NCBI GenBank assembly: GCA_903929355.1
Contig: CAIYUN010000058.1
Location: 62,001 to 126,000, forward strand
Source of the DNA: an uncultured Opitutaceae bacterium
Lineage (GTDB): Bacteria > Verrucomicrobiota > Verrucomicrobiia > Opitutales > Opitutaceae
Length of the DNA stretch: 64,000 bases
Direction: 5' to 3'
The notes under the pieces were generated by a model that saw nothing but the letters and a program-made list of their open reading frames with translations, did not search any database and had not been told where the DNA came from. Shown here piece by piece: positions 1-64,000 of this stretch. The position numbers were made by a program, and so were the translations under genes. Position 1 is the stretch's first letter. Each line of letters begins with the position of its first letter.

Positions 1-1005
1 CTCATGGACCGCGGCGACGTGGACGCCGCCATCGCCTCCTACCAGCAGGCGCTCACCTACGACCCCGACTACGCCTACGCCCACAACGACCTGGCCACCG
101 CGCTCCTCGCCAAGGGCCGCACCGAGGAGGCCATCCTCAACCTCCAGCGCGCGCTTGAGCTCCAGCCGGATTACCCCGAGGCCAACTGCAACCTCGGCAA
201 CGCGCTCCTCGCCAAGGGCCGCGTGGACGCCGCCATCGCCCAATACGAAAAAGCCCTCGCCCTCCGGCCCGCCATGGCCGACGCACACAACAACCTCGGC
301 AACGCGCTTGTCCGCCTGGGCCGCGTGGCCGACGCCGTCCCGCATTACCAGCAGGCGGTCGCGGCCCGGCCCGGCAACGCCGTCACCCGCTACGCGCTCG
401 GCAGCGCCCTCCTCCAGCTCGGCCGGACCGACGAGGCGGTCGCCCAATACGAGGCGACGCTCGCCCTCCGCCCCGACTACGAGGACGCCCTCTACAGCCT
501 CGGCGGTGCGCTCCTCCAGCAAGGCCGCACGGCCGAGGCCCTCGGGCGGCTCCAGCGCGCGCTGGAGCTGCAACCGACCGACGCCAGCGCCCACGCGAGT
601 CTGGGCGACGCGCTCTATCTCGCAGGCCGGACACCCGACGCTCTCGCGCACTGGGGGCAGGCCCTGGCGCTCAATCCCCGGCACCTGCTGGCGGAGAATA
701 ACCTCGCCTGGGTGCTGGCCACCGACCCTTCGGCCGCACTGCGCGACGGAGCCCGGGCGCTGACGCTGGCGGAAAATTCCGTCAAACTCGGCGGGGGCGG
801 CAGCCCGCTGATCCTGCGCACCCTCGCCGCCGCACAGGCGGAAACGGGCCGCTTTCCCGAGGCGGTGGCGACGGCCCGGCAGGCGGTGCAACTGGCGCTC
901 CAGCAAGGCAACCCGGCGCTGGCCTCAGCCCTGCAGGCGCAGCTCCAGTTTTACCAGACCAACCGCCCCTTCCGCGATCCGGGCCCGGCGGGGTTGAAAC
1001 CGTGA
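1..1005 (+). CDS. TPR-repeat protein, 5' partial
   Basis: The frame is open from the first base of the window, so the true N-terminus lies upstream and the ATG at base 4 need not be the start. The visible 334 residues are at least seven tandem 34-residue tetratricopeptide repeats (pattern A-x-A-H-x-N-L-G ... A-L-x-L-x-P). A C-terminal block containing LAWVLATDP and TLAAAQAETGRF follows; this often closes long TPR proteins of Verrucomicrobia and Planctomycetes. TPRs form protein-protein interaction scaffolds. The partner and cellular location cannot be told because any signal or membrane part would be upstream. No obvious operon partner follows: the next gene is convergent. Confidence 0.85.
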   Translation, partial: LMDRGDVDAAIASYQQALTYDPDYAYAHNDLATALLAKGRTEEAILNLQRALELQPDYPEANCNLGNALLAKGRVDAAIAQYEKALALRPAMADAHNNLGNALVRLGRVADAVPHYQQAVAARPGNAVTRYALGSALLQLGRTDEAVAQYEATLALRPDYEDALYSLGGALLQQGRTAEALGRLQRALELQPTDASAHASLGDALYLAGRTPDALAHWGQALALNPRHLLAENNLAWVLATDPSAALRDGARALTLAENSVKLGGGGSPLILRTLAAAQAETGRFPEAVATARQAVQLALQQGNPALASALQAQLQFYQTNRPFRDPGPAGLKP

Positions 1006-1037
1006 GACGGAAAGAATGAAGGATGATTACCGCCCCC

Positions 1038-1577
1038 TCACCGCAGCTTGGCGACGAAGGCGGCGAAACCGGCGGCCTGGGCGTGGAGGCGCTTGACCGA
1101 GTCCGCGTTGGTCAGGCGGCCCTCGGGCGAGAGCTGGCCGTGGATCCCCGGCAGGAAGACGCGCGCCGGGAACAGGTGCGCATTGCGGTAGCTGAAGATC
1201 GCCGCCAGCTGCTCCACCGGCCGCAACCCGCCCCACATCCCCGCTGCCACGCCGGTGAACGCCACCGGCCGGTGCTCAAACGCTTCGGGAAACTCGAGCA
1301 TGTCGATGAAGTATTTCAGTACGCCCGGCGGGCCGCCGTTGTATTCGGGGGTGACGAGATGAACGCCATCGCTCGCCAGGATCGCGTCGTTAAAGTGGGC
1401 AAAGGCCGCCGGCTTGGCCGCGTAGGAAGAGGGATGAAAGATCTCCGCCGGGAGATCGGCCAGGTCGAGGACGTCAGTCGGATGCCCGAGCGCGGCGTAG
1501 ACCTCCGCGAGATGGGCGACGACCTTGCGGGTGTTGCTGCCGGGGCGGTTGGTGCCGGAGAGGAGGGTGAGTTTCAT
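1038..1577 (-). CDS. NADPH-dependent FMN reductase family protein
   Basis: 179-residue flavodoxin-fold protein. The N-terminal GTNRPGSNTRKV is the FMN phosphate-binding loop of the family (G-S/T-x-R-x-x-S), and PEYNGGPPGVLKYFID is the second signature (PEYNxxxPGxLKNxID). The start is the ATG that gives MKLTLLSG directly before the first beta strand. The frame is open 37 codons further upstream, but that part is translated from intergenic repeat DNA. Proteins of this family reduce flavins, quinones, azo dyes or chromate with NAD(P)H in the cytoplasm; the substrate cannot be predicted. The gene is convergent with the TPR gene. Confidence 0.9.
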   Translation of the reverse strand: MKLTLLSGTNRPGSNTRKVVAHLAEVYAALGHPTDVLDLADLPAEIFHPSSYAAKPAAFAHFNDAILASDGVHLVTPEYNGGPPGVLKYFIDMLEFPEAFEHRPVAFTGVAAGMWGGLRPVEQLAAIFSYRNAHLFPARVFLPGIHGQLSPEGRLTNADSVKRLHAQAAGFAAFVAKLR

Positions 1578-1711
1578 GGCGAAAAGGATGGGGAGGAAGG
1601 AGGAATTATGAAGGAGGAAAAGTTGAGGGGCGACGGAGGGCGTCCTCGCCGCAGGTTCGATTCCCGCGCGCATTCGTCCAGCAGCCAAGGGCGTTTGGTC
1701 TTAAACCCCGC

Positions 1712-1842
1712 CCCTTTTTTGTGTCCCTTTGCGATTCTTTGTGGCCAAACCATCCGTCTTCCGACCCCGGTTTCCTGGCTTCTGAATTCTCCCCTCCGTT
1801 CTCGGTTTCCTCTGTTCCGGTAAAAATTCCTGGTCAGTATTT
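1712..1842. repeat. Intergenic mosaic repeat, GTGTCCCTTTG/GGCCAAACC type
   Basis: This stretch is read in the same order as 19732-19868. Both contain a block like TTTGTGTCCC, then GGCCAAACC, then CCTGGCTTCTGAA, then a CCTCCGTT-like block, and end in a TGTAAAA...TCCTGGT motif. It runs into the 3' end of the next minus-strand gene. No coding potential is evident. Related fragments on the other strand occur near 60225 and 63690 (GGCCACAAA-AGGCACAAG). Confidence 0.6.
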
Positions 1843-3285
1843 CGCCGGGGCCAGCGCGCCGGTGCGGTCGCGAAAGATGATCGACTGGCTTTTCACGTCC
1901 ACATGGTCGAACACAATGCCTTGCGAGGCGTCGATCATGTCCCCGGGTTTGGCGGGGTGGCCGTTGATGATGGCGATGGTCATGGTTGGGCTCACGTTGA
2001 CCGCGTTGATTTTGACCCCATCCACCCAGGCGCGGAAGGCCACCGAGGCGGACAAGGCGACCGGCGCGGGCGGAGCAGTCGGGGCGGAGGCGGCGGTACC
2101 GGTGGCCGGAGCATGGACGTCCGGATCCTTGCCATCGAGGATGTTGTCCACCTGGGACTGTTCGCGCGTCAGGGCCGAGCCGGCGTTGGCCACGGCCTGA
2201 AAGTTTTTGCCCGCCAGATTCTGCACCGCCTGCAAAGCTCCGGCCCCCGGAGTGGTGGTGGCGGTGGTGGCGGTCGCCGGCGCCGTGGTGGAGGGAGTGG
2301 CGGGGGCTGACGCCGGATTGGACGCGACCACGGGGGTCGGGGCCGGCGCCGGAGCCGGAGCCTTGGCGACCACGGGTTTGACCGGCGCGGGAGGAGGCGG
2401 TGGCGGCGGTGGTGGAAACACGTAGGGCCAGGCGAAGAAACCGCCGGCACCCAGCACCAACACGGCGGCGGCGGCGCCTAGGATGATTTTGAGCGGTGGC
2501 CGGCCCCTGGTTTTGGCGGGTTTTGCAGCCGCAGCCGCCTTGGCCCCCTTGGCCGCGGTCACGGGGAAAGGGGCGGCGGTGGGCGGCTTGGCGCCGGCCG
2601 CCGCGACCAACGGCGGTTTGGTCATGCCCGGCGGGGGCGGCACGGGCGGTTTGCCCGGGGCCGGTACCGGTGGTTTGCCCATCATGGGGGGTGCCGTGGG
2701 GGTGGCTCCCGCAGCGGCCGTTGGCGAGGCGATTTTTAGCTTAAAGGCGGGCGTGGTGCCGCCGGCCGCCGGCGCAATGGGGGCGCCTAGCGGCGGCGCT
2801 CCGGCGGGCGGGGCGATGACAACGGGAGGAACGGTGGGCGCACCCGGCGCGGCGGGTGTCGCCGGAGCGGTGCCCGGCGGCCGTTCCTGGGGGCTGGGCA
2901 CGCCAATCTTGGCCTTTAATTTGAAACCACCCATGGTCGATTCGGCTGGGCCGGCGGGTGGGGCTGGAGCCGGGTCGCTTTCGACCACACCAGCCGGCGG
3001 CGGAACGGTTGGTGGCGGGGCGGCCGGGGGTGCGAACAAGGCCGCAGGCGCGGTGGCGGGAGCGCTCCCGGCCCCGGGCTCGGCCATGAGCCGGGGCTTC
3101 ACCCGGATCTTCACGGCCGGTTCCCCCGCGGGGGCGGCCGGGGAGGCCTCGCCCGCTGTTGGCGTGGCCGGTGCGGACTCGACCGGCGGGGGCGCGGGTG
3201 GCGGGGGCGCGTCGGTGGCCGGGGCGGAGTCGGGCCGGTTGCGCGGCTTCAACCGCAGCGGTGGCGGGTCGGACTCATTGCTCAT
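1834..3285 (-). CDS. Pro/Ala-rich bitopic protein with T2SSB-like C-terminus
   Basis: 483 residues. A cytoplasmic-looking, very Pro/Ala-rich N-terminal half is followed by one membrane segment (IILGAAAAVLVLGAGGFFAW, near residue 270), a proline run, a second disordered linker and a compact C-terminal domain of about 70 residues. That domain contains INGHPAKPGDMID followed by beta strands (GIVFDHVDVKSQSIIF). This resembles the T2SSB/GspB periplasmic domain, which has the pattern ING-x(3)-GD-x(n)-V-x(3)-I. The similarity suggests a type II secretion accessory protein, but the pseudopilin operon is 40 kb away, so the link is inference. The sequence is low complexity and unsuitable for firm family assignment. 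Confidence 0.7.
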   Translation of the reverse strand: MSNESDPPPLRLKPRNRPDSAPATDAPPPPAPPPVESAPATPTAGEASPAAPAGEPAVKIRVKPRLMAEPGAGSAPATAPAALFAPPAAPPPTVPPPAGVVESDPAPAPPAGPAESTMGGFKLKAKIGVPSPQERPPGTAPATPAAPGAPTVPPVVIAPPAGAPPLGAPIAPAAGGTTPAFKLKIASPTAAAGATPTAPPMMGKPPVPAPGKPPVPPPPGMTKPPLVAAAGAKPPTAAPFPVTAAKGAKAAAAAKPAKTRGRPPLKIILGAAAAVLVLGAGGFFAWPYVFPPPPPPPPPAPVKPVVAKAPAPAPAPTPVVASNPASAPATPSTTAPATATTATTTPGAGALQAVQNLAGKNFQAVANAGSALTREQSQVDNILDGKDPDVHAPATGTAASAPTAPPAPVALSASVAFRAWVDGVKINAVNVSPTMTIAIINGHPAKPGDMIDASQGIVFDHVDVKSQSIIFRDRTGALAPAKY

Positions 3286-3357
3286 CGCCGGACACCGTGG
3301 AGAAGTTTCCGCGTGCGGGCGAACCTAAAAATGGGGGAGCTTCGGGCTGACACTTCT

Positions 3358-3504
3358 GATTCACGAAGGGAAGGGAGTGGGCGACCACAAGGACGGGGCC
3401 TTCGCCCATGACTTACCCAAACAAAAACCTGTAACCACTAATGCACACTAATTTGCACTAATCAGATCCTCGGAATTAGTGGTCATCAGTGTCCATTAGT
3501 GGTT
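3358..3504 (+). repeat. 147-bp palindromic dispersed element, copy 1
   Basis: Begins TGATTCACGAAGGGAAGG and ends CCATTAGTGGTT. The second half is an imperfect palindrome. The left arm AACCACTAATGCACACTAAT... faces the right arm ...TCAGTGTCCATTAGTGGTT across a 12-base loop containing GATCCTC. Homologous copies lie at 6511-6656 (inverted), 18922-19068 and 51512-51689. It sits between the T2SSB-like gene and the truncated DUF5615 remnant, inside an otherwise gene-free stretch (3286-3565). It contains no open reading frame of note. Confidence 0.85.
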
Positions 3505-3565
3505 CGATTCCGACCGCTCGAATTTTTTTATCCTGGGTTTCAAAAAGTTGCTTTGCCTATCAACA

Positions 3566-3649
3566 TCATTGGTTTATGTTTCTGACTAATCGGTGCTGGG
3601 AACTGAAGGGACACTGGGGCGAGAGATTCTCGTCAAAGAGCAACTTCAT
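3566..3649 (-). pseudogene. Truncated DUF5615 (PIN-like) toxin remnant
   Basis: Immediately downstream of the DUF433 gene and overlapping its end by 17 bases is an ATG giving MKLLFDENLSP. This is the conserved N-terminus of DUF5615 PIN-like toxins, with the first acidic residues D6 and E7. After 12 residues the similarity stops. The frame runs 15 more codons into unrelated sequence and ends, 27 aa in total against about 110-120 normally. DUF433-DUF5615 is a known toxin-antitoxin pairing, so the order and overlap are as expected, but the toxin body has been lost. A 147-bp repeat lies next to the break point. Confidence 0.7.
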
Positions 3650-3869
3650 GGGGCACAACGTTCAGGCGGCGGTCACGGTCGGCGGCGAACGCGAAGCACG
3701 CCTGAAGGTCGTCGGCGGTGAGGTCGGGGAAATCGCCCAAGATTTCTGGGATGGACATGCCGCCTCCGAGATAATCGAACACATCGGCCACCGTGATGCG
3801 TGTGCCACGGATGCAGGGTTTCCCACTGCGGACCTGTGGATCAATGGTGATGCGCTCGCGGTAATCCAT
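3633..3869 (-). CDS. DUF433 family antitoxin
   Basis: 78 residues. Motifs: ITIDPQVRSGKPCIRGTRI, then a helical part with MSIPEILGDFPDLTADDL and a C-terminal helix. This is the complete DUF433 pattern (P-x-x-x-x-G-x-P-C/x-I-x-G-T-R-I, then I-x-x-x-Y/F-P-x-L). DUF433 proteins are winged-helix-like antitoxins, usually followed by a DUF5615 toxin. The start MDYRERI fits the family; the longer frame upstream is not conserved in style. The toxin partner is only a stump, so this antitoxin now appears orphaned. Confidence 0.88.
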   Translation of the reverse strand: MDYRERITIDPQVRSGKPCIRGTRITVADVFDYLGGGMSIPEILGDFPDLTADDLQACFAFAADRDRRLNVVPHEVAL

Positions 3870-3971
3870 GGAGGGCAGGATGGGTTTTGGACCTTGCGAG
3901 CCAAGGGGGCGAAGTGGTGCGACAGGTTGACAAAAGCCATTCAACCCCCCGGGCAGGCAGGGATGCCTGCG

Positions 3972-4628
3972 CTACTTTTCCGGCCGCGCCACCGCCGGAT
4001 GCGCGGCGACGAGCGCGAGCGCGCGGTGCAGCAGGGTTTTGCCGGGCTCCATGCGGTGCCAGGGCGACGCCCCGGAGGGGTGGGGGAGGGGGATGCAGTC
4101 GGCCCCATGGCCGGCGCGCGTGACCCGGAAACCTTTTCCGATCATGTCGGCGAGCGGCGCAGGAGGGAGAAACTGCGCGATGGCCAGCTTGCCCACGGGG
4201 AGCACGAGCGCCGGGCGCAGCAGCACAAACTCGCGGTCGAGCCAGGCGGCGCAGTTCGCGATCTCGTCGGGCGCGGGCACGCGGTCGCCCCCCGTCGGGT
4301 TCTTGCCGGGGAAACAGCGGCACACGGCCGCGAAATAAACCCGGTCGCGCGTCTCGTCCTCGGTCCAGCCGAGCGCGCCGTGAAACCATTTGAACAGCGT
4401 CTTGCCTGCGGTCCACGCGAACGGCCGGCCGAGCTTCGGCTCCTTGTCGCCGGGCGCCTGGCCGACCAGGAGGATGCGGCTGGCAACCGCGCGCCCCACC
4501 ACCACGGGCTTGTGCATCCGCGCGCAGCGGTCGCAGGCGCGGAGCGCCGCGAGATGGGTTTCGACAGTGGAGGGATTGACGACGGAAGGGCTAATCACGG
4601 ATGAACACGGATGCAGGATTGGCCGCAA
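3972..4628 (-). CDS. Uracil-DNA glycosylase family protein (Fe-S type)
   Basis: Base-excision repair enzyme that removes uracil from DNA. Visible signatures: GQAPG (motif 1, water-activating region), GRPFAWTAGKTL, and HPSG near the C-terminus (motif 2). Four cysteines sit in the arrangement of 4Fe-4S family 4/5 enzymes: CDRC near the N-terminus, one in VCRCFPGKNPTGGDRVP, and one in EIANC. About 200 residues of core match the usual length. The start is uncertain: the ATG used here and a GTG at 4598 both lie in DNA resembling the intergenic CACGGATGAACACGG repeat. The core begins near LAALRACDRC. Confidence 0.88.
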   Translation of the reverse strand: MRPILHPCSSVISPSVVNPSTVETHLAALRACDRCARMHKPVVVGRAVASRILLVGQAPGDKEPKLGRPFAWTAGKTLFKWFHGALGWTEDETRDRVYFAAVCRCFPGKNPTGGDRVPAPDEIANCAAWLDREFVLLRPALVLPVGKLAIAQFLPPAPLADMIGKGFRVTRAGHGADCIPLPHPSGASPWHRMEPGKTLLHRALALVAAHPAVARPEK

Positions 4629-4699
4629 AAAGGCACAAAAATCCGCGTGCGGGCGAGCCTTTGCAGGCGCCCATTAGCGCGTGGTCACCGGTGTGAGAC

Positions 4700-4730
4700 A
4701 AAAAAGACGGAACGCACAAGGCGTCCCGTC
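4700..4730 (-). terminator. Rho-independent terminator after RRM gene
   Basis: On the minus strand a 10-bp stem (GACGGGACGC / GCGTTCCGTC with one G-U pair) with loop CTTGT is followed at once by TTTTTT and then GTCTC. It lies about 100 bases after the stop of the RRM gene, with a TCTGAC repeat in between. Confidence 0.85.
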
Positions 4731-4756
4731 CTTGAAAAGAATCTCGACCCAATATT

Positions 4757-4818
4757 CTGACCTCTGACCTCTGACTTCTGACGTCTGACATCTGGCTTCC
4801 GGCCTCCGGCCTCCGGCT
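4757..4818. repeat. TCTGAC-type degenerate tandem repeat
   Basis: A run of TCTGAC units with one variable base between them (C, T, G or A), ending in TCTGGCTTCCGGCCTCCGG. The same composition and order recur inside the sua5 coding region (about 41140-41185), twice in opposite orientation at 11945-12057, and in inverse orientation at 56896-56930. Here it lies between the RRM gene and its terminator. Confidence 0.75.
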
Positions 4819-4833
4819 TGCGCCTGGGCGCAA

Positions 4834-5265
4834 TCAGTAGCCGCCGCCGCGCTCGCCGTCGCCGCCGCCACCGCGTTCGCCACGATAGCCGCCGGCGCGT
4901 TCACCGCGATAGCCCCCGCCGCCGCCGCCTCCCCGGTAGCCACCTCCGCCCCCTCCACCGCCGCCGCCGCCGCGATAGCCGCCACCCCCGCCGAAGCCGC
5001 CGCCGGAACGCTCCTCCTTGGGCCGGGCCTCGTTGACCGTGAGGAGCCGGCCGCCCAGATCGGTGCCGTTCAGTTTTTCCGCCGCCATTTTGGCCTCGTC
5101 GGCCGTGCCCATCGTGATGAAGGCGAAGCCGCGCGGGCGGCCGGTCATTTTGTCAAAGGCGACGTAAACGTCCGCCACGCTGCCGAACTGGCCGAAGGCG
5201 GCGCGAAGGTCGTCCTCGGTCGTCTTGAAGGACATGTTTCCAACATAGAGTTTGGAATTACTCAT
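4834..5265 (-). CDS. Glycine-rich RRM RNA-binding protein
   Basis: 143 residues. One RNA recognition motif occupies residues 1-80: RNP2 is KLYVGNMSF and RNP1 is RPRGFAFITM. A C-terminal tail of about 55 residues is made of RGG/GGY repeats (GGGYRGGGGGGG-type). This is the bacterial single-RRM family found in cyanobacteria, Bacteroidetes and Verrucomicrobia, often cold-inducible; RGG tails add nonspecific RNA binding. The start was set at MSNSKLYVGN, where the RRM begins; the upstream frame is leader. It ends in a strong terminator. The GGC/GGT-rich tail is prone to length variation. Confidence 0.93.
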   Translation of the reverse strand: MSNSKLYVGNMSFKTTEDDLRAAFGQFGSVADVYVAFDKMTGRPRGFAFITMGTADEAKMAAEKLNGTDLGGRLLTVNEARPKEERSGGGFGGGGGYRGGGGGGGGGGGYRGGGGGGGYRGERAGGYRGERGGGGDGERGGGY

Positions 5266-5432
5266 GGTGTCTGCTGCTCGTCGCGATCCCCGTCCGCTGC
5301 CAGTCCTGTTCCCGACCATCGGGTTTCAAATCATCCCGGGTGCGACCCCGCTGACGACCCACCAGTTTCTGTCACCTAACGTTGCTCTGACGATGGGACG
5401 GCGAATTGAGCCGATGGCGGGGGTGAGGCAAG

Positions 5433-5457
5433 AAAAAAACGGCCCGGTTGGCGGCCG
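5433..5457 (-). terminator. Possible terminator/attenuator hairpin upstream of RRM gene
   Basis: On the minus strand a 5-bp stem CGGCC / GGCCG with an 8-base loop is followed by TTTTTTT. No minus-strand gene ends nearby. The hairpin lies about 170 bases upstream of the RRM start, so it could act in that gene's leader. The stem is short and the element may be chance. Confidence 0.3.
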
Positions 5458-5505
5458 AGGATTGCTGTTGTCGCCCGCCCTGTGGTGTGGCAGACATGCC
5501 GGCCC

Positions 5506-6393
5506 ATGTCGGCCCCCGCCTCCCTCGTCGCCCTGCTCCACGGCCCCGACCAGCCGGGGTTGGTCGCGCGCGTGGCGGGGTGGATCTTTGAGCGCGGGGG
5601 CAACATCCTCCACGCGGACCAGCACCGCGACATGGACGCCGGGATTTTTTTCCAGCGGGTGGAGTGGGTGCCCGCCTTCGCCCCGGCGGGGCTGCGGCGC
5701 GACGAGCCCGCCAATGGGCCGGCGGACGAGGTCGCGGCATTCCTGGCGTTTGCCGGTGCGCTGGGCATGGCGGCGCGGGTGGCCTCGTCCACGGCGCGTC
5801 CACGGGTTGCCCTCTTTGTCTCCAAGGCGGACCATTGCTTCCACGACCTCGTGCTGCGCTGGAAGGCCGGTGAGTTTGCCTGCGACCTTGCGGCGGTGGT
5901 GTCGAACCACCCCGACCTGGCCGGGGCGGCGCAGGGCTACGGGTTGGCGTTTCACCACCGGCCGGTCGCGGCCGCGACCAAGCCCGCCGACGAGGCGCGC
6001 CAGCTCGCCCTGCTGCAAACGCTCGGCGTCGAGCTCGTGGTGCTCGCCCGCTACATGCAGGTGCTGTCGGCGGATTTTCTGGGCAAGCTCGGCTGCCCGG
6101 TGATCAACATCCACCATTCGTTCCTGCCCGCGTTTGCCGGGGGCAAGCCCTACCACCAGGCGGCCGCCCGCGGGGTGAAGCTGATCGGGGCCACGGCGCA
6201 TTATGCGACGGCGGTCCTCGACGACGGCCCCATCATCCAGCAGGATGTGGCCCGCGTGACCCACCGGCACGGCGTCGAGGATCTCGTGCGCAAGGGCCGC
6301 GACCTGGAGAAGACCGTCCTGGCGCAGGCCGTGCGGTGGCATCTCGAGCACCGGGTCCTGGTTTACGGCCACAAAACCGTGGTCTTTGACTGA
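5506..6393 (+). CDS. purU: Formyltetrahydrofolate deformylase
   Basis: Hydrolyses 10-formyl-THF to formate and THF, balancing one-carbon pools and supplying formate for PurT. 295 residues. An N-terminal ACT regulatory domain (HGPDQPGLVARVAGWIF, residues about 8-80) is followed by a formyltransferase domain. The catalytic region reads INIHHSFLPAF (N-x-H-x-S-F-L-P), and GATAHYATAVLDDGPII carries the second histidine and aspartate. The start MSAPASL gives the usual spacing to the ACT domain. The gene stands alone, divergent from the RRM gene and followed by repeat DNA. Confidence 0.95.
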   Translation: MSAPASLVALLHGPDQPGLVARVAGWIFERGGNILHADQHRDMDAGIFFQRVEWVPAFAPAGLRRDEPANGPADEVAAFLAFAGALGMAARVASSTARPRVALFVSKADHCFHDLVLRWKAGEFACDLAAVVSNHPDLAGAAQGYGLAFHHRPVAAATKPADEARQLALLQTLGVELVVLARYMQVLSADFLGKLGCPVINIHHSFLPAFAGGKPYHQAAARGVKLIGATAHYATAVLDDGPIIQQDVARVTHRHGVEDLVRKGRDLEKTVLAQAVRWHLEHRVLVYGHKTVVFD

Positions 6394-6419
6394 GGCCGGG
6401 GCGCTGCTCAGTTTATTGC

Positions 6420-6510
6420 AAAATGGCACAGGAGACTGAATCAACCGAACCGGACCGGAAGTTTTTACAGGAGGACACAGGGAAAACGGAGGCCGGAAAA
6501 GGCAGAGTTT
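6420..6510. repeat. Short degenerate repeats (TTTTTACAGGAGGACACAG type)
   Basis: Contains TTTTTACAGGAGGACACAGG followed by AAAACGGAGG. Related strings occur at 12803-12860 and 41851-41884, where they likewise abut the ACTGAT/ACTAAT repeats. Together with the palindromic element that follows it fills the 360-base gene-free stretch between purU and the YfgM-like gene. Confidence 0.55.
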
Positions 6511-6656
6511 AACCACTGATGGACACTGATGAACACTGATTCTGAGGATCGGATTAGTGTAAATATCTGGGCATAAGATGTTAGAGGTTTTATCTGGAGA
6601 GGTCATAGACGAACGCCATGCCTTTGTGGCCTAGATATTATTCCATTGGTGAATCA
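6511..6656 (-). repeat. 146-bp palindromic dispersed element, copy 4 (inverted)
   Basis: Read on the minus strand it begins TGATTCACCAATGGAATAAT and ends CATCAGTGTCCATCAGTGGTT. It shares the middle block GGCCACAA...GTTCGTCTATGACCTC and the loop GATCCTCAGAATCAG with the other three copies. Its left arm (AACATCTTATGCCCAGATAT) has diverged most from the consensus. Confidence 0.8.
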
Positions 6657-6755
6657 GCAGGGTGAGTCCGGGGGGGCGCAATTTCCGGCATGGACACTGC
6701 CGGGATAGTTTGCTCCACTTGGCGGTTCCACAGTCCAAAACCCTCGCATCCGACC

Positions 6756-7541
6756 ATGCCCGCCATCCCGCCCAAACCCAAACCTGCCGGCGACAACCGC
6801 AATCTCGTCACCGTCGACGAGAGCTACGTCGCGCCCGGTCTGGAGGACCACCTGCGCCTGTTCTGGGAAAAGAACGCCCGCCTCATTCTGACCATCATCC
6901 TGGCGGTGGCCATCGTGATCGTGGGCCGCGGCTTTTACCGGGTGATGCTCGAGCGGCAGGCCGAGGCGGTCCAGGCCGCCTACGCGGCCGCGACGACCGA
7001 GACCCAGCTCCGCGATTTCATCACCGCCAACGCCACCGACCCGCTGGCCGGCATCGCCCAACTGCGCCTCGCCGACGGCGCCTACACCGCGGGCAATTTC
7101 ACCGAGTCACACACCGCCTACGTCAAGGCCCTGCCCCTGCTCGCGGGCACGCCCCTGGCCCCCCGCGCGCAGCTGGGCGCGGCCGTTACCCTGCTGCAAT
7201 CCGGCGATACCACCGCGGCCTCGACCGCGCTCACCCAGATCGCCGACGCCGCCAGCCTGCCCAAGGCCACCCGGGCGGAGGCCGCCTACGACCTGGCCGT
7301 GCTCGCCGCCGCGGCCGGACAAAGCGACCAGGTTATGCGTCTCACCGTGCAAATTGCGACCATCGACCCCACCGGCCAGTTTGCCCAGCGGGCGAGTGAG
7401 CTGAGCTCCCGTCCGTCGGCCCCCACGGCCGGACCGGTGTCCGGTACTCCCGGCACCCCGGCCGCAACTCTCGCGCCCCCGCCCGCCGCGAAGAGTGACG
7501 GGCCGCCGGCGGTCGTGTTTCCGCTGCCGGCCAACCGTTGA
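6756..7541 (+). CDS. YfgM-like membrane-anchored TPR protein
   Basis: 261 residues. A short cytoplasmic N-terminus is followed by one membrane segment (LILTIILAVAIVIVGRGFY, about residues 45-63), an alpha-helical TPR-like region (about 70-210) and a Pro/Ala-rich tail. This matches YfgM/TPR_21 ancillary subunits of the SecYEG translocon, which pass secreted proteins to periplasmic chaperones. The assignment rests on topology and the FITANATDPLAGIAQLRLA region. The start ATG is preceded by ACC, a context shared by many genes here. Transcription is independent of the neighbours. Confidence 0.72.
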   Translation: MPAIPPKPKPAGDNRNLVTVDESYVAPGLEDHLRLFWEKNARLILTIILAVAIVIVGRGFYRVMLERQAEAVQAAYAAATTETQLRDFITANATDPLAGIAQLRLADGAYTAGNFTESHTAYVKALPLLAGTPLAPRAQLGAAVTLLQSGDTTAASTALTQIADAASLPKATRAEAAYDLAVLAAAAGQSDQVMRLTVQIATIDPTGQFAQRASELSSRPSAPTAGPVSGTPGTPAATLAPPPAAKSDGPPAVVFPLPANR

Positions 7542-7667
7542 GCCGCCACCAGCCAGCGGGAGCCCTCGCGCCCGCCCGCCCCATCGTGCAGGCCGGTCCC
7601 AGTGCCCCCCGTTTTTTCCGGTCAAAGGATGGCCGCGCCATCCGTGGCTCGCATGGCGAGCGAAGGA

Positions 7668-7744
7668 TGGTCGGGGCGGCGAGATTCGAACTCGCGACCT
7701 CCTGGTCCCAAACCAGGCGCTCTACCAGGCTAAGCTACGCCCCG
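7668..7744 (-). tRNA. tRNA-Pro(TGG)
   Basis: Full cloverleaf on the minus strand: acceptor CGGGGCG / CGCCCCG, anticodon stem-loop CTGGT-TTGGGAC-CAG with anticodon TGG, T-loop TTCGAAT, discriminator A and encoded CCA. Just beyond its 3' end are two palindromes (GCTCGC-ATG-GCGAGC and GGATGG-CCGCG-CCATCC on the plus strand) that may end transcription or be a small repeat. Confidence 0.97.
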
Positions 7745-7885
7745 CGACCCCCGCAGCCTCACGGCCTCCGCCCGGCTGTCAACGCCTTCCTGCCCCTCCG
7801 CGGGGCATTGTGAAAAACTCGTGTCAATCTCTGCTTGCATCGGCGGGGCGGCCCGCCAGTGTGCCGGTCCTAACCTTTAATCTAC

Positions 7886-8404
7886 ATGGACAACATTTCT
7901 CGTGAAAGTAACAGCAGCTACCTGCCCGTGGCAGGTGTCATTGCGGGCGTCATCGCCCTCCTGCTTTCCGTCGGGGCATTCATCAAGGCCGCCTCGACCA
8001 AGACCGATCTGACCGCCCAGATCTCGACCGTCAGCGACAAAGTTGACGCCGCCGACGCCACCTCGCGTGCGGCCCAGGCCGCGGCGGACAAGAACAACAG
8101 CAACATCAACGCCTTGGCTGGCCAGATGCAGACCGCCTTTACGAACGTGGGCACCGAGCTCGGCACCATCCACGCCGACATCAAAGGGCTGCAGGAGTCC
8201 AAGACCAAGCCCGCCGCCGGTGCTAAGGGCAGCACCGGTCCGGTCGTCGCAGGCAAGGATGAATACATCGTCAAGTCGGGCGACACCGGCACCAAGATCG
8301 CCACCGCGACCGGCGCCTCGATCAAAGCGCTGGAGGCCGTGAACCCCAGCGTCGACTGGACCAAGCTCAAGATCGGCCAGAAGCTCAAGCTGCCGGCCAA
8401 GTAA
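7886..8404 (+). CDS. Membrane-anchored LysM protein
   Basis: 172 residues. An N-terminal membrane anchor (YLPVAGVIAGVIALLLSVGAF, about 12-32) is followed by a predicted coiled coil (about 38-110, rich in A, D, K, N and T), a short linker and one C-terminal LysM domain (YIVKSGDTGTKIATATGAS ... LKIGQKLKLPAK, about 125-172). LysM binds GlcNAc-containing glycan, so the protein probably reaches from the inner membrane to peptidoglycan. It is monocistronic and followed by a strong terminator. Confidence 0.88.
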   Translation: MDNISRESNSSYLPVAGVIAGVIALLLSVGAFIKAASTKTDLTAQISTVSDKVDAADATSRAAQAAADKNNSNINALAGQMQTAFTNVGTELGTIHADIKGLQESKTKPAAGAKGSTGPVVAGKDEYIVKSGDTGTKIATATGASIKALEAVNPSVDWTKLKIGQKLKLPAK

Positions 8405-8429
8405 TTTTCCGCGTCACCTGATTTTCCCC

Positions 8430-8465
8430 CGCCTCCTCGCCTTCCGGTCAGGAGGCGTTTTCTTT
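8430..8465 (+). terminator. Rho-independent terminator after LysM gene
   Basis: An 8-bp perfect stem CGCCTCCT / AGGAGGCG with a 12-base loop, followed by TTTTCTTT. It lies 26 bases after the LysM stop and just before the Nudix start. Confidence 0.85.
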
Positions 8466-8470
8466 GGCCC

Positions 8471-9058
8471 ATGAAGCAACCGCCGCCCCCCGGCCCGCCT
8501 GCGAGGTGGGAAAAGCTGGGCGACCGCGCGCTCACTCACACCGCCGTCTTCGACGTGCGGGCCGTGCGGCTGCGCCACCCGGTGCGGGGCACCGAGCGCG
8601 AGTTTGTCGTGATCGACGCGGCCGACTGGTGCAATGTCGTGGCGGTGACGCCCGACGGGCGGATTGTGCTGGTGCGGCAATTTCGCTATGGCAGCGACGA
8701 CTTCTCGCTGGAGGTGCCCGGCGGGGTGATGGAGCGCGGCGAGGATCCCATCACCGCCGCGGTGCGGGAGCTGCGGGAGGAAACCGGCTTCACCGGGACC
8801 CCGGGCCGGCTGCTCTGCTGGGTGCATCCCAACCCGGCGATCCAGTCCAACCGCTGCCATTTGGTGCTGGTGGAGTCCGCCGCGCGCACGGCGGATCAGG
8901 AGTGGGACCAGGATGAGGAGATGGAGGTCACGACGGCGCCGGTGGCCGACGTGCTCGCCTGGGCGCGCACCGGGCGCATCACCCACGCGCTCACCCTCAA
9001 CGCCCTGTTCCTGTTCGAGCCGGTCTGGGCCGCGACGGGGTCAAAAACCAGCCCTTGA
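8471..9058 (+). CDS. Nudix hydrolase (ADP-ribose pyrophosphatase-like)
   Basis: 195 residues. The Nudix box is complete: GGVMERGEDPITAAVRELRE followed by ETGF (G-x5-E-x7-R-E-U-x-E-E-x-G-U). A preceding VRQFRYGSDDFSLEVPGG is typical of ADP-sugar pyrophosphatases, which hydrolyse ADP-ribose and related nucleotide sugars in a Mg-dependent reaction in the cytoplasm. The exact substrate cannot be read from sequence. The gene lies between the LysM terminator and rpmH. Confidence 0.92.
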   Translation: MKQPPPPGPPARWEKLGDRALTHTAVFDVRAVRLRHPVRGTEREFVVIDAADWCNVVAVTPDGRIVLVRQFRYGSDDFSLEVPGGVMERGEDPITAAVRELREETGFTGTPGRLLCWVHPNPAIQSNRCHLVLVESAARTADQEWDQDEEMEVTTAPVADVLAWARTGRITHALTLNALFLFEPVWAATGSKTSP

Positions 9059-9109
9059 CATGGGGGGCGGCATCGGGCACTTCAGTCGACTCTTAAACGC
9101 GTCCCCATC

Positions 9110-9247
9110 ATGCAACCCACCTTCCGCCCGCATCGCAAAAAGCGCGCCCGTAAAATCGGCTTCCGCGCCCGCAAGTCCACCCGCGGTGGCCGCAAGGCCC
9201 TCTCCGCCCGCCGCCGCAAGGGCCGCAAGCGGCTGACGGTCGTCTGA
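9110..9247 (+). CDS. rpmH: 50S ribosomal protein bL34
   Basis: 45 residues, the normal bL34 length: [18 protein letters not shown], then [20 protein letters not shown]. It binds 23S rRNA in the large subunit. It opens the conserved rpmH-rnpA-yidD-yidC order that in many bacteria lies beside dnaA and oriC; dnaA is not in this window upstream. A TTGACA at 9055-9060, overlapping the Nudix stop region, is a possible -35, but no convincing -10 follows. Confidence 0.97.
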
Positions 9248-9287
9248 CGCCCGGCCCGCCGCCGGCGCCGCCGCCCGTTCTTCCGCC

Positions 9288-9641
9288 ATGCGTTTTCGCG
9301 CCCAGCAACACCTGCGGCGCCAGCTGGATTTCCAGCGCGTGCGCGCGCAGGGGCGGCGCTTTGACTGCGGCGCGTTCACTCTCTGGCACGTCGCCCGGCC
9401 GGCGGGGGAGCCGGGACTCGCCCGCCTGGGGGTCGTGGCCTCGCGGGCCGCGGTGGGCGGCGCGGTGCAGCGCAACCGCGCCAAGCGCCGCCTGCGCGAG
9501 GCCTTCCGCCATCATCAGGAGCTGGCCCCGCCCGGCCACGATCTGCTGCTCGTCGCCCGCGCGGCGATCAATCGGCTTGAGTCCGGGGAAATCGAACAGA
9601 GGCTGACCGCCGCCTGCCGCAAAATCTTCCCGCCTGCCTGA
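9288..9641 (+). CDS. rnpA: Ribonuclease P protein component
   Basis: 117 residues. It carries the RNR motif of the family, [12 protein letters not shown], and an N-terminal basic helix region ([15 protein letters not shown]). It assists the RNase P RNA in 5' maturation of tRNA precursors. It overlaps the yidD start by one base (TGATG), so translation is probably coupled. The RNase P RNA gene itself was not seen in the window. Confidence 0.95.
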
Positions 9642-10054
9642 TGCCCGCCACTGTCCAGATTCTCCCCACCAACGCCTCCAGCTGGAGCGCGGCGGGCACG
9701 GCACGCCCAAAGCGTCTTGAGGTCAAGCCGCTCCACCTGGGGGTGGAACGGAGCGACTGCGCTACGCCCGCGCGCCCAGGCCTGCCGGCCCGCGCGCTGC
9801 TCGGCGGCGTGTGGGTTTACCAGCGGACGCTCTCCCCCCTGCTCCCGGCCCTGTTCGGATCCGCGGCTTGCGGCTGCCGGTTTTACCCGACCTGCTCGCA
9901 TTACGCGGCCGGAGCCGTGCGGACGCACGGCGCGATGGCCGGCACCTGGCTGACCGCGCGGCGGCTGTTGAAATGCACGCCGCTGCACCCCGGCGGCAAC
10001 GATCCTGTGCCGCCGCGGCGCGGGGCCGCTCCCGCCCTGGACCTGGGCGGGTGA
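9641..10054 (+). CDS. yidD: YidD membrane protein insertion efficiency factor
   Basis: 137 residues. The YidD core starts near residue 48: [39 protein letters not shown], then [13 protein letters not shown]. It contains the conserved CRFxPTCSxYA and HPGGxDPVP motifs. YidD is an amphipathic, membrane-associated helper of YidC. About 47 residues precede the core; this extension is absent from most YidD proteins and looks unconserved (Pro/Arg-rich), so a later start is possible although no ATG is nearer. Located between rnpA and yidC as usual. Confidence 0.92.
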
Positions 10055-10099
10055 ACGATCCGCAACTTCTCCCGGTTCCCCCCTCTTTCCCTTTCCCGC

Positions 10100-11944
10100 A
10101 TGGACAAAAACAAAACGATTGGAGTGCTGCTGCTCCTCACCGCGGTGGCCTTTTTCATTTTCGCGCCGCAGCCACCACCGCCCCCCCCACCGGCCGCCGA
10201 CCAGACCGCCACGCTCCCGCCGGCCGCCATTGCCACCACCCCGGCCGGCGGCCTCACCCCCCCGGGCCCGACCGCGGCCGGGGCCCCGGCGGCCGTCGCG
10301 CCGCCGGCCCTCATCGCGGCGGTCGCCCAGGACCACACCGACGCCACCATCACCACGCTGTCCAACAACTATGTCACCGTGCGCCTGGCGGATTTTGGCG
10401 GCGCGGTGCTGGATGTCGCGTTCACGCACCAGGTGGACGGCCAGCTCCAATACCCGGCCGTCCAAGGCGAGCCGGCCCCGTATGTCTTCAACGACAAGCA
10501 CGCCGCGCCCATCCTGGCCTTCACCGACTACCCGGGCCTGGACCAGAATGCGCACTACACGTTGGTGAGCGCCTCGCCGACCCAGGTGGTGTATCGCGCC
10601 GTCGTCGAGAACCGCCTCGAGGTCACGCGCACCTACACCCTGCCCGCGGGGGATGGCGATGCCACGCACGACCCCTACCGGCTTCGTCATGAGACGACCA
10701 TCCGCAATCTGCTCGGCGATCACGGCACCCCGCCGGTGCTCACCGCGTTGAGCCTCGGCACGGCCGCGCCGGTGGGCGTGCGCGACTTTGGGCTCTACCT
10801 CAATGTCGCGCGTTACGATGGCGACAATGCCAGCCGCACCGACCGGACCGCGCTGGCGGGCGGCGGCTTTCTGGCCGGGCTCGGCCTCGTGAGCAACCCG
10901 CCCAAGAGCGAGGCGGCCGACGACGGCAAGACCGTGTGGGCAGCGGTCAAGAACCAGTTTTTCGCCAGCATCTACACCCCCGACCAGCCCGGCCTGGGCG
11001 TGCTCACCCGCCGGGTCGAGCTGACGCCTTTTCCCGGCAGCAGCACGCCCAACACCGGCATCACCGGCGCGTTGCGCCTCAATCTGCCCGGGCTGGCGCC
11101 CGCCGGCACCACCACCCTCGGCGGCGACCTCTATGTCGGCCCCAAGGAGTATCTGCGCCTCGCCAAGTTTGCCCAGCGCGAGGACAAGGTCATGCAGTTC
11201 GACGGCAGTCTCTACTACCGCATCTTCCTCACCGGCTATGTTGCGCCGTTCATGAACTGGATGATGAATGTCATGCACCGCGTGGTCGGCAACTGGGGCT
11301 TTGCCATCATCCTGATGACGCTGCTGTTCAAGACCGTGAGCCTCCCGCTCACCCTCAAGGCCGCGCGCTCGGGCAAGCGGATGCAGAAGCTCCAGCCGCT
11401 GATGAAGGTCCTCCGCGAGAAATACAAGGACAACCCCCAGAAGCTGAACCAGGCCACCATGGACCTGTTCAAGGAGCACAAGGTCAACCCCGTCGGCGGC
11501 TGCCTGCCGGTGCTGCTCACGATGCCACTCTTTGTCGGGTTCTTCAACATGCTCCAGGGCACGGCCGAGCTGCGTTTCCAGGGCTTCCTGTGGGCGCACG
11601 ACCTGTCGGCCCCCGACACGGTCGGGCACATCGCCGGCTTCCCGATCAACATCTTCCCCCTGCTCATGGGCGCGACGATGTTCTTCCAGATGCAGCTGAC
11701 GCCGCAGCCCACCATGGACTCGTCGCAGTCGCCCCAGATGATGATGAAGATCATGCCGTTTTTCATCACCGCCATCTGCTACAACTTCTCCTGCGCCCTC
11801 GCGGTCTATTCCACGGTCAACGGCCTCTTCACCATCGTGCAGCAGACCCTGGTCAACAAATACGCCAAGGTGGACGACCCCGCGCTCACCAACGGCCCCG
11901 GCGGCCGCCCGCTGAAAAATGTGACGCCGGGTCGGAAGAAATGA
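10100..11944 (+). CDS. yidC: Membrane protein insertase YidC
   Basis: 614 residues, Gram-negative type. First membrane segment GVLLLLTAVAFFIFAP near the N-terminus; a Pro/Ala linker; a periplasmic beta-supersandwich domain (about 90-370); then the conserved insertase core (GYVAPFMNWMMNVMHRVVG, KAARSGKRMQKLQPLMK, LPVLLTMPLFVGFFNMLQG, MKIMPFFITAICYNFSCAL) with the hydrophilic-groove arginine within RSGKRM. It inserts and folds inner-membrane proteins with or without SecYEG. It follows yidD after 45 bases. Confidence 0.97.
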   Translation: MDKNKTIGVLLLLTAVAFFIFAPQPPPPPPPAADQTATLPPAAIATTPAGGLTPPGPTAAGAPAAVAPPALIAAVAQDHTDATITTLSNNYVTVRLADFGGAVLDVAFTHQVDGQLQYPAVQGEPAPYVFNDKHAAPILAFTDYPGLDQNAHYTLVSASPTQVVYRAVVENRLEVTRTYTLPAGDGDATHDPYRLRHETTIRNLLGDHGTPPVLTALSLGTAAPVGVRDFGLYLNVARYDGDNASRTDRTALAGGGFLAGLGLVSNPPKSEAADDGKTVWAAVKNQFFASIYTPDQPGLGVLTRRVELTPFPGSSTPNTGITGALRLNLPGLAPAGTTTLGGDLYVGPKEYLRLAKFAQREDKVMQFDGSLYYRIFLTGYVAPFMNWMMNVMHRVVGNWGFAIILMTLLFKTVSLPLTLKAARSGKRMQKLQPLMKVLREKYKDNPQKLNQATMDLFKEHKVNPVGGCLPVLLTMPLFVGFFNMLQGTAELRFQGFLWAHDLSAPDTVGHIAGFPINIFPLLMGATMFFQMQLTPQPTMDSSQSPQMMMKIMPFFITAICYNFSCALAVYSTVNGLFTIVQQTLVNKYAKVDDPALTNGPGGRPLKNVTPGRKK

Positions 11945-12057
11945 AGAGGTCAGAGGCCAGATGTCAGAGGTCAGAGACCAGAAGCTGGCACGGCTCCCTT
12001 TGTCCAAGGCTGACTTTTGTCCTCTGGCTTCTGACGTCTGATATCTGACATCTGTTT
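11945..12057. repeat. Inverted pair of TCTGAC-type repeats
   Basis: The left part (GAGGTCAGAGGCCAGATGTC and following) and the right part (CTTCTGACGTCTGATATCTG and following) are the same repeat in opposite orientation. They could form a long imperfect hairpin over the whole yidC-yebC spacer. The loop contains CTTTGTCCAAGGCTGACTTT. No coding potential. The hairpin has no T tract, so it is not a standard terminator. Confidence 0.7.
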
Positions 12058-12064
12058 CCCAGAC

Positions 12065-12790
12065 ATGGCCAAGCACAACAAATGGTCGAAGGTGAAACGG
12101 CTCAAGGCTGTGACGGATGGGCGCAAGGGCAAAGTGTTCTCCCGGCTCTCGCGGGAGATCACCATCGCGGCCAAGGCCGGTGGCGGCGACCCCGGGGGCA
12201 ACGCCCGCCTCCGCACCCTCGTCCTCAAGGCCCGCGAGGCCAACATGCCCGCCGACAACGTGGACCGCGCGATCAAGAAAGGCACGGGCGAGCTCCCTGG
12301 CATCACCTATGAGGAGATCACGTACGAGGGCTACGGCCCCGGCGGGGTGGCGTTCATGGTGGCGGTCACGACCGACAACAAACAGCGGACCGCGCAGGAG
12401 ATCCGGTCCGCCTTCACGCGGCACGGCGGCAGCCTCGCGGGCAGCGGGGCGGTGGCGTTTCAGTTTTTGCACGCGGGTCAGTTTCTGATCCCGCGGGAGC
12501 AGATCGCCGAGGACGCGCTGCTGGAGCTCGCGCTCGAGGCCGGCGCGGACGACGTGCTCACCACCGACGACGGTCACGAGGTGCTCTGCAACGTCCACGC
12601 CTTCGATCGGATCGCGCACGCCCTGGAGGGGCGGGGCCTCAAACCCGCCAGCGCCGAGCTGGCCCGCATCCCGATCACCACCGTGCCCGTGACCGACCCC
12701 GCGACCCTTGAGACCCTGCAGGAGCTGCACGACGTCCTCGACGAGATCGACGACGTGCAGGCCGTGTTCTCCAACGAGGAGACCGGGTGA
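12065..12790 (+). CDS. yebC: YebC/PmpR family protein
   Basis: 241 residues, the usual length. N-terminal MAKHNKWSKVKRLK, then GGGDPGGNARLRTLVLKARE, NMPADNVDRAIKKGTGE and YEGYGPGGVAFMV, the successive signatures of the family. Long described as a transcriptional regulator; some homologues act at the ribosome to relieve stalling at proline stretches. That would suit a proteome with proline runs like the T2SSB-like, EF-hand and Gly/Pro-rich proteins here, but this is inference. Confidence 0.94.
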   Translation: MAKHNKWSKVKRLKAVTDGRKGKVFSRLSREITIAAKAGGGDPGGNARLRTLVLKAREANMPADNVDRAIKKGTGELPGITYEEITYEGYGPGGVAFMVAVTTDNKQRTAQEIRSAFTRHGGSLAGSGAVAFQFLHAGQFLIPREQIAEDALLELALEAGADDVLTTDDGHEVLCNVHAFDRIAHALEGRGLKPASAELARIPITTVPVTDPATLETLQELHDVLDEIDDVQAVFSNEETG

Positions 12791-12802
12791 GGGCGGCGGA
12801 TT

Positions 12803-13113
12803 TTTAACAGGAGGAAACGGACCCGCCGTCGCTGAAGCTATGGCGCGGCGAGGGAAACGGAGGTGGAACCACTAATCTTCACTAATCCACACTAATGGCG
12901 GGGGAGGGGGGCAGGAACTGAGGCAGGGACGAGCCGAGGGCACAGAGAAAGAAAATTCTACCACGGATTACACGGATGCACACGGATGACGGCGTTGAAC
13001 AGAAGGCAACGAGGGGAACCATGTGGTGGCTGCGGCCGGACGGGTCTCGGCGGGTCCGGCCATAGGCGGGACCGGACTGGAAAATATTAGTGTTCATTAG
13101 TGTCCATTAGTGG
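12803..13113. repeat. Composite repeat block with outer inverted ACTAAT arms
   Basis: This fills the 340-base spacer before metX. In order: TTTTTAACAGGAGGAAACGG (interrupted by a GCCG...CGGCGA-like insert); AACCACTAATCTTCACTAAT (from 12869); GAGGGCACAGAGAAAG; ACCACGGATTACACGGATGC; TTGAACAGAAGGCAACGAGG; and at the far end ATTAGTGTTCATTAGTGTCC ... AGTGGTT (to 13113). The first and last ACTAAT blocks are inverted copies that enclose the rest. TTGAACAGAAGG-AACGA recurs at 19168. Confidence 0.65.
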
Positions 13114-13131
13114 TTTCTCCTAGGTCCGACC

Positions 13132-14358
13132 ATGAACGACGCCGAGGACGATCCGATTGCCGCCGCCGCGCCCGCCGCCCCGGGTGAGGTCGGGCTGGTC
13201 GAGTCGCGCGACTACGTCAGCGCGGAACCGTTCGTCTGCGAGAACGGGCAGACCCTGCCCGGTTTCACCCTGCGCTATGAGACCTACGGCCGGCTGAACG
13301 CCGCGCGGGACAACGGGGTGCTCATCAGCCACGCGCTCAGCGGCGACCATCATTGCGCGGGCATCCACGCCCTCACCGACCGCAAGCCCGGCTGGTGGAA
13401 CAACCTCATCGGCCCCGGCAAGGCGCTGGACACCAACCGATATTTTGTCCTCTGCGCCAACGTCCTCGGCGGCTGCCAGGGCTCGACCGGGCCCACCTCC
13501 CCCAACCCCGCGACCGGTCGGCCCTATGGGGTGTCGTTTCCCGCCGTCACCATCGGCGACATGGTGCGGGCGCAGAAACGCTGGCTCGACGCGCTCGGCC
13601 TGCCGCGGCTCCATGCGGTCATCGGCGGCTCGTTTGGCGGCATGCAGGCGTTGCAATGGGGCATCGAGTACCCGGGCTATTGCGCCAAGCTCATCCCGAT
13701 GGCCGCGACCACCCGCGAGAGCGCCCAGGCCATCGCGTTCAACGAGGTCGGCCGCCAGGCCATCATGCAGGACCCCGCCTGGCAGCACGGCGACTATCCC
13801 AATGGCGGCGGTCCCCGCACGGGCCTCGCGATCGCGCGCATGATGGCGCACATCACCTACCTCAGCGACGTCTCGATGGACCGGAAGTTTGGCCGCAAGG
13901 TGATCCAGTCCCGTCCGTCCGCGGCTCCCGTGGCGGTGGGGGACGGCTATGACGCGCAGTCGTCCATGCTCGGCCTCCCGACCGCCACCGTGGCCACGGA
14001 CGCCTTTGCGGCGCAGTTCGAGGTCGAGGGCTATCTGCGGCACCAGGGCGAGGCGTTCATCAACCGGTTTGACGCCAACTCCTACCTCTACATCACCCGC
14101 GCGCTCGACCGCTTCGACCTGGCGGCCACCTACGGCTCGCTGGAGCAGGCTTTTGCCAAGGTCACCGCCGAGACGCTGGTCATCGGCTTTACCAGCGACT
14201 GGCTGTTCCCGCCCGAGCAAAACCGTGCGATCGCCCGGGCGTTGCTGCGCGCCGGCCGGCGGGCCAGCTATGCCGAGCTGTCCACCGACCTCGGCCACGA
14301 CTCGTTTTTGCTTGAGTCACCCCAGCTCTATGAGCTCGTGCGGGGATTTTTGGGCTGA
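13132..14358 (+). CDS. metX: Homoserine O-acetyltransferase
   Basis: Alpha/beta-hydrolase fold enzyme that acylates homoserine at the entry to methionine synthesis. 408 residues. GGSFGGMQALQW carries the nucleophilic serine; ISHALSGDHHCAG forms the oxyanion region; STGPTSPNP is the family signature; the late DLGHDSFLLE supplies the catalytic His (with an Asp in FTSDWLFP). The acyl donor (acetyl- or succinyl-CoA) cannot be assigned with certainty from motifs alone. The start ATG is preceded by ACC. No met riboswitch was recognised upstream, only repeats. Confidence 0.93.
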   Translation: MNDAEDDPIAAAAPAAPGEVGLVESRDYVSAEPFVCENGQTLPGFTLRYETYGRLNAARDNGVLISHALSGDHHCAGIHALTDRKPGWWNNLIGPGKALDTNRYFVLCANVLGGCQGSTGPTSPNPATGRPYGVSFPAVTIGDMVRAQKRWLDALGLPRLHAVIGGSFGGMQALQWGIEYPGYCAKLIPMAATTRESAQAIAFNEVGRQAIMQDPAWQHGDYPNGGGPRTGLAIARMMAHITYLSDVSMDRKFGRKVIQSRPSAAPVAVGDGYDAQSSMLGLPTATVATDAFAAQFEVEGYLRHQGEAFINRFDANSYLYITRALDRFDLAATYGSLEQAFAKVTAETLVIGFTSDWLFPPEQNRAIARALLRAGRRASYAELSTDLGHDSFLLESPQLYELVRGFLG

Positions 14359-14396
14359 CGGCGCCACCCGCATTCAACCCCCCGGAGAATCCCCCG

Positions 14397-15395
14397 ATGC
14401 CATCCCCACGCCCACGCCGCCCCGCCCCGGCCACCCCGCCCCGTCCCGTCGGCGACTGGCAGCCCAGCCCGCGTTACCCCGACCCGCTGGTCCGGGCCGT
14501 GGACCCCAGCTTCGCCCCCTGCATGCTCGCCCTCGCCAAGGTTGAGCGCCTCGCCACCGGCTGCCGCTGGGCCGAGGGCCCGGTGTGGTTTGGCGACGGC
14601 CGTTATCTCCTCTGGAGCGACATCCCCAACAACCGCATCATGCGGTGGGACGAGGCTACCGGTGGCGTCAGTGTTTTCCGCTCGCCCTCCCACCACGCCA
14701 ACGGCCACACCCGCGACCGGCAGGGCCGGCTCCTCAGCTGCGAGCACGACGCGCGCCGCGTCACGCGCACCGAATACGATGGCGCGATCACCGTCCTCGC
14801 CGACTCCTTTGACGGCAAACCCCTCAACTCGCCCAACGACCTCGTCTGCAAGTCCGACGGCTCGGTCTGGTTCACCGACCCGCCGTTTGGCATTCTCAGC
14901 TTCTACGAGGGCCACAAGGCTGCGGTCGAGCTGCCGACCAACGTGTATCGCTGGGACCCGGTGACCGGGCGGGTGGCGGTCGTGGCGGGCGACATCAACC
15001 GGCCCAACGGACTCGCGTTTTCGCCTGACGAGTCCAAGCTCTACATCGTTGAGTGCGGACCCAAGCCCCGCCTGATCCGCGCCTACGACGTGACGGCCGG
15101 CGGCACGCGGCTCGCCAAACCCCGGGTGCTCATCACCGCCGACGACGGTGGCACCCCCGACGGCTTCCGCGTGGATGTGGACGGCAACCTGTGGTGTGGC
15201 TGGGGCATGGGCGCCGCGGGCCTGGACGGCGTGAGCGTTTTCAACCCCCGGGGAAAGCTCATCGGCCGCATCGACCTCCCCGAACGTTGCGCCAACCTCT
15301 GCTTCGGCGGCCGGCACCGCAACCGCCTGTTCATGGCCGCGAGCACCTCGGTCTATTCGCTCTACGTCAACACCCAGGGCGTTGCGGGGGGGTGA
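14397..15395 (+). CDS. SMP-30/gluconolactonase family protein
   Basis: 332-residue six-bladed beta-propeller lactonase. Metal ligands of the family are visible: E60 in WAEGPVW, N147 in LNSPNDLV, N204 in RPNGLAFSPD and D255 in TPDGFRVD. Such enzymes open sugar lactones such as D-glucono-1,5-lactone in a divalent-metal-dependent reaction. The N-terminal 40 residues are Pro-rich without a clear signal peptide. It is 38 bases downstream of metX in the same direction; the functions are not obviously linked. Confidence 0.9.
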   Translation: MPSPRPRRPAPATPPRPVGDWQPSPRYPDPLVRAVDPSFAPCMLALAKVERLATGCRWAEGPVWFGDGRYLLWSDIPNNRIMRWDEATGGVSVFRSPSHHANGHTRDRQGRLLSCEHDARRVTRTEYDGAITVLADSFDGKPLNSPNDLVCKSDGSVWFTDPPFGILSFYEGHKAAVELPTNVYRWDPVTGRVAVVAGDINRPNGLAFSPDESKLYIVECGPKPRLIRAYDVTAGGTRLAKPRVLITADDGGTPDGFRVDVDGNLWCGWGMGAAGLDGVSVFNPRGKLIGRIDLPERCANLCFGGRHRNRLFMAASTSVYSLYVNTQGVAGG

Positions 15396-15452
15396 AGCGC
15401 CCGCGGATTTACTTGTAGGCGGGGTGCACCCACCCCGCGCTCGCCTTTTCTC

Positions 15453-15926
15453 TCACTCCCCGAATCGTCGCAGTGTTTCATGGTTGATGGCCGCAAGTTC
15501 TTCGGCGCGCTTCGCCGCCGCCTTGGCCAGCTCGCGCCGGGCATTCTCGTTCGGGGCCGCCATCATGGCTGCAACGTAGGCGCGAATCGCCGATTCCTGC
15601 TCATGTTTCAGGTAATAAACTTGGAAGTAGTAGGGAAACTCACTCGCGGCGGCCGACATTGAACCATCCTCAAATCTGGCTCCAAGCAGCGTGTAGCTGT
15701 CGCGGTCTTGTTGGTGAAAACCTTCCTGCACGACCACTTGGTGGGCCTCACACCAAAGCCGGAGCGGGCTGGGTGAAGTGTGCCAATAAGGGATGACGAC
15801 AAGCCAGCGAACGGAACGACGGAATGAACCCGTCACTTCGCTCCTTTGGTTGCTCGTCACCGCATAAGGCACGAACAGAAACACCCCGACGAGGGCGATC
15901 CCGACCACAAATCCGTTGATCTTCAT
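15453..15926 (-). CDS. Unknown membrane-anchored protein, paralog of upstream gene
   Basis: 157 residues of no recognised family. An N-terminal membrane segment (GFVVGIALVGVFLFVPYAV) is followed by an extracytoplasmic domain with RSVRWLVVIPYW, LWCEAHQVVVQEGF, and near the C-terminus SAIRAYVAAMMAAPNENARR. The last block, the WC-x2-H motif and the overall plan are shared with the gene directly upstream, so the two arose by tandem duplication. Start ATG overlaps the stop of the upstream gene (ATGA), indicating translational coupling. The C-terminus is a charged, Ala/Glu-rich helix. Confidence 0.8.
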   Translation of the reverse strand: MKINGFVVGIALVGVFLFVPYAVTSNQRSEVTGSFRRSVRWLVVIPYWHTSPSPLRLWCEAHQVVVQEGFHQQDRDSYTLLGARFEDGSMSAAASEFPYYFQVYYLKHEQESAIRAYVAAMMAAPNENARRELAKAAAKRAEELAAINHETLRRFGE

Positions 15927-16372
15927 GGCTTCCCCTCCCCCCAAGCCCGCCGCCTTGCCTGCTCGGCCAGCTTGCCCCGGGTGGCATCATCAGGCGCGGC
16001 CATCATTGCGGCAACGTAGGCACGGATGCCGGCTTCACTTTCCGCCTCCGTGTAGCCGGGTGGCAGCATGTAGCGGTGCGCCCAAAACCCATCGGCAAAA
16101 TCACTGCTCATGACTGAGAACGTGTCCCGGGCCAGAAACTGGTCCTTTTCCTGGATGGGAATGTTGTGCTTCCGACACCACTGCCGCAACTCGCTGTCCT
16201 CGGCTTTCCGGGTCTTGAACAACAAGTACCAACGGTGGACCGTGGTCACGGACCCCGTCACATCGCTCACGTAAATCGTTTCTTCCTCATAGGGAACAAA
16301 GGTCCCGGCCAGAATGACGGCGATCGCGATCAACGACCACCTCAAATTTGGCGTGATTGAAATCGTTCTCAT
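15923..16372 (-). CDS. Unknown membrane-anchored protein, paralog of downstream gene
   Basis: 149 residues. An N-terminal membrane segment (LIAIAVILAGTFVPYEEET) precedes a domain with VTGSVTTVHRWYLLFKTR, LRQWCRKHNIPIQEKDQF and GIRAYVAAMMAAPDDATRGK. The AYVAAMMAAP block and the WC-x2-H motif match the next gene. The start MRTISITP gives a short cytoplasmic head before the membrane segment; the longer upstream frame is repeat-derived. First gene of a two-gene operon. Function unknown; cysteine and histidine are conserved only in the sense that both paralogs keep them. Confidence 0.8.
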   Translation of the reverse strand: MRTISITPNLRWSLIAIAVILAGTFVPYEEETIYVSDVTGSVTTVHRWYLLFKTRKAEDSELRQWCRKHNIPIQEKDQFLARDTFSVMSSDFADGFWAHRYMLPPGYTEAESEAGIRAYVAAMMAAPDDATRGKLAEQARRRAWGEGKP

Positions 16373-16485
16373 TTGAGGCGCGGCTTCGTTTCGGATGCGG
16401 GTTTCTTCCAGTGCAGATGTGTGGCCCTGCCATTTTTGGGTCAATCATTCTCCCCGTCCGGGCCTCAAATCCGAATCGGCTCCGC

Positions 16486-16682
16486 CCATCAGTGTCCATT
16501 AGTGAGTATCAGTGGTTAAAACGTTTTTCTCGGTTCCCTCCGAATCTTCCAGTTCATTACCGTCCCATCCGTGTGAATCCGGGTTGATCCGTGGTTAAAA
16601 ACTCCGTCCTCCGTGTACTCGGCTTGGTTCTCTGTGCGCTCCGTGTCCCAATTCCGATTCCGTCCTCACTGTGATCAGCTTC
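16486..16682. repeat. Mosaic of short periodic repeats
   Basis: The spacer between the paralog pair and dsbD (about 310 bases) contains ATCAGTGTCCATTAGTGAGT, then TTTTTCTCGGTTCCCTCCG, ATCCGTGTGAATCCGGGTTG, ACTCCGTCCTCCGTGTACTC and CTCTGTGCGCTCCGTGTCCC. Each is a variant of a word found in other spacers of this window, read here in plus orientation. No open reading frame stands out. Confidence 0.6.
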
Positions 16683-16686
16683 CCCC

Positions 16687-18837
16687 TTACTTCCCCAGCG
16701 CCTCCAGCACGATCCCCGGCGTCAGCACCGCGGGCAGCGGCTTCGGCTCCGACTCGCCGGGCAGCCACACGAGGTTGAACGGCACCGCCGCCCGGCCCCA
16801 CCTGGCCAGCTCGGCGGCGATCTTGGGATCCTGGTTGGTCCAGTCCGCCTCGAGTGTGGCAACGTTGCGGTCGTGAAACGCGCGCCGCACCTCGGTCGAC
16901 CCGAACACCAGTTTTTTGTTGGCCTGGCAGGTCGCGCACCAGCGCGCGGTGAAATCGAGGTAGATCGTACGGCCCCCGGCATGCAGTTGCGCCACGCGCT
17001 CCGTGCTCCACGGTTCCCACGTGATGGCGTCGGGTGCCGCCGCCCGCGGCCAGCCCAGCCACCCGCCGAATGCGAGCAGGGCCAACCCGGTCACGACGCC
17101 GAACCGCGCACGTCCCGGCCGGCTCCCCGGAGCGGCCAGCCGCCCGTAAGCCCATGCCGCCATCGCCACCGCCGTGAGACCGAAGATCGCGTTCAGCAGC
17201 CCGTCCGCGCCCATCTGCCCCCCGAGCACCCACACCAGGTAGCCGGTCGTCGCGTAAAGCGGGAAGGCCATGAGCTGCTTGAAGGTCTCCATCCACGCGC
17301 CCGGTCGCGGCAGCCACTTCACCGCGCCCGGAAAGGCTGACAGCACCAGGTAGGGCGTGCTCAGCCCGAGCCCCATGACGGTGAACACCAGCAACGACTG
17401 ACCCTCCGGCAGCGCGAGTGCCGCCCCCAGTGCGGTTCCGACCAGCGGCGCGCTGCACGGCGTGGCCACGACCGTCGCGAGCACCCCGGTGAAAAACGAG
17501 CCCACCAAACCCTGCCTGGCCGACAGGCCGCCGCCCGCCGCCGTCGCGCCGAGGCCGAGCTCAAACACCCCGCTCAGGTTGAGCGCAAACCCCAGCATCA
17601 CCACCGCGAGCCCAAACACAAACACCGGCGATTGGAGCTGAAACCCCCAGCCCAGTTGCGCCCCACCCTGGCGCAACGCCGCCAGCGCGCCCGCCAACGC
17701 CCAGAACGAGAGCAGCACCCCCGCCGTGAAAGCCAGCCCGTGTCCCACCACCTTGCGGCGATCGGCCCCGGCTTGGTGGACAAAGCCGAGGATCTTGATC
17801 CCCAGCACCGGAAACACGCACGGCATGAGGTTGAGGATCAGCCCGCCGAAAAACGCCAGCACCAGTGTGCCCGCCAGCCCGCCGACCGGAACCGCCACCG
17901 CGCTTTCCGCCGTGGCGGAGTTGACGATGCTCACGCTCAACCCCGATCCCTCGGCGAGGGGCGTGTCGATCAGCAGGCCTGTCAGCGGCGTGCCACCTGT
18001 GGCCGCCCAGCTGCCCTCGGTGCGCAGCACGCCGGTCAGGCGTTTGGTCCCGGCGTCGGCAAAGGGTGAGAGCGGCAGCGCGAACGCATAGACCCCCGGT
18101 CCCTCCTCGCGGAAAACCTGCGGCTTGTCGAATTGCACGAATTCCTGGTCCGGAAAAAACCAGGGCCTGACCGGCGCGGGCAGGTTCGCCCCCGGCGGGG
18201 CGGTGAGGCGGAGCACCACCATCTTGCCCGCCCGCTCCGCCTGCACCTGCCAGCCGCCCGGGTCGCGCGGCAGGGCGGCGAGCGTGGCGGTGATGGCGGC
18301 CCCGTGTGCCGGGTCGGGCGCCGGCGGCTCGGCGAGGACGGGCCGGGTGAGCGCGACCTGGGCCTCGCCCGGGTCGCATTGGTCGGGCAGACACATCAGC
18401 CACTCGGCCTTGGCCTTGAGCGTGACCGTGTCGCCCGCTTTGAGGTCGGCGGGGGGCGTGAGGATGACCGGCAGATAAAGGACTCCCTCGTAGCCGTTGC
18501 CCGTGATGACCCCCTGGGCATCCACGAGTTTGTTTGGGGTGGGCCATTGGATGGGGCCGGCGGTCCAGCCCGGCGGCAGGTCCCACGTCAGCTTGGTCGG
18601 ATAGCCCGTGCCGGCGTATTTCCAATAAGTGTGCCAGGGCGTCTGGTGGTCGAGACGCAGCGCGACCGTGAACGCGCGCCCGGGCTGCACCGAAGCCTCG
18701 GCGGCCACCAGCTCCGCCTTGACCGGTGACGGCGGGGGCTTGAGCTCAAACAACGCCGCCCGCACCGCCCCCGGCCCGGCCAGCACGAGGGCCAGCAGGG
18801 CGGAGGGGAGCAAACGGGGAAACAAGGAGCGGAACAT
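16687..18837 (-). CDS. dsbD: Thiol:disulfide interchange protein, DsbD type
   Basis: 716 residues. Carries reducing equivalents from cytoplasmic thioredoxin across the membrane. Order: signal peptide (LLPSALLALVLAGPGAVRA); N-terminal periplasmic domain with the redox cysteines in CLPDQCDPGE; eight-helix transporter domain with cysteine motifs LMPCVFPVLGIK and ATPCSAPLVGT; C-terminal thioredoxin domain with DFTARWCATCQANKKLVF (active site WCATC). All three cysteine pairs are present. The start MFRSLFPR opens the signal peptide; the upstream frame is repeat-derived. Downstream partners are probably cytochrome c maturation factors, relevant to the cytochrome c-containing complex at 38 kb. Confidence 0.93.
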   Translation of the reverse strand: MFRSLFPRLLPSALLALVLAGPGAVRAALFELKPPPSPVKAELVAAEASVQPGRAFTVALRLDHQTPWHTYWKYAGTGYPTKLTWDLPPGWTAGPIQWPTPNKLVDAQGVITGNGYEGVLYLPVILTPPADLKAGDTVTLKAKAEWLMCLPDQCDPGEAQVALTRPVLAEPPAPDPAHGAAITATLAALPRDPGGWQVQAERAGKMVVLRLTAPPGANLPAPVRPWFFPDQEFVQFDKPQVFREEGPGVYAFALPLSPFADAGTKRLTGVLRTEGSWAATGGTPLTGLLIDTPLAEGSGLSVSIVNSATAESAVAVPVGGLAGTLVLAFFGGLILNLMPCVFPVLGIKILGFVHQAGADRRKVVGHGLAFTAGVLLSFWALAGALAALRQGGAQLGWGFQLQSPVFVFGLAVVMLGFALNLSGVFELGLGATAAGGGLSARQGLVGSFFTGVLATVVATPCSAPLVGTALGAALALPEGQSLLVFTVMGLGLSTPYLVLSAFPGAVKWLPRPGAWMETFKQLMAFPLYATTGYLVWVLGGQMGADGLLNAIFGLTAVAMAAWAYGRLAAPGSRPGRARFGVVTGLALLAFGGWLGWPRAAAPDAITWEPWSTERVAQLHAGGRTIYLDFTARWCATCQANKKLVFGSTEVRRAFHDRNVATLEADWTNQDPKIAAELARWGRAAVPFNLVWLPGESEPKPLPAVLTPGIVLEALGK

Positions 18838-18921
18838 AGCGGCGACAACGTGAGAGGCAAACGTGCGCCCTTTGTTCCCGCGTGGCGAGCGCGGAGAGCG
18901 GAACAGAAGTTGAACCACGGC

Positions 18922-19068
18922 TGATTCACGAAGGAAGGGATGGGGAGACCACAAGGACGGGCCCTTCGCCTATGACCTACCCAAACAAAAACCTGCAACC
19001 ACTTATGCACACTCATTTGCACTGATCCAATCCTCAGAATCAGTGTTCATCAGTGTCCATCAGTGGTT
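18922..19068 (+). repeat. 147-bp palindromic dispersed element, copy 2
   Basis: Exactly the length of copy 1. It begins TGATTCACGAAGGAAGGGAT and ends CAGTGTCCATCAGTGGTT, with the shared TTCGCCTATGACCTACCCAA middle block and a palindrome around the loop CAATCCTCAGA. It lies just upstream of the dsbD start within a 495-base gene-free stretch. The remainder (19069-19332) holds a partly similar tail and a TTGAACAGAAGGTAACGAAG word also found near 12993. Confidence 0.85.
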
Positions 19069-19332
19069 GAAATCCGACCGTTGGAAAAGTTCTCATCCAA
19101 GTTTTCCCAGAGTTGTGGGGTTATTCATGATCATTGGGTTGGAGTCATCCATGTATCGGCACTGAGTTTGAACAGAAGGTAACGAAGGAAACTAAGCGGC
19201 CAAGGTGGACGAGCGGTTCAGGATTCGGCGTCGGGATTGAGCACGGTCAAATCCAATAACAGGCTTGCCAATCGGCGCCCTTCGGCAGAAATGGAGCTGC
19301 GCCCGCCGGCGTGTTTTCGACCCACCCGATCA

Positions 19333-19626
19333 ATGGACACCGAGACTATCACCAAGATTTTTTTCATTGGCCTGATGCTGTTCTCCGCGGCGCTCTGGTT
19401 GTTTGCCCTGGTCTCCGCCTTGAAGCATGAGCGCTTGGATTCAACCATGAAGTTGGTGTGGGTGGTGGTCATCATCTTCGTGCCCGGGCTGGGTTCGATC
19501 ATCTATTTACTCGTCGCCCCCAACCGGCCGGGCCGGATGGAGCGCGCCATGGCTGAGCTGCACTATCGCAAGCGCCAGTTCGCCCAGCAGGCGGGTCTGC
19601 GGCCGGGCCGCCCCGAAAACTCTTAG
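19333..19626 (+). CDS. PLDc_N-domain small membrane protein
   Basis: 97 residues. Two membrane helices (FFIGLMLFSAALWLFALVSA and LVWVVVIIFVPGLGSIIYLL) with the intervening ALKHERLDSTMK and the closing LVAPNRPGR are the pattern of the phospholipase D N-terminal (PLDc_N, Pfam PF13396) domain. That domain also occurs alone in small proteins of unknown role. The tail is basic. The start MDTETITK was chosen because the first helix follows at once; the upstream frame is not hydrophobic. Confidence 0.85.
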   Translation: MDTETITKIFFIGLMLFSAALWLFALVSALKHERLDSTMKLVWVVVIIFVPGLGSIIYLLVAPNRPGRMERAMAELHYRKRQFAQQAGLRPGRPENS

Positions 19627-19726
19627 TCCCGCCGTCAGGAGTGCCGCTCGTCAAAGCGCGGCCACTGCGAGAGCCTGCTCGCAGGTGATCCGATCCCCGC
19701 CTCCCGTCCTCCGGGTTAAACCTCCG

Positions 19727-20045
19727 TCCCCTTTTGTGTCCCATCGTGCCTCTTTGCTTGCCGCGCCGAAGTCTCGGCGAAGGCGGCTGGCCAAACCTTC
19801 CGTCCTTGGCTTCCTGGCTTCTGAAATCCCCCTTCCTTCCTCCGTTGCCTCCTGTAAAATCCTGGTGCGATGTTTGCCCCCATTGGCGCAGATCAGCGCA
19901 GATTAGCGGTTAAAGCCCTTCCTTCCTTTTGTTTGTTCGGCTTCGTCCTCCGTGCCCTCCGGTTTGCCTCTGTGTGCTCCGTGTCGAAATCCGGGTCTGG
20001 CTCAGCCATTCCGTCCTTCATAATTCATCATTCATCCTTCATAAG
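19727..20045. repeat. Mosaic repeat spacer
   Basis: A 425-base gene-free stretch that reads as a chain of repeat words: CCCCTTTTGTGTCCC, a GCCGAAG...GGCGAAGGCGG palindrome-like insert, GGCCAAACC, CCTGGCTTCTGAAAT, CCTCCTGTAAAATCCTGGT, GCGCAGATCAGCGCAGATTA, TCCGTGCCCTCCGGTTTGCC and TTCATAATTCATCATTCATC. The part from 19732 to 19868 parallels 1712-1842. TTCATCATTCATCC matches, inverted, 58217-58245. Confidence 0.6.
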
Positions 20046-20051
20046 TTCACC

Positions 20052-21035
20052 ATGCACACCCGCACTTTTGGCCTCACCGGCCGCGCCGTCGGCGAAATCG
20101 GTCTCGGCACCTGGCAGCTCGGCGCCGACTGGGGCGACGTCTCCGAGGACGCCGCCCTCGCCACCCTGCGCGCCGCCCATGACGGCGGCGTCACCTTCTT
20201 CGACACGGCCGACGTGTATGGTGCGGGGCGCAGCGAGACGATCATCGGCCGCTTCCTGCGCGAGACCCCCGGCGCGCGCGGCCAGGTCTTCGTCGCGACC
20301 AAGCTCGGCCGCAACAACTGGCCCAACGGCTTCACCCGCGACCAGGTCCGCGGCTTCACCGAGGCATCGCTGCGCCGGCTCGGGGTGGATGCGCTCGACC
20401 TCACCCAGACCCACTGCATCCCGTTCGACGTGATGCGACGCGGGGAGGTCTTCGGCTGGCTCGACGAGCTCAAGCGCGAGGGCAAGCTGCGGGCCTGGGG
20501 TGCGAGCGTCGAGACGACGGACGAGGCCCGCTTTTGCGTGGAGCATGGCGGCGCGGTGTCGCTCCAGGTCATTTTCAACATTTTCCGCCAGAAACCCGTC
20601 CACGAGCTCTTTGCCGCCGCGCGCGCAAAAAACGTCGCGCTCATCGTCCGCCTGCCGCTCGCCAGCGGCCTGCTCGGCGGGAAGATGACGCGCTCGACCA
20701 CCTTTGCCGCCAGCGACCACCGCACCTACAACCGCGACGGGCAGAAATTCAACGCGGGCGAGACCTTTGCCGGCCTGCCGTTTGAAAAGGGCGTGGCGCT
20801 GGCCGACGCGCTCCGCCCGCTGGTGCCCGCCGGCTGGACCATGGCCGACCTCGCGCTCCGCTGGTGCCTGGATTTTGACGCGGTGACCGTGTTGATCCCC
20901 GGGGCCAAGAACCCGGAACAGGCGCGCGCCAATCTGCGCGCCGCCTCACTGCCCCCGCTCGGCGCGGAGCTGCACGTCAGGCTGGCGGCATTCTACGAGC
21001 GCGCCGTCGCCGCCCACATCCGCGGGGCGTATTGA
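20052..21035 (+). CDS. Aldo/keto reductase
   Basis: 327-residue TIM-barrel NADPH oxidoreductase. Catalytic tetrad residues appear in FFDTADVYGAGRSE (Asp and Tyr), VFVATKLGRN (Lys) and LTQTHCI (His). The late VLIPGAKNPEQARANL binds the cofactor phosphate. It reduces aldehydes or ketones to alcohols; the substrate is not predictable. Start MHTRTFGLTGRAVGEIG is the canonical N-terminal strand, and its ATG is preceded by ACC. Confidence 0.92.
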   Translation: MHTRTFGLTGRAVGEIGLGTWQLGADWGDVSEDAALATLRAAHDGGVTFFDTADVYGAGRSETIIGRFLRETPGARGQVFVATKLGRNNWPNGFTRDQVRGFTEASLRRLGVDALDLTQTHCIPFDVMRRGEVFGWLDELKREGKLRAWGASVETTDEARFCVEHGGAVSLQVIFNIFRQKPVHELFAAARAKNVALIVRLPLASGLLGGKMTRSTTFAASDHRTYNRDGQKFNAGETFAGLPFEKGVALADALRPLVPAGWTMADLALRWCLDFDAVTVLIPGAKNPEQARANLRAASLPPLGAELHVRLAAFYERAVAAHIRGAY

Positions 21036-21044
21036 GGCCGCCCC

Positions 21045-21377
21045 ATGCCCAAACATGTCCTTTCCGCGTTGCGCGGATTCGTCAAGCGCCCCGGCCGGAA
21101 CGCCGAGCCGCGCGAGCTGTGCATCGAGGTGCAGTGGCAGGCCGAGCACAGTGAGGATGGCGGCTTTGTTTTCAAGGAGCGGGCGGCGGAGTTTCACCTG
21201 CAGGGTGGCCAATACGCCGGCATCATCGTGTGCATCAGGAACGCGACGGGCCGGGCCGAGGCCGGCCCGCTGGAGGAAAATTCCGTGACGCTGACCGTGG
21301 CGCAGGCCGAGCAGCTCGCGGCGCACCTCATCGCCGAGGTGGCGACGATCAAAAAACTGGCGAAGATGAGCCCGTGA
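21045..21377 (+). CDS. Hypothetical small protein
   Basis: 110 residues, soluble, no recognised family. It begins only 9 bases after the aldo/keto reductase stop in the same direction, so it is probably co-transcribed. The N-terminal 20 residues are basic (LRGFVKRPGRNAEPR). A central part, ELCIEVQWQAEHSEDGG ... QGGQYAGIIVCIRN, looks like a beta-rich core, and the C-terminal QAEQLAAHLIAEVATIKKLA is a helix. Codon use resembles the neighbours. Confidence 0.65.
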   Translation: MPKHVLSALRGFVKRPGRNAEPRELCIEVQWQAEHSEDGGFVFKERAAEFHLQGGQYAGIIVCIRNATGRAEAGPLEENSVTLTVAQAEQLAAHLIAEVATIKKLAKMSP

Positions 21378-22337
21378 CGGAAGTGCCAGCCTGCTGACGG
21401 CTCCACCCTTGCCCGGGTTCGGGTTATGAATGCGGTCACCCGCCCAATCGGGAAAGGAAGGTCTTTTGCTTGCGCGCGCTCGGCTGCTGTCCGAACGGCG
21501 CGACTATGTTTATTTGGCGCCCGGCCGGCCTTGGGACCGGCGGAGACGGAATCGGGCTGGCGGGCGGCGTTGCACCGAAAAAACCGGCGGCGCGGTGAAC
21601 AGGTTGCGGCGCTTGCAGGCGGGCGGAGTGTCGCGCAAGGCCAGCAGACGCGCCCGGGCACCCTCGTCTGCGAACCAGGGCCCGGGCGCAATGCAGTACG
21701 GGGAGCGCGCCAACCCGGGGAGCCGCCCGCTGGCGGGCCCGGGCCGTGCATGCCTTGATGTACGCCTTTTTCCGCGGCATCGTGGCGCTGCCCGCCCGGC
21801 GACTGACGTCACCCGACGACCTGTTGCGCGCCCAAGGCTTCACGCCCATGAGAAAACAGGAATTCGAGTGGGGACTGCTGCACGCGGAACTGTGGGGCCG
21901 CAGTTAATCAGCCCCCTTCAAACTCACGGGAAGGTCCAGACCACCCCAGGTCCGATCCACTTCCCACGGTTCAATGAAGCCTCGAACATTGGCCCCTCGG
22001 AGGAGACCCCTAACCGTGCCCGTCGGGATGCGCTGGGCATGGCTGGCTCAGACTCATGGATCTCATTCGCCGGCCATCCGGGCCAATCAGGTGCCCCCCG
22101 GCTCGAAGGACTGGGTGGGGAAGTCATCATTCATGGCGCCGGAAAACACCCCATATTCCTCCATCGGCCTTCAGTTTAGGCTACGCTGATGACCGGCCTG
22201 AAATTCTTGGTGAAAGCATTATTAGGGGAATTGACCGGGGGCACGAACGGCTCCCGTGGCGCGGAGTGCGGGGCAGGGATTCGGGTGCTCCCTAACCCGC
22301 CGGCCCGGTGCGGGCATCGGTGCCATGAGGGAATCCC
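21378..22337. other. Gene-poor stretch before the rpiB operon
   Basis: About 960 bases without a convincing long gene. All long frames are Arg/Gly/Pro-rich and compete with each other. A short frame at 21758-21907 has more natural composition and is listed separately. No palindromic repeat of the families seen elsewhere, tRNA or attachment-site duplicate was recognised here, which sets this spacer apart from most others in the window. Confidence 0.5.
21758..21907 (+). CDS. Possible small protein or gene relic
   Basis: 49 codons: MYAFFRGIVALPARRL, then TSPDDLLRAQGFTPMRKQEF and EWGLLHAELWGRS. The composition is that of a normal globular or amphipathic peptide, unlike competing frames. The frame is also open upstream, but with Arg-rich sequence. 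It could be a real small gene, or the C-terminal remnant of a decayed one. No family recognised. Confidence 0.35.
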   Translation: MYAFFRGIVALPARRLTSPDDLLRAQGFTPMRKQEFEWGLLHAELWGRS

Positions 22338-22834
22338 ATGACCAACCCGGAACCAAACCCGGAGGGGGAACCGCTGCGCGTTGGCCTGGCCGCCGATCAC
22401 GGCGGGTTTGCCTTGAAGCAATTCATCGAGATGAGGCTGCGCGAAGCCGGTTATCGGGTGAACGACTATGGCGACCACCGGTTGCATCCTGAGGACGATT
22501 ATCCGGACTTTGTCGTCCCGGTGGCACGGGCGGTCGCGGGGGGCGAGGTGGATCGGGGTATCGCCGTCTGCGGCAGCGGGGTCGGCGCGTGCGTGGCCGC
22601 CAACAAGGTGGCCGGTGTCCGCGCCTGCCTGATCCACGAAACTTTTTCAGCGCACCAAGGCGTGGAGGATGACGATCTCAATGTGATCTGTCTGGGCGGC
22701 CAGGTCGTGGGCCAGGCCCTCGCCTGGGAATTGGTCCGGACCTTTCTCGCCGCCCGCTTCAGCGGGGCGGAGCGGCATCGCCGTCGGCTGGCCAAAGTGG
22801 CGGAGCTCGAAATCGTATCGGTCAGGGAATCGTT

Positions 22835-22838
<4 letters not shown>
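22338..22838 (+). CDS. rpiB: RpiB/LacA/LacB sugar-phosphate isomerase
   Basis: 166 residues. Interconverts ribose 5-phosphate and ribulose 5-phosphate. Family marks: [14 protein letters not shown] (substrate loop with D-H), [21 protein letters not shown], and [20 protein letters not shown]. Most RpiB proteins have Cys in the latter motif (as here, VCGSG), where it acts as base. It opens the carbon-flow operon and overlaps pgm by four bases (GTGA). An ATG precedes a short acidic head. Confidence 0.93.
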
Positions 22839-24574
<1,736 letters not shown>

Positions 24575-24598
24575 GTTTTTTACGTTAAACTTGTCCCC

Positions 24599-27133
24599 AT
24601 GAGCAACCTCACCCCGACCGGCCCTGCGCCGCCCACTCCGCCGCAGGGTCTCGACGCGCTCACCGAGCTGGCGATGGACCTGCGCTGGACCTGGAACCAC
24701 AGCGGGGACGAGCTGTGGCGGCGGCTCGACCCCGAACTCTGGGCCCGGACCCAGCATCCCAGCGTCGTGCTCCAGTCTGTCGCACGCGAAAAGATCACCC
24801 GTGCGCTGGCCGATCAGGACTTTAGCGGCTTGCTCGGGCGCCTCGTGCAGGCCCAGCGGCAGGCCTCGGCGACTCCCCGGTGGTTTCAGCGGGAACACCC
24901 CGGGGCCGGGCTTGCCTGTGTCGCGTATTTTTGCATGGAATTCATGCTCAGCGAGGCGCTCCCGATCTATTCGGGCGGCCTGGGCAACGTGGCCGGCGAC
25001 CAGCTCAAGGCCGCCAACGACCTGGGGGTGCCGGTGGTCGGCGTCGGGCTGCTCTACCAGCATGGTTATTTCCGGCAGGTGATCGACGCGCACGGCGCGC
25101 AGCAGGCGCTCTATCCCTGCAACGATCCCGGCCAACTGCCGGTCACGCCGGTGCGCCGGCCGGACGGCGAGTGGCTGCGCGTGGAGATCGCGCTGCCCGG
25201 CGGCTCCGTCTGGGTGCGGGCGTGGCAGGTGCAGGTCGGCCGGATCAGGCTCTATCTGCTCGACACGAACGACGCGGCCAACTTTCCCGAGCAGCGCGGT
25301 ATCACCGGCGAGCTGTATGGCGGCGGTCCGGAACTCCGCCTCAAACAGGAGATTGTGCTCGGGATTGGCGGCTGGCGGCTGCTCGCCGCGCTCGGCCTCA
25401 AGCCGGACGTCTGCCATCTCAACGAGGGCCACGCGGCGTTCGCGTTGCTGGAGCGCGCCTGCGGCTTCATGGCGGAGACGGGTCAACCGTTCGCTGTCGC
25501 CCAGGAGGCCACGCGCGCGGGGAATCTTTTCACCACCCACACGGCGGTGGCCGCGGGATTCGACCGTTTTTCCCCCGGGCTGATCGCGCAGTATTTCGAC
25601 GGCTATGCCCGGGAAAAGCTCGGCGTGCCGTTGCGCGAACTGCTGGCGCTGGGCCGTCAGAACCCCGACGACGCGGACGAGCCGTTCAACATGGCGTATC
25701 TGGCGACCAACGGGAGCTGGGCGGTCAACGGCGTCAGTCAACTGCACGGCAAGGTGAGCCGGCATATTTTTTCGCCGCTCTTTCCGCAGTGGCCGGAGGC
25801 CGGCGTGCCGGTCGGCCATGTGACCAACGGCGTCCACATGCCGACATGGGACTCGGCGGCGGCGGACCAAATTTGGACGGAGGCCTGCGGCAAGGAACGG
25901 TGGCGTGGAACATCGGCGACGATGGAGGCGGATCTCCGCAGGGTCTCGGACGAAAAGCTCTGGGCGTTGCGCGTCTCGAGTCGGAAAACCCTGGTCGAAT
26001 ATGCCCGCGCCACCGTTGGCCGGCAGATGGCGGCCGTCGGTGCCGAACCGGACGTGATCTCGCGCACCCAGGCGCGGCTGGACCCGGGCGTGCTGACGCT
26101 CGGGTTTGCCCGCCGGTTTGCGTCCTACAAACGGCCCAACCTTTTGCTGCATGATCCCGAGCGCCTGCTTCGCCTCCTAAAAAATCCGTCGCGCCCGGCG
26201 CAGCTCATCCTCGCCGGCAAGGCGCATCCGGCCGACCAGGCCGGGCAGGCGTTGATCCAGGAATGGACGCGTTTCATCCGTCGCCACGACGTGAATCCGC
26301 CCGTGGTTTTCCTGGCCGACTACGACATGCTGATGGCCGAGCATCTCGTGCAGGGCGTGGACGTGTGGATCAACACGCCCCGGCGGCCATGGGAGGCCAG
26401 CGGCACGAGCGGCATGAAGGTGCTCGTCAACGGCGGCCTCAACCTCTCCGAGCTGGACGGCTGGTGGGCCGAGGCCTATGCGCCGGACATCGGCTGGTCC
26501 CTGGGCGACGGTCAGGAGCACGGCGATAATTCCGCCTGGGACGCCGCCGAGGCCGACGCGCTTTACGAGCGGCTCGAACAGGAGGTGATCCCGGAGTTTT
26601 ACGCCCGCGACGCGCACGGCCGGCCCGCCGCGTGGCTGACGCGCATCCGCGAGAGCATGGCGCGGCTGACGCCCCGGTTTTCCGCCAGCCGCACGGTGCG
26701 CGAATATACCGAGCAGCACTATCTGCCGGCCGCCGCCGCGTATCGTGCGCGCGCCGCCGCCAAGGGCGCGACGGCCCGCCAGCTGGTGGATTGGCGCACC
26801 GCGTTCGCGAAGCAATGGGCCGCCATCCGGTTTGGCGCGCGGGCCCTGGAGTCCAAAGACGGGCAGCACATCATCAGGGCGGAGGTTTTCCTCCACGGCG
26901 CCGGCCCGGACACCGTCCGGGTGGAGCTTTATGCCGACGCCGCCAAAGGCGGCGAACCGGTGCGACAGGACATGACCCGCCTGCAACCGCTCGCCTCAGG
27001 GGCGGGCGGCTACACTTACAGCGCCACCGTTTCCGCCGCCCGCCCGGCGTCAGACTACACGGCACGGATCATGGCGCAAAGCGACGGCCTCGCCGTGCCC
27101 CTGGAGGCCGGTTGGATTCTCTGGCAGCGATAA
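24599..27133 (+). CDS. glgP: Alpha-glucan (glycogen) phosphorylase
   Basis: Releases glucose 1-phosphate from alpha-1,4-glucans. 844 residues; the compact bacterial/archaeal form (TIGR02094-like) with an N-terminal DUF3417 domain (about 1-110, with LAMDLRWTWNHSGDELW). The glucan/phosphate-site motifs are FCMEFMLSEALPIYSGGLG, HLNEGHAAF and TNGVHMPTWDS. The pyridoxal phosphate lysine lies in EASGTSGMKVLVNGG. About 120 C-terminal residues after the barrel form a beta-rich extension. Lies 24 bases after pgm. Confidence 0.95.
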   Translation: MSNLTPTGPAPPTPPQGLDALTELAMDLRWTWNHSGDELWRRLDPELWARTQHPSVVLQSVAREKITRALADQDFSGLLGRLVQAQRQASATPRWFQREHPGAGLACVAYFCMEFMLSEALPIYSGGLGNVAGDQLKAANDLGVPVVGVGLLYQHGYFRQVIDAHGAQQALYPCNDPGQLPVTPVRRPDGEWLRVEIALPGGSVWVRAWQVQVGRIRLYLLDTNDAANFPEQRGITGELYGGGPELRLKQEIVLGIGGWRLLAALGLKPDVCHLNEGHAAFALLERACGFMAETGQPFAVAQEATRAGNLFTTHTAVAAGFDRFSPGLIAQYFDGYAREKLGVPLRELLALGRQNPDDADEPFNMAYLATNGSWAVNGVSQLHGKVSRHIFSPLFPQWPEAGVPVGHVTNGVHMPTWDSAAADQIWTEACGKERWRGTSATMEADLRRVSDEKLWALRVSSRKTLVEYARATVGRQMAAVGAEPDVISRTQARLDPGVLTLGFARRFASYKRPNLLLHDPERLLRLLKNPSRPAQLILAGKAHPADQAGQALIQEWTRFIRRHDVNPPVVFLADYDMLMAEHLVQGVDVWINTPRRPWEASGTSGMKVLVNGGLNLSELDGWWAEAYAPDIGWSLGDGQEHGDNSAWDAAEADALYERLEQEVIPEFYARDAHGRPAAWLTRIRESMARLTPRFSASRTVREYTEQHYLPAAAAYRARAAAKGATARQLVDWRTAFAKQWAAIRFGARALESKDGQHIIRAEVFLHGAGPDTVRVELYADAAKGGEPVRQDMTRLQPLASGAGGYTYSATVSAARPASDYTARIMAQSDGLAVPLEAGWILWQR

Positions 27134-27154
27134 ATCCTCCAACCCAATTTCACC

Positions 27155-28207
27155 ATGAAAGCGCCCCGCCCGGGAAAGCAGAAAACCAGCCGCCAGCTCG
27201 GCATGATCGGCTTGGGGCGAATGGGGGGCAACATGGTCCGGCGCCTGCTCCAGGCCGGCCACGGTTGCGTGGTCTTCGACCGTTCAACGAAAGCCGTCAA
27301 GGCGATGGTCAGGCTCAAGGCCGTCGGCGCCTCGTCGCTCGCCGAAATGGTTGAACGATTGGAGGCACCGCGCGCGATCTGGCTGATGGTGCCCGCAGCC
27401 GTGGTGGACCAAACGATCGCGGATCTCCGGCCGCTGCTCGGGCCGGGCGACATCCTGATTGACGGAGGCAACTCGTACTATGTGGACGATCTGCGCCGTG
27501 CGAAGGAACTCGCCGGCAAGGGAATTCATTATGTCGATGTCGGCACCAGCGGCGGCGTCTGGGGCTTGGAACGTGGGTATTGCATGATGATCGGGGGGGA
27601 GGCCTCCGTGGTGAGAGGACTCGATTCGATTTTCGCCTCGCTGGCACCGGGGCGGGGAGACATCGCCCGGACCGCGGGCCGGGCCAAATCAGCCGGCACG
27701 GCGGAGCGAGGCTACCTGCATTGCGGGCCGAACGGTGCGGGCCACTTCGTCAAGATGGTGCACAACGGCATCGAGTATGGCCTGATGGCGGCCTACGCCG
27801 AGGGCTTCAATGTGCTGCGGGCGGCGAACATCGGCCGGCAGACCGGCCGGGTTGACGCCGAGACAACCCCGCTGCGTGACGCCGCGAATTACCAATACGA
27901 CCTGCCGCTCGGCGACATCGCCGAGGTCTGGCGCCGGGGCAGCGTGATTTCCTCATGGCTGCTCGATCTCACCGCCAACGCCCTGGCCCGCGACCCCAAG
28001 CTCGCCGAGTTCGCCGGCCGGGTGTCGGATTCGGGCGAGGGGCGCTGGACGATCAAGGCGGCAATTGACGAGGGCGTGCCCGTGCCGGTGCTGACCACGG
28101 CGCTCTATGAGCGGTTCAGCTCGCGCGGCGAGGCCGAGTTTCAGGACAGGCTCCTTTCGGCGCTCCGCTTCCAGTTCGGCGGTCACGTCGAGGAACCGAT
28201 CCATTGA
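27155..28207 (+). CDS. gnd: 6-phosphogluconate dehydrogenase, decarboxylating
   Basis: Oxidises 6-phosphogluconate to ribulose 5-phosphate with production of NAD(P)H. 350 residues, the short GndA/YqeC-like class rather than the 470-residue E. coli type. Rossmann motif MIGLGRMGGNMVRRLLQAG; LIDGGNSYYVDD; substrate loop VGTSGGVWGLERG; catalytic region GPNGAGHFVKMVHNGIEYG with Lys and Asn. Short class members often prefer NAD+. ATG preceded by ACC, 21 bases after glgP. Confidence 0.94.
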   Translation: MKAPRPGKQKTSRQLGMIGLGRMGGNMVRRLLQAGHGCVVFDRSTKAVKAMVRLKAVGASSLAEMVERLEAPRAIWLMVPAAVVDQTIADLRPLLGPGDILIDGGNSYYVDDLRRAKELAGKGIHYVDVGTSGGVWGLERGYCMMIGGEASVVRGLDSIFASLAPGRGDIARTAGRAKSAGTAERGYLHCGPNGAGHFVKMVHNGIEYGLMAAYAEGFNVLRAANIGRQTGRVDAETTPLRDAANYQYDLPLGDIAEVWRRGSVISSWLLDLTANALARDPKLAEFAGRVSDSGEGRWTIKAAIDEGVPVPVLTTALYERFSSRGEAEFQDRLLSALRFQFGGHVEEPIH

Positions 28208-28429
28208 GCACCACGACCGATCCAGCAGACCAACGCTGCCGCCCGATGCCCCCATCAAAACATCCGACCAGCCCGAACCGAAAGGGTTCGTGATTGGCCA
28301 TGCCGCGGAGACCTGAGTTGGCCCGAGCGGTTCCCGGCCCGCGGAGATTCCGCCGCGGGTAACACCCCATCCCGCCCCCCTGCGGTTCGCGTTAAAATGA
28401 ACCAGCCCTGACAAAATCGAATACTGCTT

Positions 28430-29866
28430 ATGACCAAGCCACTCTCCGCTCCCAAGCCACCGGCCGCGACGGCCCGGATCGCTCCAGCCTACCAAAGCGT
28501 CAATCCCTACAACGGGAAGGTCGGGAAAACCTTCGTGACCCTCACCGACAAACAACTTGAGGTGAAACTCGCCCGAGCGGCGCGGTGCTTCGAAACCTGG
28601 CGGCACACCGCCTATGCCGAGCGGACCCTCATCGTCGCCCGAGCGGCGGCGATCCTGCAGGCGAAAGCCGACGAATTCGCCCACCTCATGACCCTGGAGA
28701 TGGGCAAGCGCATTGCGGAGGCCCGCGGGGAGGTGGAGTTCAGCGCCAAAATCCTGGCCTACTATGCCAAGAATGCCGAGCGCTTCCTCGCCCCGGTCAC
28801 CCTGCATCCGTCCATCGGCGAAGCCCACATGGAGAGCAGCCCGATCGGCGTGATCTTTGGCGTGGAGCCGTGGAATTTCCCCTATTACCAGTTGGCCCGG
28901 GTCGCGGGCCCCCAGCTGATGGCGGGCAACGTGCTGGTGGTGAAGCATGCCGGCTGTGTTCCGCAGTGCGCGATCGCCTTCGAGCAACTCTGGGTTGAGG
29001 CGGGCGCCCCGGCCGGCCTGTACACGAATCTGCTGATCTCACACGAACAGTCCGACCGCGTCGTGGACGATCCGCGCATCAAGGGCGTCGCCCTGACCGG
29101 CAGCGTCGCGGCGGGCCGGAGAATCGCGGCGCGGGCCGGAAAGAATCTCAAACCCTCCTCGATGGAACTCGGCGGCAGCGACGCGTTCATCGTGCTCGAC
29201 GATGCCGACCTCGAACACACCGTGAAGTGGGCCGTCTGGGGCCGCATGTATAACACGGGCCAGACCTGCTGCGCGGCGAAGCGCTTTATCGTGACCGAAA
29301 AGCTGGCCGACAAATTCCTCGAAAAATTCACCGCGGCGTTGGCAGCGTTGCAACCCGGCGATCCCATGGATGAGAGGACCGCACTCGGCCCGTTGTCCAC
29401 GGAGTCAGCCCTGCTCGGCCTGCTCCAGCAGGTGGACGCGGCGATCGCCCACGGGGCCAAGGTGCAGCTGGGCGGCAAGCGCATTGCTCGCCCGGGAGCC
29501 TTCATGGCGCCGACCATCCTGACCGACATCAAGCCGGACAATCCGGCCTTCCGGGACGAATTCTTCGGCCCCGTCGCGCTGTTCTTTCGCGTCAAGGATG
29601 AGGACGCGGCCGTCGCGCTCGCCAATGACTCCGACTTTGGCCTGGGCGGTTCCGTCTTCACGAAAGACATCGCGCGCGGCCAGCGGGTGGCGAGCCGGGT
29701 CGAGACGGGCATGATGTTCGTCAACAATATCAGCTGGTCCGATGCCGAACTGCCGTTCGGCGGCGTGAAGAATTCCGGTTACGGGCGCGAGCTCGGCGAC
29801 ATGGGGATTCAGGAATTCGTGAACAAGAAACTGGTCCGCACCGCCGTGCTTGAGGCGCCGATCTGA
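28430..29866 (+). CDS. NAD(P)-dependent aldehyde dehydrogenase (succinate-semialdehyde type)
   Basis: 478 residues. Catalytic cysteine in NTGQTCCAAKRFIV; catalytic glutamate in SMELGGSDAFIV; cofactor region GVEPWNFPYYQLARV; closing motif LPFGGVKNSGYGRELG. Closest in pattern to GabD/Sad-type enzymes that oxidise semialdehydes, but in this operon it may simply oxidise acetaldehyde-like products. It is separated from gnd by 222 bases with no gene and no terminator-like hairpin with a T tract. Confidence 0.9.
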   Translation: MTKPLSAPKPPAATARIAPAYQSVNPYNGKVGKTFVTLTDKQLEVKLARAARCFETWRHTAYAERTLIVARAAAILQAKADEFAHLMTLEMGKRIAEARGEVEFSAKILAYYAKNAERFLAPVTLHPSIGEAHMESSPIGVIFGVEPWNFPYYQLARVAGPQLMAGNVLVVKHAGCVPQCAIAFEQLWVEAGAPAGLYTNLLISHEQSDRVVDDPRIKGVALTGSVAAGRRIAARAGKNLKPSSMELGGSDAFIVLDDADLEHTVKWAVWGRMYNTGQTCCAAKRFIVTEKLADKFLEKFTAALAALQPGDPMDERTALGPLSTESALLGLLQQVDAAIAHGAKVQLGGKRIARPGAFMAPTILTDIKPDNPAFRDEFFGPVALFFRVKDEDAAVALANDSDFGLGGSVFTKDIARGQRVASRVETGMMFVNNISWSDAELPFGGVKNSGYGRELGDMGIQEFVNKKLVRTAVLEAPI

Positions 29867-29909
29867 GCGAGGCGGGGGAGGCGCGACCGCCTTGAAACAT
29901 CTACGAACC

Positions 29910-30947
29910 ATGAAAGCCAAAATGCGGGCCGCCGCCGTCCATGCATTCGGCCAACCCCTCGTGCTGGAGGATCGGGACATCCCCGTCGCCGGACCGGGCC
30001 AGATTCTGGTGAAAGTCGAGGCCTGTGGCGTCTGCCATACGGATGTGCATGCCAAGAACGGCGACTGGCCGGTGAAACCTGCGCTCCCGTTCATCCCGGG
30101 TCATGAGGGGATCGGCCGGGTCGTCGCCCTTGGCGCCGGGGTGACGGCGGTGAAGGAAGGGGATCGCGTGGGCGTTCCCTGGCTCTACTCGGCGTGTGGG
30201 CATTGCGAGCATTGTCTGGCCGCCTGGGAGACGGTGTGTGCCGAGGCCCAGTTCGGCGGCTACACCAAAAACGGCAGTTTTGCCGAATATGTCGTGGCTG
30301 ATCCCAACTACGTCGCCCATGTGCCGGCCGGGCTCACCCCCACCGCCGCCGCGCCCCTCATCTGCGCCGGCATCACCAGCTACAAGGGAATCAAGGAAAC
30401 CGGCGCGAGGCCCGGCGAGTGGCTCGCGATCTCCGGCATTGGCGGACTTGGTCACCTCGCCATCCAATATGCGAAAGCCATGGGCCTGCACGTCATTGCG
30501 ATCGACCCCAGCGACGGCAAGCTCGCCCACGCGACGCGTCTCGGGGCGGATAGGGTCGTCAATCCCCAACAGGGAGATCCGGCGGAGGCCGTCAAAAAGG
30601 CCACCGGGGGCGGAGCGCACGGGGTACTCATCACCGCCCCCTCCCTCCCCGCCTTCAAACAGGGAGTGGGCATGACGCGCAAGCGCGGCACCTGCGTCCT
30701 GGTCGGGATTCCCCCTGGAGAATTCCCGACGCCGCTGTTCGACGTCGTCGCGAATTGCCTCACGATCCGCGGCTCCTTCGTGGGCACGCGCGGGGACATG
30801 GCCGAGGCCCTCGCCTTTGGGGCCGAGGGCAAGGTCAAGGCTGACATTGAGCTGCAGCCCCTCTCCGCGATCAATGACGTCCTGACGCGGCTCGAACACG
30901 GAGACGTGGCGTCCCGCGTGGTGATCGATTTCGCGGGGGCGGCATGA
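29910..30947 (+). CDS. adhP: Zinc-dependent alcohol dehydrogenase, AdhP type
   Basis: 345 residues, medium-chain dehydrogenase. Catalytic zinc ligands in ACGVCHTDVHAKNGDWP and PGHEGIGRVV; structural zinc site CGHCEHC with a further Cys in ETVCAE; Rossmann loop ISGIGGLGHLAIQYAKAMG. Interconverts primary alcohols and aldehydes with NAD(H). Located between an aldehyde dehydrogenase and zwf, forming an alcohol-aldehyde-acid pair with the preceding gene. ATG preceded by ACC. Confidence 0.94.
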   Translation: MKAKMRAAAVHAFGQPLVLEDRDIPVAGPGQILVKVEACGVCHTDVHAKNGDWPVKPALPFIPGHEGIGRVVALGAGVTAVKEGDRVGVPWLYSACGHCEHCLAAWETVCAEAQFGGYTKNGSFAEYVVADPNYVAHVPAGLTPTAAAPLICAGITSYKGIKETGARPGEWLAISGIGGLGHLAIQYAKAMGLHVIAIDPSDGKLAHATRLGADRVVNPQQGDPAEAVKKATGGGAHGVLITAPSLPAFKQGVGMTRKRGTCVLVGIPPGEFPTPLFDVVANCLTIRGSFVGTRGDMAEALAFGAEGKVKADIELQPLSAINDVLTRLEHGDVASRVVIDFAGAA

Positions 30948-31038
30948 TCCCGCGCCCACGCGACCGCCCGCCCCCGCCGATTTCACTGGCGGAGAGGAAA
31001 CGGAACCCGACGGGCCGCGCCCGGCGTTTGCCACCCGC

Positions 31039-32595
31039 ATGAAGCCGCCCGACCAGCTCGAACCGACGGTGTTCGTCATATTCGGCGGCGCGGGCGACCT
31101 GACCTGGCGCAAGCTGATCCCGGCACTGTTCGACCTCTCGCAGGACCGCAGCCTGCCGGCAGAGTTTGCGATCATCGCGGTGGACCGCATCAAACTCGGC
31201 GACGACGCGCTGCGCCGGCGGCTGCACGACGGCGTCAATCAGTTCTCGCGTTTCGGGAAGGCGAAGGCGGCCGCGTGGAACCAGTTCGCCCCGCACATCC
31301 AATACCAGCAGGGCGATTTCAAGCAGGCCACGACCTACGCCGCGTTGGGCCGCCAGTGCGCCAGGCTTGAAAAACATTGGAGCGCCAAGGCCCATCGCAT
31401 TTTCTACCTGGCCACGCCGCCGTCGATGTTTGGGGAAATCCCGAAATACCTCGGCCGGGCCGGGCTCGCGCGCGACCGGGAATTTGCGCGCATCGTGATC
31501 GAAAAGCCGATCGGGTACGACCTGGAGTCGGCACTCGCGCTCAACGCGGTGCTCGCGGCGAGTTTCGCGGAGTCCCAGATTTTTCGCATCGACCACTATC
31601 TCGGCAAGGAGACGGTGCAGAACATCCTCGCGTTTCGCTTTGCCAACCCGCTGTTCGAGCCAATTTGGAACCGGCGCTACATCGACTATGTGACCATCAC
31701 CGTCGCCGAGGCGGTGGGGGTCGAGCATCGCGGCGGCTACTACGACCAGGCCGGCGCGCTCCGCGACATGGTGCAGAACCACCTGATGCAACTGTTCTGC
31801 CTGGTGGCGATGGAGCCGATGGTCTCGTTCGACGCCGACGAGATTCGCAACAAAAAGGTGGACGTGCTCCACGCGGCCCGCCCGATCCATCGCGACGCGG
31901 TCGCGCAATCCGCCGTGCGCGGACAGTATGGCCCCGGCCTCAACCCCGTTGGGAAAAAAGTGCCCGGCTATCGCGAGGAGGACGGCGTGGGGCCGGAGTC
32001 GCAGACGGAGACGTTTGCGGCGTTGAAGCTGTACATCGACAACTGGCGCTGGCAGGACGTGCCGTTCTACCTGCGCACGGGCAAGCGCCTGCCCCGGCAG
32101 GCGTCGGAAATCTCCATCCAGTTTCGGGCGGTGCCGCACCGGTCGTTTCCGCCCGAAGCCTCGCTCGGCTGGCAGCCGTCGCGGCTCGTCCTCGCCATCC
32201 AGCCCGACGAGGGCATCGTGCTGGGCTTTCAGGCCAAATATCCGGGGCCCAAGATGCAACTGCGACCGGTCGAGATGCGGTTCAACTACCGCGAGAGCTT
32301 CGAGGCCCCCTCGCCGGACGCCTACGAGACGCTGCTCTGGGACGTGATGAAAAACGACGCCACGCTCTTCATGCGCGCCGACCAGGTGGAGGCGGCGTGG
32401 CGGCTGCTGCTGCCCGTACTGGAGGCGTGGAGCTCCACCCAGCCAGGCGACTTCCCCAACTACGCCGCCGGCACCTGGGGCCCGGAAGCCGTGCAAGGAC
32501 TGCTCGCGCAGCAGGAACACCGGTGGCCACAGCCGGCGGAACTGGTGAAGCCAGGCGGGCCGCCAAAAATCAAAACGCGCCCCGGATCAAGCTGA
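31039..32595 (+). CDS. zwf: Glucose-6-phosphate 1-dehydrogenase
   Basis: First step of the oxidative pentose phosphate pathway, producing NADPH and 6-phosphogluconolactone. 518 residues. Cofactor loop IFGGAGDLTWRKLIPALF (GxxGDLxxRK-like) and active-site peptide RIDHYLGKETVQNILAFR with the catalytic His-Lys. Full family length, and FYLRTGKRLP near residue 350 is conserved. With gnd, rpiB and pgm in the same block it completes a glycogen-to-pentose route, except for the lactonase step (pgl is not in the block). Confidence 0.95.
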   Translation: MKPPDQLEPTVFVIFGGAGDLTWRKLIPALFDLSQDRSLPAEFAIIAVDRIKLGDDALRRRLHDGVNQFSRFGKAKAAAWNQFAPHIQYQQGDFKQATTYAALGRQCARLEKHWSAKAHRIFYLATPPSMFGEIPKYLGRAGLARDREFARIVIEKPIGYDLESALALNAVLAASFAESQIFRIDHYLGKETVQNILAFRFANPLFEPIWNRRYIDYVTITVAEAVGVEHRGGYYDQAGALRDMVQNHLMQLFCLVAMEPMVSFDADEIRNKKVDVLHAARPIHRDAVAQSAVRGQYGPGLNPVGKKVPGYREEDGVGPESQTETFAALKLYIDNWRWQDVPFYLRTGKRLPRQASEISIQFRAVPHRSFPPEASLGWQPSRLVLAIQPDEGIVLGFQAKYPGPKMQLRPVEMRFNYRESFEAPSPDAYETLLWDVMKNDATLFMRADQVEAAWRLLLPVLEAWSSTQPGDFPNYAAGTWGPEAVQGLLAQQEHRWPQPAELVKPGGPPKIKTRPGSS

Positions 32596-32626
32596 AGGCG
32601 GTCGGCCCGGACCAAACCCTGCGACC

Positions 32627-33945
32627 ATGAATGATTTCTTCCTTGCACGCTCGCAGATGGCCATGTCGCTGGCCTTTCACATCGTGTTCGCAGCCCTGGG
32701 CATCGGGCTGCCGCTGCTGATGGTGCTGGCCGAGGGGGCGTGGCTCCGCACGCGCCAGCCGGTGTATCTCAAATTGAGCGAGCGGTGGGCAAAAGGCGTG
32801 GCGATTCTCTTCGCGGTCGGCGCGGTCTCCGGCACCGTGCTGTCGTTCGAGCTCGGTTTGCTCTGGCCGGGCTTCATGGCGAAGGCGGGCGCGATCATCG
32901 GGATGCCGTTTTCCCTCGAAGGCTTCGCGTTTTTTACCGAGGCGATCTTCCTCGGCGTGTTTCTCTACGGTCGTGACCGGCTGCCGCCGCTGCTGCACTG
33001 GCTGGCCGGGGTGGTCGTCGCGGTGAGCGGCGTGCTCTCCGGAATATTCGTCGTGACGGCCAACGCGTGGATGAACGCGCCGGCCGGCTTCAAGTTTGTT
33101 GACGGCCGGTTCACCGAGATCGACCCGGTCGCAGCCATGCTGAACCCCGCGAGCTTCCATGAGGTCCTGCACATGACGCTGGCGGCCTACGTGGCCACGG
33201 GTTTCGTCGTGATGGCGGTCCATGCGTTTTCCTGCGGCGCAATCCGGCCAGCCTATTCCATCGCCGCGCGCTCGGCCTCGCGCTGGCGGTCGCGGGCGTC
33301 AGCATCCCGCTGCAATTTGCGAGCGGCGACCTCAGCGCCCGCACCGTGGGCCGGCTGCAGCCCGCCAAACTCGCGGCCATGGAGGCGCTCTACCACACCG
33401 AGGCGGGTGCGCCGCTGCGCATCGGCGGCCTGCCCGACGATGCGACGCGCACGACGCGCTACGCGCTCACCATCCCGCACGGCCTGAGCTGGCTGCTCGC
33501 CGACCAAGCTGACGCCACAGTCGCCGGCCTCGAGGAGTTCCCACGCAACAACTGGCCCGAGGTGCGGATCGTGCATTGGTCGTTTGATGTGATGGTTTTC
33601 TCCGGTTTCGCGATGCTGGCCGTGGCCGGCTGGGCCGGCTGGATCTGGTGGCGGCGCCGCACCCTCGCGGAACATCCGTGGCTGTTGCGTGCGCTGGTCG
33701 CCGCCGGCCCGCTGGGCTTTGTGGCGATCGAGGCCGGGTGGGTCGTGACCGAGGCCGGTCGCCAGCCGTGGATCATTTACCACGTGATGCGCACCGCCGA
33801 CGCCGTCACGCCGATGCCGGGGATCGCGGTGCCGTTGGTCGCGTTTACGGCGCTGTATCTCTTCCTCGCGGGCGTCGTGGTTGCACTCTTGCGCCGCCTG
33901 TTTCTGGAGACCGACGAAACGGTTTCCCCGGCGTCGTCCGCCTGA
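32627..33945 (+). pseudogene. cydA: Cytochrome bd ubiquinol oxidase subunit I, frameshifted
   Basis: Quinol-oxidising subunit of the bd oxidase. The first 200 codons read normally (LARSQMAMSLAFHIVFAALG with the heme ligand His; VTANAWMNAPAGF; TGFVVMAVHAF). At the four-T run 33227-33230 the frame breaks; a single extra T would restore ...HAFFLRRNPASLFHRRALG and the rest of the protein (EEFPRNNWPEVRIVHWSFD, then TEAGRQPWIIYHVMRTAD, the QPW motif) to the stop at 33945. About 439 residues with a short Q-loop (CioA-like) when repaired. Either a real frameshift, programmed slippage or an assembly error in a homopolymer. Confidence 0.9.
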
Positions 33946-33950
33946 ACGCC

Positions 33951-34949
33951 ATGCTCGCTTCGTCCGTCGCCGTTGCGCTCTTGCTGTCGCTGATCGTGTA
34001 TGCGCTCACGGGCGGCGCGGATTTTGGCGGGGGCATCTGGGACTTGCTGGCAACCGGCCCGCGCGCGATGCGCCAACGGAAGGCGATTGCCGGAGCCATC
34101 GCGCCGATCTGGGAGGCCAACCACGTCTGGCTCATTCTCGTGGTGGTGGTGCTGTTCACCGGCTTTCCGGCCGCGTTTGCGGCCATGATGACCGCATTGA
34201 ACATTCCCCTCACGGTTATGCTCGTCGGCATCGTGCTGCGCGGCGCGGCATTTATTTTCCGCAGCCACGACTCGCGGGCGGCGGCGGTGCAGCGGCATTG
34301 GAGCCGCGTCTTCGGCATCGCCAGTGGTGTCACCCCTTTTTGTCAGGGGGTCATCCTCGGCGCGCTCGCCAGCGGTCGGATCCGGTTGGTGGAGGGTCAG
34401 GTGAGTTCGGGGTATCTCGCCGGTTGGCTGACTCCATTTGCCTTGGCCTGCGGGCTATTTGCCGTTGGGCTGGTCACCTACCTGGCGGCCACCTACTTGA
34501 CGCTGGCCACCAACGATCAATCCGGGCTGCAAAATGATTTCCGTCTTCGAGCCCTTTGGTCGGGCCTTTCCCTGTTCCCCGTGGCCGGGGTGGCCTTTTT
34601 CGCGGCGCGATCCGGCGCACCAGAATTATTTCACGGTTTGACGCAGGGGAGGGCGCCTTGGCTGATGGTGCCCACGGCCCTCTGCGCCGTGGGCTCATTT
34701 GCCGCCATGAGGAGGCGGCGTTTCGCACTGGCCCGGATGGCGGCCGTGGGCCAGGTGGCCCTAATCCTTGTGGGGGGGGCCTTGGCGCAATACCCATATC
34801 TGATCACGCCGGACCTGACGTTTGCGAACACGCAGGCACCGGCCGCAACTTTGCGCCTGCTCCTAATTGCTTTGGCCGCCGGGGTCGTGATCTTGCTCCC
34901 GTCGCTGGCCATGCTATTTTGGCTGTTCAAAAGCCCCTCTCCCCGTTGA
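33951..34949 (+). CDS. cydB: Cytochrome bd ubiquinol oxidase subunit II
   Basis: 332 residues with about eight membrane helices. The N-terminal LIVYALTGGADFGGGIWDLL and PIWEANHVWLILVVVVLFTGFP are the family signatures; FQ-like motif VTPFCQGVILGA follows. It partners CydA in a low-oxygen, proton-motive terminal oxidase. Starts 5 bases after the cydA stop. Intact, which argues that the cydA frameshift is recent or not real. Last gene of the 12.6-kb block. Confidence 0.93.
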   Translation: MLASSVAVALLLSLIVYALTGGADFGGGIWDLLATGPRAMRQRKAIAGAIAPIWEANHVWLILVVVVLFTGFPAAFAAMMTALNIPLTVMLVGIVLRGAAFIFRSHDSRAAAVQRHWSRVFGIASGVTPFCQGVILGALASGRIRLVEGQVSSGYLAGWLTPFALACGLFAVGLVTYLAATYLTLATNDQSGLQNDFRLRALWSGLSLFPVAGVAFFAARSGAPELFHGLTQGRAPWLMVPTALCAVGSFAAMRRRRFALARMAAVGQVALILVGGALAQYPYLITPDLTFANTQAPAATLRLLLIALAAGVVILLPSLAMLFWLFKSPSPR

Positions 34950-35109
34950 ACGTCCACCGCTCGATGAACCAGGGAAAGAGACGTATCGCACGGTAAAACA
35001 CAATCCGGTCGAGCCAACGGCAAGGAACATCGTCGCACCCGCATATTTGCTACCTGCGACGCGCTGAAAGCGTTTCCCGAGCTCAAATTTCGTAAGTAAT
35101 TGTCCTTTA

Positions 35110-35185
35110 TGGTGGGCCCACTGGGATTTGAACCCAGAACCAAAGGATTATGAGTCCTCTGCTCTAACCGTTGAGCTATAGGCCC
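35110..35185 (-). tRNA. tRNA(CAT), probably tRNA-Ile2
   Basis: Complete cloverleaf: acceptor GGGCCTA / TGGGCCC, anticodon stem-loop AGGAC-TCATAA-TCCT region with anticodon CAT, T-loop TTCAAAT, discriminator A and encoded CCA. The C4-G69 and C5-G68 pairs are those used by TilS to recognise the isoleucine tRNA whose C34 becomes lysidine, so Ile2 is preferred over elongator Met. Its 3' end faces the carbon-flow block. Confidence 0.96.
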
Positions 35186-35319
35186 GGAGCCGCAAATGTT
35201 GTCACCCATCGTTCCCACGTCGAGCCAATAGCGGCTCGCCCACGTCATCCCTGTAGGCGGCCCAGGCCATCGCCGTTGCGACGGACGCGAATCAGCGGCG
35301 GACGTGCGATTGCACCCAT

Positions 35320-35620
35320 TGGATAATCGGTGGGCGTCATTCTATGCCGGACGCGCCAGATCAAATTCTGGCGGGATTTGAGCCGTTCACCTCGAAGGAC
35401 ACGGACATTTTTCTGCGTGATCACGAACTCGCCTTCGTGGTGGCAACCGCCGCGGGCTGGAAATTCCGCGCCTACCCCGAGCCCGGTCCCCGGTGCTCGG
35501 AGCCATCATGATGAACAAGGATGGATCCGAACTGCAGGTCGACGTCCTGCGTTCAGTGTCAGGGCTGACGGACGATGAGCTGGCCGTGACGGAATCCATC
35601 CGCCTTCGCCAAGCCTCCTT
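35320..35620 (+). pseudogene. Relic of a nucleotidyltransferase-like (AbiEii-style) gene
   Basis: Two frames with natural protein composition join end to end. Frame A (from 35344) reads MPDAPDQILAGFEPFTSKDT, then DIFLRDHELAFVVATAAGWK and AYPEPGP. Frame B (from 35493) reads VLGAIMMNKDGSELQVDVLR, then SVSGLTDDELAVTESIRL. The pattern F-T-S-K-D-x-D, followed about 50 residues later by L-Q-V-D-x-L-x-x-V-x-G-L, is that of nucleotidyltransferase-fold proteins of the AbiEii type. The N-terminal GG(Q/H) region and the C-terminal half are missing, and the frames are shifted near 35485. After 35615 the sequence becomes repeat-like. Confidence 0.5.
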
Positions 35621-35691
35621 CGTCGCCGCCTCTTCCTTCTTTGCGTTTGGCTACGGAGGACAAGGGGGGCAAGCAACCAGGATGCTTTCAA

Positions 35692-35736
35692 ATAGCGTCT
35701 GCTATGACGGACACACCTTGACATAGCGTCAGCTAT
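35692..35736 (+). promoter_or_regulatory. Tandem operator and -35 box of hipBA
   Basis: Two copies of the palindrome ATAGC-N4-GCTAT (35692-35705 with GTCT, 35723-35736 with GTCA) lie 31 bases apart, three helical turns, just upstream of hipB. A TTGACA at 35718-35723 overlaps the second copy's first base. This is the arrangement expected for HipB-mediated autorepression; the -10 hexamer is not clear. Confidence 0.7.
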
Positions 35737-35753
35737 GCCAGACATTGTCCGCC

Positions 35754-36068
35754 ATGCCACTCCTCTCCTCCCTTCCGCTCCCCGCCGCCCATGCGCTCCG
35801 CCAACTGGGCCGCGATCTGGCGCTGGCCCGGCGCAAGCGGGGCATCTCCACGGCCGACATGGCCGCGCGGCTGTTCGTCAGTCGCGACACGCTTTGGCGG
35901 CTGGAGCGGGGGGATCCCTCCGTGGCCCTGGGCACCCTCGCCACCGCCACCTTTGTGCTCCAATTGCACGGCCGTCTCGCCGGCCTGGCGGCGGCCGCCA
36001 CCGATGCGCTCGCCCTCAGCCTGGACGAGCGCCGTCTGCCCCGGCGGATCCGGCGCGCCCGCCCATGA
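35754..36068 (+). CDS. hipB: HipB-like HTH antitoxin
   Basis: 104 residues. A Cro/CI-type helix-turn-helix occupies about 20-75 (LGRDLALARRKRGISTADMA, then ARLFVSRDTLWRLERGD). The C-terminus is basic (DERRLPRRIRRARP). It should bind the twin palindromes upstream and neutralise HipA. The ATG at 35754 was chosen; a TTG three codons upstream is also in frame. The stop overlaps the hipA ATG (ATGA). Confidence 0.88.
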   Translation: MPLLSSLPLPAAHALRQLGRDLALARRKRGISTADMAARLFVSRDTLWRLERGDPSVALGTLATATFVLQLHGRLAGLAAAATDALALSLDERRLPRRIRRARP

Positions 36069-37288
36069 GCCTGGAAGTTCACATTGATTGGGCCGGAGCG
36101 ACCCGGCTGGTCGGGCGGCTCCACTCCGACGGGCGCAGCCCGGCTGTGTCATTTGAATACGCGGCGGAGTGGCTGGCCGGCCCCGATGTCTTTGCCCTTG
36201 ATCCCACCTCCCTCCCCCTGCGGCCAGGCGCGCACCACGCGCCGAGCCTGCCGGGAGTGTTGCACGATTGTGGGCCGGATCGCTGGGGCCGGCTCCTCGT
36301 CGAGCGTGCGGTCCGCCAGCACGTCCTCGACCGCAAGCCTTACCAAGACCTCGACTATCTGCTTGCGATGGACGACGCGACCCGGATCGGGGCGCTGCGC
36401 TTTCGGGCCGACGCCGCCGGGCCCTTCCTGGCCCCGGGCACCGGCAAACTCCCACCGCTGGTGCGTCTGGCCACACTGTTGCAGGCCACGGACGCGATTC
36501 ACGGTGAGACGGAGACGGCGGCGGACCTGCGTTATTTGCTCGGAGCCGGCTCACCCCTCGGCGGAGCGCGGCCCAAGGCGGTGGTCGGCCTCGCCGATGG
36601 CCGCCTGGCCATCGCGAAATTCCCCAAGCCGGACGACCTCCGGGACATCGCCGCCGGGGAAATCCTAGCCCTCACCCTTGCCCGCCGGGCCGGCATCACT
36701 GTGGCGGAACACCGGCACGTCGCGGTCGGTGGCAGGAGCGTGGCCGTCATCACCCGCTTCGACCGTCAGGGCGCGCGTCGCATCCCTTTTATCTCCGGCG
36801 ACACCCTGCTCGGTTTGGCGCCCGGCCAAGCTGGTTCCTACACCCTGCTGGCGGACGGTATCCGTCAATTTGGCCACGACACCGCCGCCGATCTACGCGA
36901 GCTGTGGCGGCGGCTTGTCTTCTCCCTGCTGGCCAGCAACCACGACGACCACCTGCGCAACCACGGCTTCCTCATGCGCGAGCCCGGACGCTGGGCACTC
37001 TCGCCCGCCTACGATCTCAATCCTGTCCCGGAAATCGACCGGGCGCTGACCCCCAAGACCGCGATCACCGAGAGCCAGGAAAATCCCTCCATTGATGCGG
37101 CGATCGCGGCCGCCGCACGCTTCGGGCTCAGGTCCGTTGAGGCCAGAGCCATTCTTGGGGAAGTACGCGCGGCAGTTTCCGCCTGGCGCAACACGGGTAG
37201 GAGTCTTCAGCTCAAGGCCAGAACCCTGGATGCCTATGCCACGGCCTTTGAGCACCCGCTGATGGACGAAGCTAGGCGGATTACTTGA
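36065..37288 (+). CDS. hipA: HipA-like serine/threonine kinase toxin
   Basis: 407 residues. Layout: N-terminal HipA_N (with VSFEYAAEWLAGP ... LPGVLHDCGPDRWGR, about 1-100); core kinase with the ATP-loop GGARPKAVVGL (about 158-168); KFPKPDD with the ATP-contacting lysine; catalytic loop SNHDDHLRNHGFL (about 290-302); and metal-binding LSPAYDLNP. All catalytic elements are intact. HipA kinases phosphorylate targets such as glutamyl-tRNA synthetase and cause growth arrest. It is the only toxin gene in this window that looks complete. Confidence 0.92.
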   Translation: MSLEVHIDWAGATRLVGRLHSDGRSPAVSFEYAAEWLAGPDVFALDPTSLPLRPGAHHAPSLPGVLHDCGPDRWGRLLVERAVRQHVLDRKPYQDLDYLLAMDDATRIGALRFRADAAGPFLAPGTGKLPPLVRLATLLQATDAIHGETETAADLRYLLGAGSPLGGARPKAVVGLADGRLAIAKFPKPDDLRDIAAGEILALTLARRAGITVAEHRHVAVGGRSVAVITRFDRQGARRIPFISGDTLLGLAPGQAGSYTLLADGIRQFGHDTAADLRELWRRLVFSLLASNHDDHLRNHGFLMREPGRWALSPAYDLNPVPEIDRALTPKTAITESQENPSIDAAIAAAARFGLRSVEARAILGEVRAAVSAWRNTGRSLQLKARTLDAYATAFEHPLMDEARRIT

Positions 37289-37442
37289 GGCGGCCGAACG
37301 GCCGGGCACCAAGCTGCCCGGATGGAACCCAACGCGAGAAACTATCGCCACTCTTTGACAAAATTGCCGCTGGCTTAAACTACCTTGGGGTTCAACCGCC
37401 TCAATTCCACTAGGGATCAAAAACTAAAACCCACCCCATCCC

Positions 37443-37626
37443 ATGAAATCGGGGTATCTCAATCGCGGGCATTTTGCCCTGAGTGTTTCAAGTCTGATCA
37501 CGGTTCCCACGCTGCTCGCGGGGCCAATTCGCCGTCCGAAATTACTCGGTGCGAGGAAAATCAGCAGGATCGGATGGCCAACGGGGCAAAACCGGCGAGC
37601 TCACTCCGGCCGAGGTCGCCCAAGCA
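37443..37626 (+). pseudogene. Relic of a small secreted-protein gene
   Basis: Three frames carry fragments. From 37443, MKSGYLNRGHFALSVSSLIT followed by VPTLLAG resembles a signal peptide. In a second frame, SEITRCEENQQDRMANGAK; then, after a one-base shift near 37590, TGELTPAEVAQA and a stop. The join ENQQDRMANGAK-TGELTPAE matches a widespread family of small secreted proteins (pattern N-Q-Q-x-R-I-x-x-G-V/I-x-S/T-G-x-L-T-x-x-E). The rest of that protein is absent. The surrounding 37289-37754 spacer otherwise holds only a weak TTGACA (37355) / TAAACT promoter-like pair. Confidence 0.4.
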
Positions 37627-37754
37627 TAAGGGATGTTGCCGCCTGCCGCATCCCCGGGTGATGGCCGCGGCCCCGTTCGCATTTGGTGTTGAAAGGCGTT
37701 TCCGATTCAGGCGTCATCCGGACTTGCGGTCGGCAAGGCCGCGCCTTTTCCGTC

Positions 37755-38327
37755 ATGGCCGAACACCCCTCCCCTCACCATCCGCCGCATCACGCCCCCC
37801 CTCAGCCGGACCGGCGCGATTTCCTGACCAAGGCCGCCGCCATCGTCATTGGAGGCGGGCTTGCACTGGTCGCGCCGGCGGCCGGCCTCCTGGTCTTTCT
37901 CGACCCGCTGCGGCGCAAGTCCGAGGCCGGCACGGCGGTGAAGGTCGCCACGCTGGACGCGCTGCCGGCCAACGGCGACCCGGTCCAGAAGTCCGTCCTC
38001 GCGACCCGCGTGGACGCCTGGAACCGCACGCCCAATGTCCCCATCGGCGCGGTTTTTCTGCAGCGCCTCAAGGATGGCGGCGTGCGTGCCCTGAATGTGG
38101 CCTGTCCGCACGCGGGATGTTTCGTGGATTTTCGAAACAGTGAAGACGGCTACCACTGCCCGTGCCACAACAGCAGCTTCAGCCTGGACGGCTCGATCAA
38201 GGATCCGACCAGCCCGAGCCCTCGGGGAATGGACGAGCTGCCGGTCGAGATCCGCCACGGCACCGAAATCTGGGTGACCTACCAAACCTTCCGGGCCGGG
38301 GTGCGGGAGAAGATCGCTGTCATATGA
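37755..38327 (+). CDS. Rieske iron-sulfur protein of a bc-type complex
   Basis: 190 residues. Tat signal-anchor RRDFLTKAAAIVIGGG with a membrane helix (residues about 18-50). The Rieske [2Fe-2S] ligands are in CPHAGCFVDF and CPCHNSSFSLDG. It transfers electrons from menaquinol to cytochrome c within the membrane complex. Start MAEHPSPHH gives a short His/Pro-rich head before the Tat motif. Its stop overlaps the cytochrome b start (ATGA), so the two are co-translated. Confidence 0.93.
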   Translation: MAEHPSPHHPPHHAPPQPDRRDFLTKAAAIVIGGGLALVAPAAGLLVFLDPLRRKSEAGTAVKVATLDALPANGDPVQKSVLATRVDAWNRTPNVPIGAVFLQRLKDGGVRALNVACPHAGCFVDFRNSEDGYHCPCHNSSFSLDGSIKDPTSPSPRGMDELPVEIRHGTEIWVTYQTFRAGVREKIAVI

Positions 38328-40114
38328 AAAATTTCCTCGGCTGGTTCGACCAACGCACCGGCAGCAAGAAACTGCTGCACGAGGCCCTGTTTGAAAACGT
38401 GCCCGGTGGCGCCCGCTGGCGCTACGCGTGGGGCAGCACCCTCGTGTTCTGCTTCGCGGTGCAGGTCGTCACGGGCCTGTTCCTGTGGATGGCCTACAGC
38501 CCCGGCGCGCAGACGGCGTGGGAGAGCGTCTACTACATCCAGCACGAAATGTGGGGCGGCTGGTTTCTCCGCGGGCTCCACCACTACACGGCGCAGGCCA
38601 TGACGGTGCTGCTGGTATTCCACCTCCTGCAGGTGGTGATCGACGGCGCCTACAAGGCCCCGCGCGAGATCAATTTCTGGACCGGCGTGGTCCTGCTGCT
38701 GCTGGTGCTGGCGCTCTCGCTCACCGGCTACCTGCTGCCGTGGGACCAGAAGGGCTACTGGGCGACCCGTGTCGCCACGAGCATCCTCTCCATCACCCCG
38801 GTGCTGGGGCCGGCGCTGCAACGGCTGGTCGTCGGCGGGAGCGACTACGGGCACCAGACCCTCACGCGGTTTTTCGCGCTGCACGCCGGGGTGATCCCGG
38901 GCGGGATCATCGCCTTCATCGTCGCGCACATCTACCTGTTCCGCCGCCACGGCCTCACCCCCAAGGAACCGCGGCGCAAGCCCGACTCCGCGTTCTGGCC
39001 CGACCAGGTTTTCCGCGACGCGGTGGTCTGCCTCGCCGTGCTCTGCGTCATCCTGTTTTTCATCTGGCGCACGCATGGGGCGGAGCTCGACGCGCCGGCC
39101 GACCCGTCCGCCCCGTTTTCCGCCGCGCGGCCCGAGTGGTATTTCCTCTTCCTGTTCCAGCTGCTGAAGTATTTCCCTGGCGGCACGGAAATCTGGGGGG
39201 CGATGGTGGTGCCGGGCGTGCTGCTGCTGGTCCTGATCGGGATGCCCTTTCTCGGGCAGAAGCCGGCGGGGCACAAATTCAACCTCGGTTTTCTCGGCGC
39301 GCTGTTCGCGGGCGTGGTGGTGCTGACCGTGCTGGCGGTCAACGAGGACAACCACAACCCCGACTACCTCGCCGCCGTCCAGGACGCCAAACACGACGCG
39401 GAGCGGGTGATCGAGCTCGCGCAGTCGCCCGACGGCATCCCGACGACGGGCGCAGTGTCGCTCCTGCGCAACGACCCGCTGACCCAGGGCCCGAAGATTT
39501 TCGCCAAGAACTGCGCGAGCTGCCACCGTTACGACGGGGGCGACGGTCTCGGCGGCACGCCCAAGGGCGCGATTGCCGGCTCCGACCTGAAAGGCTATGC
39601 CAGCCGCGCCTGGCTGGCCGGGCTGCTCGATCCAACCAAGATTGACGGTCCGCATTATTTCGGCGGGACCAAGCTCAAGAGCAGCAAAATGGTGGATTTT
39701 GTGAAAAAAGATGTGGCCGGCTTCTCCGCTGACCAAAAGACGCAGCTGGCGGGGGTGCTCGCCGCCCTCTCCGCGGAGGGCGGGCTCAGGGCCCAGGCCG
39801 ACCTCGACCGGCGCGACGCGGCGGTCATTGACCAGGGAAGGAAGTCCTTTGGCGGGATCGGATGTGCCGACTGCCACCAGTTCCACTCCACGGATCCGGA
39901 CGCCACCGCCCCCAACCTGACGGGCTACGGCTCGCACGAATGGCTGGTGGCGTTCATCTCGAACCCGGCGCACCCGCGCTTTTACGGTCAGGATAACGAT
40001 CGGATGCCGTTGTTTGGCGTCACCCACCAGCTCTCGGATCAGGAGATCGGCCTCGTCGCCGACTGGCTGCGCGGCGAGTGGTATGTGCCCGCGTCGGGGA
40101 AGGCGGGAGACTGA
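38324..40114 (+). CDS. Cytochrome b fused to diheme cytochrome c
   Basis: 596 residues. N-terminal cytochrome b (about 1-210: FLWMAYSPGAQTAWESVYYI, heme ligands in LRGLHHYTAQA and in the FFALHAG helix, GYLLPWDQKGYWATRVATS). C-terminal b domain (about 215-340) with the quinol-site motif RPEWYFLFLFQLLKYFPGG. Then a membrane helix (FLGALFAGVVVLTVLAV) and a periplasmic cytochrome c part with two heme sites, CASCHRYDG and CADCHQFHS, with distal methionine candidates such as NDRMPLFG. Normally b and c are separate genes; here electrons can go from quinol to c within one chain. Pairs with the Rieske protein just upstream. Confidence 0.92.
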   Translation: MKNFLGWFDQRTGSKKLLHEALFENVPGGARWRYAWGSTLVFCFAVQVVTGLFLWMAYSPGAQTAWESVYYIQHEMWGGWFLRGLHHYTAQAMTVLLVFHLLQVVIDGAYKAPREINFWTGVVLLLLVLALSLTGYLLPWDQKGYWATRVATSILSITPVLGPALQRLVVGGSDYGHQTLTRFFALHAGVIPGGIIAFIVAHIYLFRRHGLTPKEPRRKPDSAFWPDQVFRDAVVCLAVLCVILFFIWRTHGAELDAPADPSAPFSAARPEWYFLFLFQLLKYFPGGTEIWGAMVVPGVLLLVLIGMPFLGQKPAGHKFNLGFLGALFAGVVVLTVLAVNEDNHNPDYLAAVQDAKHDAERVIELAQSPDGIPTTGAVSLLRNDPLTQGPKIFAKNCASCHRYDGGDGLGGTPKGAIAGSDLKGYASRAWLAGLLDPTKIDGPHYFGGTKLKSSKMVDFVKKDVAGFSADQKTQLAGVLAALSAEGGLRAQADLDRRDAAVIDQGRKSFGGIGCADCHQFHSTDPDATAPNLTGYGSHEWLVAFISNPAHPRFYGQDNDRMPLFGVTHQLSDQEIGLVADWLRGEWYVPASGKAGD

Positions 40115-40196
40115 AGGTTGAGGGGTTGAAAGGTTGGGAAGCCCGCAGTGGTGTTGGTGGCTTGCGCGAGCGTGTGATGTGCACAACCTGCCGCCC

Positions 40197-40778
40197 ATGG
40201 AAGATCCTCTCGCCCGCGCCCGCCTGCTCATCGACGAGGCCCACGCTGCCGACCCGGTGCGCGCGGCCGACGGGTGGGCGGCGGAGCTGGTGTATGCCGA
40301 CCGGATGGAGGGATGGGTCGTGCGTCTGGTGCTGGAGGCGCCGCCGTTGCTGTGCCTCGCCGCGCGCTGCCAGCACCTCGAGCGCTGGGCCGTGCCGCGC
40401 ACGACCTACCCCGAGGGCAAGGCCGGTTACCTCGCGTGGCGGAAATCACTCTACACCAAACAGGCCGAACGGGCCCGCGAGCTGCTGCTCGCCGCCGGGG
40501 TGACGGTGGCCGACGCCGCCGAGGTGGCGACGTGGGTGTCCAAGACCGGCCTCAAGACCAACGCCGGCACCCAGGCGCTGGAGGACGCGGCCTGTCTGGT
40601 GTTTCTGGAGAACGAGCTTGGGGCGTTTGCCGCGCAGCACGCGGATTATCCGCACGCTAAGCTCATGGATATTTTGAGAAAAACCTGGCGCAAGATGAGC
40701 CCGCGCGCCTGCGAGCTGGCGCTCGCGCTCGAACTGCCGCCCGCGCTCGGGGCACTGGTGCGCGAGGCGGTGGGCTGA
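40197..40778 (+). CDS. DUF4202 domain protein
   Basis: 193 residues. Family marks: ALARARLLIDEAHAADP-like head (here DPLARARLLIDEAHAADP), CLAARCQHLERWAVPRTTYP, GKAGYLAWRKSLYTKQAE, and LEDAACLVFLENELGAF. The H and the R/K-rich helix suggest an HD-like or nucleotide-handling helical fold, but no activity is established. The ATG was chosen to give the canonical head; the upstream frame is repeat-derived. Followed convergently by sua5 after 4 bases. Confidence 0.85.
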   Translation: MEDPLARARLLIDEAHAADPVRAADGWAAELVYADRMEGWVVRLVLEAPPLLCLAARCQHLERWAVPRTTYPEGKAGYLAWRKSLYTKQAERARELLLAAGVTVADAAEVATWVSKTGLKTNAGTQALEDAACLVFLENELGAFAAQHADYPHAKLMDILRKTWRKMSPRACELALALELPPALGALVREAVG

Positions 40779-40782
40779 GCCG

Positions 40783-41901
40783 CTACCGCGCCGCGGCGCG
40801 GGCGAGGCGGTCGTTGAGCGCGGCGGCGAGGCCGGCGGCGCCGGGCACCCGCTCGGCGCGGATCGCCCGCCACCCGCCGCGGTCGAGCGTCCGCAGCCGG
40901 GCGTACAACGTGCGGGCGGCCTCGGCGGGGCGGCCGGTCGTGGTGAGCCAGAAAAGATTCCCCGCGCCGGCGGGCACCCTCGGCGGGCGGCGGAAATACA
41001 GGAACGCGGTGCCTGCCTCCCGCACGGCGCGGGCGGGCGCGGGGTTTTTTTTGCCCAGCGCGAGCGGCGTGCGCGGGCTGTAGTGGCGCGCCATCATGCC
41101 CGGCGCGACCATGCCGCCGCTTTTGCCCGAGATCGGGTTTTCTCCGGCCTCCGGCTTCCGGCCTCTGACCTCTGACGTCTGGTTCCCCGCGACCGCCCGC
41201 GGTCGCGGGGCGCGGACCCGGCGGCGCAGCACTTTTTCCAACGCGGCGCGGGGGATGGCGCCGGGACGGAGCAGCTCCGGGCGCGCCGGGTCGCGGAGGT
41301 CGAGGATGGTGGACTCCACCCCAATCGCACACGCGCCGCCGTCGAGGATGTGCGCGATGCGCGCGCCCAGCCCGGCGCGGACATGCGCGGCGGTCGTGGG
41401 GCTGATGTACCCAAAGGGGTTGGCGCTCGGCGCGGCCAGCGGCCGGCCGCACAGGCGCAGGAGCGTCCGGAGCAGGCGGTGGCTCGGCATCCGCACGGCG
41501 ACACTGTCGAGCCCGGCGGTGACAATCGCCGGCACGCCGGCCCGCTTGGGCAGCACCAGAGTGAGGGGGCCGGGCCAGAACGCGGCGGCGAGGCGGCGCG
41601 CGGCGGGGTTGAGGACCGCGACCTCGTCCGCCTGGGCGAGGGTGCGGACATGGACGATGAGCGGGTCGGTGACGGGCCGGCCCTTGGCGCGAAAAATGGC
41701 GCGGCAGGCGGTGGGGTTGAGGGCGTCGGCGGCGAGGCCGTAGACCGTCTCGGTCGGCACGGCGACGAGGCCGCCGCGGGCGAGGACGCCGGCAAGCCGG
41801 GCCAGGTTGCGCGGGGTGGGCCGCGAGATACGGGCGGGACGGGGGACGGACTTTTTTACAGGAGGAAACAGAGGGAACGGAGATCGGAGGGTTTCAACCA
41901 C
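40783..41901 (-). CDS. Threonylcarbamoyl-AMP synthase, Sua5 type
   Basis: Makes L-threonylcarbamoyl-AMP for the t6A37 tRNA modification. N-terminal YrdC domain with VPTETVYGLAADALN, KGRPVTDPLIVHV (KRP..-like loop), AAFWPGPLTLVLPK, VAVRMPSH and APSANPFGYISPTTA. C-terminal Sua5 domain after a linker. Two oddities. The frame continues far upstream of YrdC through intergenic repeats, and the only start codons there (GTG 41901, ATG 42006) lie in repeat DNA. The linker contains a translated TCTGAC-type repeat plus a palindrome (41130-41212). The start is therefore provisional. Confidence 0.9.
   Translation of the reverse strand: MVETLRSPFPLFPPVKKSVPRPARISRPTPRNLARLAGVLARGGLVAVPTETVYGLAADALNPTACRAIFRAKGRPVTDPLIVHVRTLAQADEVAVLNPAARRLAAAFWPGPLTLVLPKRAGVPAIVTAGLDSVAVRMPSHRLLRTLLRLCGRPLAAPSANPFGYISPTTAAHVRAGLGARIAHILDGGACAIGVESTILDLRDPARPELLRPGAIPRAALEKVLRRRVRAPRPRAVAGNQTSEVRGRKPEAGENPISGKSGGMVAPGMMARHYSPRTPLALGKKNPAPARAVREAGTAFLYFRRPPRVPAGAGNLFWLTTTGRPAEAARTLYARLRTLDRGGWRAIRAERVPGAAGLAAALNDRLARAAAR
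41130..41212. repeat. Repeat inserted within the sua5 coding region
   Basis: Contains CCTCCGGCTTCCGGCCTCTG, ACCTCTGACGTCTGGTTCC and a perfect palindrome with 11-base arms CCCCGCGACCG / CGGTCGCGGGG (41185-41195 and 41200-41210). The first part is nearly the same as 4757-4818. It is read in frame as the linker between the two Sua5 domains (about 27 residues, including NQTSEVRGRKPEAGE). Confidence 0.75.
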
Positions 41902-42060
41902 TGATGGGCACTGATCCAGAAAAACGGGAGGAGGACAGGCGGAGATTTTCCCGCGGATGGAAGCGGAGGGGCACTGATGGAGCGGAACGGAAGCAGAGCG
42001 GTACACGGCAGGGCACGGATAGACTCAGAAACCAGAGGTTTTACAGAAGATCGCAAAGAT
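41851..42060. repeat. Mosaic repeats upstream of sua5
   Basis: Words in order: TTTTTTACAGGAGGAAACAG, AGGGAACGGAG, TTTCAACCACTGATGGGCAC, then TTTTCCCGCGGATGGAAGCG, ACAGGGCACGG and TTTTACAGAAGATCGCAAAG. They overlap every possible start codon of sua5. CAGGAGGAAACAG and the ACTGAT word recur in the same order at 6465-6540 and 12803-12900. Confidence 0.6.
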
Positions 42061-42154
42061 CGCCGAGAATCAAGACCCCTCCGACTTTCCCGGCTTGGCG
42101 GCCTTGGCGATCTTGGGGCAAATCTGTCCGCAGGTTGGAACAGTCCGCGCCGAC

Positions 42155-42181
42155 AAAAAAGGCCGGAGCGAGGCTCCGGCC
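42155..42181 (-). terminator. Rho-independent terminator after rpsR
   Basis: On the minus strand a perfect 9-bp stem GGCCGGAGC / GCTCCGGCC with a 3-base loop is followed by TTTTTTGTC. It lies 28 bases after the rpsR stop. Confidence 0.93.
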
Positions 42182-42209
42182 GGGAAAACGAAGGGCGCGA
42201 AGGCGCGCC

Positions 42210-42404
42210 TCAGGTGGTGAGCAGATTGTTGCGCGCGTGCTTGATGGCCTTGGTGACGGCGCGCTGGTGGCGGGCGGTCAGGTGGGTGTGTTTGCGCGGG
42301 AGAATCTTGCCGGTGTCGGTGACGAAATTGCGGAAAGCCTGCGGCGCGGTGAAGGGCAGCTCGTTGGGCGCAAGGGTGCGCGGTGTGGTTTCGGTCGTGC
42401 TCAT
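42210..42404 (-). CDS. rpsR: 30S ribosomal protein bS18
   Basis: 64 residues. Core: PFTAPQAFRNFVTDTGKILP, then RKHTHLTARHQRAVTKAIKH and ARNNLLTT. This is the bS18 signature (L-x-x-F-x-T-x-x-G-K-I-x-P-R-x-x-T-x-x-x-x-x-x-Q-R-x-x-x-x-A-I-K-x-A-R). It stands alone here, without rpsF, ssb or rplI, which usually accompany it. Divergent from the adjacent tRNA-Arg and closed by a strong terminator. Confidence 0.95.
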   Translation of the reverse strand: MSTTETTPRTLAPNELPFTAPQAFRNFVTDTGKILPRKHTHLTARHQRAVTKAIKHARNNLLTT

Positions 42405-42491
42405 GGAATGGGAGGGAAGGGGAGCAAAAGGGATGCAACGCAGGGTTGTCAACCTGCAATCGCTCGTCTATTTCCAGGGGTGGGTTCCTGC

Positions 42492-42567
42492 GTCCCCGTA
42501 GCTCAACAGGATAGAGCAGCGGTTTCCTAAACCGCTGATCCCGGTTCAAGTCCGGGCGGGGGCACCA
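42492..42567 (+). tRNA. tRNA-Arg(CCT)
   Basis: Acceptor GTCCCCG / CGGGGGC, D-arm GCTCAACAGGATAGAGC, anticodon stem-loop GCGGT-TTCCTAA-ACCGC with anticodon CCT, T-loop TTCAAGT, discriminator A and encoded CCA. It lies 80 bases before gspG. Confidence 0.97.
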
Positions 42568-42646
42568 AACCGGGCAAGTGTGTAATCTTGCATCTTCGCA
42601 CGCAACCACCAACCTGTTTCCGTCGTCATTCACCCTACTTACCACC

Positions 42647-43168
42647 ATGTGTTCCCCTTCCTCCACCCAAACCTCATTCCGCAACGCGCGCCGCGCCTTC
42701 ACCCTGCTCGAGATCCTGGTCGTTCTCGCGATCATCGGGATGCTCGTCGGCCTCGCTGTCACCAGCCTCGGCAAGGCCTTTGAAAACGCCAAGATCGATG
42801 TCGCCAAGACCTTTGTGGCGACCCAGATGCCGGCCGCGCTGGGCATCTATCGCATCGACATGGGCAACTACCCCACGACCGCCGAGGGCCTGCAGGCGCT
42901 GATTTCGCCGCCCGCCGGCAATCCGAACGTGAATCTCTGGCGCGGTCCGTACCTCACCACCAACACCATCCCGCTGGACCCGTGGAAGCAGCCGTACCAG
43001 TACCAATATCCCGGCACCCACACGGCCACCTCCACTGCCCAAACGACCACGGGCAACCCGGCGTCGGCCAACGGCGCGGGCAGCATGACGCCTCATTTTG
43101 ACATCTGGTCGCTCGGGCCCTCCGGGATCGACGGCAGCCCCGACAATATCGGCAACTGGCAGCAGTAA
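42647..43168 (+). CDS. gspG: Type II secretion major pseudopilin GspG
   Basis: 173 residues. Prepilin peptidase site RRAFTLLEILVVLAIIGMLV with a preceding leader of 16 residues (cleavage before F, Glu at +5). The globular part has the GspG marks MGNYPTTAEGLQALI, LWRGPYL, PLDPWKQPYQYQYPG and FDIWSLGPSGIDG (calcium-site region). Assembles the periplasmic pseudopilus that pushes substrates through the secretin. First gene of a seven-gene operon. The ATG is preceded by ACC. An insert rich in Thr/Ala (HTATSTAQTTTGNPASANG) lengthens the usual loop. Confidence 0.93.
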   Translation: MCSPSSTQTSFRNARRAFTLLEILVVLAIIGMLVGLAVTSLGKAFENAKIDVAKTFVATQMPAALGIYRIDMGNYPTTAEGLQALISPPAGNPNVNLWRGPYLTTNTIPLDPWKQPYQYQYPGTHTATSTAQTTTGNPASANGAGSMTPHFDIWSLGPSGIDGSPDNIGNWQQ

Positions 43169-43197
43169 ACCGCCCCTTGCTTCCTCACCCCGGATGT

Positions 43198-43815
43198 ATG
43201 CAGAAGCTCACGCAACGTGCAGATGGCCCCGGCTTCCCCCGTCGCAGTTCAACTCGCGGACGGCGGGCGTTCACGCTGCTTGAGATTCTGCTGGTGCTGG
43301 CGCTCATCGGCCTGCTCTCCGGGATGATGATCACGGGCGCGACCCGGATGCTCAACCCCGGCCCGGAGACGCCGACGCAGGCCTTCTGGACCATGGCCGG
43401 CGCCGCCCGCCGCTACGCCCTGCTCAACGAGACGGAGGTGCGGATGAGCTACGACACGACGACCGGGGAGCTGGTGGCGAGCGCCACCAACGGTACCGAC
43501 CTGCCACCGGTCAAGGTGCCGGGAGGAGGGGACTTGGTCTTCATCTCGGGCATCTCGCCCACGGCCCTCGCCAGTCCCAACACCGCGGTCGGCTCGGTGT
43601 TCGGCGATATTTTGGGCAACGGCACCGACACCACGATCAGCTCGGTTGTTTTCTACCGGGACGGGACCTGCACGCCGTTCCGGGTGACGGTCGAGGGCGC
43701 CACCGCCGGCAACGACGCCGCGAGCCCGACGATCGCGGTGGACCCTTGGACCGGCGGACCCATGCTGGTGGCGGTGGCCACCAACAGCGCCGGCCTGGGC
43801 CAACGGTCGTTCTAA
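43198..43815 (+). CDS. gspH: GspH-like minor pseudopilin
   Basis: 205 residues. Leader peptide of about 22 residues followed by RRAFTLLEILLVLALIGLLS, the type IV prepilin cleavage and membrane segment. The globular part contains RRYALLNETEVRMSYD and VFYRDGTCTPFRVTVEG, a pattern of GspH/FimT-like beta sandwiches. Position after gspG fits GspH. Individual minor pseudopilins are poorly conserved, so the letter is inferred from order. Confidence 0.8.
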   Translation: MQKLTQRADGPGFPRRSSTRGRRAFTLLEILLVLALIGLLSGMMITGATRMLNPGPETPTQAFWTMAGAARRYALLNETEVRMSYDTTTGELVASATNGTDLPPVKVPGGGDLVFISGISPTALASPNTAVGSVFGDILGNGTDTTISSVVFYRDGTCTPFRVTVEGATAGNDAASPTIAVDPWTGGPMLVAVATNSAGLGQRSF

Positions 43816-43822
43816 TAATCCC

Positions 43823-44275
43823 ATGCGCCGGGCCTTCACCATCATCGAAGTGCTGATCGCGCTGGCGATCTTCGCCTACGCTGCGGTCATGCTGACCTCG
43901 GGCTACATGAACGTGCTCAACAGCTACGACCATGTGCGGGCCAATCTGACCTCCCCCGCCCAGGACATCCAGTTTGCGCGCTTCCAGATGCTGAACACGA
44001 CGAGCCTCGCCGCGGCCATGCAGGGGGGCCAGTATCAGACGCTGGACGGGGGCAATGTCACCTGGACGGCGGAGGTCGCGCCCTCGACGCTGCCGGTGCC
44101 CGATTTGTTTGATGTGACGGCCAGCTACACGGTGGCCCCTGCGACGGGCGCGGACGCGGTCACCACAACCGAATCATTCCGGGTGCTCCGGCCCACCTGG
44201 TCGGTGGCCGCGGACCGCAAAACCCTGCGCGATGCCGATACGCAACGCATCAAGGCCCTGCAAACCTCGCAATGA
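43823..44275 (+). CDS. gspI: GspI-like minor pseudopilin
   Basis: 150 residues with a minimal leader: MRRAFTIIEVLIALAIFAYA, the prepilin N-methylation segment with Glu at +5 after cleavage before F. The remainder is a small beta-rich domain (NVTWTAEVAPSTLPVPDLFD, SYTVAPAT). GspI proteins are the shortest minor pseudopilins and often have this near-absent leader. Ends four bases inside the next start (ATGA). Confidence 0.8.
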   Translation: MRRAFTIIEVLIALAIFAYAAVMLTSGYMNVLNSYDHVRANLTSPAQDIQFARFQMLNTTSLAAAMQGGQYQTLDGGNVTWTAEVAPSTLPVPDLFDVTASYTVAPATGADAVTTTESFRVLRPTWSVAADRKTLRDADTQRIKALQTSQ

Positions 44276-44994
44276 AACGCCGCGCCTTTTCTCTGCTCGA
44301 GGTCCTGATCGCCACCGCGCTGGTGGGGCTGATCATGGTCGGGCTCTACACGCTGATGTTTTCGATGACGGAGCTGTGGGGGGTGACCCACCCCCAGCGC
44401 CAGTTTGAGCAGCATGCAGAGACGCTCACGCGGTACCTCGGGCAGGCGTTGCGCACCGCGGCCCTGCCGCCCTACGGCACGGTCACGACCTCCTCCCCGT
44501 TCACCTGGAGCATCCCTGCCGCGGGCAGCGGGGCCTCGAGCGCATCAAGCAACAGTCCCCTGTTCACCTTCGTCCTGCCGACCGGGAGCCGGTTGCTGCC
44601 CTGGCCGCCCGGCACGACCGGCGGGACGAGCGCCAGCACCGCCACCAACGTCGGCAGCGCCAGCAGCTCCGGCCGGGCGTTGCCCGATGTCACCTGCTCA
44701 CTGGACGTGCGCGAGGGCCAGGGCCTCATCCTGCTCTGGCACTCCCAGTATGAGACCACCTTCACCTCGGACCCACCGCGCGAGACCCTCATCTCGCCGT
44801 TGGTGACGGAGCTGGATTTCGACTATTACGACAGTTCCAGCCAGCAGTGGACGAGCCAGAACACCCCGATGACGGACAACAATGGAAACTACATGGTGCC
44901 CAACCGTCTGCGGCTTAATTTCGCCTATGGCAGCCTGACACAAAGCGCGACCATCCCGCTCCTGACCGCCACCCAGGGGCTGCCGTCGTACTGA
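44272..44994 (+). CDS. gspJ: GspJ-like minor pseudopilin
   Basis: 240 residues. Prepilin head MKRRAFSLLEVLIATALVGL. The globular part contains EQHAETLTRYLGQALRTAAL, a Ser/Ala/Thr-rich loop, then LISPLVTELDFDYYDSSSQQ and NRLRLNFAYGS, matching the GspJ pattern of a C-terminal beta sheet comparing measured values. It caps the pseudopilus tip with GspI and GspK. Start overlaps the gspI stop. Confidence 0.8.
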   Translation: MKRRAFSLLEVLIATALVGLIMVGLYTLMFSMTELWGVTHPQRQFEQHAETLTRYLGQALRTAALPPYGTVTTSSPFTWSIPAAGSGASSASSNSPLFTFVLPTGSRLLPWPPGTTGGTSASTATNVGSASSSGRALPDVTCSLDVREGQGLILLWHSQYETTFTSDPPRETLISPLVTELDFDYYDSSSQQWTSQNTPMTDNNGNYMVPNRLRLNFAYGSLTQSATIPLLTATQGLPSY

Positions 44995-45006
44995 GCCACC
45001 CCCGCC

Positions 45007-46317
45007 ATGCCCGCCCGCCAACAAAAAGCCTCCGTCCTGATCATCGTGCTGGTCACGATTGTCTTTGTGTCGGCCGCGCTGGTCGCCTTCGTGCAACGGG
45101 CGGCGGATGACCTGTTGGTGCCCACGCGGCAGACGGATGCCTCGCGGCTGCGCCCCGAGGCCTATTCCGCGATGGAGACGACCCTCGCAGTGTTGGTGGA
45201 TTTCCGGCTCGCCAACGGCGGCCTGCACAGCCCCAACGAGGGTTGGGGCGACCCGCTGGGCTGGGTCAGCTACACCCCCCTGGTCGAGGGCCGCACGGTG
45301 ACGGTCTCCTTTGAGGATGAAAGCGGCAAGATGTCCCTGCCGGTCATCAGCAGTGCCATAACAACCAACAACCTCACCACCAATAACTTATATTACTTTC
45401 TCACCACCACCGCCGGGCTGAGTTCCGACGATGCGGGGACGATCCAAGACTCCCTGCTCACCTGGACCAAGAAGGGTTATGCACCTTCCACGTCCGGTGC
45501 CACCACGTCGGCCCAGTATCAGCAGGACACCATTCCTTTCGCCCCGCCCAGCCGCAGCCTGCGGTCCTGGTCTGAACTGGCGTCCATTGACGGCATCAGC
45601 GGGTTGTTTTTCGACGCCAACGGCCGCCTCAGCGACATCGGTCGGCGTTTCCTCTCGTCCTTTTCCCTCTACAATTTCGCCTCCTCCAACGTGAATGCGG
45701 GCAACATCGACACGATTGAAACCCTCGGCCAGCTCAGCGATTCCGGGGCACAGGCCATCCTCACCACGGTCTCCATCAGCAACACTGAAGGCAGCGCCGC
45801 CGGCGGCAATCAAAACGCCTACTTCAAAACCATCGCGGAGGCGGCGGAGGCCGCCGGGGTGGCCACATTGAACCCGCGCACAGGGGGAGGAGGAGGCGGA
45901 GGAGGCGGAGGAGGAGGCGGCGGTGGCGCCACTCTGGGCGTCACGGTTTCGGCCCTGCGGGTCAATGTCACGGTGAAGGAAGGGCCGTCGATCTACAACC
46001 TCAGTGTGCTGGTTTCGTTTCCCGCCGGCACCGCCACCACCGGCGTCGCCCTCGCGACCCCCGTGGCGGCTCCCACGGTGACGGCGTCGGCCACCAATGC
46101 CGGCCTCACCCCGACTGCCGCCGGCACCGCCACCACGGTCACGACCTCGTCCCTCGGCGCGGCGGTCGCGCTCAACTACCCCTACACCGTCCTCGAGCTC
46201 TCCGAAAGCGATCTCGACCCAACGGTCCCAACGGCCCAAACCACTCCGGCGGCCAACCCCACCAGTGCCGAATCGACCAGTTACTCCAACGTCAATCTCC
46301 CGCCTCCAACCACATGA
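45007..46317 (+). CDS. gspK: GspK-like pseudopilin with polyglycine tract
   Basis: 436 residues. N-terminal QQKASVLIIVLVTIVFVSAA is the hydrophobic helix of GspK, which lacks the usual +5 Glu. VTVSFEDESGKMSLPV and FYTSFSLYNFASS-like (here FLSSFSLYNFASSN) regions fit GspK helix-rich domains. A run of 15 glycines encoded by GGA/GGC codons (about 45884-45926) splits the protein from a Thr/Ala-rich C-terminal domain (about 310-436) that ordinary GspK lacks. The triplet tract can change length without breaking the frame. Confidence 0.8.
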   Translation: MPARQQKASVLIIVLVTIVFVSAALVAFVQRAADDLLVPTRQTDASRLRPEAYSAMETTLAVLVDFRLANGGLHSPNEGWGDPLGWVSYTPLVEGRTVTVSFEDESGKMSLPVISSAITTNNLTTNNLYYFLTTTAGLSSDDAGTIQDSLLTWTKKGYAPSTSGATTSAQYQQDTIPFAPPSRSLRSWSELASIDGISGLFFDANGRLSDIGRRFLSSFSLYNFASSNVNAGNIDTIETLGQLSDSGAQAILTTVSISNTEGSAAGGNQNAYFKTIAEAAEAAGVATLNPRTGGGGGGGGGGGGGGGATLGVTVSALRVNVTVKEGPSIYNLSVLVSFPAGTATTGVALATPVAAPTVTASATNAGLTPTAAGTATTVTTSSLGAAVALNYPYTVLELSESDLDPTVPTAQTTPAANPTSAESTSYSNVNLPPPTT

Positions 46318-47528
46318 CCACGTCCCCCAATAAATTCGACTTCATCAGCCAGTTCTTCGCCCCGCCCACGCGCCTCGCGGCGCTGCTGCCCGATGGCCAC
46401 TTTTTTGTGCGGCCGGTGACCGTGGCCCCCGACGCCACACCGGAGGTCGTCGCCGAGCAGGTCGAGCTCGCGTTGGAGTCCCTCTCGCCCTTCCCGGTCG
46501 CCCAGCTTTATCACGGGCTCTACTGGCTGCCGGGCTCGACCCGGGCGCTGGTTTTCGCCGCCTACCGCAAACGCTTTTCCGCCGAGGAGACCGCTGCGTG
46601 GTCCGAGGCCGAGGTCGTCATGCCCTCCTTTGCCGTGCTGCTGGCCGCCCCCGCCCCGGCGGGGGCCGTGCGGGTGCTCATGAGCGCCGACGCGATCACC
46701 ATTTTCCACTGGGGCGACGAATCACCCGTCCCCAGCCAGGCCATCATTCACCCGCTGGCCCCCGAGACCCCCGAGGCCGAGCGCCTGGCGGCCCGGGACC
46801 AGTTGCTGCGGACCGTGGCGACCGGGGCGACGGTGGAGGAGTGGGCCCCGCCGGCTTTGCGGAGCATGACGGACAGCCGTCAGACGACCTTCACGGCCGG
46901 CGAAAACGAGGTGATCATCGCCCCGGACCTGATCGCGACTCTGGACGTTCGCGACAAGGTCGAACTGGCCGAGCGCAACCGGGCGCACACGAACGACATC
47001 ATGCTCTGGCGCGGTTTCCTCGCCCTCGCGGGGGTCATCGTGCTCTGTGTGGTGGGGCAGGGGGCGGTGTGGTATGGCGAGTCCAAGGTGGGCGAGCGCA
47101 CCGCAGAGGTGCAGGCCCGGGACAAGGTGGTCGCGGAAATTCAGGCGACCAAGGCCGCCGCCGACCAGATTGCCCAGGTCACCGCCCGCCGGCTGCTCCC
47201 CTTGGAGATGCTCAATCTCGTGCGGGAAAAACGCCCGGAAAACATCGTGCTCCTCAACACCAGCGCCAAAATCAACGTGACGGACAACTCCTACACGCTG
47301 CAGGCCACCGGGACCACGACCGTCCCGGACGAGGTGGAGGCGTTCAAGACCGCGCTCAACACCCTGCCCGATTGCACGGCGGACATTCAAACCACCACGC
47401 AGCAGGCCGACACCACCCGTTTCACCGTCATCGTCACCTTTGCCGCCGAGGCGGTCCAGCCTGAGCCGACCAAGCCGGCCACGGCCACCTCGGGGCCCGC
47501 GGGTGCCGCCGCCAAGCCGGCGGCGTGA
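46314..47528 (+). CDS. gspL: GspL/PilN-like assembly protein
   Basis: 404 residues. A cytoplasmic domain of about 220 residues (RLAALLPDGHFFVRPVTVAP, then VELALESLSPFPVAQLYHG) is a divergent actin-like GspL/PilM part. One membrane helix follows (FLALAGVIVLCVVGQGAVWY), then a short coiled coil and a PilN-like ferredoxin-fold domain (LPLEMLNLVREKRPENIVLL ... VEAFKTALNTLPDC). It links the secretion ATPase to the pseudopilus base. Start overlaps the gspK stop. Confidence 0.8.
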   Translation: MTTSPNKFDFISQFFAPPTRLAALLPDGHFFVRPVTVAPDATPEVVAEQVELALESLSPFPVAQLYHGLYWLPGSTRALVFAAYRKRFSAEETAAWSEAEVVMPSFAVLLAAPAPAGAVRVLMSADAITIFHWGDESPVPSQAIIHPLAPETPEAERLAARDQLLRTVATGATVEEWAPPALRSMTDSRQTTFTAGENEVIIAPDLIATLDVRDKVELAERNRAHTNDIMLWRGFLALAGVIVLCVVGQGAVWYGESKVGERTAEVQARDKVVAEIQATKAAADQIAQVTARRLLPLEMLNLVREKRPENIVLLNTSAKINVTDNSYTLQATGTTTVPDEVEAFKTALNTLPDCTADIQTTTQQADTTRFTVIVTFAAEAVQPEPTKPATATSGPAGAAAKPAA

Positions 47529-47587
47529 GCGAATCGTTGAAACCAACCGCCCTTTCCACCGTCCCTACTCCCAGCCCCAACCGCCAC

Positions 47588-48421
47588 ATGAAAGCCTATT
47601 TCCTTTCCCGCCACTTTCGCGAAAAAATGCTGATTCTCGGCCTGGTGGTCTTCGCCATCGCCTTCTGGCTGCCCAGCCTCATCGCCCGCACCAACAAGCT
47701 CCTGACCGAAAAGCGTCAGGACGAGGCCAAACTGACTGACCAGCAGGTGTGGCTCGACCGGCGCGCCGAATACGACGCGGAAGAGGCCGCTGCGGTCAAC
47801 AAGCTCAAGCCCGAGCTCAGTTTCGACAAACTCAGGCTGAATTCCGAGATCGTCAAAATGACCGACGCCGCCAACGTGACCAACCGGACCATCGGTGCGC
47901 CGACGACCAAGACCGCCAGCTCCAGGCAGCTGGCCATCTCCTCGATCAGGGTCGCCCTGAACAACGTCGACATGCCGACCTTGGTGTCATTCTACCGCGA
48001 GCTGGCCAAACGGGCGCCCTATATCACCATCACGGACTGCAACATTGTCGTGCGCGCCACCCGCGGCGGGCGCGGCGGGGCTGGCTTTGGCGGGGCCGTC
48101 GGGACGGCGGGGGGGGCTGGTGGTTTTCGTAATGGGGTGGCCGCCGTGGTTCAAAACCAAGGCAATGGGGTGACGGACAACGGGGGTCCCGCTGGCGGCG
48201 GCGGCGGTGGTCGACGTGGTGGAGCCCTGGCCGCCACCGACCCCAACGCCCTGCAGCAAGGCGGCCGCCGCGGCGGCAATGCCCAGCCGGTCCTGCCGGG
48301 CAACATGAATGTGACCTTCGATCTCACGGCGGTTGAGATCATCCATCCCGGGGTGCCGGCCGTAGGGGGCAAACCTGCGGTGGCAGCGCCGGGTGCCCCG
48401 ACGGCCGCCGCCAAGTCCTGA
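47588..48421 (+). CDS. gspM: GspM/PilO-like assembly protein
   Basis: 277 residues. N-terminal membrane helix (MLILGLVVFAIAFWLPSLIA), a coiled coil (LLTEKRQDEAKLTDQQVWL) and a PilO/GspM-like domain (SIRVALNNVDMPTLVSFYRE, then LAKRAPYITITDCNIVV). That domain is interrupted by a Gly/Arg/Asn-rich loop of about 75 residues before the last strand (NMNVTFDLTAVEIIHP). A GTG at 47525 overlapping the gspL stop is an alternative start adding 21 residues. Operon end. No gspD, E, F or prepilin peptidase gene is in the window. Confidence 0.75.
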   Translation: MKAYFLSRHFREKMLILGLVVFAIAFWLPSLIARTNKLLTEKRQDEAKLTDQQVWLDRRAEYDAEEAAAVNKLKPELSFDKLRLNSEIVKMTDAANVTNRTIGAPTTKTASSRQLAISSIRVALNNVDMPTLVSFYRELAKRAPYITITDCNIVVRATRGGRGGAGFGGAVGTAGGAGGFRNGVAAVVQNQGNGVTDNGGPAGGGGGGRRGGALAATDPNALQQGGRRGGNAQPVLPGNMNVTFDLTAVEIIHPGVPAVGGKPAVAAPGAPTAAAKS

Positions 48422-48492
48422 CCCGGCGGGCCGGCCCAAAGGCGGCCTTTCCCGGTCTTGCCCCCGCCTGCGTGGCTGTCATGGTCGCGGCC

Positions 48493-50727
48493 ATGCCCGC
48501 CTCCCCCCATGTCTGGAAGTTTTTCCGCACCGGCGGTCTCGACCAGGTCGCCCTGGAGACCGGCGCCGACCTGTTGGCCCTCGGCGAGCTCGACCAGAAG
48601 CTGTGGGTCGCGCTGAGCTGCCCGGTCCGGGGCCTGGAGCTCGACGAGAACACCCTCGCGCTGATCGACACCGACCACGACAGCCGCATCCGCGTGCCCG
48701 AGCTCCTCGCCGCCGTCAACTGGGCCGCCGTGCGCCTCGGCGACCCGGGCGACCTGCTCAAGGGCGCCGGGGCTCTCCCGCTGGCCGCGATCAGCGACAC
48801 CACCCCGGAGGGCAAAATCCTGCGGGGCTCTGCGGGGCAGATTCTCACCAGCCTCGGCCAGACCGCCGCCGGCGCGATCACGGTGGCCGACGCCGCCGAC
48901 ACCGCCCGGATCTTTGCCGCCAGCCCGCTCAACGGCGACGGGGTCATCCCCCCCGCCGCGACGGAGGACCCGGCGGTGCAGGCGCTCATCGCGGACATCA
49001 TCGCCTGTCATGGCGGCACCGCCGGCCGCACGGGCACCATCGGGGTGACCGCAGCCACCATCGACGCGTTTTTTGCCGACGTGGACGCCCATTTGGCGTG
49101 GGTGGGGAAAAACTCCGCGCCCGACATCGCATTTCTGGGCGAGGGCACCCCCGACGCGGTCGCCGCCCTCCGGGCGGTGCGTGCCAAGGTGGACGACTAT
49201 TTTGCCCGCTGCCGCCTCGCTGCATTCGACGCGCGCGCCATCGACGCGCTCAACCGGCCCGAGGCGGAGTATCTCGCCATCGCGGCGCAGGTATTGACGG
49301 CCGGCTCCCCCGAGGTCGCCAGTCTGCCCCTCGCGCGGATCGCGGCCCGCCAGCCGCTGCCGCTGGCCGACGGCGTCAACCCCGCCTGGGCCACCGCGCT
49401 GGCCCTCCTGCAGGCCCGGGCCGTCGCGCCGGTTTTTGGCGCGGCCAAGACCGCGCTGACCGACGCCGAATGGACCGAGCTCAACGCAAAGTTTTCCGCC
49501 TACGAGGCGTGGCTGGGCACCAAGGCCGGCGACGCGGTGGAGCGGCTGGGGGTGGCCCGCCTGCGCGAGCTCGCGACCGGTCCCGGGCGGGCGGCGCTCG
49601 CCCGCCTGGTCGAACGCGACCGCGAGCTCGCGCCCCATTATCAGGCGCTGGCCGACGTCGAGCGGCTCGCGCGCTATCACCGCGACCTGCGCGCGGTGCT
49701 CCACAATTTCGTCAACTTCGCCGATTTCTACTCGCGCGACCGGTGGGCCGCCTTCCAGGCCGGCACCCTCTACCTTGACAGCCGGTCCTGCGAACTCTGC
49801 ATCAAGGTGGACGGCCCCAACCCCCTCGCTGGGATGGGCAAGACCTTCATTGCCTATGTCAGCTGCACCCGGGCGGGCGCGGCCGCGATGACGGTCGCCT
49901 GCTGTTTCAGCCAGGGCGGCAGCGACTACCTCTTTGCCGGCCGCCACGGGGTTTTCTACGATCGTCAGGGCCGGGACTGGGACGCGGTGATCACCAGCAT
50001 CGTGGACAACCCGATCAGCCTCCGTCAGGCTTTCTGGTCGCCCTACAAAAAGGTGATCCGGATGATCGACGAGATGGCCGCCAAGCGGGCGGCCGCCGCC
50101 AACGCCGCCGCCAATGACCGCCTGGCCCTGGCGGCCGACAAGGCGGTGACCGCCGCCGCCAACGCCGCCGCCAATGCCGCGGTGCAGCAGGCGAATCCCG
50201 ACGTGCCCCCGCCGCCTCCTCCCCCTCCTCCCCCGCTGCCGCCGAAGAAGCTCGATGTCGGGGTGGTCGCGGCCTTGGGTGTCGCGGTCGGGGCCATCAG
50301 CGGCGCACTGGCCACGGTGGGGGCCAAGCTGGCCGACCTGCATTGGTGGCAAATTCCGATCATGGCGGTGGCCATCGTGCTCTTGATCTCGCTGCCCGCG
50401 GTGATCATCGCGTGGCTGAAGCTCCGCCAGCGCACCCTGGGTCCGATCCTCGATGCCAACGGCTGGGCGATCAACGGCCGGGTGAAGATCAACATCCCCT
50501 TCGGCACCGCACTGACCGCCACCGCGACGCTGCCGCCCGGGTCGCGGCGCTCATTGGAGGATCCCTACGAGGACAAGACGGCGGCGCGGCAGCGGCGCTA
50601 TCTGCTCCTCGTGCTCCTGCTGGTGACCCTCGGCCTGACCGCCGCCCGGTGGTATGAGGTCTGGCCCTTCGCGCCGGCTCCGGCCGAAACCACCAGTCCG
50701 TCGAATTCAGGCGGGGTCAAAAAGTAG
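48493..50727 (+). CDS. Large EF-hand, three-TM protein of unknown family
   Basis: About 744 residues. A helical soluble domain (about 1-560) carries one textbook EF-hand calcium loop, DTDHDSRIRVPE, near residue 57 and a partial one (NGDGVIPP). LDSRSCELCIKVDG and GKTFIAYVSCTRAGAAAMTV lie in a compact region near 420-460. An Ala/Asn-rich helix and a ten-proline run lead to two membrane segments (VVAALGVAVGAISGALATVG; IPIMAVAIVLLISLPAVIIA). Between these and the third (LLLVLLLVTLGLTAARWY) is LDANGWAINGRVKINIPFG. No known domain explains the whole. An earlier GTG (48472) is possible. Confidence 0.75.
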   Translation: MPASPHVWKFFRTGGLDQVALETGADLLALGELDQKLWVALSCPVRGLELDENTLALIDTDHDSRIRVPELLAAVNWAAVRLGDPGDLLKGAGALPLAAISDTTPEGKILRGSAGQILTSLGQTAAGAITVADAADTARIFAASPLNGDGVIPPAATEDPAVQALIADIIACHGGTAGRTGTIGVTAATIDAFFADVDAHLAWVGKNSAPDIAFLGEGTPDAVAALRAVRAKVDDYFARCRLAAFDARAIDALNRPEAEYLAIAAQVLTAGSPEVASLPLARIAARQPLPLADGVNPAWATALALLQARAVAPVFGAAKTALTDAEWTELNAKFSAYEAWLGTKAGDAVERLGVARLRELATGPGRAALARLVERDRELAPHYQALADVERLARYHRDLRAVLHNFVNFADFYSRDRWAAFQAGTLYLDSRSCELCIKVDGPNPLAGMGKTFIAYVSCTRAGAAAMTVACCFSQGGSDYLFAGRHGVFYDRQGRDWDAVITSIVDNPISLRQAFWSPYKKVIRMIDEMAAKRAAAANAAANDRLALAADKAVTAAANAAANAAVQQANPDVPPPPPPPPPPLPPKKLDVGVVAALGVAVGAISGALATVGAKLADLHWWQIPIMAVAIVLLISLPAVIIAWLKLRQRTLGPILDANGWAINGRVKINIPFGTALTATATLPPGSRRSLEDPYEDKTAARQRRYLLLVLLLVTLGLTAARWYEVWPFAPAPAETTSPSNSGGVKK

Positions 50728-50762
50728 GGGCGCGGTCTTGCCGCGCCCTGGCATTTGATAGG

Positions 50763-50779
50763 TGCTATCATTGATAGCA
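50763..50779 (+). promoter_or_regulatory. Palindromic operator of vapBC
   Basis: A perfect inverted repeat with 8-base arms, TGCTATCA-T-TGATAGCA, ends 10 bases before the vapB start. It is the expected site for autorepression by the ribbon-helix-helix antitoxin. The core GCTAT/ATAGC resembles the half-sites upstream of hipB. Confidence 0.75.
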
Positions 50780-50789
50780 GCGTACAGGC

Positions 50790-51026
50790 ATGGCGCAATT
50801 GCTCGTCCGTGACCTCGAACCCGCCGTGGTGAACAAACTTCGCCGGCGGGCCGCCGCGCTGGGTGTTTCCATGGAGGAAGCCCACCGCCGGCTGCTGCGC
50901 CGCGTGCTCGTGGGGGACCAGCCCGGCCCGCAGGAGGATTTTCTCGCCTACCTGCGCGGCATCCCTTCTGGCGACAGCCTCGAGTTTCCCCGCACCGCCG
51001 ACCGGCCCCGGCGGATCGAATTCTGA
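50790..51026 (+). CDS. vapB: VapB/FitA-type antitoxin
   Basis: 78 residues. An N-terminal ribbon-helix-helix (AQLLVRDLEPAVVNKLRRRA, then ALGVSMEEAHRRLLRRVL, about 1-40) and a C-terminal toxin-wrapping tail (PSGDSLEFPRTADRPRRIEF). Preceded by a palindromic operator. Overlaps the toxin start by one base (TGATG). Intact. Confidence 0.9.
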   Translation: MAQLLVRDLEPAVVNKLRRRAAALGVSMEEAHRRLLRRVLVGDQPGPQEDFLAYLRGIPSGDSLEFPRTADRPRRIEF

Positions 51027-51436
51027 TGGCCTACCTGCTCGACACCTGAGTGCTCTCCGAGCTGCGCAAGCCGAAGGCCCATCCCGGGGTGACCACGTGG
51101 CTGGCGGGCATCTCCCCGGACGAAGCCTTTCTCAGTGTGCTCACGCTGGGCGAGATTCGCCGGGGCATCGAACTGCGCCGGGCCAGGGACCAGGCGGCGG
51201 CCCGGGCGCTGGAGCGCTGGCTGCTTGGACTGGAGGCGCATTATGCCGACCGGATCCTGCCCATCACCGCGGCCATCGCGGACCGCTGGGGACGGCTGCC
51301 GCCCGCGCAACCTCTGCGGGTGACCGACGGGTTGATCGCAGCCACGGCGTTGGAGCACAAGCTCACGGTGGTGACCCGCAACACGGCGGATTTTGCGCGG
51401 TCAGGGGTGGGGCTGCTGGATCCGTTCGTGCTGTAG
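51026..51436 (+). pseudogene. vapC: VapC/FitB-type PIN toxin with in-frame TGA
   Basis: Read from the coupled ATG the protein is MAYLLDT, then TGA (51047-51049), then VLSELRKPKAHPGVTTWLAG and the complete PIN domain: SVLTLGEIRRGIELRRA with the second acidic residue and VTDGLIAATALEHKLTVVTR with the third. FitB/VapC proteins normally have Asn, Cys or Trp at the TGA position (LLDTxV-SEL). The first catalytic Asp (D6) lies before the stop, so re-initiation at the GTG directly after it (51050) would give a 128-residue protein lacking that residue. Probably inactive. Confidence 0.85.
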
Positions 51437-51511
51437 CCTGACCCCTCCGTGGGTGGGGCGAGCCGCTCCGGAAATCTGCCATCAACTGAGTGGGGCCCCG
51501 GCCCCCACTGC

Positions 51512-51689
51512 TGATTCACGAAGGGAAGAATATAGAGGCCACAAGGGCTTGGTGTTCGCCTATGACCTCGCCAAACAAAAACCTTTAACCACTTATGCAC
51601 ACTAATTCGCACTTATCCGATCCTCAGAATCAGTGTTCATCAGTGTCCACCGTGTCCTCCAGAGCCTTGGCGTAGGAGGATCAGTGGTT
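51512..51689 (+). repeat. Palindromic dispersed element, copy 3, with nested insert
   Basis: Same plan as copies 1 and 2 (TGATTCACGAAGGGAAGAAT ... GATCCTCAGAATCAGTG ... ATCAGTGGTT) but 31 bases longer. Between TGTCCA and the last ATCAGTGGTT lies an extra TCCTCCAGAGCCTTGGCGTA-GGAGG hairpin, a member of another repeat family. The stretch from 51437 to 51931 holds no gene; beyond the element only weak repeat-like words and the 3' end of the next minus gene are seen. Confidence 0.82.
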
Positions 51690-51931
51690 CAAACTCGATC
51701 GTGCTGTAAGTTTTCATTCCGGGCTTCCAAATGGTATTTGGTCCTATGGGTGCAACCATGCCGTTGGAAAGGTGATGATCGTTGCAGTCGTGGCAGTGGA
51801 GGGGCCGCGAGGCTCCTCCCCGGCGGGGGACACCAAAATCTCCCGTCCGACCGAGGCCTTCCTCGGTGAACTCGGTGTTCTTCTCTGTGGGCTCTGTGAC
51901 CAACCGCCGAGTTTAGTTTCAGAAACTCGAT

Positions 51932-52960
51932 TTACCCGCGCAGCGCCTCGGTCTGCTGCCGGAGCGCGGTGGCGAGTCCGCGCAGGCGGGGCACGGGGGG
52001 CAGGGCGGCGTGCGGCGCTAGGGCAGACTCCGCGGCCGCGAGGGCCGTCTGCACCGCCGTCTGCACACTGCCAAACACGTCGTGTTCCCGCATCTGCGCG
52101 AGGTGCGTCGCCAGGTCCGCCGGGCGCCGGCCGGCGATCTCCTCGTCCAGCACCGCCCGGCCGCCGGGCGGCAGGCGTTCCCGCAGGAGCAGCAGCGGCA
52201 GCGTGAGCTTGCCGCTGCGGAGGTCGGTGCCGAGCGTTTTGCCGATCCGGGTCTCGTCGCCAAAATAGTCGGCCAGGTCGTCGTAGATCTGGTAGGCGAT
52301 GCCAAGCTGCCGCCCAAACTCGGCCGCCGCCGCCGCAAAAGAGGGCGCATGCCCGGCGAGCCGCGCCCCGAGCAGGCAGGACACGCGGAAAAGCTCCGCC
52401 GTCTTGAGCTCGATCACCCGGTCGTAGTCGGCCCGGGTGACGTCGAGCGTGCGGCGGCGGAGGGTCTGCATGATCTCCCCCGTGCAGACCTTGCGGGTGG
52501 AGTCGGAGACCGTGAGGCAGACCTCGGGAGTGGGAAACTGGGCGGCGAGGTTGAGGGCGTGGGCGAAGAGCGCGTCGCCCAGCAGCACCGCCGCCTCGGG
52601 CCCGTAGCGCCGCATGGCCGTGCCCCGGCCCCGACGCAGGTCGGCGGAGTCCATGATGTCGTCGTGGACGAGGGTCGCGAGGTGGACGAGCTCGACGACG
52701 GCGGCGGCGCGCACGAGCGCGGGGTCGGGCGCGTCGGCGCCGGTCCAGCCGGCCAGGAAGACCAGGGCGGGGCGCAGGCGTTTGCCCGAGGCGTCGAGGC
52801 AGTAGTCGGCGAGGTCGCGGATCTCGGGCTCGAAGGCGGCGAGTTGGGCGCGCAGAAAAATGTCGAGCTCCGCGAGGTGGGGGCGCAGCGGGGCGAACAC
52901 GGGGCCGAGGCCCGCGCCCGGGGCGGCGGTCGCTGGGTGGTCGTGGGAGGTCGCGGGCAT
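51932..52960 (-). CDS. Polyprenyl diphosphate synthase
   Basis: 342 residues. Condenses isopentenyl diphosphate into a long prenyl chain, probably for menaquinone or lipid carrier. First Asp-rich motif HDDIMDSADLRRGRG (DDxxD), second motif YDDLADYFGDE (DDxxD), and SGKRLRPALVFLAG. The residues preceding the first motif (LVHLATLVHDD) give the open pocket of long-chain octaprenyl/solanesyl-type enzymes. Start MPATSHDH precedes the first helix; the upstream frame is repeat-derived. Monocistronic. Confidence 0.93.
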   Translation of the reverse strand: MPATSHDHPATAAPGAGLGPVFAPLRPHLAELDIFLRAQLAAFEPEIRDLADYCLDASGKRLRPALVFLAGWTGADAPDPALVRAAAVVELVHLATLVHDDIMDSADLRRGRGTAMRRYGPEAAVLLGDALFAHALNLAAQFPTPEVCLTVSDSTRKVCTGEIMQTLRRRTLDVTRADYDRVIELKTAELFRVSCLLGARLAGHAPSFAAAAAEFGRQLGIAYQIYDDLADYFGDETRIGKTLGTDLRSGKLTLPLLLLRERLPPGGRAVLDEEIAGRRPADLATHLAQMREHDVFGSVQTAVQTALAAAESALAPHAALPPVPRLRGLATALRQQTEALRG

Positions 52961-53074
52961 GAGGGATTTGGACCTTGCGCGTTTCGGGGCTGGATGGCCA
53001 GAAAAGCTTCGCGGCCCGTGACGTTTTTTGCGGGAGAGTGATTTGCGATTCCATCGCGTGGCTCCAAGGCATTT

Positions 53075-53230
53075 TCTCGCGGATGGCGCGGATGGCACGG
53101 ATGCAGCCGTTGGTCACAGAGCACAGAGGCAAAGCCGGAGGGCACGGAGTTCAACCCTGCCTTTCTGTTTTTCCCCATCCGCGTTCATCCGTGTAATCCG
53201 TGGTAAAATCCGACGGCCGATTTCAAGGAT
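53075..53230. repeat. Mosaic of ACGGAT and ACAGAG type repeats
   Basis: The 340-base spacer between the prenyl synthase and the CPBP gene contains TTTTCTCGCGGATGGCGCGG, ATGGCACGGATGCAG, TCACAGAGCACAGAGGCAAA, GCCGGAGGGCACGGAGTTC and, on the other strand sense, GCGTTCATCCGTGTAATCCG. CAGAGGCAAA-CCGGAGGGCACGGA is the reverse complement of the word at 19950-19985. Confidence 0.6.
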
Positions 53231-53299
53231 CAGATGGGAATTGCGCGGATTACCTCATTCCCCCACGCCTTAACCCCCGTTTCTCTTCTTCCTTTCGTC

Positions 53300-53911
53300 A
53301 TGAACAACAATCCGCTCCTGATCCTCGTGACCATTGCAGGCGGGATGTATCTGGCGTGGCTATGGTGGGGGGACTGGCGGGCGGCGGAGGCCGGGCGGCC
53401 CAACCCAGGGGCGCTGCCGGGGGCGGTGGGGGCGCCATTGCGGGCTTGTGTCGTGGCGGCGGTCGGTGCGCTCGTGCTCACCGGTGCCGAAACGTGGGGG
53501 GAGCTGCGCCTGGGGCTGAGTGCGGAGCAGTCGAAGATGACCGTGCTTTTTGGGGTTTACAGCTTGGTGGCGGCGGTGGTGGAGGAGGTGATTTTCCGCG
53601 GGTTCATCGTGGTGGAGGGGCGTGGGAAAGCGGCACGGCTGGCCGGGGCGGTGGCCGCATCGGTGGTGTTTGCGGGCCTGCACCCGTTTCTGTGGGAATG
53701 GGACGGCGGGCTGCGGCTGGTGTGGACGGCGAAGGGGTTGTTCAGCACGGGGGCGGTGCTGGCGGCCTCGCTGTGGTTTTACGCGATGCGGTTCTCGGCG
53801 CGGCTGAATCCGAAGGGTTCACTGCTGCCGTGTTTCGCCGCCCACGGCGCGAAGAACGTGGCGGTGATCGCCATCAAGGCCGCGCAGGGGTTTGTGACCG
53901 GGTGGTGGTGA
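53300..53911 (+). CDS. CPBP family intramembrane metalloprotease
   Basis: 203 residues, about six membrane helices. Catalytic motifs of the CAAX/CPBP (Abi) family: EEVIFRGFIV (EExxxR), then FAGLHPF (H) and CFAAHGAKNVAV (HxxxN). Bacterial members process membrane proteins or serve as immunity proteins to bacteriocins; the role here is unknown. Start MNNNPLL gives a helix at once. Codon-rich in GGG/GTG compared with neighbours. No bacteriocin-like gene is adjacent. Confidence 0.88.
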   Translation: MNNNPLLILVTIAGGMYLAWLWWGDWRAAEAGRPNPGALPGAVGAPLRACVVAAVGALVLTGAETWGELRLGLSAEQSKMTVLFGVYSLVAAVVEEVIFRGFIVVEGRGKAARLAGAVAASVVFAGLHPFLWEWDGGLRLVWTAKGLFSTGAVLAASLWFYAMRFSARLNPKGSLLPCFAAHGAKNVAVIAIKAAQGFVTGWW

Positions 53912-53989
53912 GTCGCCTTCGCCAAGGCTCCGGCGTGACGAGGAACGAGAACGACTCGGTGCAGACCAGCCTCTGGCCGAGCCTTGCCC

Positions 53990-54823
53990 TCAATCGATGA
54001 TGCTCCAGTCCAGGTAGGGCTTGGAGATTTTGGTGATGGTGTCGGTGGCGCGTCCTTCTAAGGGGGCGCCTTGAGTTGGTCCAGAAGGCGCAAACTCAAC
54101 GTCCACCTTGACCCATTGGCACCGGCGGTGGACATAAGTGCGTTGGAGCGGGGTGGAAACGCCTCCCTCGGTGGTGAACACCTTGAGCAAATCCGCGCGT
54201 GTCATCCCGGGCTTGAGCGTGCCGCTCTCCAACAGGAGGTCGCGGATCTGCTTCGAGAGAGCGGGGTCGGGGGTGGCGGCGACAGAGGGCGCGGTGACCG
54301 CTGGAGCGCCGAGAAATTTATTCAATAGGGCATCCTCGTTCGTTTGCCGACCAATCCAATAATCCTTGGCCTTCCTCGCTAAGTTCAAGACCTGCTCCGC
54401 GACGGATTTACCCTCGGGCATATTTACATCGTAAACAGGGGAAAGCGTCAACGTGGCTCCCTCCCTTGCAATCGCTGCATAGTCCTCGCTCGGGAAACCT
54501 TCGGGGCCATTGTTGTGGAGAAACACAAGTTGCACCTCGCCCACGTTGATTCGGTCGGAGAACGGCTCGATACCTTCCAAAAGCAACAACGATATATCCT
54601 TTCCCCGGGGGATATCGCCCTTGAGACTTTGTAAGATGTGGCAGCGATAAGTGCCCCACCCGTCCGCTTGGATTTGGCTGTTGGTTGCGTCGATCCGGAC
54701 AACGACGATGGCTTCTGCCTCCGCGATGAGCGGATCGAGACCGGGGAAACCACCGATGAGCGTCGCGTGGCAGTTGACGGCGGCAAGCAGGATGAGGCTG
54801 AGCCCGAGGAAGAGTTTTTTCAT
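53990..54823 (-). CDS. Secreted protein of unknown function
   Basis: 277 residues. Signal peptide MKKLFLGLSLILLAAVNCHA. The mature part starts TLIGGFPGLDPLIAEAEAIV, VVRIDATNS, a beta-rich domain that looks like those proteins announcing a protein sorting or metal-binding role but matches none certainly. Then an Ala/Pro linker (GAPAVTAPSVAATPDPALSK) and a C-terminal domain with GTLKPGMTRADLLKVFTTEG (a SmpA/OmlA-like LKPGMT-x-x-x-V pattern). GC content and AT-rich codons in the N-terminal half differ from neighbours. Confidence 0.7.
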   Translation of the reverse strand: MKKLFLGLSLILLAAVNCHATLIGGFPGLDPLIAEAEAIVVVRIDATNSQIQADGWGTYRCHILQSLKGDIPRGKDISLLLLEGIEPFSDRINVGEVQLVFLHNNGPEGFPSEDYAAIAREGATLTLSPVYDVNMPEGKSVAEQVLNLARKAKDYWIGRQTNEDALLNKFLGAPAVTAPSVAATPDPALSKQIRDLLLESGTLKPGMTRADLLKVFTTEGGVSTPLQRTYVHRRCQWVKVDVEFAPSGPTQGAPLEGRATDTITKISKPYLDWSIID

Positions 54824-54864
54824 GGGGCAAAGGAACGATTAACCAGAAGGATGGAGTTTTTAAC

Positions 54865-55010
54865 CACTGATTCACACTGATGGGCACTGATGGACGAAGG
54901 GGAGCAAAAGGCTGAGGTCAGCCAATGGGTTGAGACCCGAGCTTCAACATGGCGCGAAGCTGGGTCGAGGGTGTTGAAATTACCGCGCAGGGCAAGCCCG
55001 AGAACCAAGC
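54865..55010. repeat. ACTGAT and CGAGAACC type repeats
   Basis: TTAACCACTGATTCACACTG with ATGGGCACTGATGG is a compact ACTGAT block in the same orientation as 6511. GCCCGAGAACCAAGCACGAA and GCACCCAGCACCAAG follow and form another periodic word. The spacer leads to the 3' end of dnaJ. Confidence 0.55.
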
Positions 55011-55039
55011 ACGAAGCACCCAGCACCAAGAAAAGAAGT

Positions 55040-56182
55040 TCAGAAAAACTTTTTCGCCTTCTCAAAGAAACTCTTCGAGGTCGGCTCGGCGGCGTCACCG
55101 CTCACGCGGGCAAACTCCTCCAGGAGCTTCTTTTGCTCGGCGGTGAGGCTCTGCGGGACCTCGACATGGACGCGCACGAGCTGGTCGCCCTGGCGGCTGC
55201 CCCGCAGGCTGGGCATGCCTTTCTCGCGCAGGCGGAACGTCGTGCCGCTCTGCGTCGCGGCGGGGATCTTGAGCGACGCTTTGCCGAAGAGGGTGGGCAC
55301 CTCGATGCTGCCGCCCAGCGTGGCGAGGGTGAACTTGACCGGAATCTCGCAAAAAAGGTCGTCGCCCTGGCGCTCGAAAAGCTCGTGGTCGCGCACGGAG
55401 AGCACGATGTAGAGATCGCCGGCCGTGCCGCCCGCGAGACCCGCCTCGCCGTTGCCCGAGGAGCGCAGGCGCGAGCCCGTGTCCACCCCCGGCGGGATCC
55501 GCACCGTCAGCTTGGTCGTCTGGGGGACGCGCCCCTCGCCGCGGCAGGCGGTGCAGACCTTCTCGACCCGCTGGCCGGCGCCGCCGCAGGACGGGCAGAC
55601 CTGCGTGAACGTGATGATGCCCCCGCCACGGCGGACCTGGCCGGCGCCGCGGCAGGTGGGGCAGGTGACGCGCTTCGAGCCGGGCTCGGCCCCGTTGCCG
55701 TGGCAGCGTTCGCAGGCCATCTGCTTGCGGAACGAGATTTCGCGCTCGAAGCCGCGCGCGGCCTCCTCGAGCGAAATCTCCAGGTCGTAGCGCAGATCGG
55801 ACCCGTCCTGACCGCCGCCCCCACCCCCTCCGCCACCGCCAAACATTTCCTCAAAGATGTTGCCCGTCCCACCGCCGCGGCCGAAGACCTCGCGGAAGAT
55901 GTCGGCGGGGTCGTGAAAGCCGCCCCCCCCGCCGGTCGGGCCGCGGGCGCCGGGGCCCTCGAACGCGGCGTGGCCGTAGCGATCGTAAGCGGCGCGTTTC
56001 TCGTCGTCGCTCAGGATCTCGTAGGCGTGCGAGACCTTCTTGAACATCTCCTCGGACTCCTTGTTACCGGGATTTTTGTCCGGGTGAAATTGGACCGCCT
56101 TCTTGCGGTAGGCCTTCTTGAGCTCCTCGGGCGTCACAGTTTTCTCGACGCCGAGCAGGTGGTAGTAGTCTTCCTTGGACAT
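55040..56182 (-). CDS. dnaJ: Chaperone protein DnaJ
   Basis: 380 residues, type I Hsp40. J domain (about 1-70) with the HPD motif in [12 protein letters not shown] Gly/Phe-rich linker; four zinc-finger repeats [24 protein letters not shown] and CTACRGEG; C-terminal substrate-binding domains. It stimulates DnaK ATPase and delivers unfolded clients. Lies 90 bases downstream of grpE in the same direction; dnaK is not in the window. No CIRCE-like inverted repeat was recognised. Confidence 0.96.
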
Positions 56183-56272
56183 GGATTCAGATGAGGCGGT
56201 TGCCTGGGTGGGTGGCGCGCTGGTCGCGCCACGTCGCGCGGCGAGCGCGCGACCTACCCAAACGGCCGGAGG

Positions 56273-56836
56273 TCAGTGCTTCCCCTCCTTTGCCGGGCCG
56301 GAGGAGACGACGACGCTGGCGGGGCGGAGGAGACGGCCGTTGAGCGAGTAGCCGGTGCGCACAACCGTGAGGACATGCTCGGCTTTTACATCGGGACTGG
56401 GCGCGTGCGAGATGGCCTCGTGCTGGTGCGGATCGAACAACTGACCGGCGGGGTTGATCTCCTTGAGCCCATGGTTGGCGAGGGCGCTTTTGAGCTGCTG
56501 CATCACCAGCTCGACGCCGCCGGCGAGGGATTTGAGGTCGGCGTTGGGGGCCTTGGTGGCGGCGAGGCCGAGGGCGAGGTTGTCGAGCGCCGGGAGGAGG
56601 TCCTCCAAGACACGGCCGGCGGCAAACTGGCGCAGCTCGTCCTTCTCCTTGACGGTGCGGCGGCGGAAGTTTTCCAGGTCGGCCGCGAGGCGCAGGTAGC
56701 GGTCGAGGTTGGCGGCGGCCTCCGCCCGAGCAGTGACGAGGGCGTCCTCGGTCGAAGCGGCGTCCGCCGTCGCTGCGCTTTGGCGCGACAAGGGATCGGT
56801 TGGGTTTTCGGCGGAAAAGTCGGTGGGATCAGGCAT
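56273..56836 (-). CDS. grpE: GrpE nucleotide exchange factor
   Basis: 187 residues. A long N-terminal coiled coil (about 40-100: ANLDRYLRLAADLENFRRRT, then VKEKDELRQFAAGRVLEDLL) and C-terminal beta domain with FDPHQHEAISHAPS, VLTVVRTGYSLNGRLLRPA and VVVSSG. Exchanges ADP on DnaK. The start MPDPTDF lies in a disordered acidic head typical of GrpE. Confidence 0.94.
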   Translation of the reverse strand: MPDPTDFSAENPTDPLSRQSAATADAASTEDALVTARAEAAANLDRYLRLAADLENFRRRTVKEKDELRQFAAGRVLEDLLPALDNLALGLAATKAPNADLKSLAGGVELVMQQLKSALANHGLKEINPAGQLFDPHQHEAISHAPSPDVKAEHVLTVVRTGYSLNGRLLRPASVVVSSGPAKEGKH

Positions 56837-56895
56837 GGGAGGGTTGAACCATGCAAGGGTGGCGGGAATCTTCAAGCTCCGCGATGCGTAGGGGG

Positions 56896-57112
56896 GGCAG
56901 AGGCCAGAGGCCAGAGGTCAGAAGACGGGGGTGCATTCAGGACATCCTATCCGGAAACCGAACGATGGGATGTTCAGGAGGAAACGGTGGGAATAGAGGT
57001 ACGGAAGTCGGAGCTTTTAACCACGGATTGCGCGGATCGTCACGGATGGCAGAGGGACGGAAACCACGAAGGGTTAACCACTGATGCACACTGATTGGCA
57101 CTGATGAACGGA
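56896..57112. repeat. Mosaic repeats upstream of grpE
   Basis: The 390-base gene-free stretch 56837-57228 holds GAGGCCAGAGGCCAGAGGTC (TCTGAC type, inverse), TTCAGGAGGAAACGGTGGG, TTTTAACCACGGATTGCGCG, GGATCGTCACGGATGG and GTTAACCACTGATGCACACT with GATTGGCACTGATGAACGG. Three different template words (ACGGAT, ACTGAT, AGGAGGAAACGG) occur here side by side in one orientation. Confidence 0.6.
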
Positions 57113-57228
57113 GGGACCAGAGTCAGGCCGAACCGGGGGTTGGGAAGAATTCTGTGGTTCTGTCCGTCCTCTCGGCACGTATGCAACCTTCAGGCGATCA
57201 CATATTCATCGGGTCTGCAGCTCGCGGC

Positions 57229-58206
57229 CTAAGCGGCGGGGAAAATGCATTGGGAGTCCTTGCCACTGAATCCAAAGGTCTCCAGCAACACGGTATCCTC
57301 CACCACCGTGAGGACGGAATTCGAAGAATAAGGCACCAAAACATTATCCCCGCGCTTCAATTCTCCGTGTTCGGAAGTGAGCCGGCCTTCGACGACGCTC
57401 AGGATAGATGGTCCAGCGCCCGCAACAGAATTCAAGGTTTTGCCCGCCGCGTGGATCGAGCGGGTAATTTGAAACTCGCGCACAAAGGCCAGCGCGGCAA
57501 CCTTGCGCGCGGCCTTCACCAGCTTTGGCGGCGGGGCGTCCCAGAGGATGGATTGGAGGGACTCGGCGACGTGGAGCTGGCGGGGTTTGCCGTCGAGGCC
57601 CACGCGGCCCCAGTCGTAGACCCGGTAGGTCGTGTCGGAGTTTTGCTGGATCTCGAGAATGAGATTGCCACCGTCGATCGCGTGGACCTGCCCGCTGCAC
57701 ACGAGCACGGAGTCGCCCGCCGCCACCGGCACGCGGTTCACGCACTCCTCCAAGGTGCCGGCGGCGATGGCCGATTCGAACCGCTCACGGGTCACGCCGG
57801 GCCGCAGGCCGATGACGAGATGGGCGCCGGGCTCGGCGGCGGCGACGAACCAGTTTTCCGTCTTCGGCTCGCCGCCGAGCGACGGCGCGACGTCCGCAGG
57901 CGGGTGGACCTGGAGGCTCAGCCGTTCGCGGCAATCGAGCCACTTCACCAGAATGGGAAAAGGTTGGTCCGCCGGCCAATTCGGGCCCATCACCTCGGCG
58001 GAGTGGCGTTGGATCACCTCGCGCAGGGTGAGCCCGTCGAACTCGCCGCCGACCACGACGGATTGCGCCTCGGGCCGGTCCACGATCTCCCAGCTCTCGC
58101 CGATGGGCCGGCCCGGCGGCAGCGCGCGACCCAGGGCGGTTTCCAGGGCGCGGCCACCCCAGACGCGTTCCTGGTTAAGCGGTTTGAAGCGGAGGAAGGA
58201 GGGCAT
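57229..58206 (-). CDS. manA: Mannose-6-phosphate isomerase, class I
   Basis: 325 residues, cupin zinc enzyme interconverting mannose 6-phosphate and fructose 6-phosphate. ERVWGGRALE near the N-terminus; zinc ligands in KWLDCRERLSLQVHP (QxHP), TENWFVAAAEPGAHLVIGL (with E); VPVAAGDSVLVCSGQVHAID (the GxxH motif); EIQQNSDTTYRVYDWGR substrate arginine region. The short bacterial form (Bacillus ManA-like length). Monocistronic. Confidence 0.92.
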   Translation of the reverse strand: MPSFLRFKPLNQERVWGGRALETALGRALPPGRPIGESWEIVDRPEAQSVVVGGEFDGLTLREVIQRHSAEVMGPNWPADQPFPILVKWLDCRERLSLQVHPPADVAPSLGGEPKTENWFVAAAEPGAHLVIGLRPGVTRERFESAIAAGTLEECVNRVPVAAGDSVLVCSGQVHAIDGGNLILEIQQNSDTTYRVYDWGRVGLDGKPRQLHVAESLQSILWDAPPPKLVKAARKVAALAFVREFQITRSIHAAGKTLNSVAGAGPSILSVVEGRLTSEHGELKRGDNVLVPYSSNSVLTVVEDTVLLETFGFSGKDSQCIFPAA

Positions 58207-58216
58207 GGTCGGAAAG

Positions 58217-58245
58217 GGTGAAGGATGAATGATGAATGATGAAGC
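58217..58245. repeat. GATGAATGATGAATGATGAA repeat word
   Basis: Short tandem of GATGAAT units just upstream of manA. It is the reverse complement of TTCATAATTCATCATTCATC at 20020-20040 upstream of the aldo/keto reductase, and a weaker form (AATTATGAAGGAGG) precedes the FMN reductase near 1605. In all three it lies within 40 bases of a start codon, oriented the same way relative to the gene. Confidence 0.55.
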
Positions 58246-58354
58246 CGGAAAACGGAGATCAAGGGTTGATTGCCGGCGCGATCCCTCTGATCAGTCGGAA
58301 CGGTCTGATCCACCGGCGTGGCCCGGCGGTGCGACGATACGCCGTGGCCGAGAC

Positions 58355-58384
58355 AAAAAAAGGGGCGTCGGCAAGCGACGCCCC
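58355..58384 (-). terminator. Rho-independent terminator after Gly/Pro-rich gene
   Basis: Minus-strand stem GGGGCGTCG / CGACGCCCC (9 bp perfect) with a 5-base loop, then TTTTTTTGTCTC. It lies 22 bases after the stop codon. Confidence 0.93.
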
Positions 58385-58406
58385 GGGGAATTGGATGCTC
58401 GAGCGG

Positions 58407-58940
58407 TTAGTTGCCGGTGCCGCTCGCATCGGCGGGGCCACCAGGCCCGCCGCCGGGGGGTGGACCGAAGTCACCGGGGCCACCGCCGCCTGGCCCAAAA
58501 TCGGGGGGCGGACCACCCGGGCCGCCGGGTGGGGGCCCGCCGGGACCGAAATCAGGCGGGCCACCATCGGGACCAAAATCAGGGGGAGGCCCACCTGGAC
58601 CGCCCGGGGGCCCGCCGCGGCGGCCACGACCGCGAGGGCCGCCCGGCCCACCAGGCGGCGGACCATTGAAATCGGAAGGCGGCCCGTCCGGTGGAGGGCC
58701 GAAGTCGCCCGGTCCCGGGCCATCGCCGGGGCCGGCCTGGTCGTCGGCGTCGGGGGTGGGATTGGCCTCGCCCTCTTCGGCGATCTGCGGGGCGAAGGAG
58801 TTGATGGGATGGAGCGCGGGCTTGGGTCGGGCTTGGGTGGGAGCGGCGTTAGCCTGGGCGCAGATATACGAGTAAGCGGTGAACGAGGTGGCGCCCAGCA
58901 ACAGGCCGGCGACGAGGGTGAGTTTGGTTTTGGTTTGCAT
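58407..58940 (-). CDS. Secreted Gly/Pro-rich repeat protein
   Basis: 177 residues. Signal peptide (LTLVAGLLLGATSFTAYSYI then ANA); an acidic stretch (EEGEANPTPDADDQAGPGDG); then about 100 residues of low-complexity repeats built from GGPPPDFGP and GGPGGPP. Extended Pro/Gly tails of this type occur in exported proteins that act as spacers or bind surfaces. No family. The ATG lies close after an A/T-rich patch; a strong terminator follows. Repeat units differ in number from one another only by in-frame steps. Confidence 0.8.
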   Translation of the reverse strand: MQTKTKLTLVAGLLLGATSFTAYSYICAQANAAPTQARPKPALHPINSFAPQIAEEGEANPTPDADDQAGPGDGPGPGDFGPPPDGPPSDFNGPPPGGPGGPRGRGRRGGPPGGPGGPPPDFGPDGGPPDFGPGGPPPGGPGGPPPDFGPGGGGPGDFGPPPGGGPGGPADASGTGN

Positions 58941-59050
58941 GGTGGGAGGGAGTTGGGCCGACCCGATTTAACAACGTTTTTGTTAAGGCATGATGTGGTT
59001 CAAAGGGGGAAATGATCAAGGAGGGGTAAAAAAGAGGGGGATCAGGGAGG

Positions 59051-59080
59051 AGAGAGATAAAGAGAAAAGAGAAAGATTAT
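59051..59080. repeat. Purine-rich AGATAAAGAG repeat, half-element
   Basis: AGAGAGATAAAGAGAAAAGA and GAAAGATTAT form the same arm that is part of full hairpins at 60334-60407 and 63782-63864. Here the pyrimidine arm is missing. The region 58941-59050 upstream is purine-rich and has no gene. Confidence 0.6.
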
Positions 59081-59493
59081 GGGGGTGGTGGCGGGGCAAC
59101 CGGGCCACTGAGGCGGCGGCAGATGTAGTCACGGTAGCACTCGATGGGCACCCGCGGACAACGGCGCACACTGTCCGGCCCCCGCAGGTCGAGCACGGTC
59201 AGCGCACCCGAGTCCACCTCGTTGTTGAGGTGCCGCACGGTACAGCCCAGCTTGCGGGCAATCTCAGTGAGCAGGACGGTGGTGCGGCCAAGGAAGTCGA
59301 GCGACGGAGGGCAGACGGTCACCCCGGCGGCGGACGGACTCCCAAAGGCGAGACGGCCGGGCCGGGCTTTACGGTGCAGGGAATGCAAGCTCCCCACACG
59401 CAAAGGCTTCACTGGCCGCCTTGCGCTGACCGTATCCAGTGGGGGCAAATTTTTCACATTATTGACCGATATATGTTGTTTTTTAGATGACAT
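59077..59493 (-). CDS. Small HTH regulator, Xis/MerR-like
   Basis: 138 residues from the ATG at 59493 (MSSKKQHIS), whose context ATACCATG matches the ACC-ATG habit of this genome. The C-terminal half contains LLTEIARKLGCTVRHLNNEV, DSGALTVLDLRG and RRCPRVPIECYRDYICRR. The pattern helix-turn-helix, short wing, then R-x-P-x-x-x-x-E-x-Y-I is typical of excisionase/AlpA-like winged helices. It is divergent from the CI-like gene and shares its AT-rich control region. The N-terminal 80 residues are basic and unstructured. Confidence 0.65.
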   Translation of the reverse strand: MSSKKQHISVNNVKNLPPLDTVSARRPVKPLRVGSLHSLHRKARPGRLAFGSPSAAGVTVCPPSLDFLGRTTVLLTEIARKLGCTVRHLNNEVDSGALTVLDLRGPDSVRRCPRVPIECYRDYICRRLSGPVAPPPPP

Positions 59494-59501
59494 GGTATCT
59501 A

Positions 59502-59530
59502 ATATGTAAATTACAGTTTGCATAAGTCAA
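59502..59530 (-). promoter_or_regulatory. Promoter and palindrome between the divergent regulators
   Basis: On the minus strand TTGACT (59525-59530) is followed after 16-17 bases by TACATA/ACATAT (59502-59508), a plausible sigma-70 promoter for the Xis-like gene with a very short leader. The -10 overlaps TGTAA-A-TTACA (59505-59515), a palindrome and candidate repressor site. The 60-base region is strikingly AT-rich for this genome. Confidence 0.45.
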
Positions 59531-59556
59531 CAAATCAAAATAAGAAAGTTGCTTTA

Positions 59557-60150
59557 ATGAACAACGAAATCGCCACTCTATCGCGCACGCTTCGGGACCG
59601 GATGGACTGGACCCAAGAGGAGCTCGCCGACCGCTTGTTGATCACGCGCAATTACCTGTCGCTGGTCGAGGGGGGCAAGAAAACCGGATCGGCGCGCTTA
59701 TTGACCGCCCTCATGGCGCTCTCGGCGCAGCATGAACCAGGTGGCACGATTGCGGCGGGGCCAACTATCCGCCGGGTTCCCGTGTTGTCCTGGGTGGTCA
59801 CCGGCAGGGCGGCGGCACCCGGCCCGGTGGTGCGGGCCGGTGGGGAGCAAGTGGCCACAGTCAGCTTGGATCCGTGGGCATTCGCGGTGGAGATCGAGGG
59901 GGATGCGATGTTGCCCGATTTCAAGCCCGGCGACCGCGTGGTGGTGGCCCCCGGCGCGGAGCTGCGTCCCGGCGGGCCAGTGCTCGCCGGACTTAAGCCG
60001 GGCGGGCTGGTGTTGCGGTTGTTTCACCGGCTCGACCCGCAGACGATCAGGCTCTCCAGTTTGCGGCCCGAGATTTATCCCTCGCTGGACTGCCAGCCCG
60101 GCGGGCTGCGCTGGCTGTGGCCGGTGGAGGAGCTGAGCCGGAAGCTGTAG
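59557..60150 (+). CDS. CI-like repressor with degenerate S24 domain
   Basis: 197 residues. An N-terminal Cro/CI helix-turn-helix (LRDRMDWTQEELADRLLITR, then NYLSLVEGGKK; about 10-50) and a C-terminal LexA/CI-type domain (about 75-160) with FAVEIEGDAMLPDFKPGDRV and GLVLRLFHRLD. In autocleaving repressors the motif is GDSM with a catalytic Ser, and a Lys lies in the (V/I)KR strand. Here these positions are Ala (GDAM) and Leu (VLRL), so self-cleavage should be impossible. Start ATG was chosen over upstream codons because the helix begins there. Confidence 0.85.
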   Translation: MNNEIATLSRTLRDRMDWTQEELADRLLITRNYLSLVEGGKKTGSARLLTALMALSAQHEPGGTIAAGPTIRRVPVLSWVVTGRAAAPGPVVRAGGEQVATVSLDPWAFAVEIEGDAMLPDFKPGDRVVVAPGAELRPGGPVLAGLKPGGLVLRLFHRLDPQTIRLSSLRPEIYPSLDCQPGGLRWLWPVEELSRKL

Positions 60151-60333
60151 GAAAGGATATCCGCCTTCGCCGAGGCTTTGGCGCGACAAGAGGACTGAAA
60201 GCTGAAGGGCTGAAAACGGAGTTTGGCCACAAATAGGCACAAGAATCCAAGGGCAAAGGGACACCTGCGTCGCGCCCAGAGGCGCGCGAAGGAACAAGGA
60301 CAGGGAGGTGGCGGGCCAGCTGCACTGATTCAT
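60151..60333. repeat. Short repeat words after the repressor gene
   Basis: CCGCCTTCGCCGAGGCTTTG (compare 53913 and the inverse at 61232), TTTGGCCACAAATAGGCACA and AAGGGCAAAGGGACACC follow the repressor stop. The GCC-TTCGCC-AGGCT word occurs at least four times in the window. No gene. Confidence 0.5.
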
Positions 60334-60407
60334 CCTTCTCCTTCCTCTTTATCTTTTATCAGGACCCCGCCCTCGGGGGGAGAAAGATAAAGAGGAATGA
60401 GAAAGAT
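60334..60407. repeat. Inverted AGATAAAGAGGAA hairpin element
   Basis: Pyrimidine arm CCTTCTCCTTCCTCTTTATC and purine arm GATAAAGAGGAATGAGAAAG flank an inner palindrome CCCCGCCCTCGGGG. The whole can form a stem of about 30 bp with few mismatches. It lies at the 3' side of the YIP1-like gene, with no T tract. The second full copy is at 63782-63864. Confidence 0.75.
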
Positions 60408-60418
60408 CACGGACGTAA

Positions 60419-61165
60419 TCAGCGGGTGGGGGTTTTGGCGTCGAGGGTTTCCAGCCAGTGGGTGAGGAAGAACTTTTTTTCGGCCGGCATGATCGTCTTG
60501 CCCGCCGGGCCAACCAAGGGGCGCAGCGCGGTCGTCATTTGCAGGGTGACGAGCAGAAAAATGATGATCCAGGCCTTGAGGCCCGCCTCCGAGCGGAGGC
60601 CGAAGTGGTGAAACGCGCGGGCCAGAAACCGCACACCAAAGCCCACCGCGACCAGCCAAAAAGCCAGGTGGAGCGCGCCCATGGTCGCCACCGACTCCGT
60701 GGACTGGGAGAAGATCCACGCCACCGGGGCGAAACCGACCAGCAAGAGCGTGGTGAGTGCGAGCAGGCCACCAAGCGCGCCGGCCACCTCCCGCCACCGG
60801 GCCGCCGATCCGCCCAGGCACGAGAAGATGTAGAGACTCGGCAGACAAATGACCCCGGCGGCGAGGAGGCCCGCCGTGATCTTGAGCGGCGCGAGCCACC
60901 ATTGGGCGCCACCGGAAAAGCTGCCGACAATCAGGCCGTATCCGGCGATGAAAACCAAGGCCAGGGCGAACAGGAGGCCGATGACCCGCCCGGGCGAGGC
61001 CCCCTGGCTGAGTTGAAACATGATCCGGCGCGGGTGGCGCAGAACGGCCTCGACCACACCGGCGGCGCCGGCAACCGGGCCGAGGTCGTTGGGATCCTCG
61101 CCGAGCGCAGATTCGGCGGCAAAGGCGGGCAGGGGAGGGGGCTGGTTGTCGGCGTAGGGGTTCAT
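60419..61165 (-). CDS. Multi-pass membrane protein, YIP1-like
   Basis: 248 residues. A Pro-rich cytoplasmic head (NPYADNQPPPLPAFAAES), a conserved-looking HPRRIMFQLSQGASPGRVIG segment and five membrane helices (LLFALALVFIAGYGLIVGS; ITAGLLAAGVICLPSLYIFS; ALTTLLLVGFAPVAWIF; HLAFWLVAVGFGVRFLA; AWIIIFLLVTLQMTTALRPL). This matches the topology of bacterial YIP1/actin-binding WH2-like membrane proteins, but no function is known. Last gene of the prmA operon, preceded by repeat DNA rather than tightly coupled. Confidence 0.65.
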   Translation of the reverse strand: MNPYADNQPPPLPAFAAESALGEDPNDLGPVAGAAGVVEAVLRHPRRIMFQLSQGASPGRVIGLLFALALVFIAGYGLIVGSFSGGAQWWLAPLKITAGLLAAGVICLPSLYIFSCLGGSAARWREVAGALGGLLALTTLLLVGFAPVAWIFSQSTESVATMGALHLAFWLVAVGFGVRFLARAFHHFGLRSEAGLKAWIIIFLLVTLQMTTALRPLVGPAGKTIMPAEKKFFLTHWLETLDAKTPTR

Positions 61166-61194
61166 GGGAAGGGGGATAGTTCTTGGTGCGATGT

Positions 61195-61350
61195 TCTTCG
61201 TTTTTGGTTTCTGATATTTGAGTATTGGCTTGTGGCGCCGAAGGCTCGGCGTAGGCGGATGCTTGGGGCCTTGCTCGTTCTCGTTCTCTTGCTCGTTTTC
61301 GTTCTCAATGGTTTTCCGACGGGAGCACGAGGAGGATTACGAGAACGATT
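61195..61350. repeat. CTCGTTCTCGTT and GCCGAAGG type repeats
   Basis: GTTTCTGATATTTGAGTATT, GGCGCCGAAGGCTCGGCGTA-GGCGG (palindromic core), TTGCTCGTTCTCGTTCTCTT with GCTCGTTTTCGTTCTCAATG, then GAGGATTACGAGAACGATTC. The last two are opposite orientations of one word also present at 53937-53958 (AACGAGAACGACTCGG). They form another loose inverted pair. Confidence 0.6.
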
Positions 61351-61364
61351 CGGAGTGAGGACGC

Positions 61365-62075
61365 TCAGAGCTCCCGGACGGAATGGAGGACCGACTCGAA
61401 GAAGTTTCCGTGCAGGGCGTCGGCGCGGAGGAGTTCGACGGGGAGCGAGGGGGTGCCGATGAAGGGGCGCAGGATCCAAGAAACCTGGGCGCCGAGGAGC
61501 AGGTTGACGGACAGCCAGGCAAAGAGGATCCGCCGGGCCGGCCCCGGGCCGCCACCCAGGTGCCGCAGCAACTGCCACAGGCGCAGGTTGGCCGTAACCC
61601 CCGCCAGCGCGATCACCGCCACCAGGGTGAGGAGCATCACGCGGTGTGCGGCCATCGACTCCGGCGCGCCGTTGACGAGGGGCGGGAGGTTCCACACGAG
61701 AAAGGCCATCAATGGGCTGAAGGCGCCGAGGATGGCGGCAGCGAGAGCGAAGCTCATCAGGACGGCGGCGAACGCCTCGCGCAGGCGCAGGTTGAGCCCG
61801 AGGAGCGGGGCGAGCATGCCGTTGAGGAGGGCGTTGCCGGCGGCGGTCGCGAGGAGCACGAGGGGCAGCTTGACGGCCGCGAAGGCGGCCTGTTCGGGCG
61901 CCCGCCAGCAACCCATCGCCGCGCCAAACGCGCCGCCGCCGAGGGCGATCACCGCGACCTGCTGCCAGGTCCGGCCGGCGGTCCAGCCGCGGATCCAGGC
62001 CGCCATCGCGTCGGCCTCGCCGCGCAGGAGCAGGCCGAGGGACCAAGGGGCTTTGGAAGGGAGAGTCGGGTTCAT
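61365..62075 (-). CDS. Multi-pass membrane protein of unknown function
   Basis: 236 residues. A cytoplasmic head ([20 protein letters not shown] with DAMAAWIRGWTAGRTWQQ) and about six membrane helices (VIALGGGAFGAAMGCW; LPLVLLATAAGNALLNGMLA; AAVLMSFALAAAILGAFSPL; VMLLTLVAVIALAGVTANL; FAWLSVNLLLGAQVSWILRP). Its stop region is 200 bases from the next gene. Its start overlaps the 143-residue upstream membrane protein by four bases (ATGA). Together they look like a membrane complex, unidentified. Confidence 0.7.
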   Translation of the reverse strand: MNPTLPSKAPWSLGLLLRGEADAMAAWIRGWTAGRTWQQVAVIALGGGAFGAAMGCWRAPEQAAFAAVKLPLVLLATAAGNALLNGMLAPLLGLNLRLREAFAAVLMSFALAAAILGAFSPLMAFLVWNLPPLVNGAPESMAAHRVMLLTLVAVIALAGVTANLRLWQLLRHLGGGPGPARRILFAWLSVNLLLGAQVSWILRPFIGTPSLPVELLRADALHGNFFESVLHSVREL

Positions 62076-62503
62076 GGCGCAATCGCGGGCGGAACAACCC
62101 CGCCCCGCTCGACAGGGCCGGGCTGGCCCATGAGTTGCCTTGGGCCGTTTCTGCGGGAACGACCCGCGATCATCGCGGCCCCCGCGTAGAGCAGCAGCCA
62201 AGGCAATGCCAACACCGGCCCGTACCCGAAGCCGTACAAACACACGAAACTGAATGCCGAGTCTGTCGTTGCATCGTCAATCATTTCGCGCGGCGGATTT
62301 CCACCCTTGAATTCATTCAGCAGCTGCATCGCATGGTGGTAGTAAACGGCCTCCGACAACCAAGTCAGACCCCACACGCCGAAGACCGTGATAACCGCCA
62401 TGAGCCACCAAGGCAAGCGCCGGGGCGAAGTCCACCGCAGGAGCAGCAGAGCGGGTGGCAACAACGCCGCAGTTTCGACCAGAAAATCGGAAAGCTTATT
62501 CAT
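62072..62503 (-). CDS. Small membrane protein of unknown function
   Basis: 143 residues. Three predicted membrane segments ([57 protein letters not shown]) with a loop [20 protein letters not shown]. The C-terminus is Pro/Gly-rich. It overlaps the prmA stop by eight bases and the next gene by four bases, so it is co-translated with both. No family recognised. Confidence 0.65.
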
Positions 62504-63488
62504 GTCGGGACGCTGGCCTGACCAGCCTCAAATCCGACCACTCGCCGAGGGTGCGGCTGGCGATCGGCCATCCTGGTGCGGCCTTGGCGAACACCACCCG
62601 CACCTGCTCCAGCTCGACCGCGAGGATGCCGCTCAGCACGAGCTCTCCGCCGGGGGCGACCGCGGCCACCAGCTCCGGGGCGAAGCGCATGAGAACGTCG
62701 GCCTGGATGTTGGCGAGCACCAGCTCGGCCTTCCGCCCGGCGAGGCCGGTGGTGAGGTCGGCGACAGAAAACTGGACGCGGTCCGCGAGCCCGTTGAGCA
62801 CAGCGTTCTCCTGGCTCACGCGCACAGCCTCGGGATCGAGGTCGAAACCGGTCACGTCGCCAAAGCCCAGCCGCGCCGCCGACAGCGCCAGGATCCCCGA
62901 TCCGCACCCCGCATCCATCACCCGCATTTTCTGAATTCCGCGTTCCGCTTTCCTGGGCGTACCGGGGCCAGGCACAGGTGGACGCCCCGGCACCCCGGAT
63001 TCCGTCTTGGCCAATCCAAAGTCCAAATTCCCCGATCCCAAATCCGCAAAGGCCACCAGTCGTTCGCAGCAGAGCCGCGTGGTCTCGTGGTTGCCGGTGC
63101 CGAAGGCGAGGCCAGGGTCGAGCCAGATGACGGCGTCGCCGGGGAAAAGCGCATAGGTGGCGCGCTCCCAGACCGGGACCCAGTGCAGCCGACCGAAGCG
63201 CCACGCCTTGAAATGGGCCTTGTAGCTGTCGCGCCAGTCCTGGTCGGCCAGCGCGCGCACCGCCGGCTCGAAGATCGGGGCTGCGCCGGCGGCGGCGAGG
63301 AGCGGGACGAGCTCCGCCCAACGGGCGCGGGCGGTGGGTTCGCCGGGGAAGATGCCCACGACCCACGCGCGGCGCGCGATGGCGTCCTGCAGGAGCGACC
63401 AACCGGCCTCGCCGAGCTCGAGCAGCACGTTATCCGCGGGGTCCGCCAGCGCGGCGGGAATTTCGATTTTGATTTCACAGAGTTCCAT
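62496..63488 (-). CDS. prmA: Ribosomal protein L11 methyltransferase with linker insert
   Basis: 330 residues. Methylates ribosomal protein L11. N-terminal substrate-recognition domain (about 1-100, with [19 protein letters not shown]), [18 protein letters not shown]-binding [39 protein letters not shown] and the catalytic motif [12 protein letters not shown] (NxxP-like NIQA). Between the two, residues about 148-187 are an insert ([20 protein letters not shown] and more) absent from usual PrmA, translated from repeat-like DNA with a CCGGGGC/GCCCCGG palindrome. Start [11 protein letters not shown] is the first beta strand. Confidence 0.88.
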
Positions 63489-63781
63489 GGGCGCCAACGT
63501 CCGGGGCGGGCGGGGCCGCCGCAAGGCCATTCCCCCGCCGGCGGCGACGACACCGAGCGGGAGCAGACCCTGGAGGGCGCAGTAAAGGCGGGGGAGATGG
63601 GGCCAATGCATGGCGCCCAAGGTAACCGTCGTTGGTGAAGTCCTGATGAAGCGGGGATGAAATCGGGGTGAAGAACGATGAACCCTGAAGGCGGAGTTTG
63701 GCCACAAAGAGGCACAAGGATCACAAAAGAGGAGATGAGGTAACGGAAAGGGCGCAGCGAGACTAAGCCCCGGTATGAATT
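63489..63781. other. Gene-free spacer upstream of prmA
   Basis: About 290 bases with no convincing gene on either strand. The frame upstream of prmA is open but Pro/Arg-rich. Towards the end, GTTTGGCCACAAAGAGGCAC matches the repeat word near 60225 and, inverted, 1730. Confidence 0.5.
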
Positions 63782-63864
63782 GATCTTTCTCTTTCCTCTA
63801 TATCGTTCGTCAGGGAGCCGGACTCGGAGGAGAAAGATAAAGATAAAGAGGAAAGAGAAAGATT
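63782..63864. repeat. Inverted AGATAAAGAGGAA hairpin element, second copy
   Basis: GATCTTTCTCTTTCCTCTAT faces AGATAAAGAGGAAAGAGAAA with GATT after it, around a 36-base centre. Arms align over about 23 bases with one mismatch. It ends about 50 bases before the start of the last gene of the window. Confidence 0.75.
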
Positions 63865-63915
63865 GTCGGAGGGGGCGGTTGGGGCTTGAGTGGAGGGATA
63901 CCTCCTCTCACCCCC

Positions 63916-64000
63916 ATGCGTCACCCCGTCTTTTCCGTCCTGCTCGCGTTTACGTTCCCCCTCGCCGCCGGTTATGCGGCGGATACTGCGCCGTCCGCCC
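63916..64000 (+). CDS. Secreted protein, 3' partial
   Basis: Only 28 codons are inside the window: MRHPVFSVLLAFTFPLAAGY, then AADTAPSA. A short basic start, a hydrophobic core and a small-residue cleavage site (AAG-YA or YAA) make a Sec signal peptide. The rest of the protein and its identity lie beyond the window. Confidence 0.6.
   Translation, partial: MRHPVFSVLLAFTFPLAAGYAADTAPSA

Follow-up and report, generated by a model that had tools for sequence, protein, structure and literature searches.

We analysed a stretch of 64,000 nucleotides (hereafter the window) from the genome of an uncultured Opitutaceae bacterium, whose assembly comprises 3.8 Mb in 91 contigs. The gene of interest in the window is sua5, which encodes a threonylcarbamoyl-AMP synthase. 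Both domains of the protein, YrdC (PF01300, E 2.8e-56) and Sua5_C (PF03481, E 2.3e-18), were intact, and the gene was the only significant Sua5 match in the genome. The protein was 68-77% identical to the Sua5 proteins of the congeners. The features of the locus and the related repeat copies are listed in Table 1.

Table 1 Features of the sua5 locus and of related repeats. Positions are those of the window unless a locus is named.
Feature	Position	Strand	Remark
sua5 (threonylcarbamoyl-AMP synthase)	40783-41901	-	read from GTG 41901; PF01300 and PF03481 matches
Open reading frame of sua5	40783-42006	-	extends to GTG 42006
Lineage-specific part of the linker (approximate)	41095-41211	-	LRPG-to-APG 51 aa vs median 30 aa in 44 non-congeners
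Six TCYGRCN heptamers (+ strand spelling)	41143-41184	-	42 bp = 14 codons; interdomain linker; stop-free GTCAGAN sense
Perfect inverted repeat CCCCGCGACCG-CCCG-CGGTCGCGGGG	41185-41210		26 bp, 11-bp arms; also translated; single copy in genome
10-bp-period repeat (AACCACTGATGGGCACTGAT on +; family D4)	41894-41935		its end supplies GTG 41901
Nine-unit heptamer array	4756-4818	+	comparison copy of the initial annotation; same unit as the sua5 array
Two inverted heptamer arrays	11948-12057		11948-11982 and 12023-12057
Four-unit heptamer array	56895-56922	-	
(A)CACTGATNN family, window copies	3431-3504, 6509-6591, 12865-12906, 16480-16521, 18988-19074, 51578-51649, 54858-54901, 57074-57115		
QueG with two in-frame heptamer arrays	L132:1236-2666	+	
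HrpA-like helicase (named from sequence) with two in-frame heptamer arrays	L266:35-2882	+	G010, another genus

The predicted linker between the two Sua5 domains contains an in-frame array of a degenerate 7-bp repeat that is dispersed through the genome. The array consists of the units TCCGGCC TCCGGCT TCCGGCC TCTGACC TCTGACG TCTGGTT, and its translation forms part of ...GNQTSEVRGRKPEAG... without a stop codon; the initial annotation, which had described a TCTGAC-type dispersed repeat kept in frame within the linker, was therefore correct on both points. Its statement that the array is almost identical to the copy at 4757-4818 was overstated, since the two share units in a different order and are 72% identical without gaps. 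The tryptic peptides predicted to run through the repeat are AVAGNQTSEVR and KPEAGENPISGK.

The initial annotation had also drawn attention to the palindrome that follows the array. The palindrome is indeed perfect; however, no further copy was found genome-wide, even when two mismatches were allowed, and comparable palindromes occurred 1, 0, 1, 0, 0, 0, 0, and 0 times in eight first-order Markov copies of the window. Because it is a single copy and lies near the chance expectation, it is not evidence of an element. Furthermore, hairpins lay beside 3 of the 67 sampled heptamer arrays, no more often than beside control sites (2), and the palindrome was rejected as a dispersed element.

The heptamer itself proved to be abundant. 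Three successive TCYGRC units (TCYGRCNTCYGRCNTCYGRC) gave 252 matches in the 3.8-Mb genome, as against one for the reversed pattern, and three strict TCTGAC units gave 83 matches, as against none for the reversed control. Among the relatives, the strict form was found 2 times in G002, 10 times in the sister species G003, and 49 times in G010, which belongs to a different genus; no match was obtained in the congeners G001, G004, and G005. In the phylum as a whole, 15 of 145 sampled genomes contained the strict form, nearly all with few copies. The two inverted arrays in the window are about 40 bp apart, and a hairpin between them is possible.

The period of seven has a consequence for the reading frame. 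On the GTCAGAN strand the codons rotate as GTC AGA NGT CAG ANG TCA GAN, so that no stop occurs in any of the three frames and the same cyclic peptide, V-R-x-Q-x-S-(D/E), is read in each. On an unbroken TCTGACN strand, TGA is met in every frame, and an array within a gene should therefore be tolerable in one orientation only, with the exception of short arrays or arrays rich in TCTGGC or TCCGGC. Among the sampled arrays, those spanning long open reading frames lay almost exclusively with the GTCAGAN strand as the sense strand. To be compatible with function, an array within a gene would in addition need a net length divisible by three and a tolerant loop.

The sample comprised 67 arrays in 53 genome stretches, the degenerate ones being taken from among the matches listed, up to contig C53; genes were called by means of a simple codon model, for which the window and the fetched loci served as training data. 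Most of the 67 arrays lay outside predicted genes or at their edges. About 10 were inside genes with Pfam support. Since coding sequence makes up about 83% of the window, most copies within genes appear to have been purged. The 47 intergenic arrays that could be classified from genes called without start sites were situated between tandem (28), convergent (10), or divergent (9) genes.

The linker was subsequently compared with that of relatives. The LRPG-to-APG stretch measured 27-48 aa (median 30) in 44 Sua5 proteins of non-congeners, whereas it measured 51 aa in the source genome and 44, 59, 46, 36, and 45 aa in the other five members of the genus. The initial annotation had named relatives outside the repeat-bearing clade with a linker of equal length and sequence as the finding that would refute its proposal; this comparison did not refute it, the typical linker outside the genus being shorter. 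One non-congener, G009, also has a linker of 48 aa, which contained no recognised repeat, which indicates that linkers can lengthen in other ways. The linkers of the congeners align poorly with one another, so the insertion point in sua5 can be placed only approximately.

In the sister species G003, the sua5 linker (sua5, C241:2053-3150) contains AGTGTCACTTATTAAGTGACACT and a one-mismatch copy of it, at C241:2413 and 2470. This sequence is a dispersed palindrome unrelated to the heptamer; it matched 27 times on the forward and 29 times on the reverse strand in G003, 4 times on each in the source genome, and nowhere in the four other congeners. The source genome and G003 thus have mutually unrelated dispersed repeats in the same Sua5 linker. 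The Sua5 interdomain loop has been described as a flexible segment of about 20 residues that bears the functionally important PGM and HY motifs (PMC10321239). The array lies upstream of these motifs, in the loop just before APGM..HYSP.

Sua5 is not an isolated case: dispersed short repeats lie in variable loops of other conserved proteins as well. In the source genome, in-frame heptamer arrays were also found in QueG (two), an RsmB-like protein (an inverted pair), the C-terminal tail of ScpB, a WD40 protein (three), a glycosyltransferase, and a TPR membrane protein. The second QueG array lengthens the stretch GLLRNAC...LHP to 57 aa, as against 29 aa in the congeners; the insert, which is absent from relatives, is exactly 84 bp (12 x 7 = 28 x 3). 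Outside the genus, the first loop of QueG is short except in G009. Within the genus it contains ATCCAAA-type heptamers in G003 and G005, an inverted pair of CGCGACGAGGGCGTCGCG in G001, and one arm of this pair in G004. CGCGACGAGGGCGTCGCG gave 31 matches in G001 and 33 in the source genome. Inverted repeats of CGCGACGAGGGCGTCGCG are dispersed through the six genomes of the genus, for example at G001:C77:1883-1937.

The remaining cases differ in weight. Relatives of the RsmB-like protein lack the inserted stretch, and G007, a non-congener, has a long loop of its own there. ScpB provides weaker evidence, because its tail is variable in all relatives. Three TPR membrane paralogues (L239, L240, and L241 on contig C81), which are about 85% identical, have arrays of different lengths in one loop, all in frame, and this trio offers a natural series in which the growth and loss of arrays can be followed. 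In G010, 2 of 34 heptamer arrays lay in frame within the HrpA-like helicase. From the open frames and the conserved flanks we infer that the repeats are translated.

Taken together, these findings are most probably explained by a near-neutral insertion and expansion of dispersed short repeats that are tolerated in protein loops, the Sua5 linker being one case. In such a process, short repeats would spread through intergenic DNA and then grow or shrink in place. A repeat landing inside a gene would usually be purged; it could survive only where it falls in a length-tolerant loop, adds a multiple of 3 bp, and presents its stop-free strand. The Sua5 interdomain loop before APGM..HYSP is probably such a tolerant loop, and the insert is most likely near neutral for the enzyme. 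In a limited search, neither a transposase nor a target-site duplication was identified.

A possible, though rather unlikely, alternative is an origin of the array within sua5 itself, by replication slippage that expanded a low-complexity Arg/Gly/Glu-rich linker into a 7-bp tandem repeat with no import of a dispersed element. Growth and loss in place do occur, given the different array lengths at one site in the three paralogues, and the linker is long in all congeners. Nevertheless, the same degenerate unit is present at well over 60 separate loci of the source genome, the TCYGRCN unit is rare or absent in most relatives, and the repeats in the G003 linker are identical or nearly identical to about 25 other copies in that genome. 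Furthermore, across the 67 arrays the seventh base of neighbouring units was identical with a frequency of 0.339, against 0.333 expected by chance. Fresh slippage of single units would not leave neighbours alike only at the chance level; pure single-unit slippage does not fit, and recent slippage of this kind is unlikely to be the whole story. The identity of the seventh base was higher at lags of 2 to 7 units (0.42-0.51) than for neighbours.

We consider it improbable that the insert is functional, for example by tuning Sua5 through a longer loop beside an active-site motif, and has been kept by selection. Such a role would agree with the position of the loop ahead of the PGM and HY motifs reported to be important for activity (PMC10321239) and with the lengthened linkers of all congeners; however, the insert differs among the congeners in both sequence and length, different repeat families are present at this site, and the same peptide recurs in unrelated proteins, among them QueG, RsmB, and ScpB. 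It is highly improbable that sua5 is decaying or wrongly assembled at the repeat and only by accident appears to be read in frame, since the missing start codon at the usual position of the family and the fragmentation of this assembly and of most compared genomes stand against two intact, high-scoring Pfam domains, the lack of any second Sua5, the identity to congeners given above, and the recurrence of in-frame repeats in other genes and genomes.

In-frame insertion into conserved genes has a known counterpart in the Rickettsia palindromic elements (RPEs), to which the initial annotation had compared the repeat. RPEs are dispersed, lie in frame within conserved genes, and give rise to peptides of one kind in proteins that are unrelated (PMC10969869, PMC3767692); for RPE-4, -6, and -7, orthologues have been reported to carry elements of different groups at one site (PMC3767692). 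The comparison holds for the in-frame repeat within conserved protein-coding genes, Sua5 and others, for the short linker outside the genus, and for the presence of different, unrelated repeats at the same site in related species (the Sua5 linker in the source genome and G003; the QueG loop in the source genome, G001, G003, G004, and G005). It fails for the structure: RPEs are palindromes of 100-150 bp with a family consensus, whereas the arrays described here are built from a varying number of degenerate 7-bp direct repeats; the array in sua5 occupies 42 bp, the adjacent palindrome is a single copy, and the palindromes inserted into the Sua5 of G003 measure only about 23 bp. The heptamer arrays thus work like RPEs but are not RPEs, from which they are set apart by structure.

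Among known repeats, the one closest in form is the TAACTGA heptamer, described from marine Beggiatoaceae and some cyanobacteria. It occurs mostly in intergenic arrays and in some cases in frame within open reading frames; it has stops in all frames one way and is open the other (PMC4679880). Both systems consist of 7-bp direct arrays that are mostly intergenic and can be read through in one orientation, the other being blocked by stops in every frame. In contrast to the fixed TAACTGA unit, TCYGRCN is degenerate. TAACTGA arrays are located mostly just upstream of start codons. Their copies within genes are mainly peripheral or in hypothetical proteins (PMC4679880), whereas several of the present arrays lie within internal loops of conserved enzymes. 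A published account of such repeats in Opitutaceae was not found among the open-licence papers searched. Degenerate intergenic heptamer arrays are also represented by the STRR (short tandemly repeated repetitive) heptamers of cyanobacteria; by their description, these differ from the present repeat in both the unit and the host group.

Dispersed repeats that colonise conserved genes in frame at high frequency are known mainly from Rickettsia. A case from a GC-rich, Opitutaceae-like lineage, in which the same loops of enzymes such as Sua5 and QueG contain several repeat families, provides an independent natural experiment, which bears on how non-coding DNA turns into protein sequence and on which loops tolerate such inserts. 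The combination of a period of seven with a strand free of stops in every frame would be a simple, testable rule; the stop asymmetry itself has already been described for TAACTGA (PMC4679880). A broader reading can be proposed, in which the Sua5 linker and the QueG loop are recurrent acceptor loops for unrelated repeat families that routinely lengthen housekeeping proteins, the ancestral start of sua5 has been replaced by an intergenic repeat, and periods not divisible by three are favoured, since one strand then encodes an identical peptide whatever the frame. We regard this combination as doubtful.

Finally, we examined the start of sua5. Of the in-frame codons that precede the YrdC domain, just two were ATG, GTG, or TTG, namely GTG 42006 and GTG 41901, both within the repeat-rich spacer between rpsR and sua5. 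The initial annotation had placed every possible start in intergenic repeat DNA; this applies to both candidate codons, although the actual start is only putative. GTG 41901, the nearest possible start, lies 48 codons before PTET and forms the end of the ...CATCAGTGGTT 10-bp-period repeat. The Sua5 proteins of most relatives start 27-34 codons before PTET, where the source gene has no start codon. In G003 and G004, GTG GTT occurs within a GTGGTT motif at 35 and 38 codons before PTET, respectively; G002 and G005 have GTGGTT nearby together with a GTG at 31 codons, and G001 has an ATG at 29 codons. These positions are suggestive of a GTGGTT repeat end serving as the sua5 start, without enrichment of such starts genome-wide. 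For GTGGTT repeat ends as start codons in general there was no support, since in-frame coding followed them about as often as it did some control hexamers (7 of 108 such ends, 4 of 59 for GTGCTT). The second dispersed family with a 10-bp period, (A)CACTGATNN, was often bounded by AACCAC or GTGGTT.
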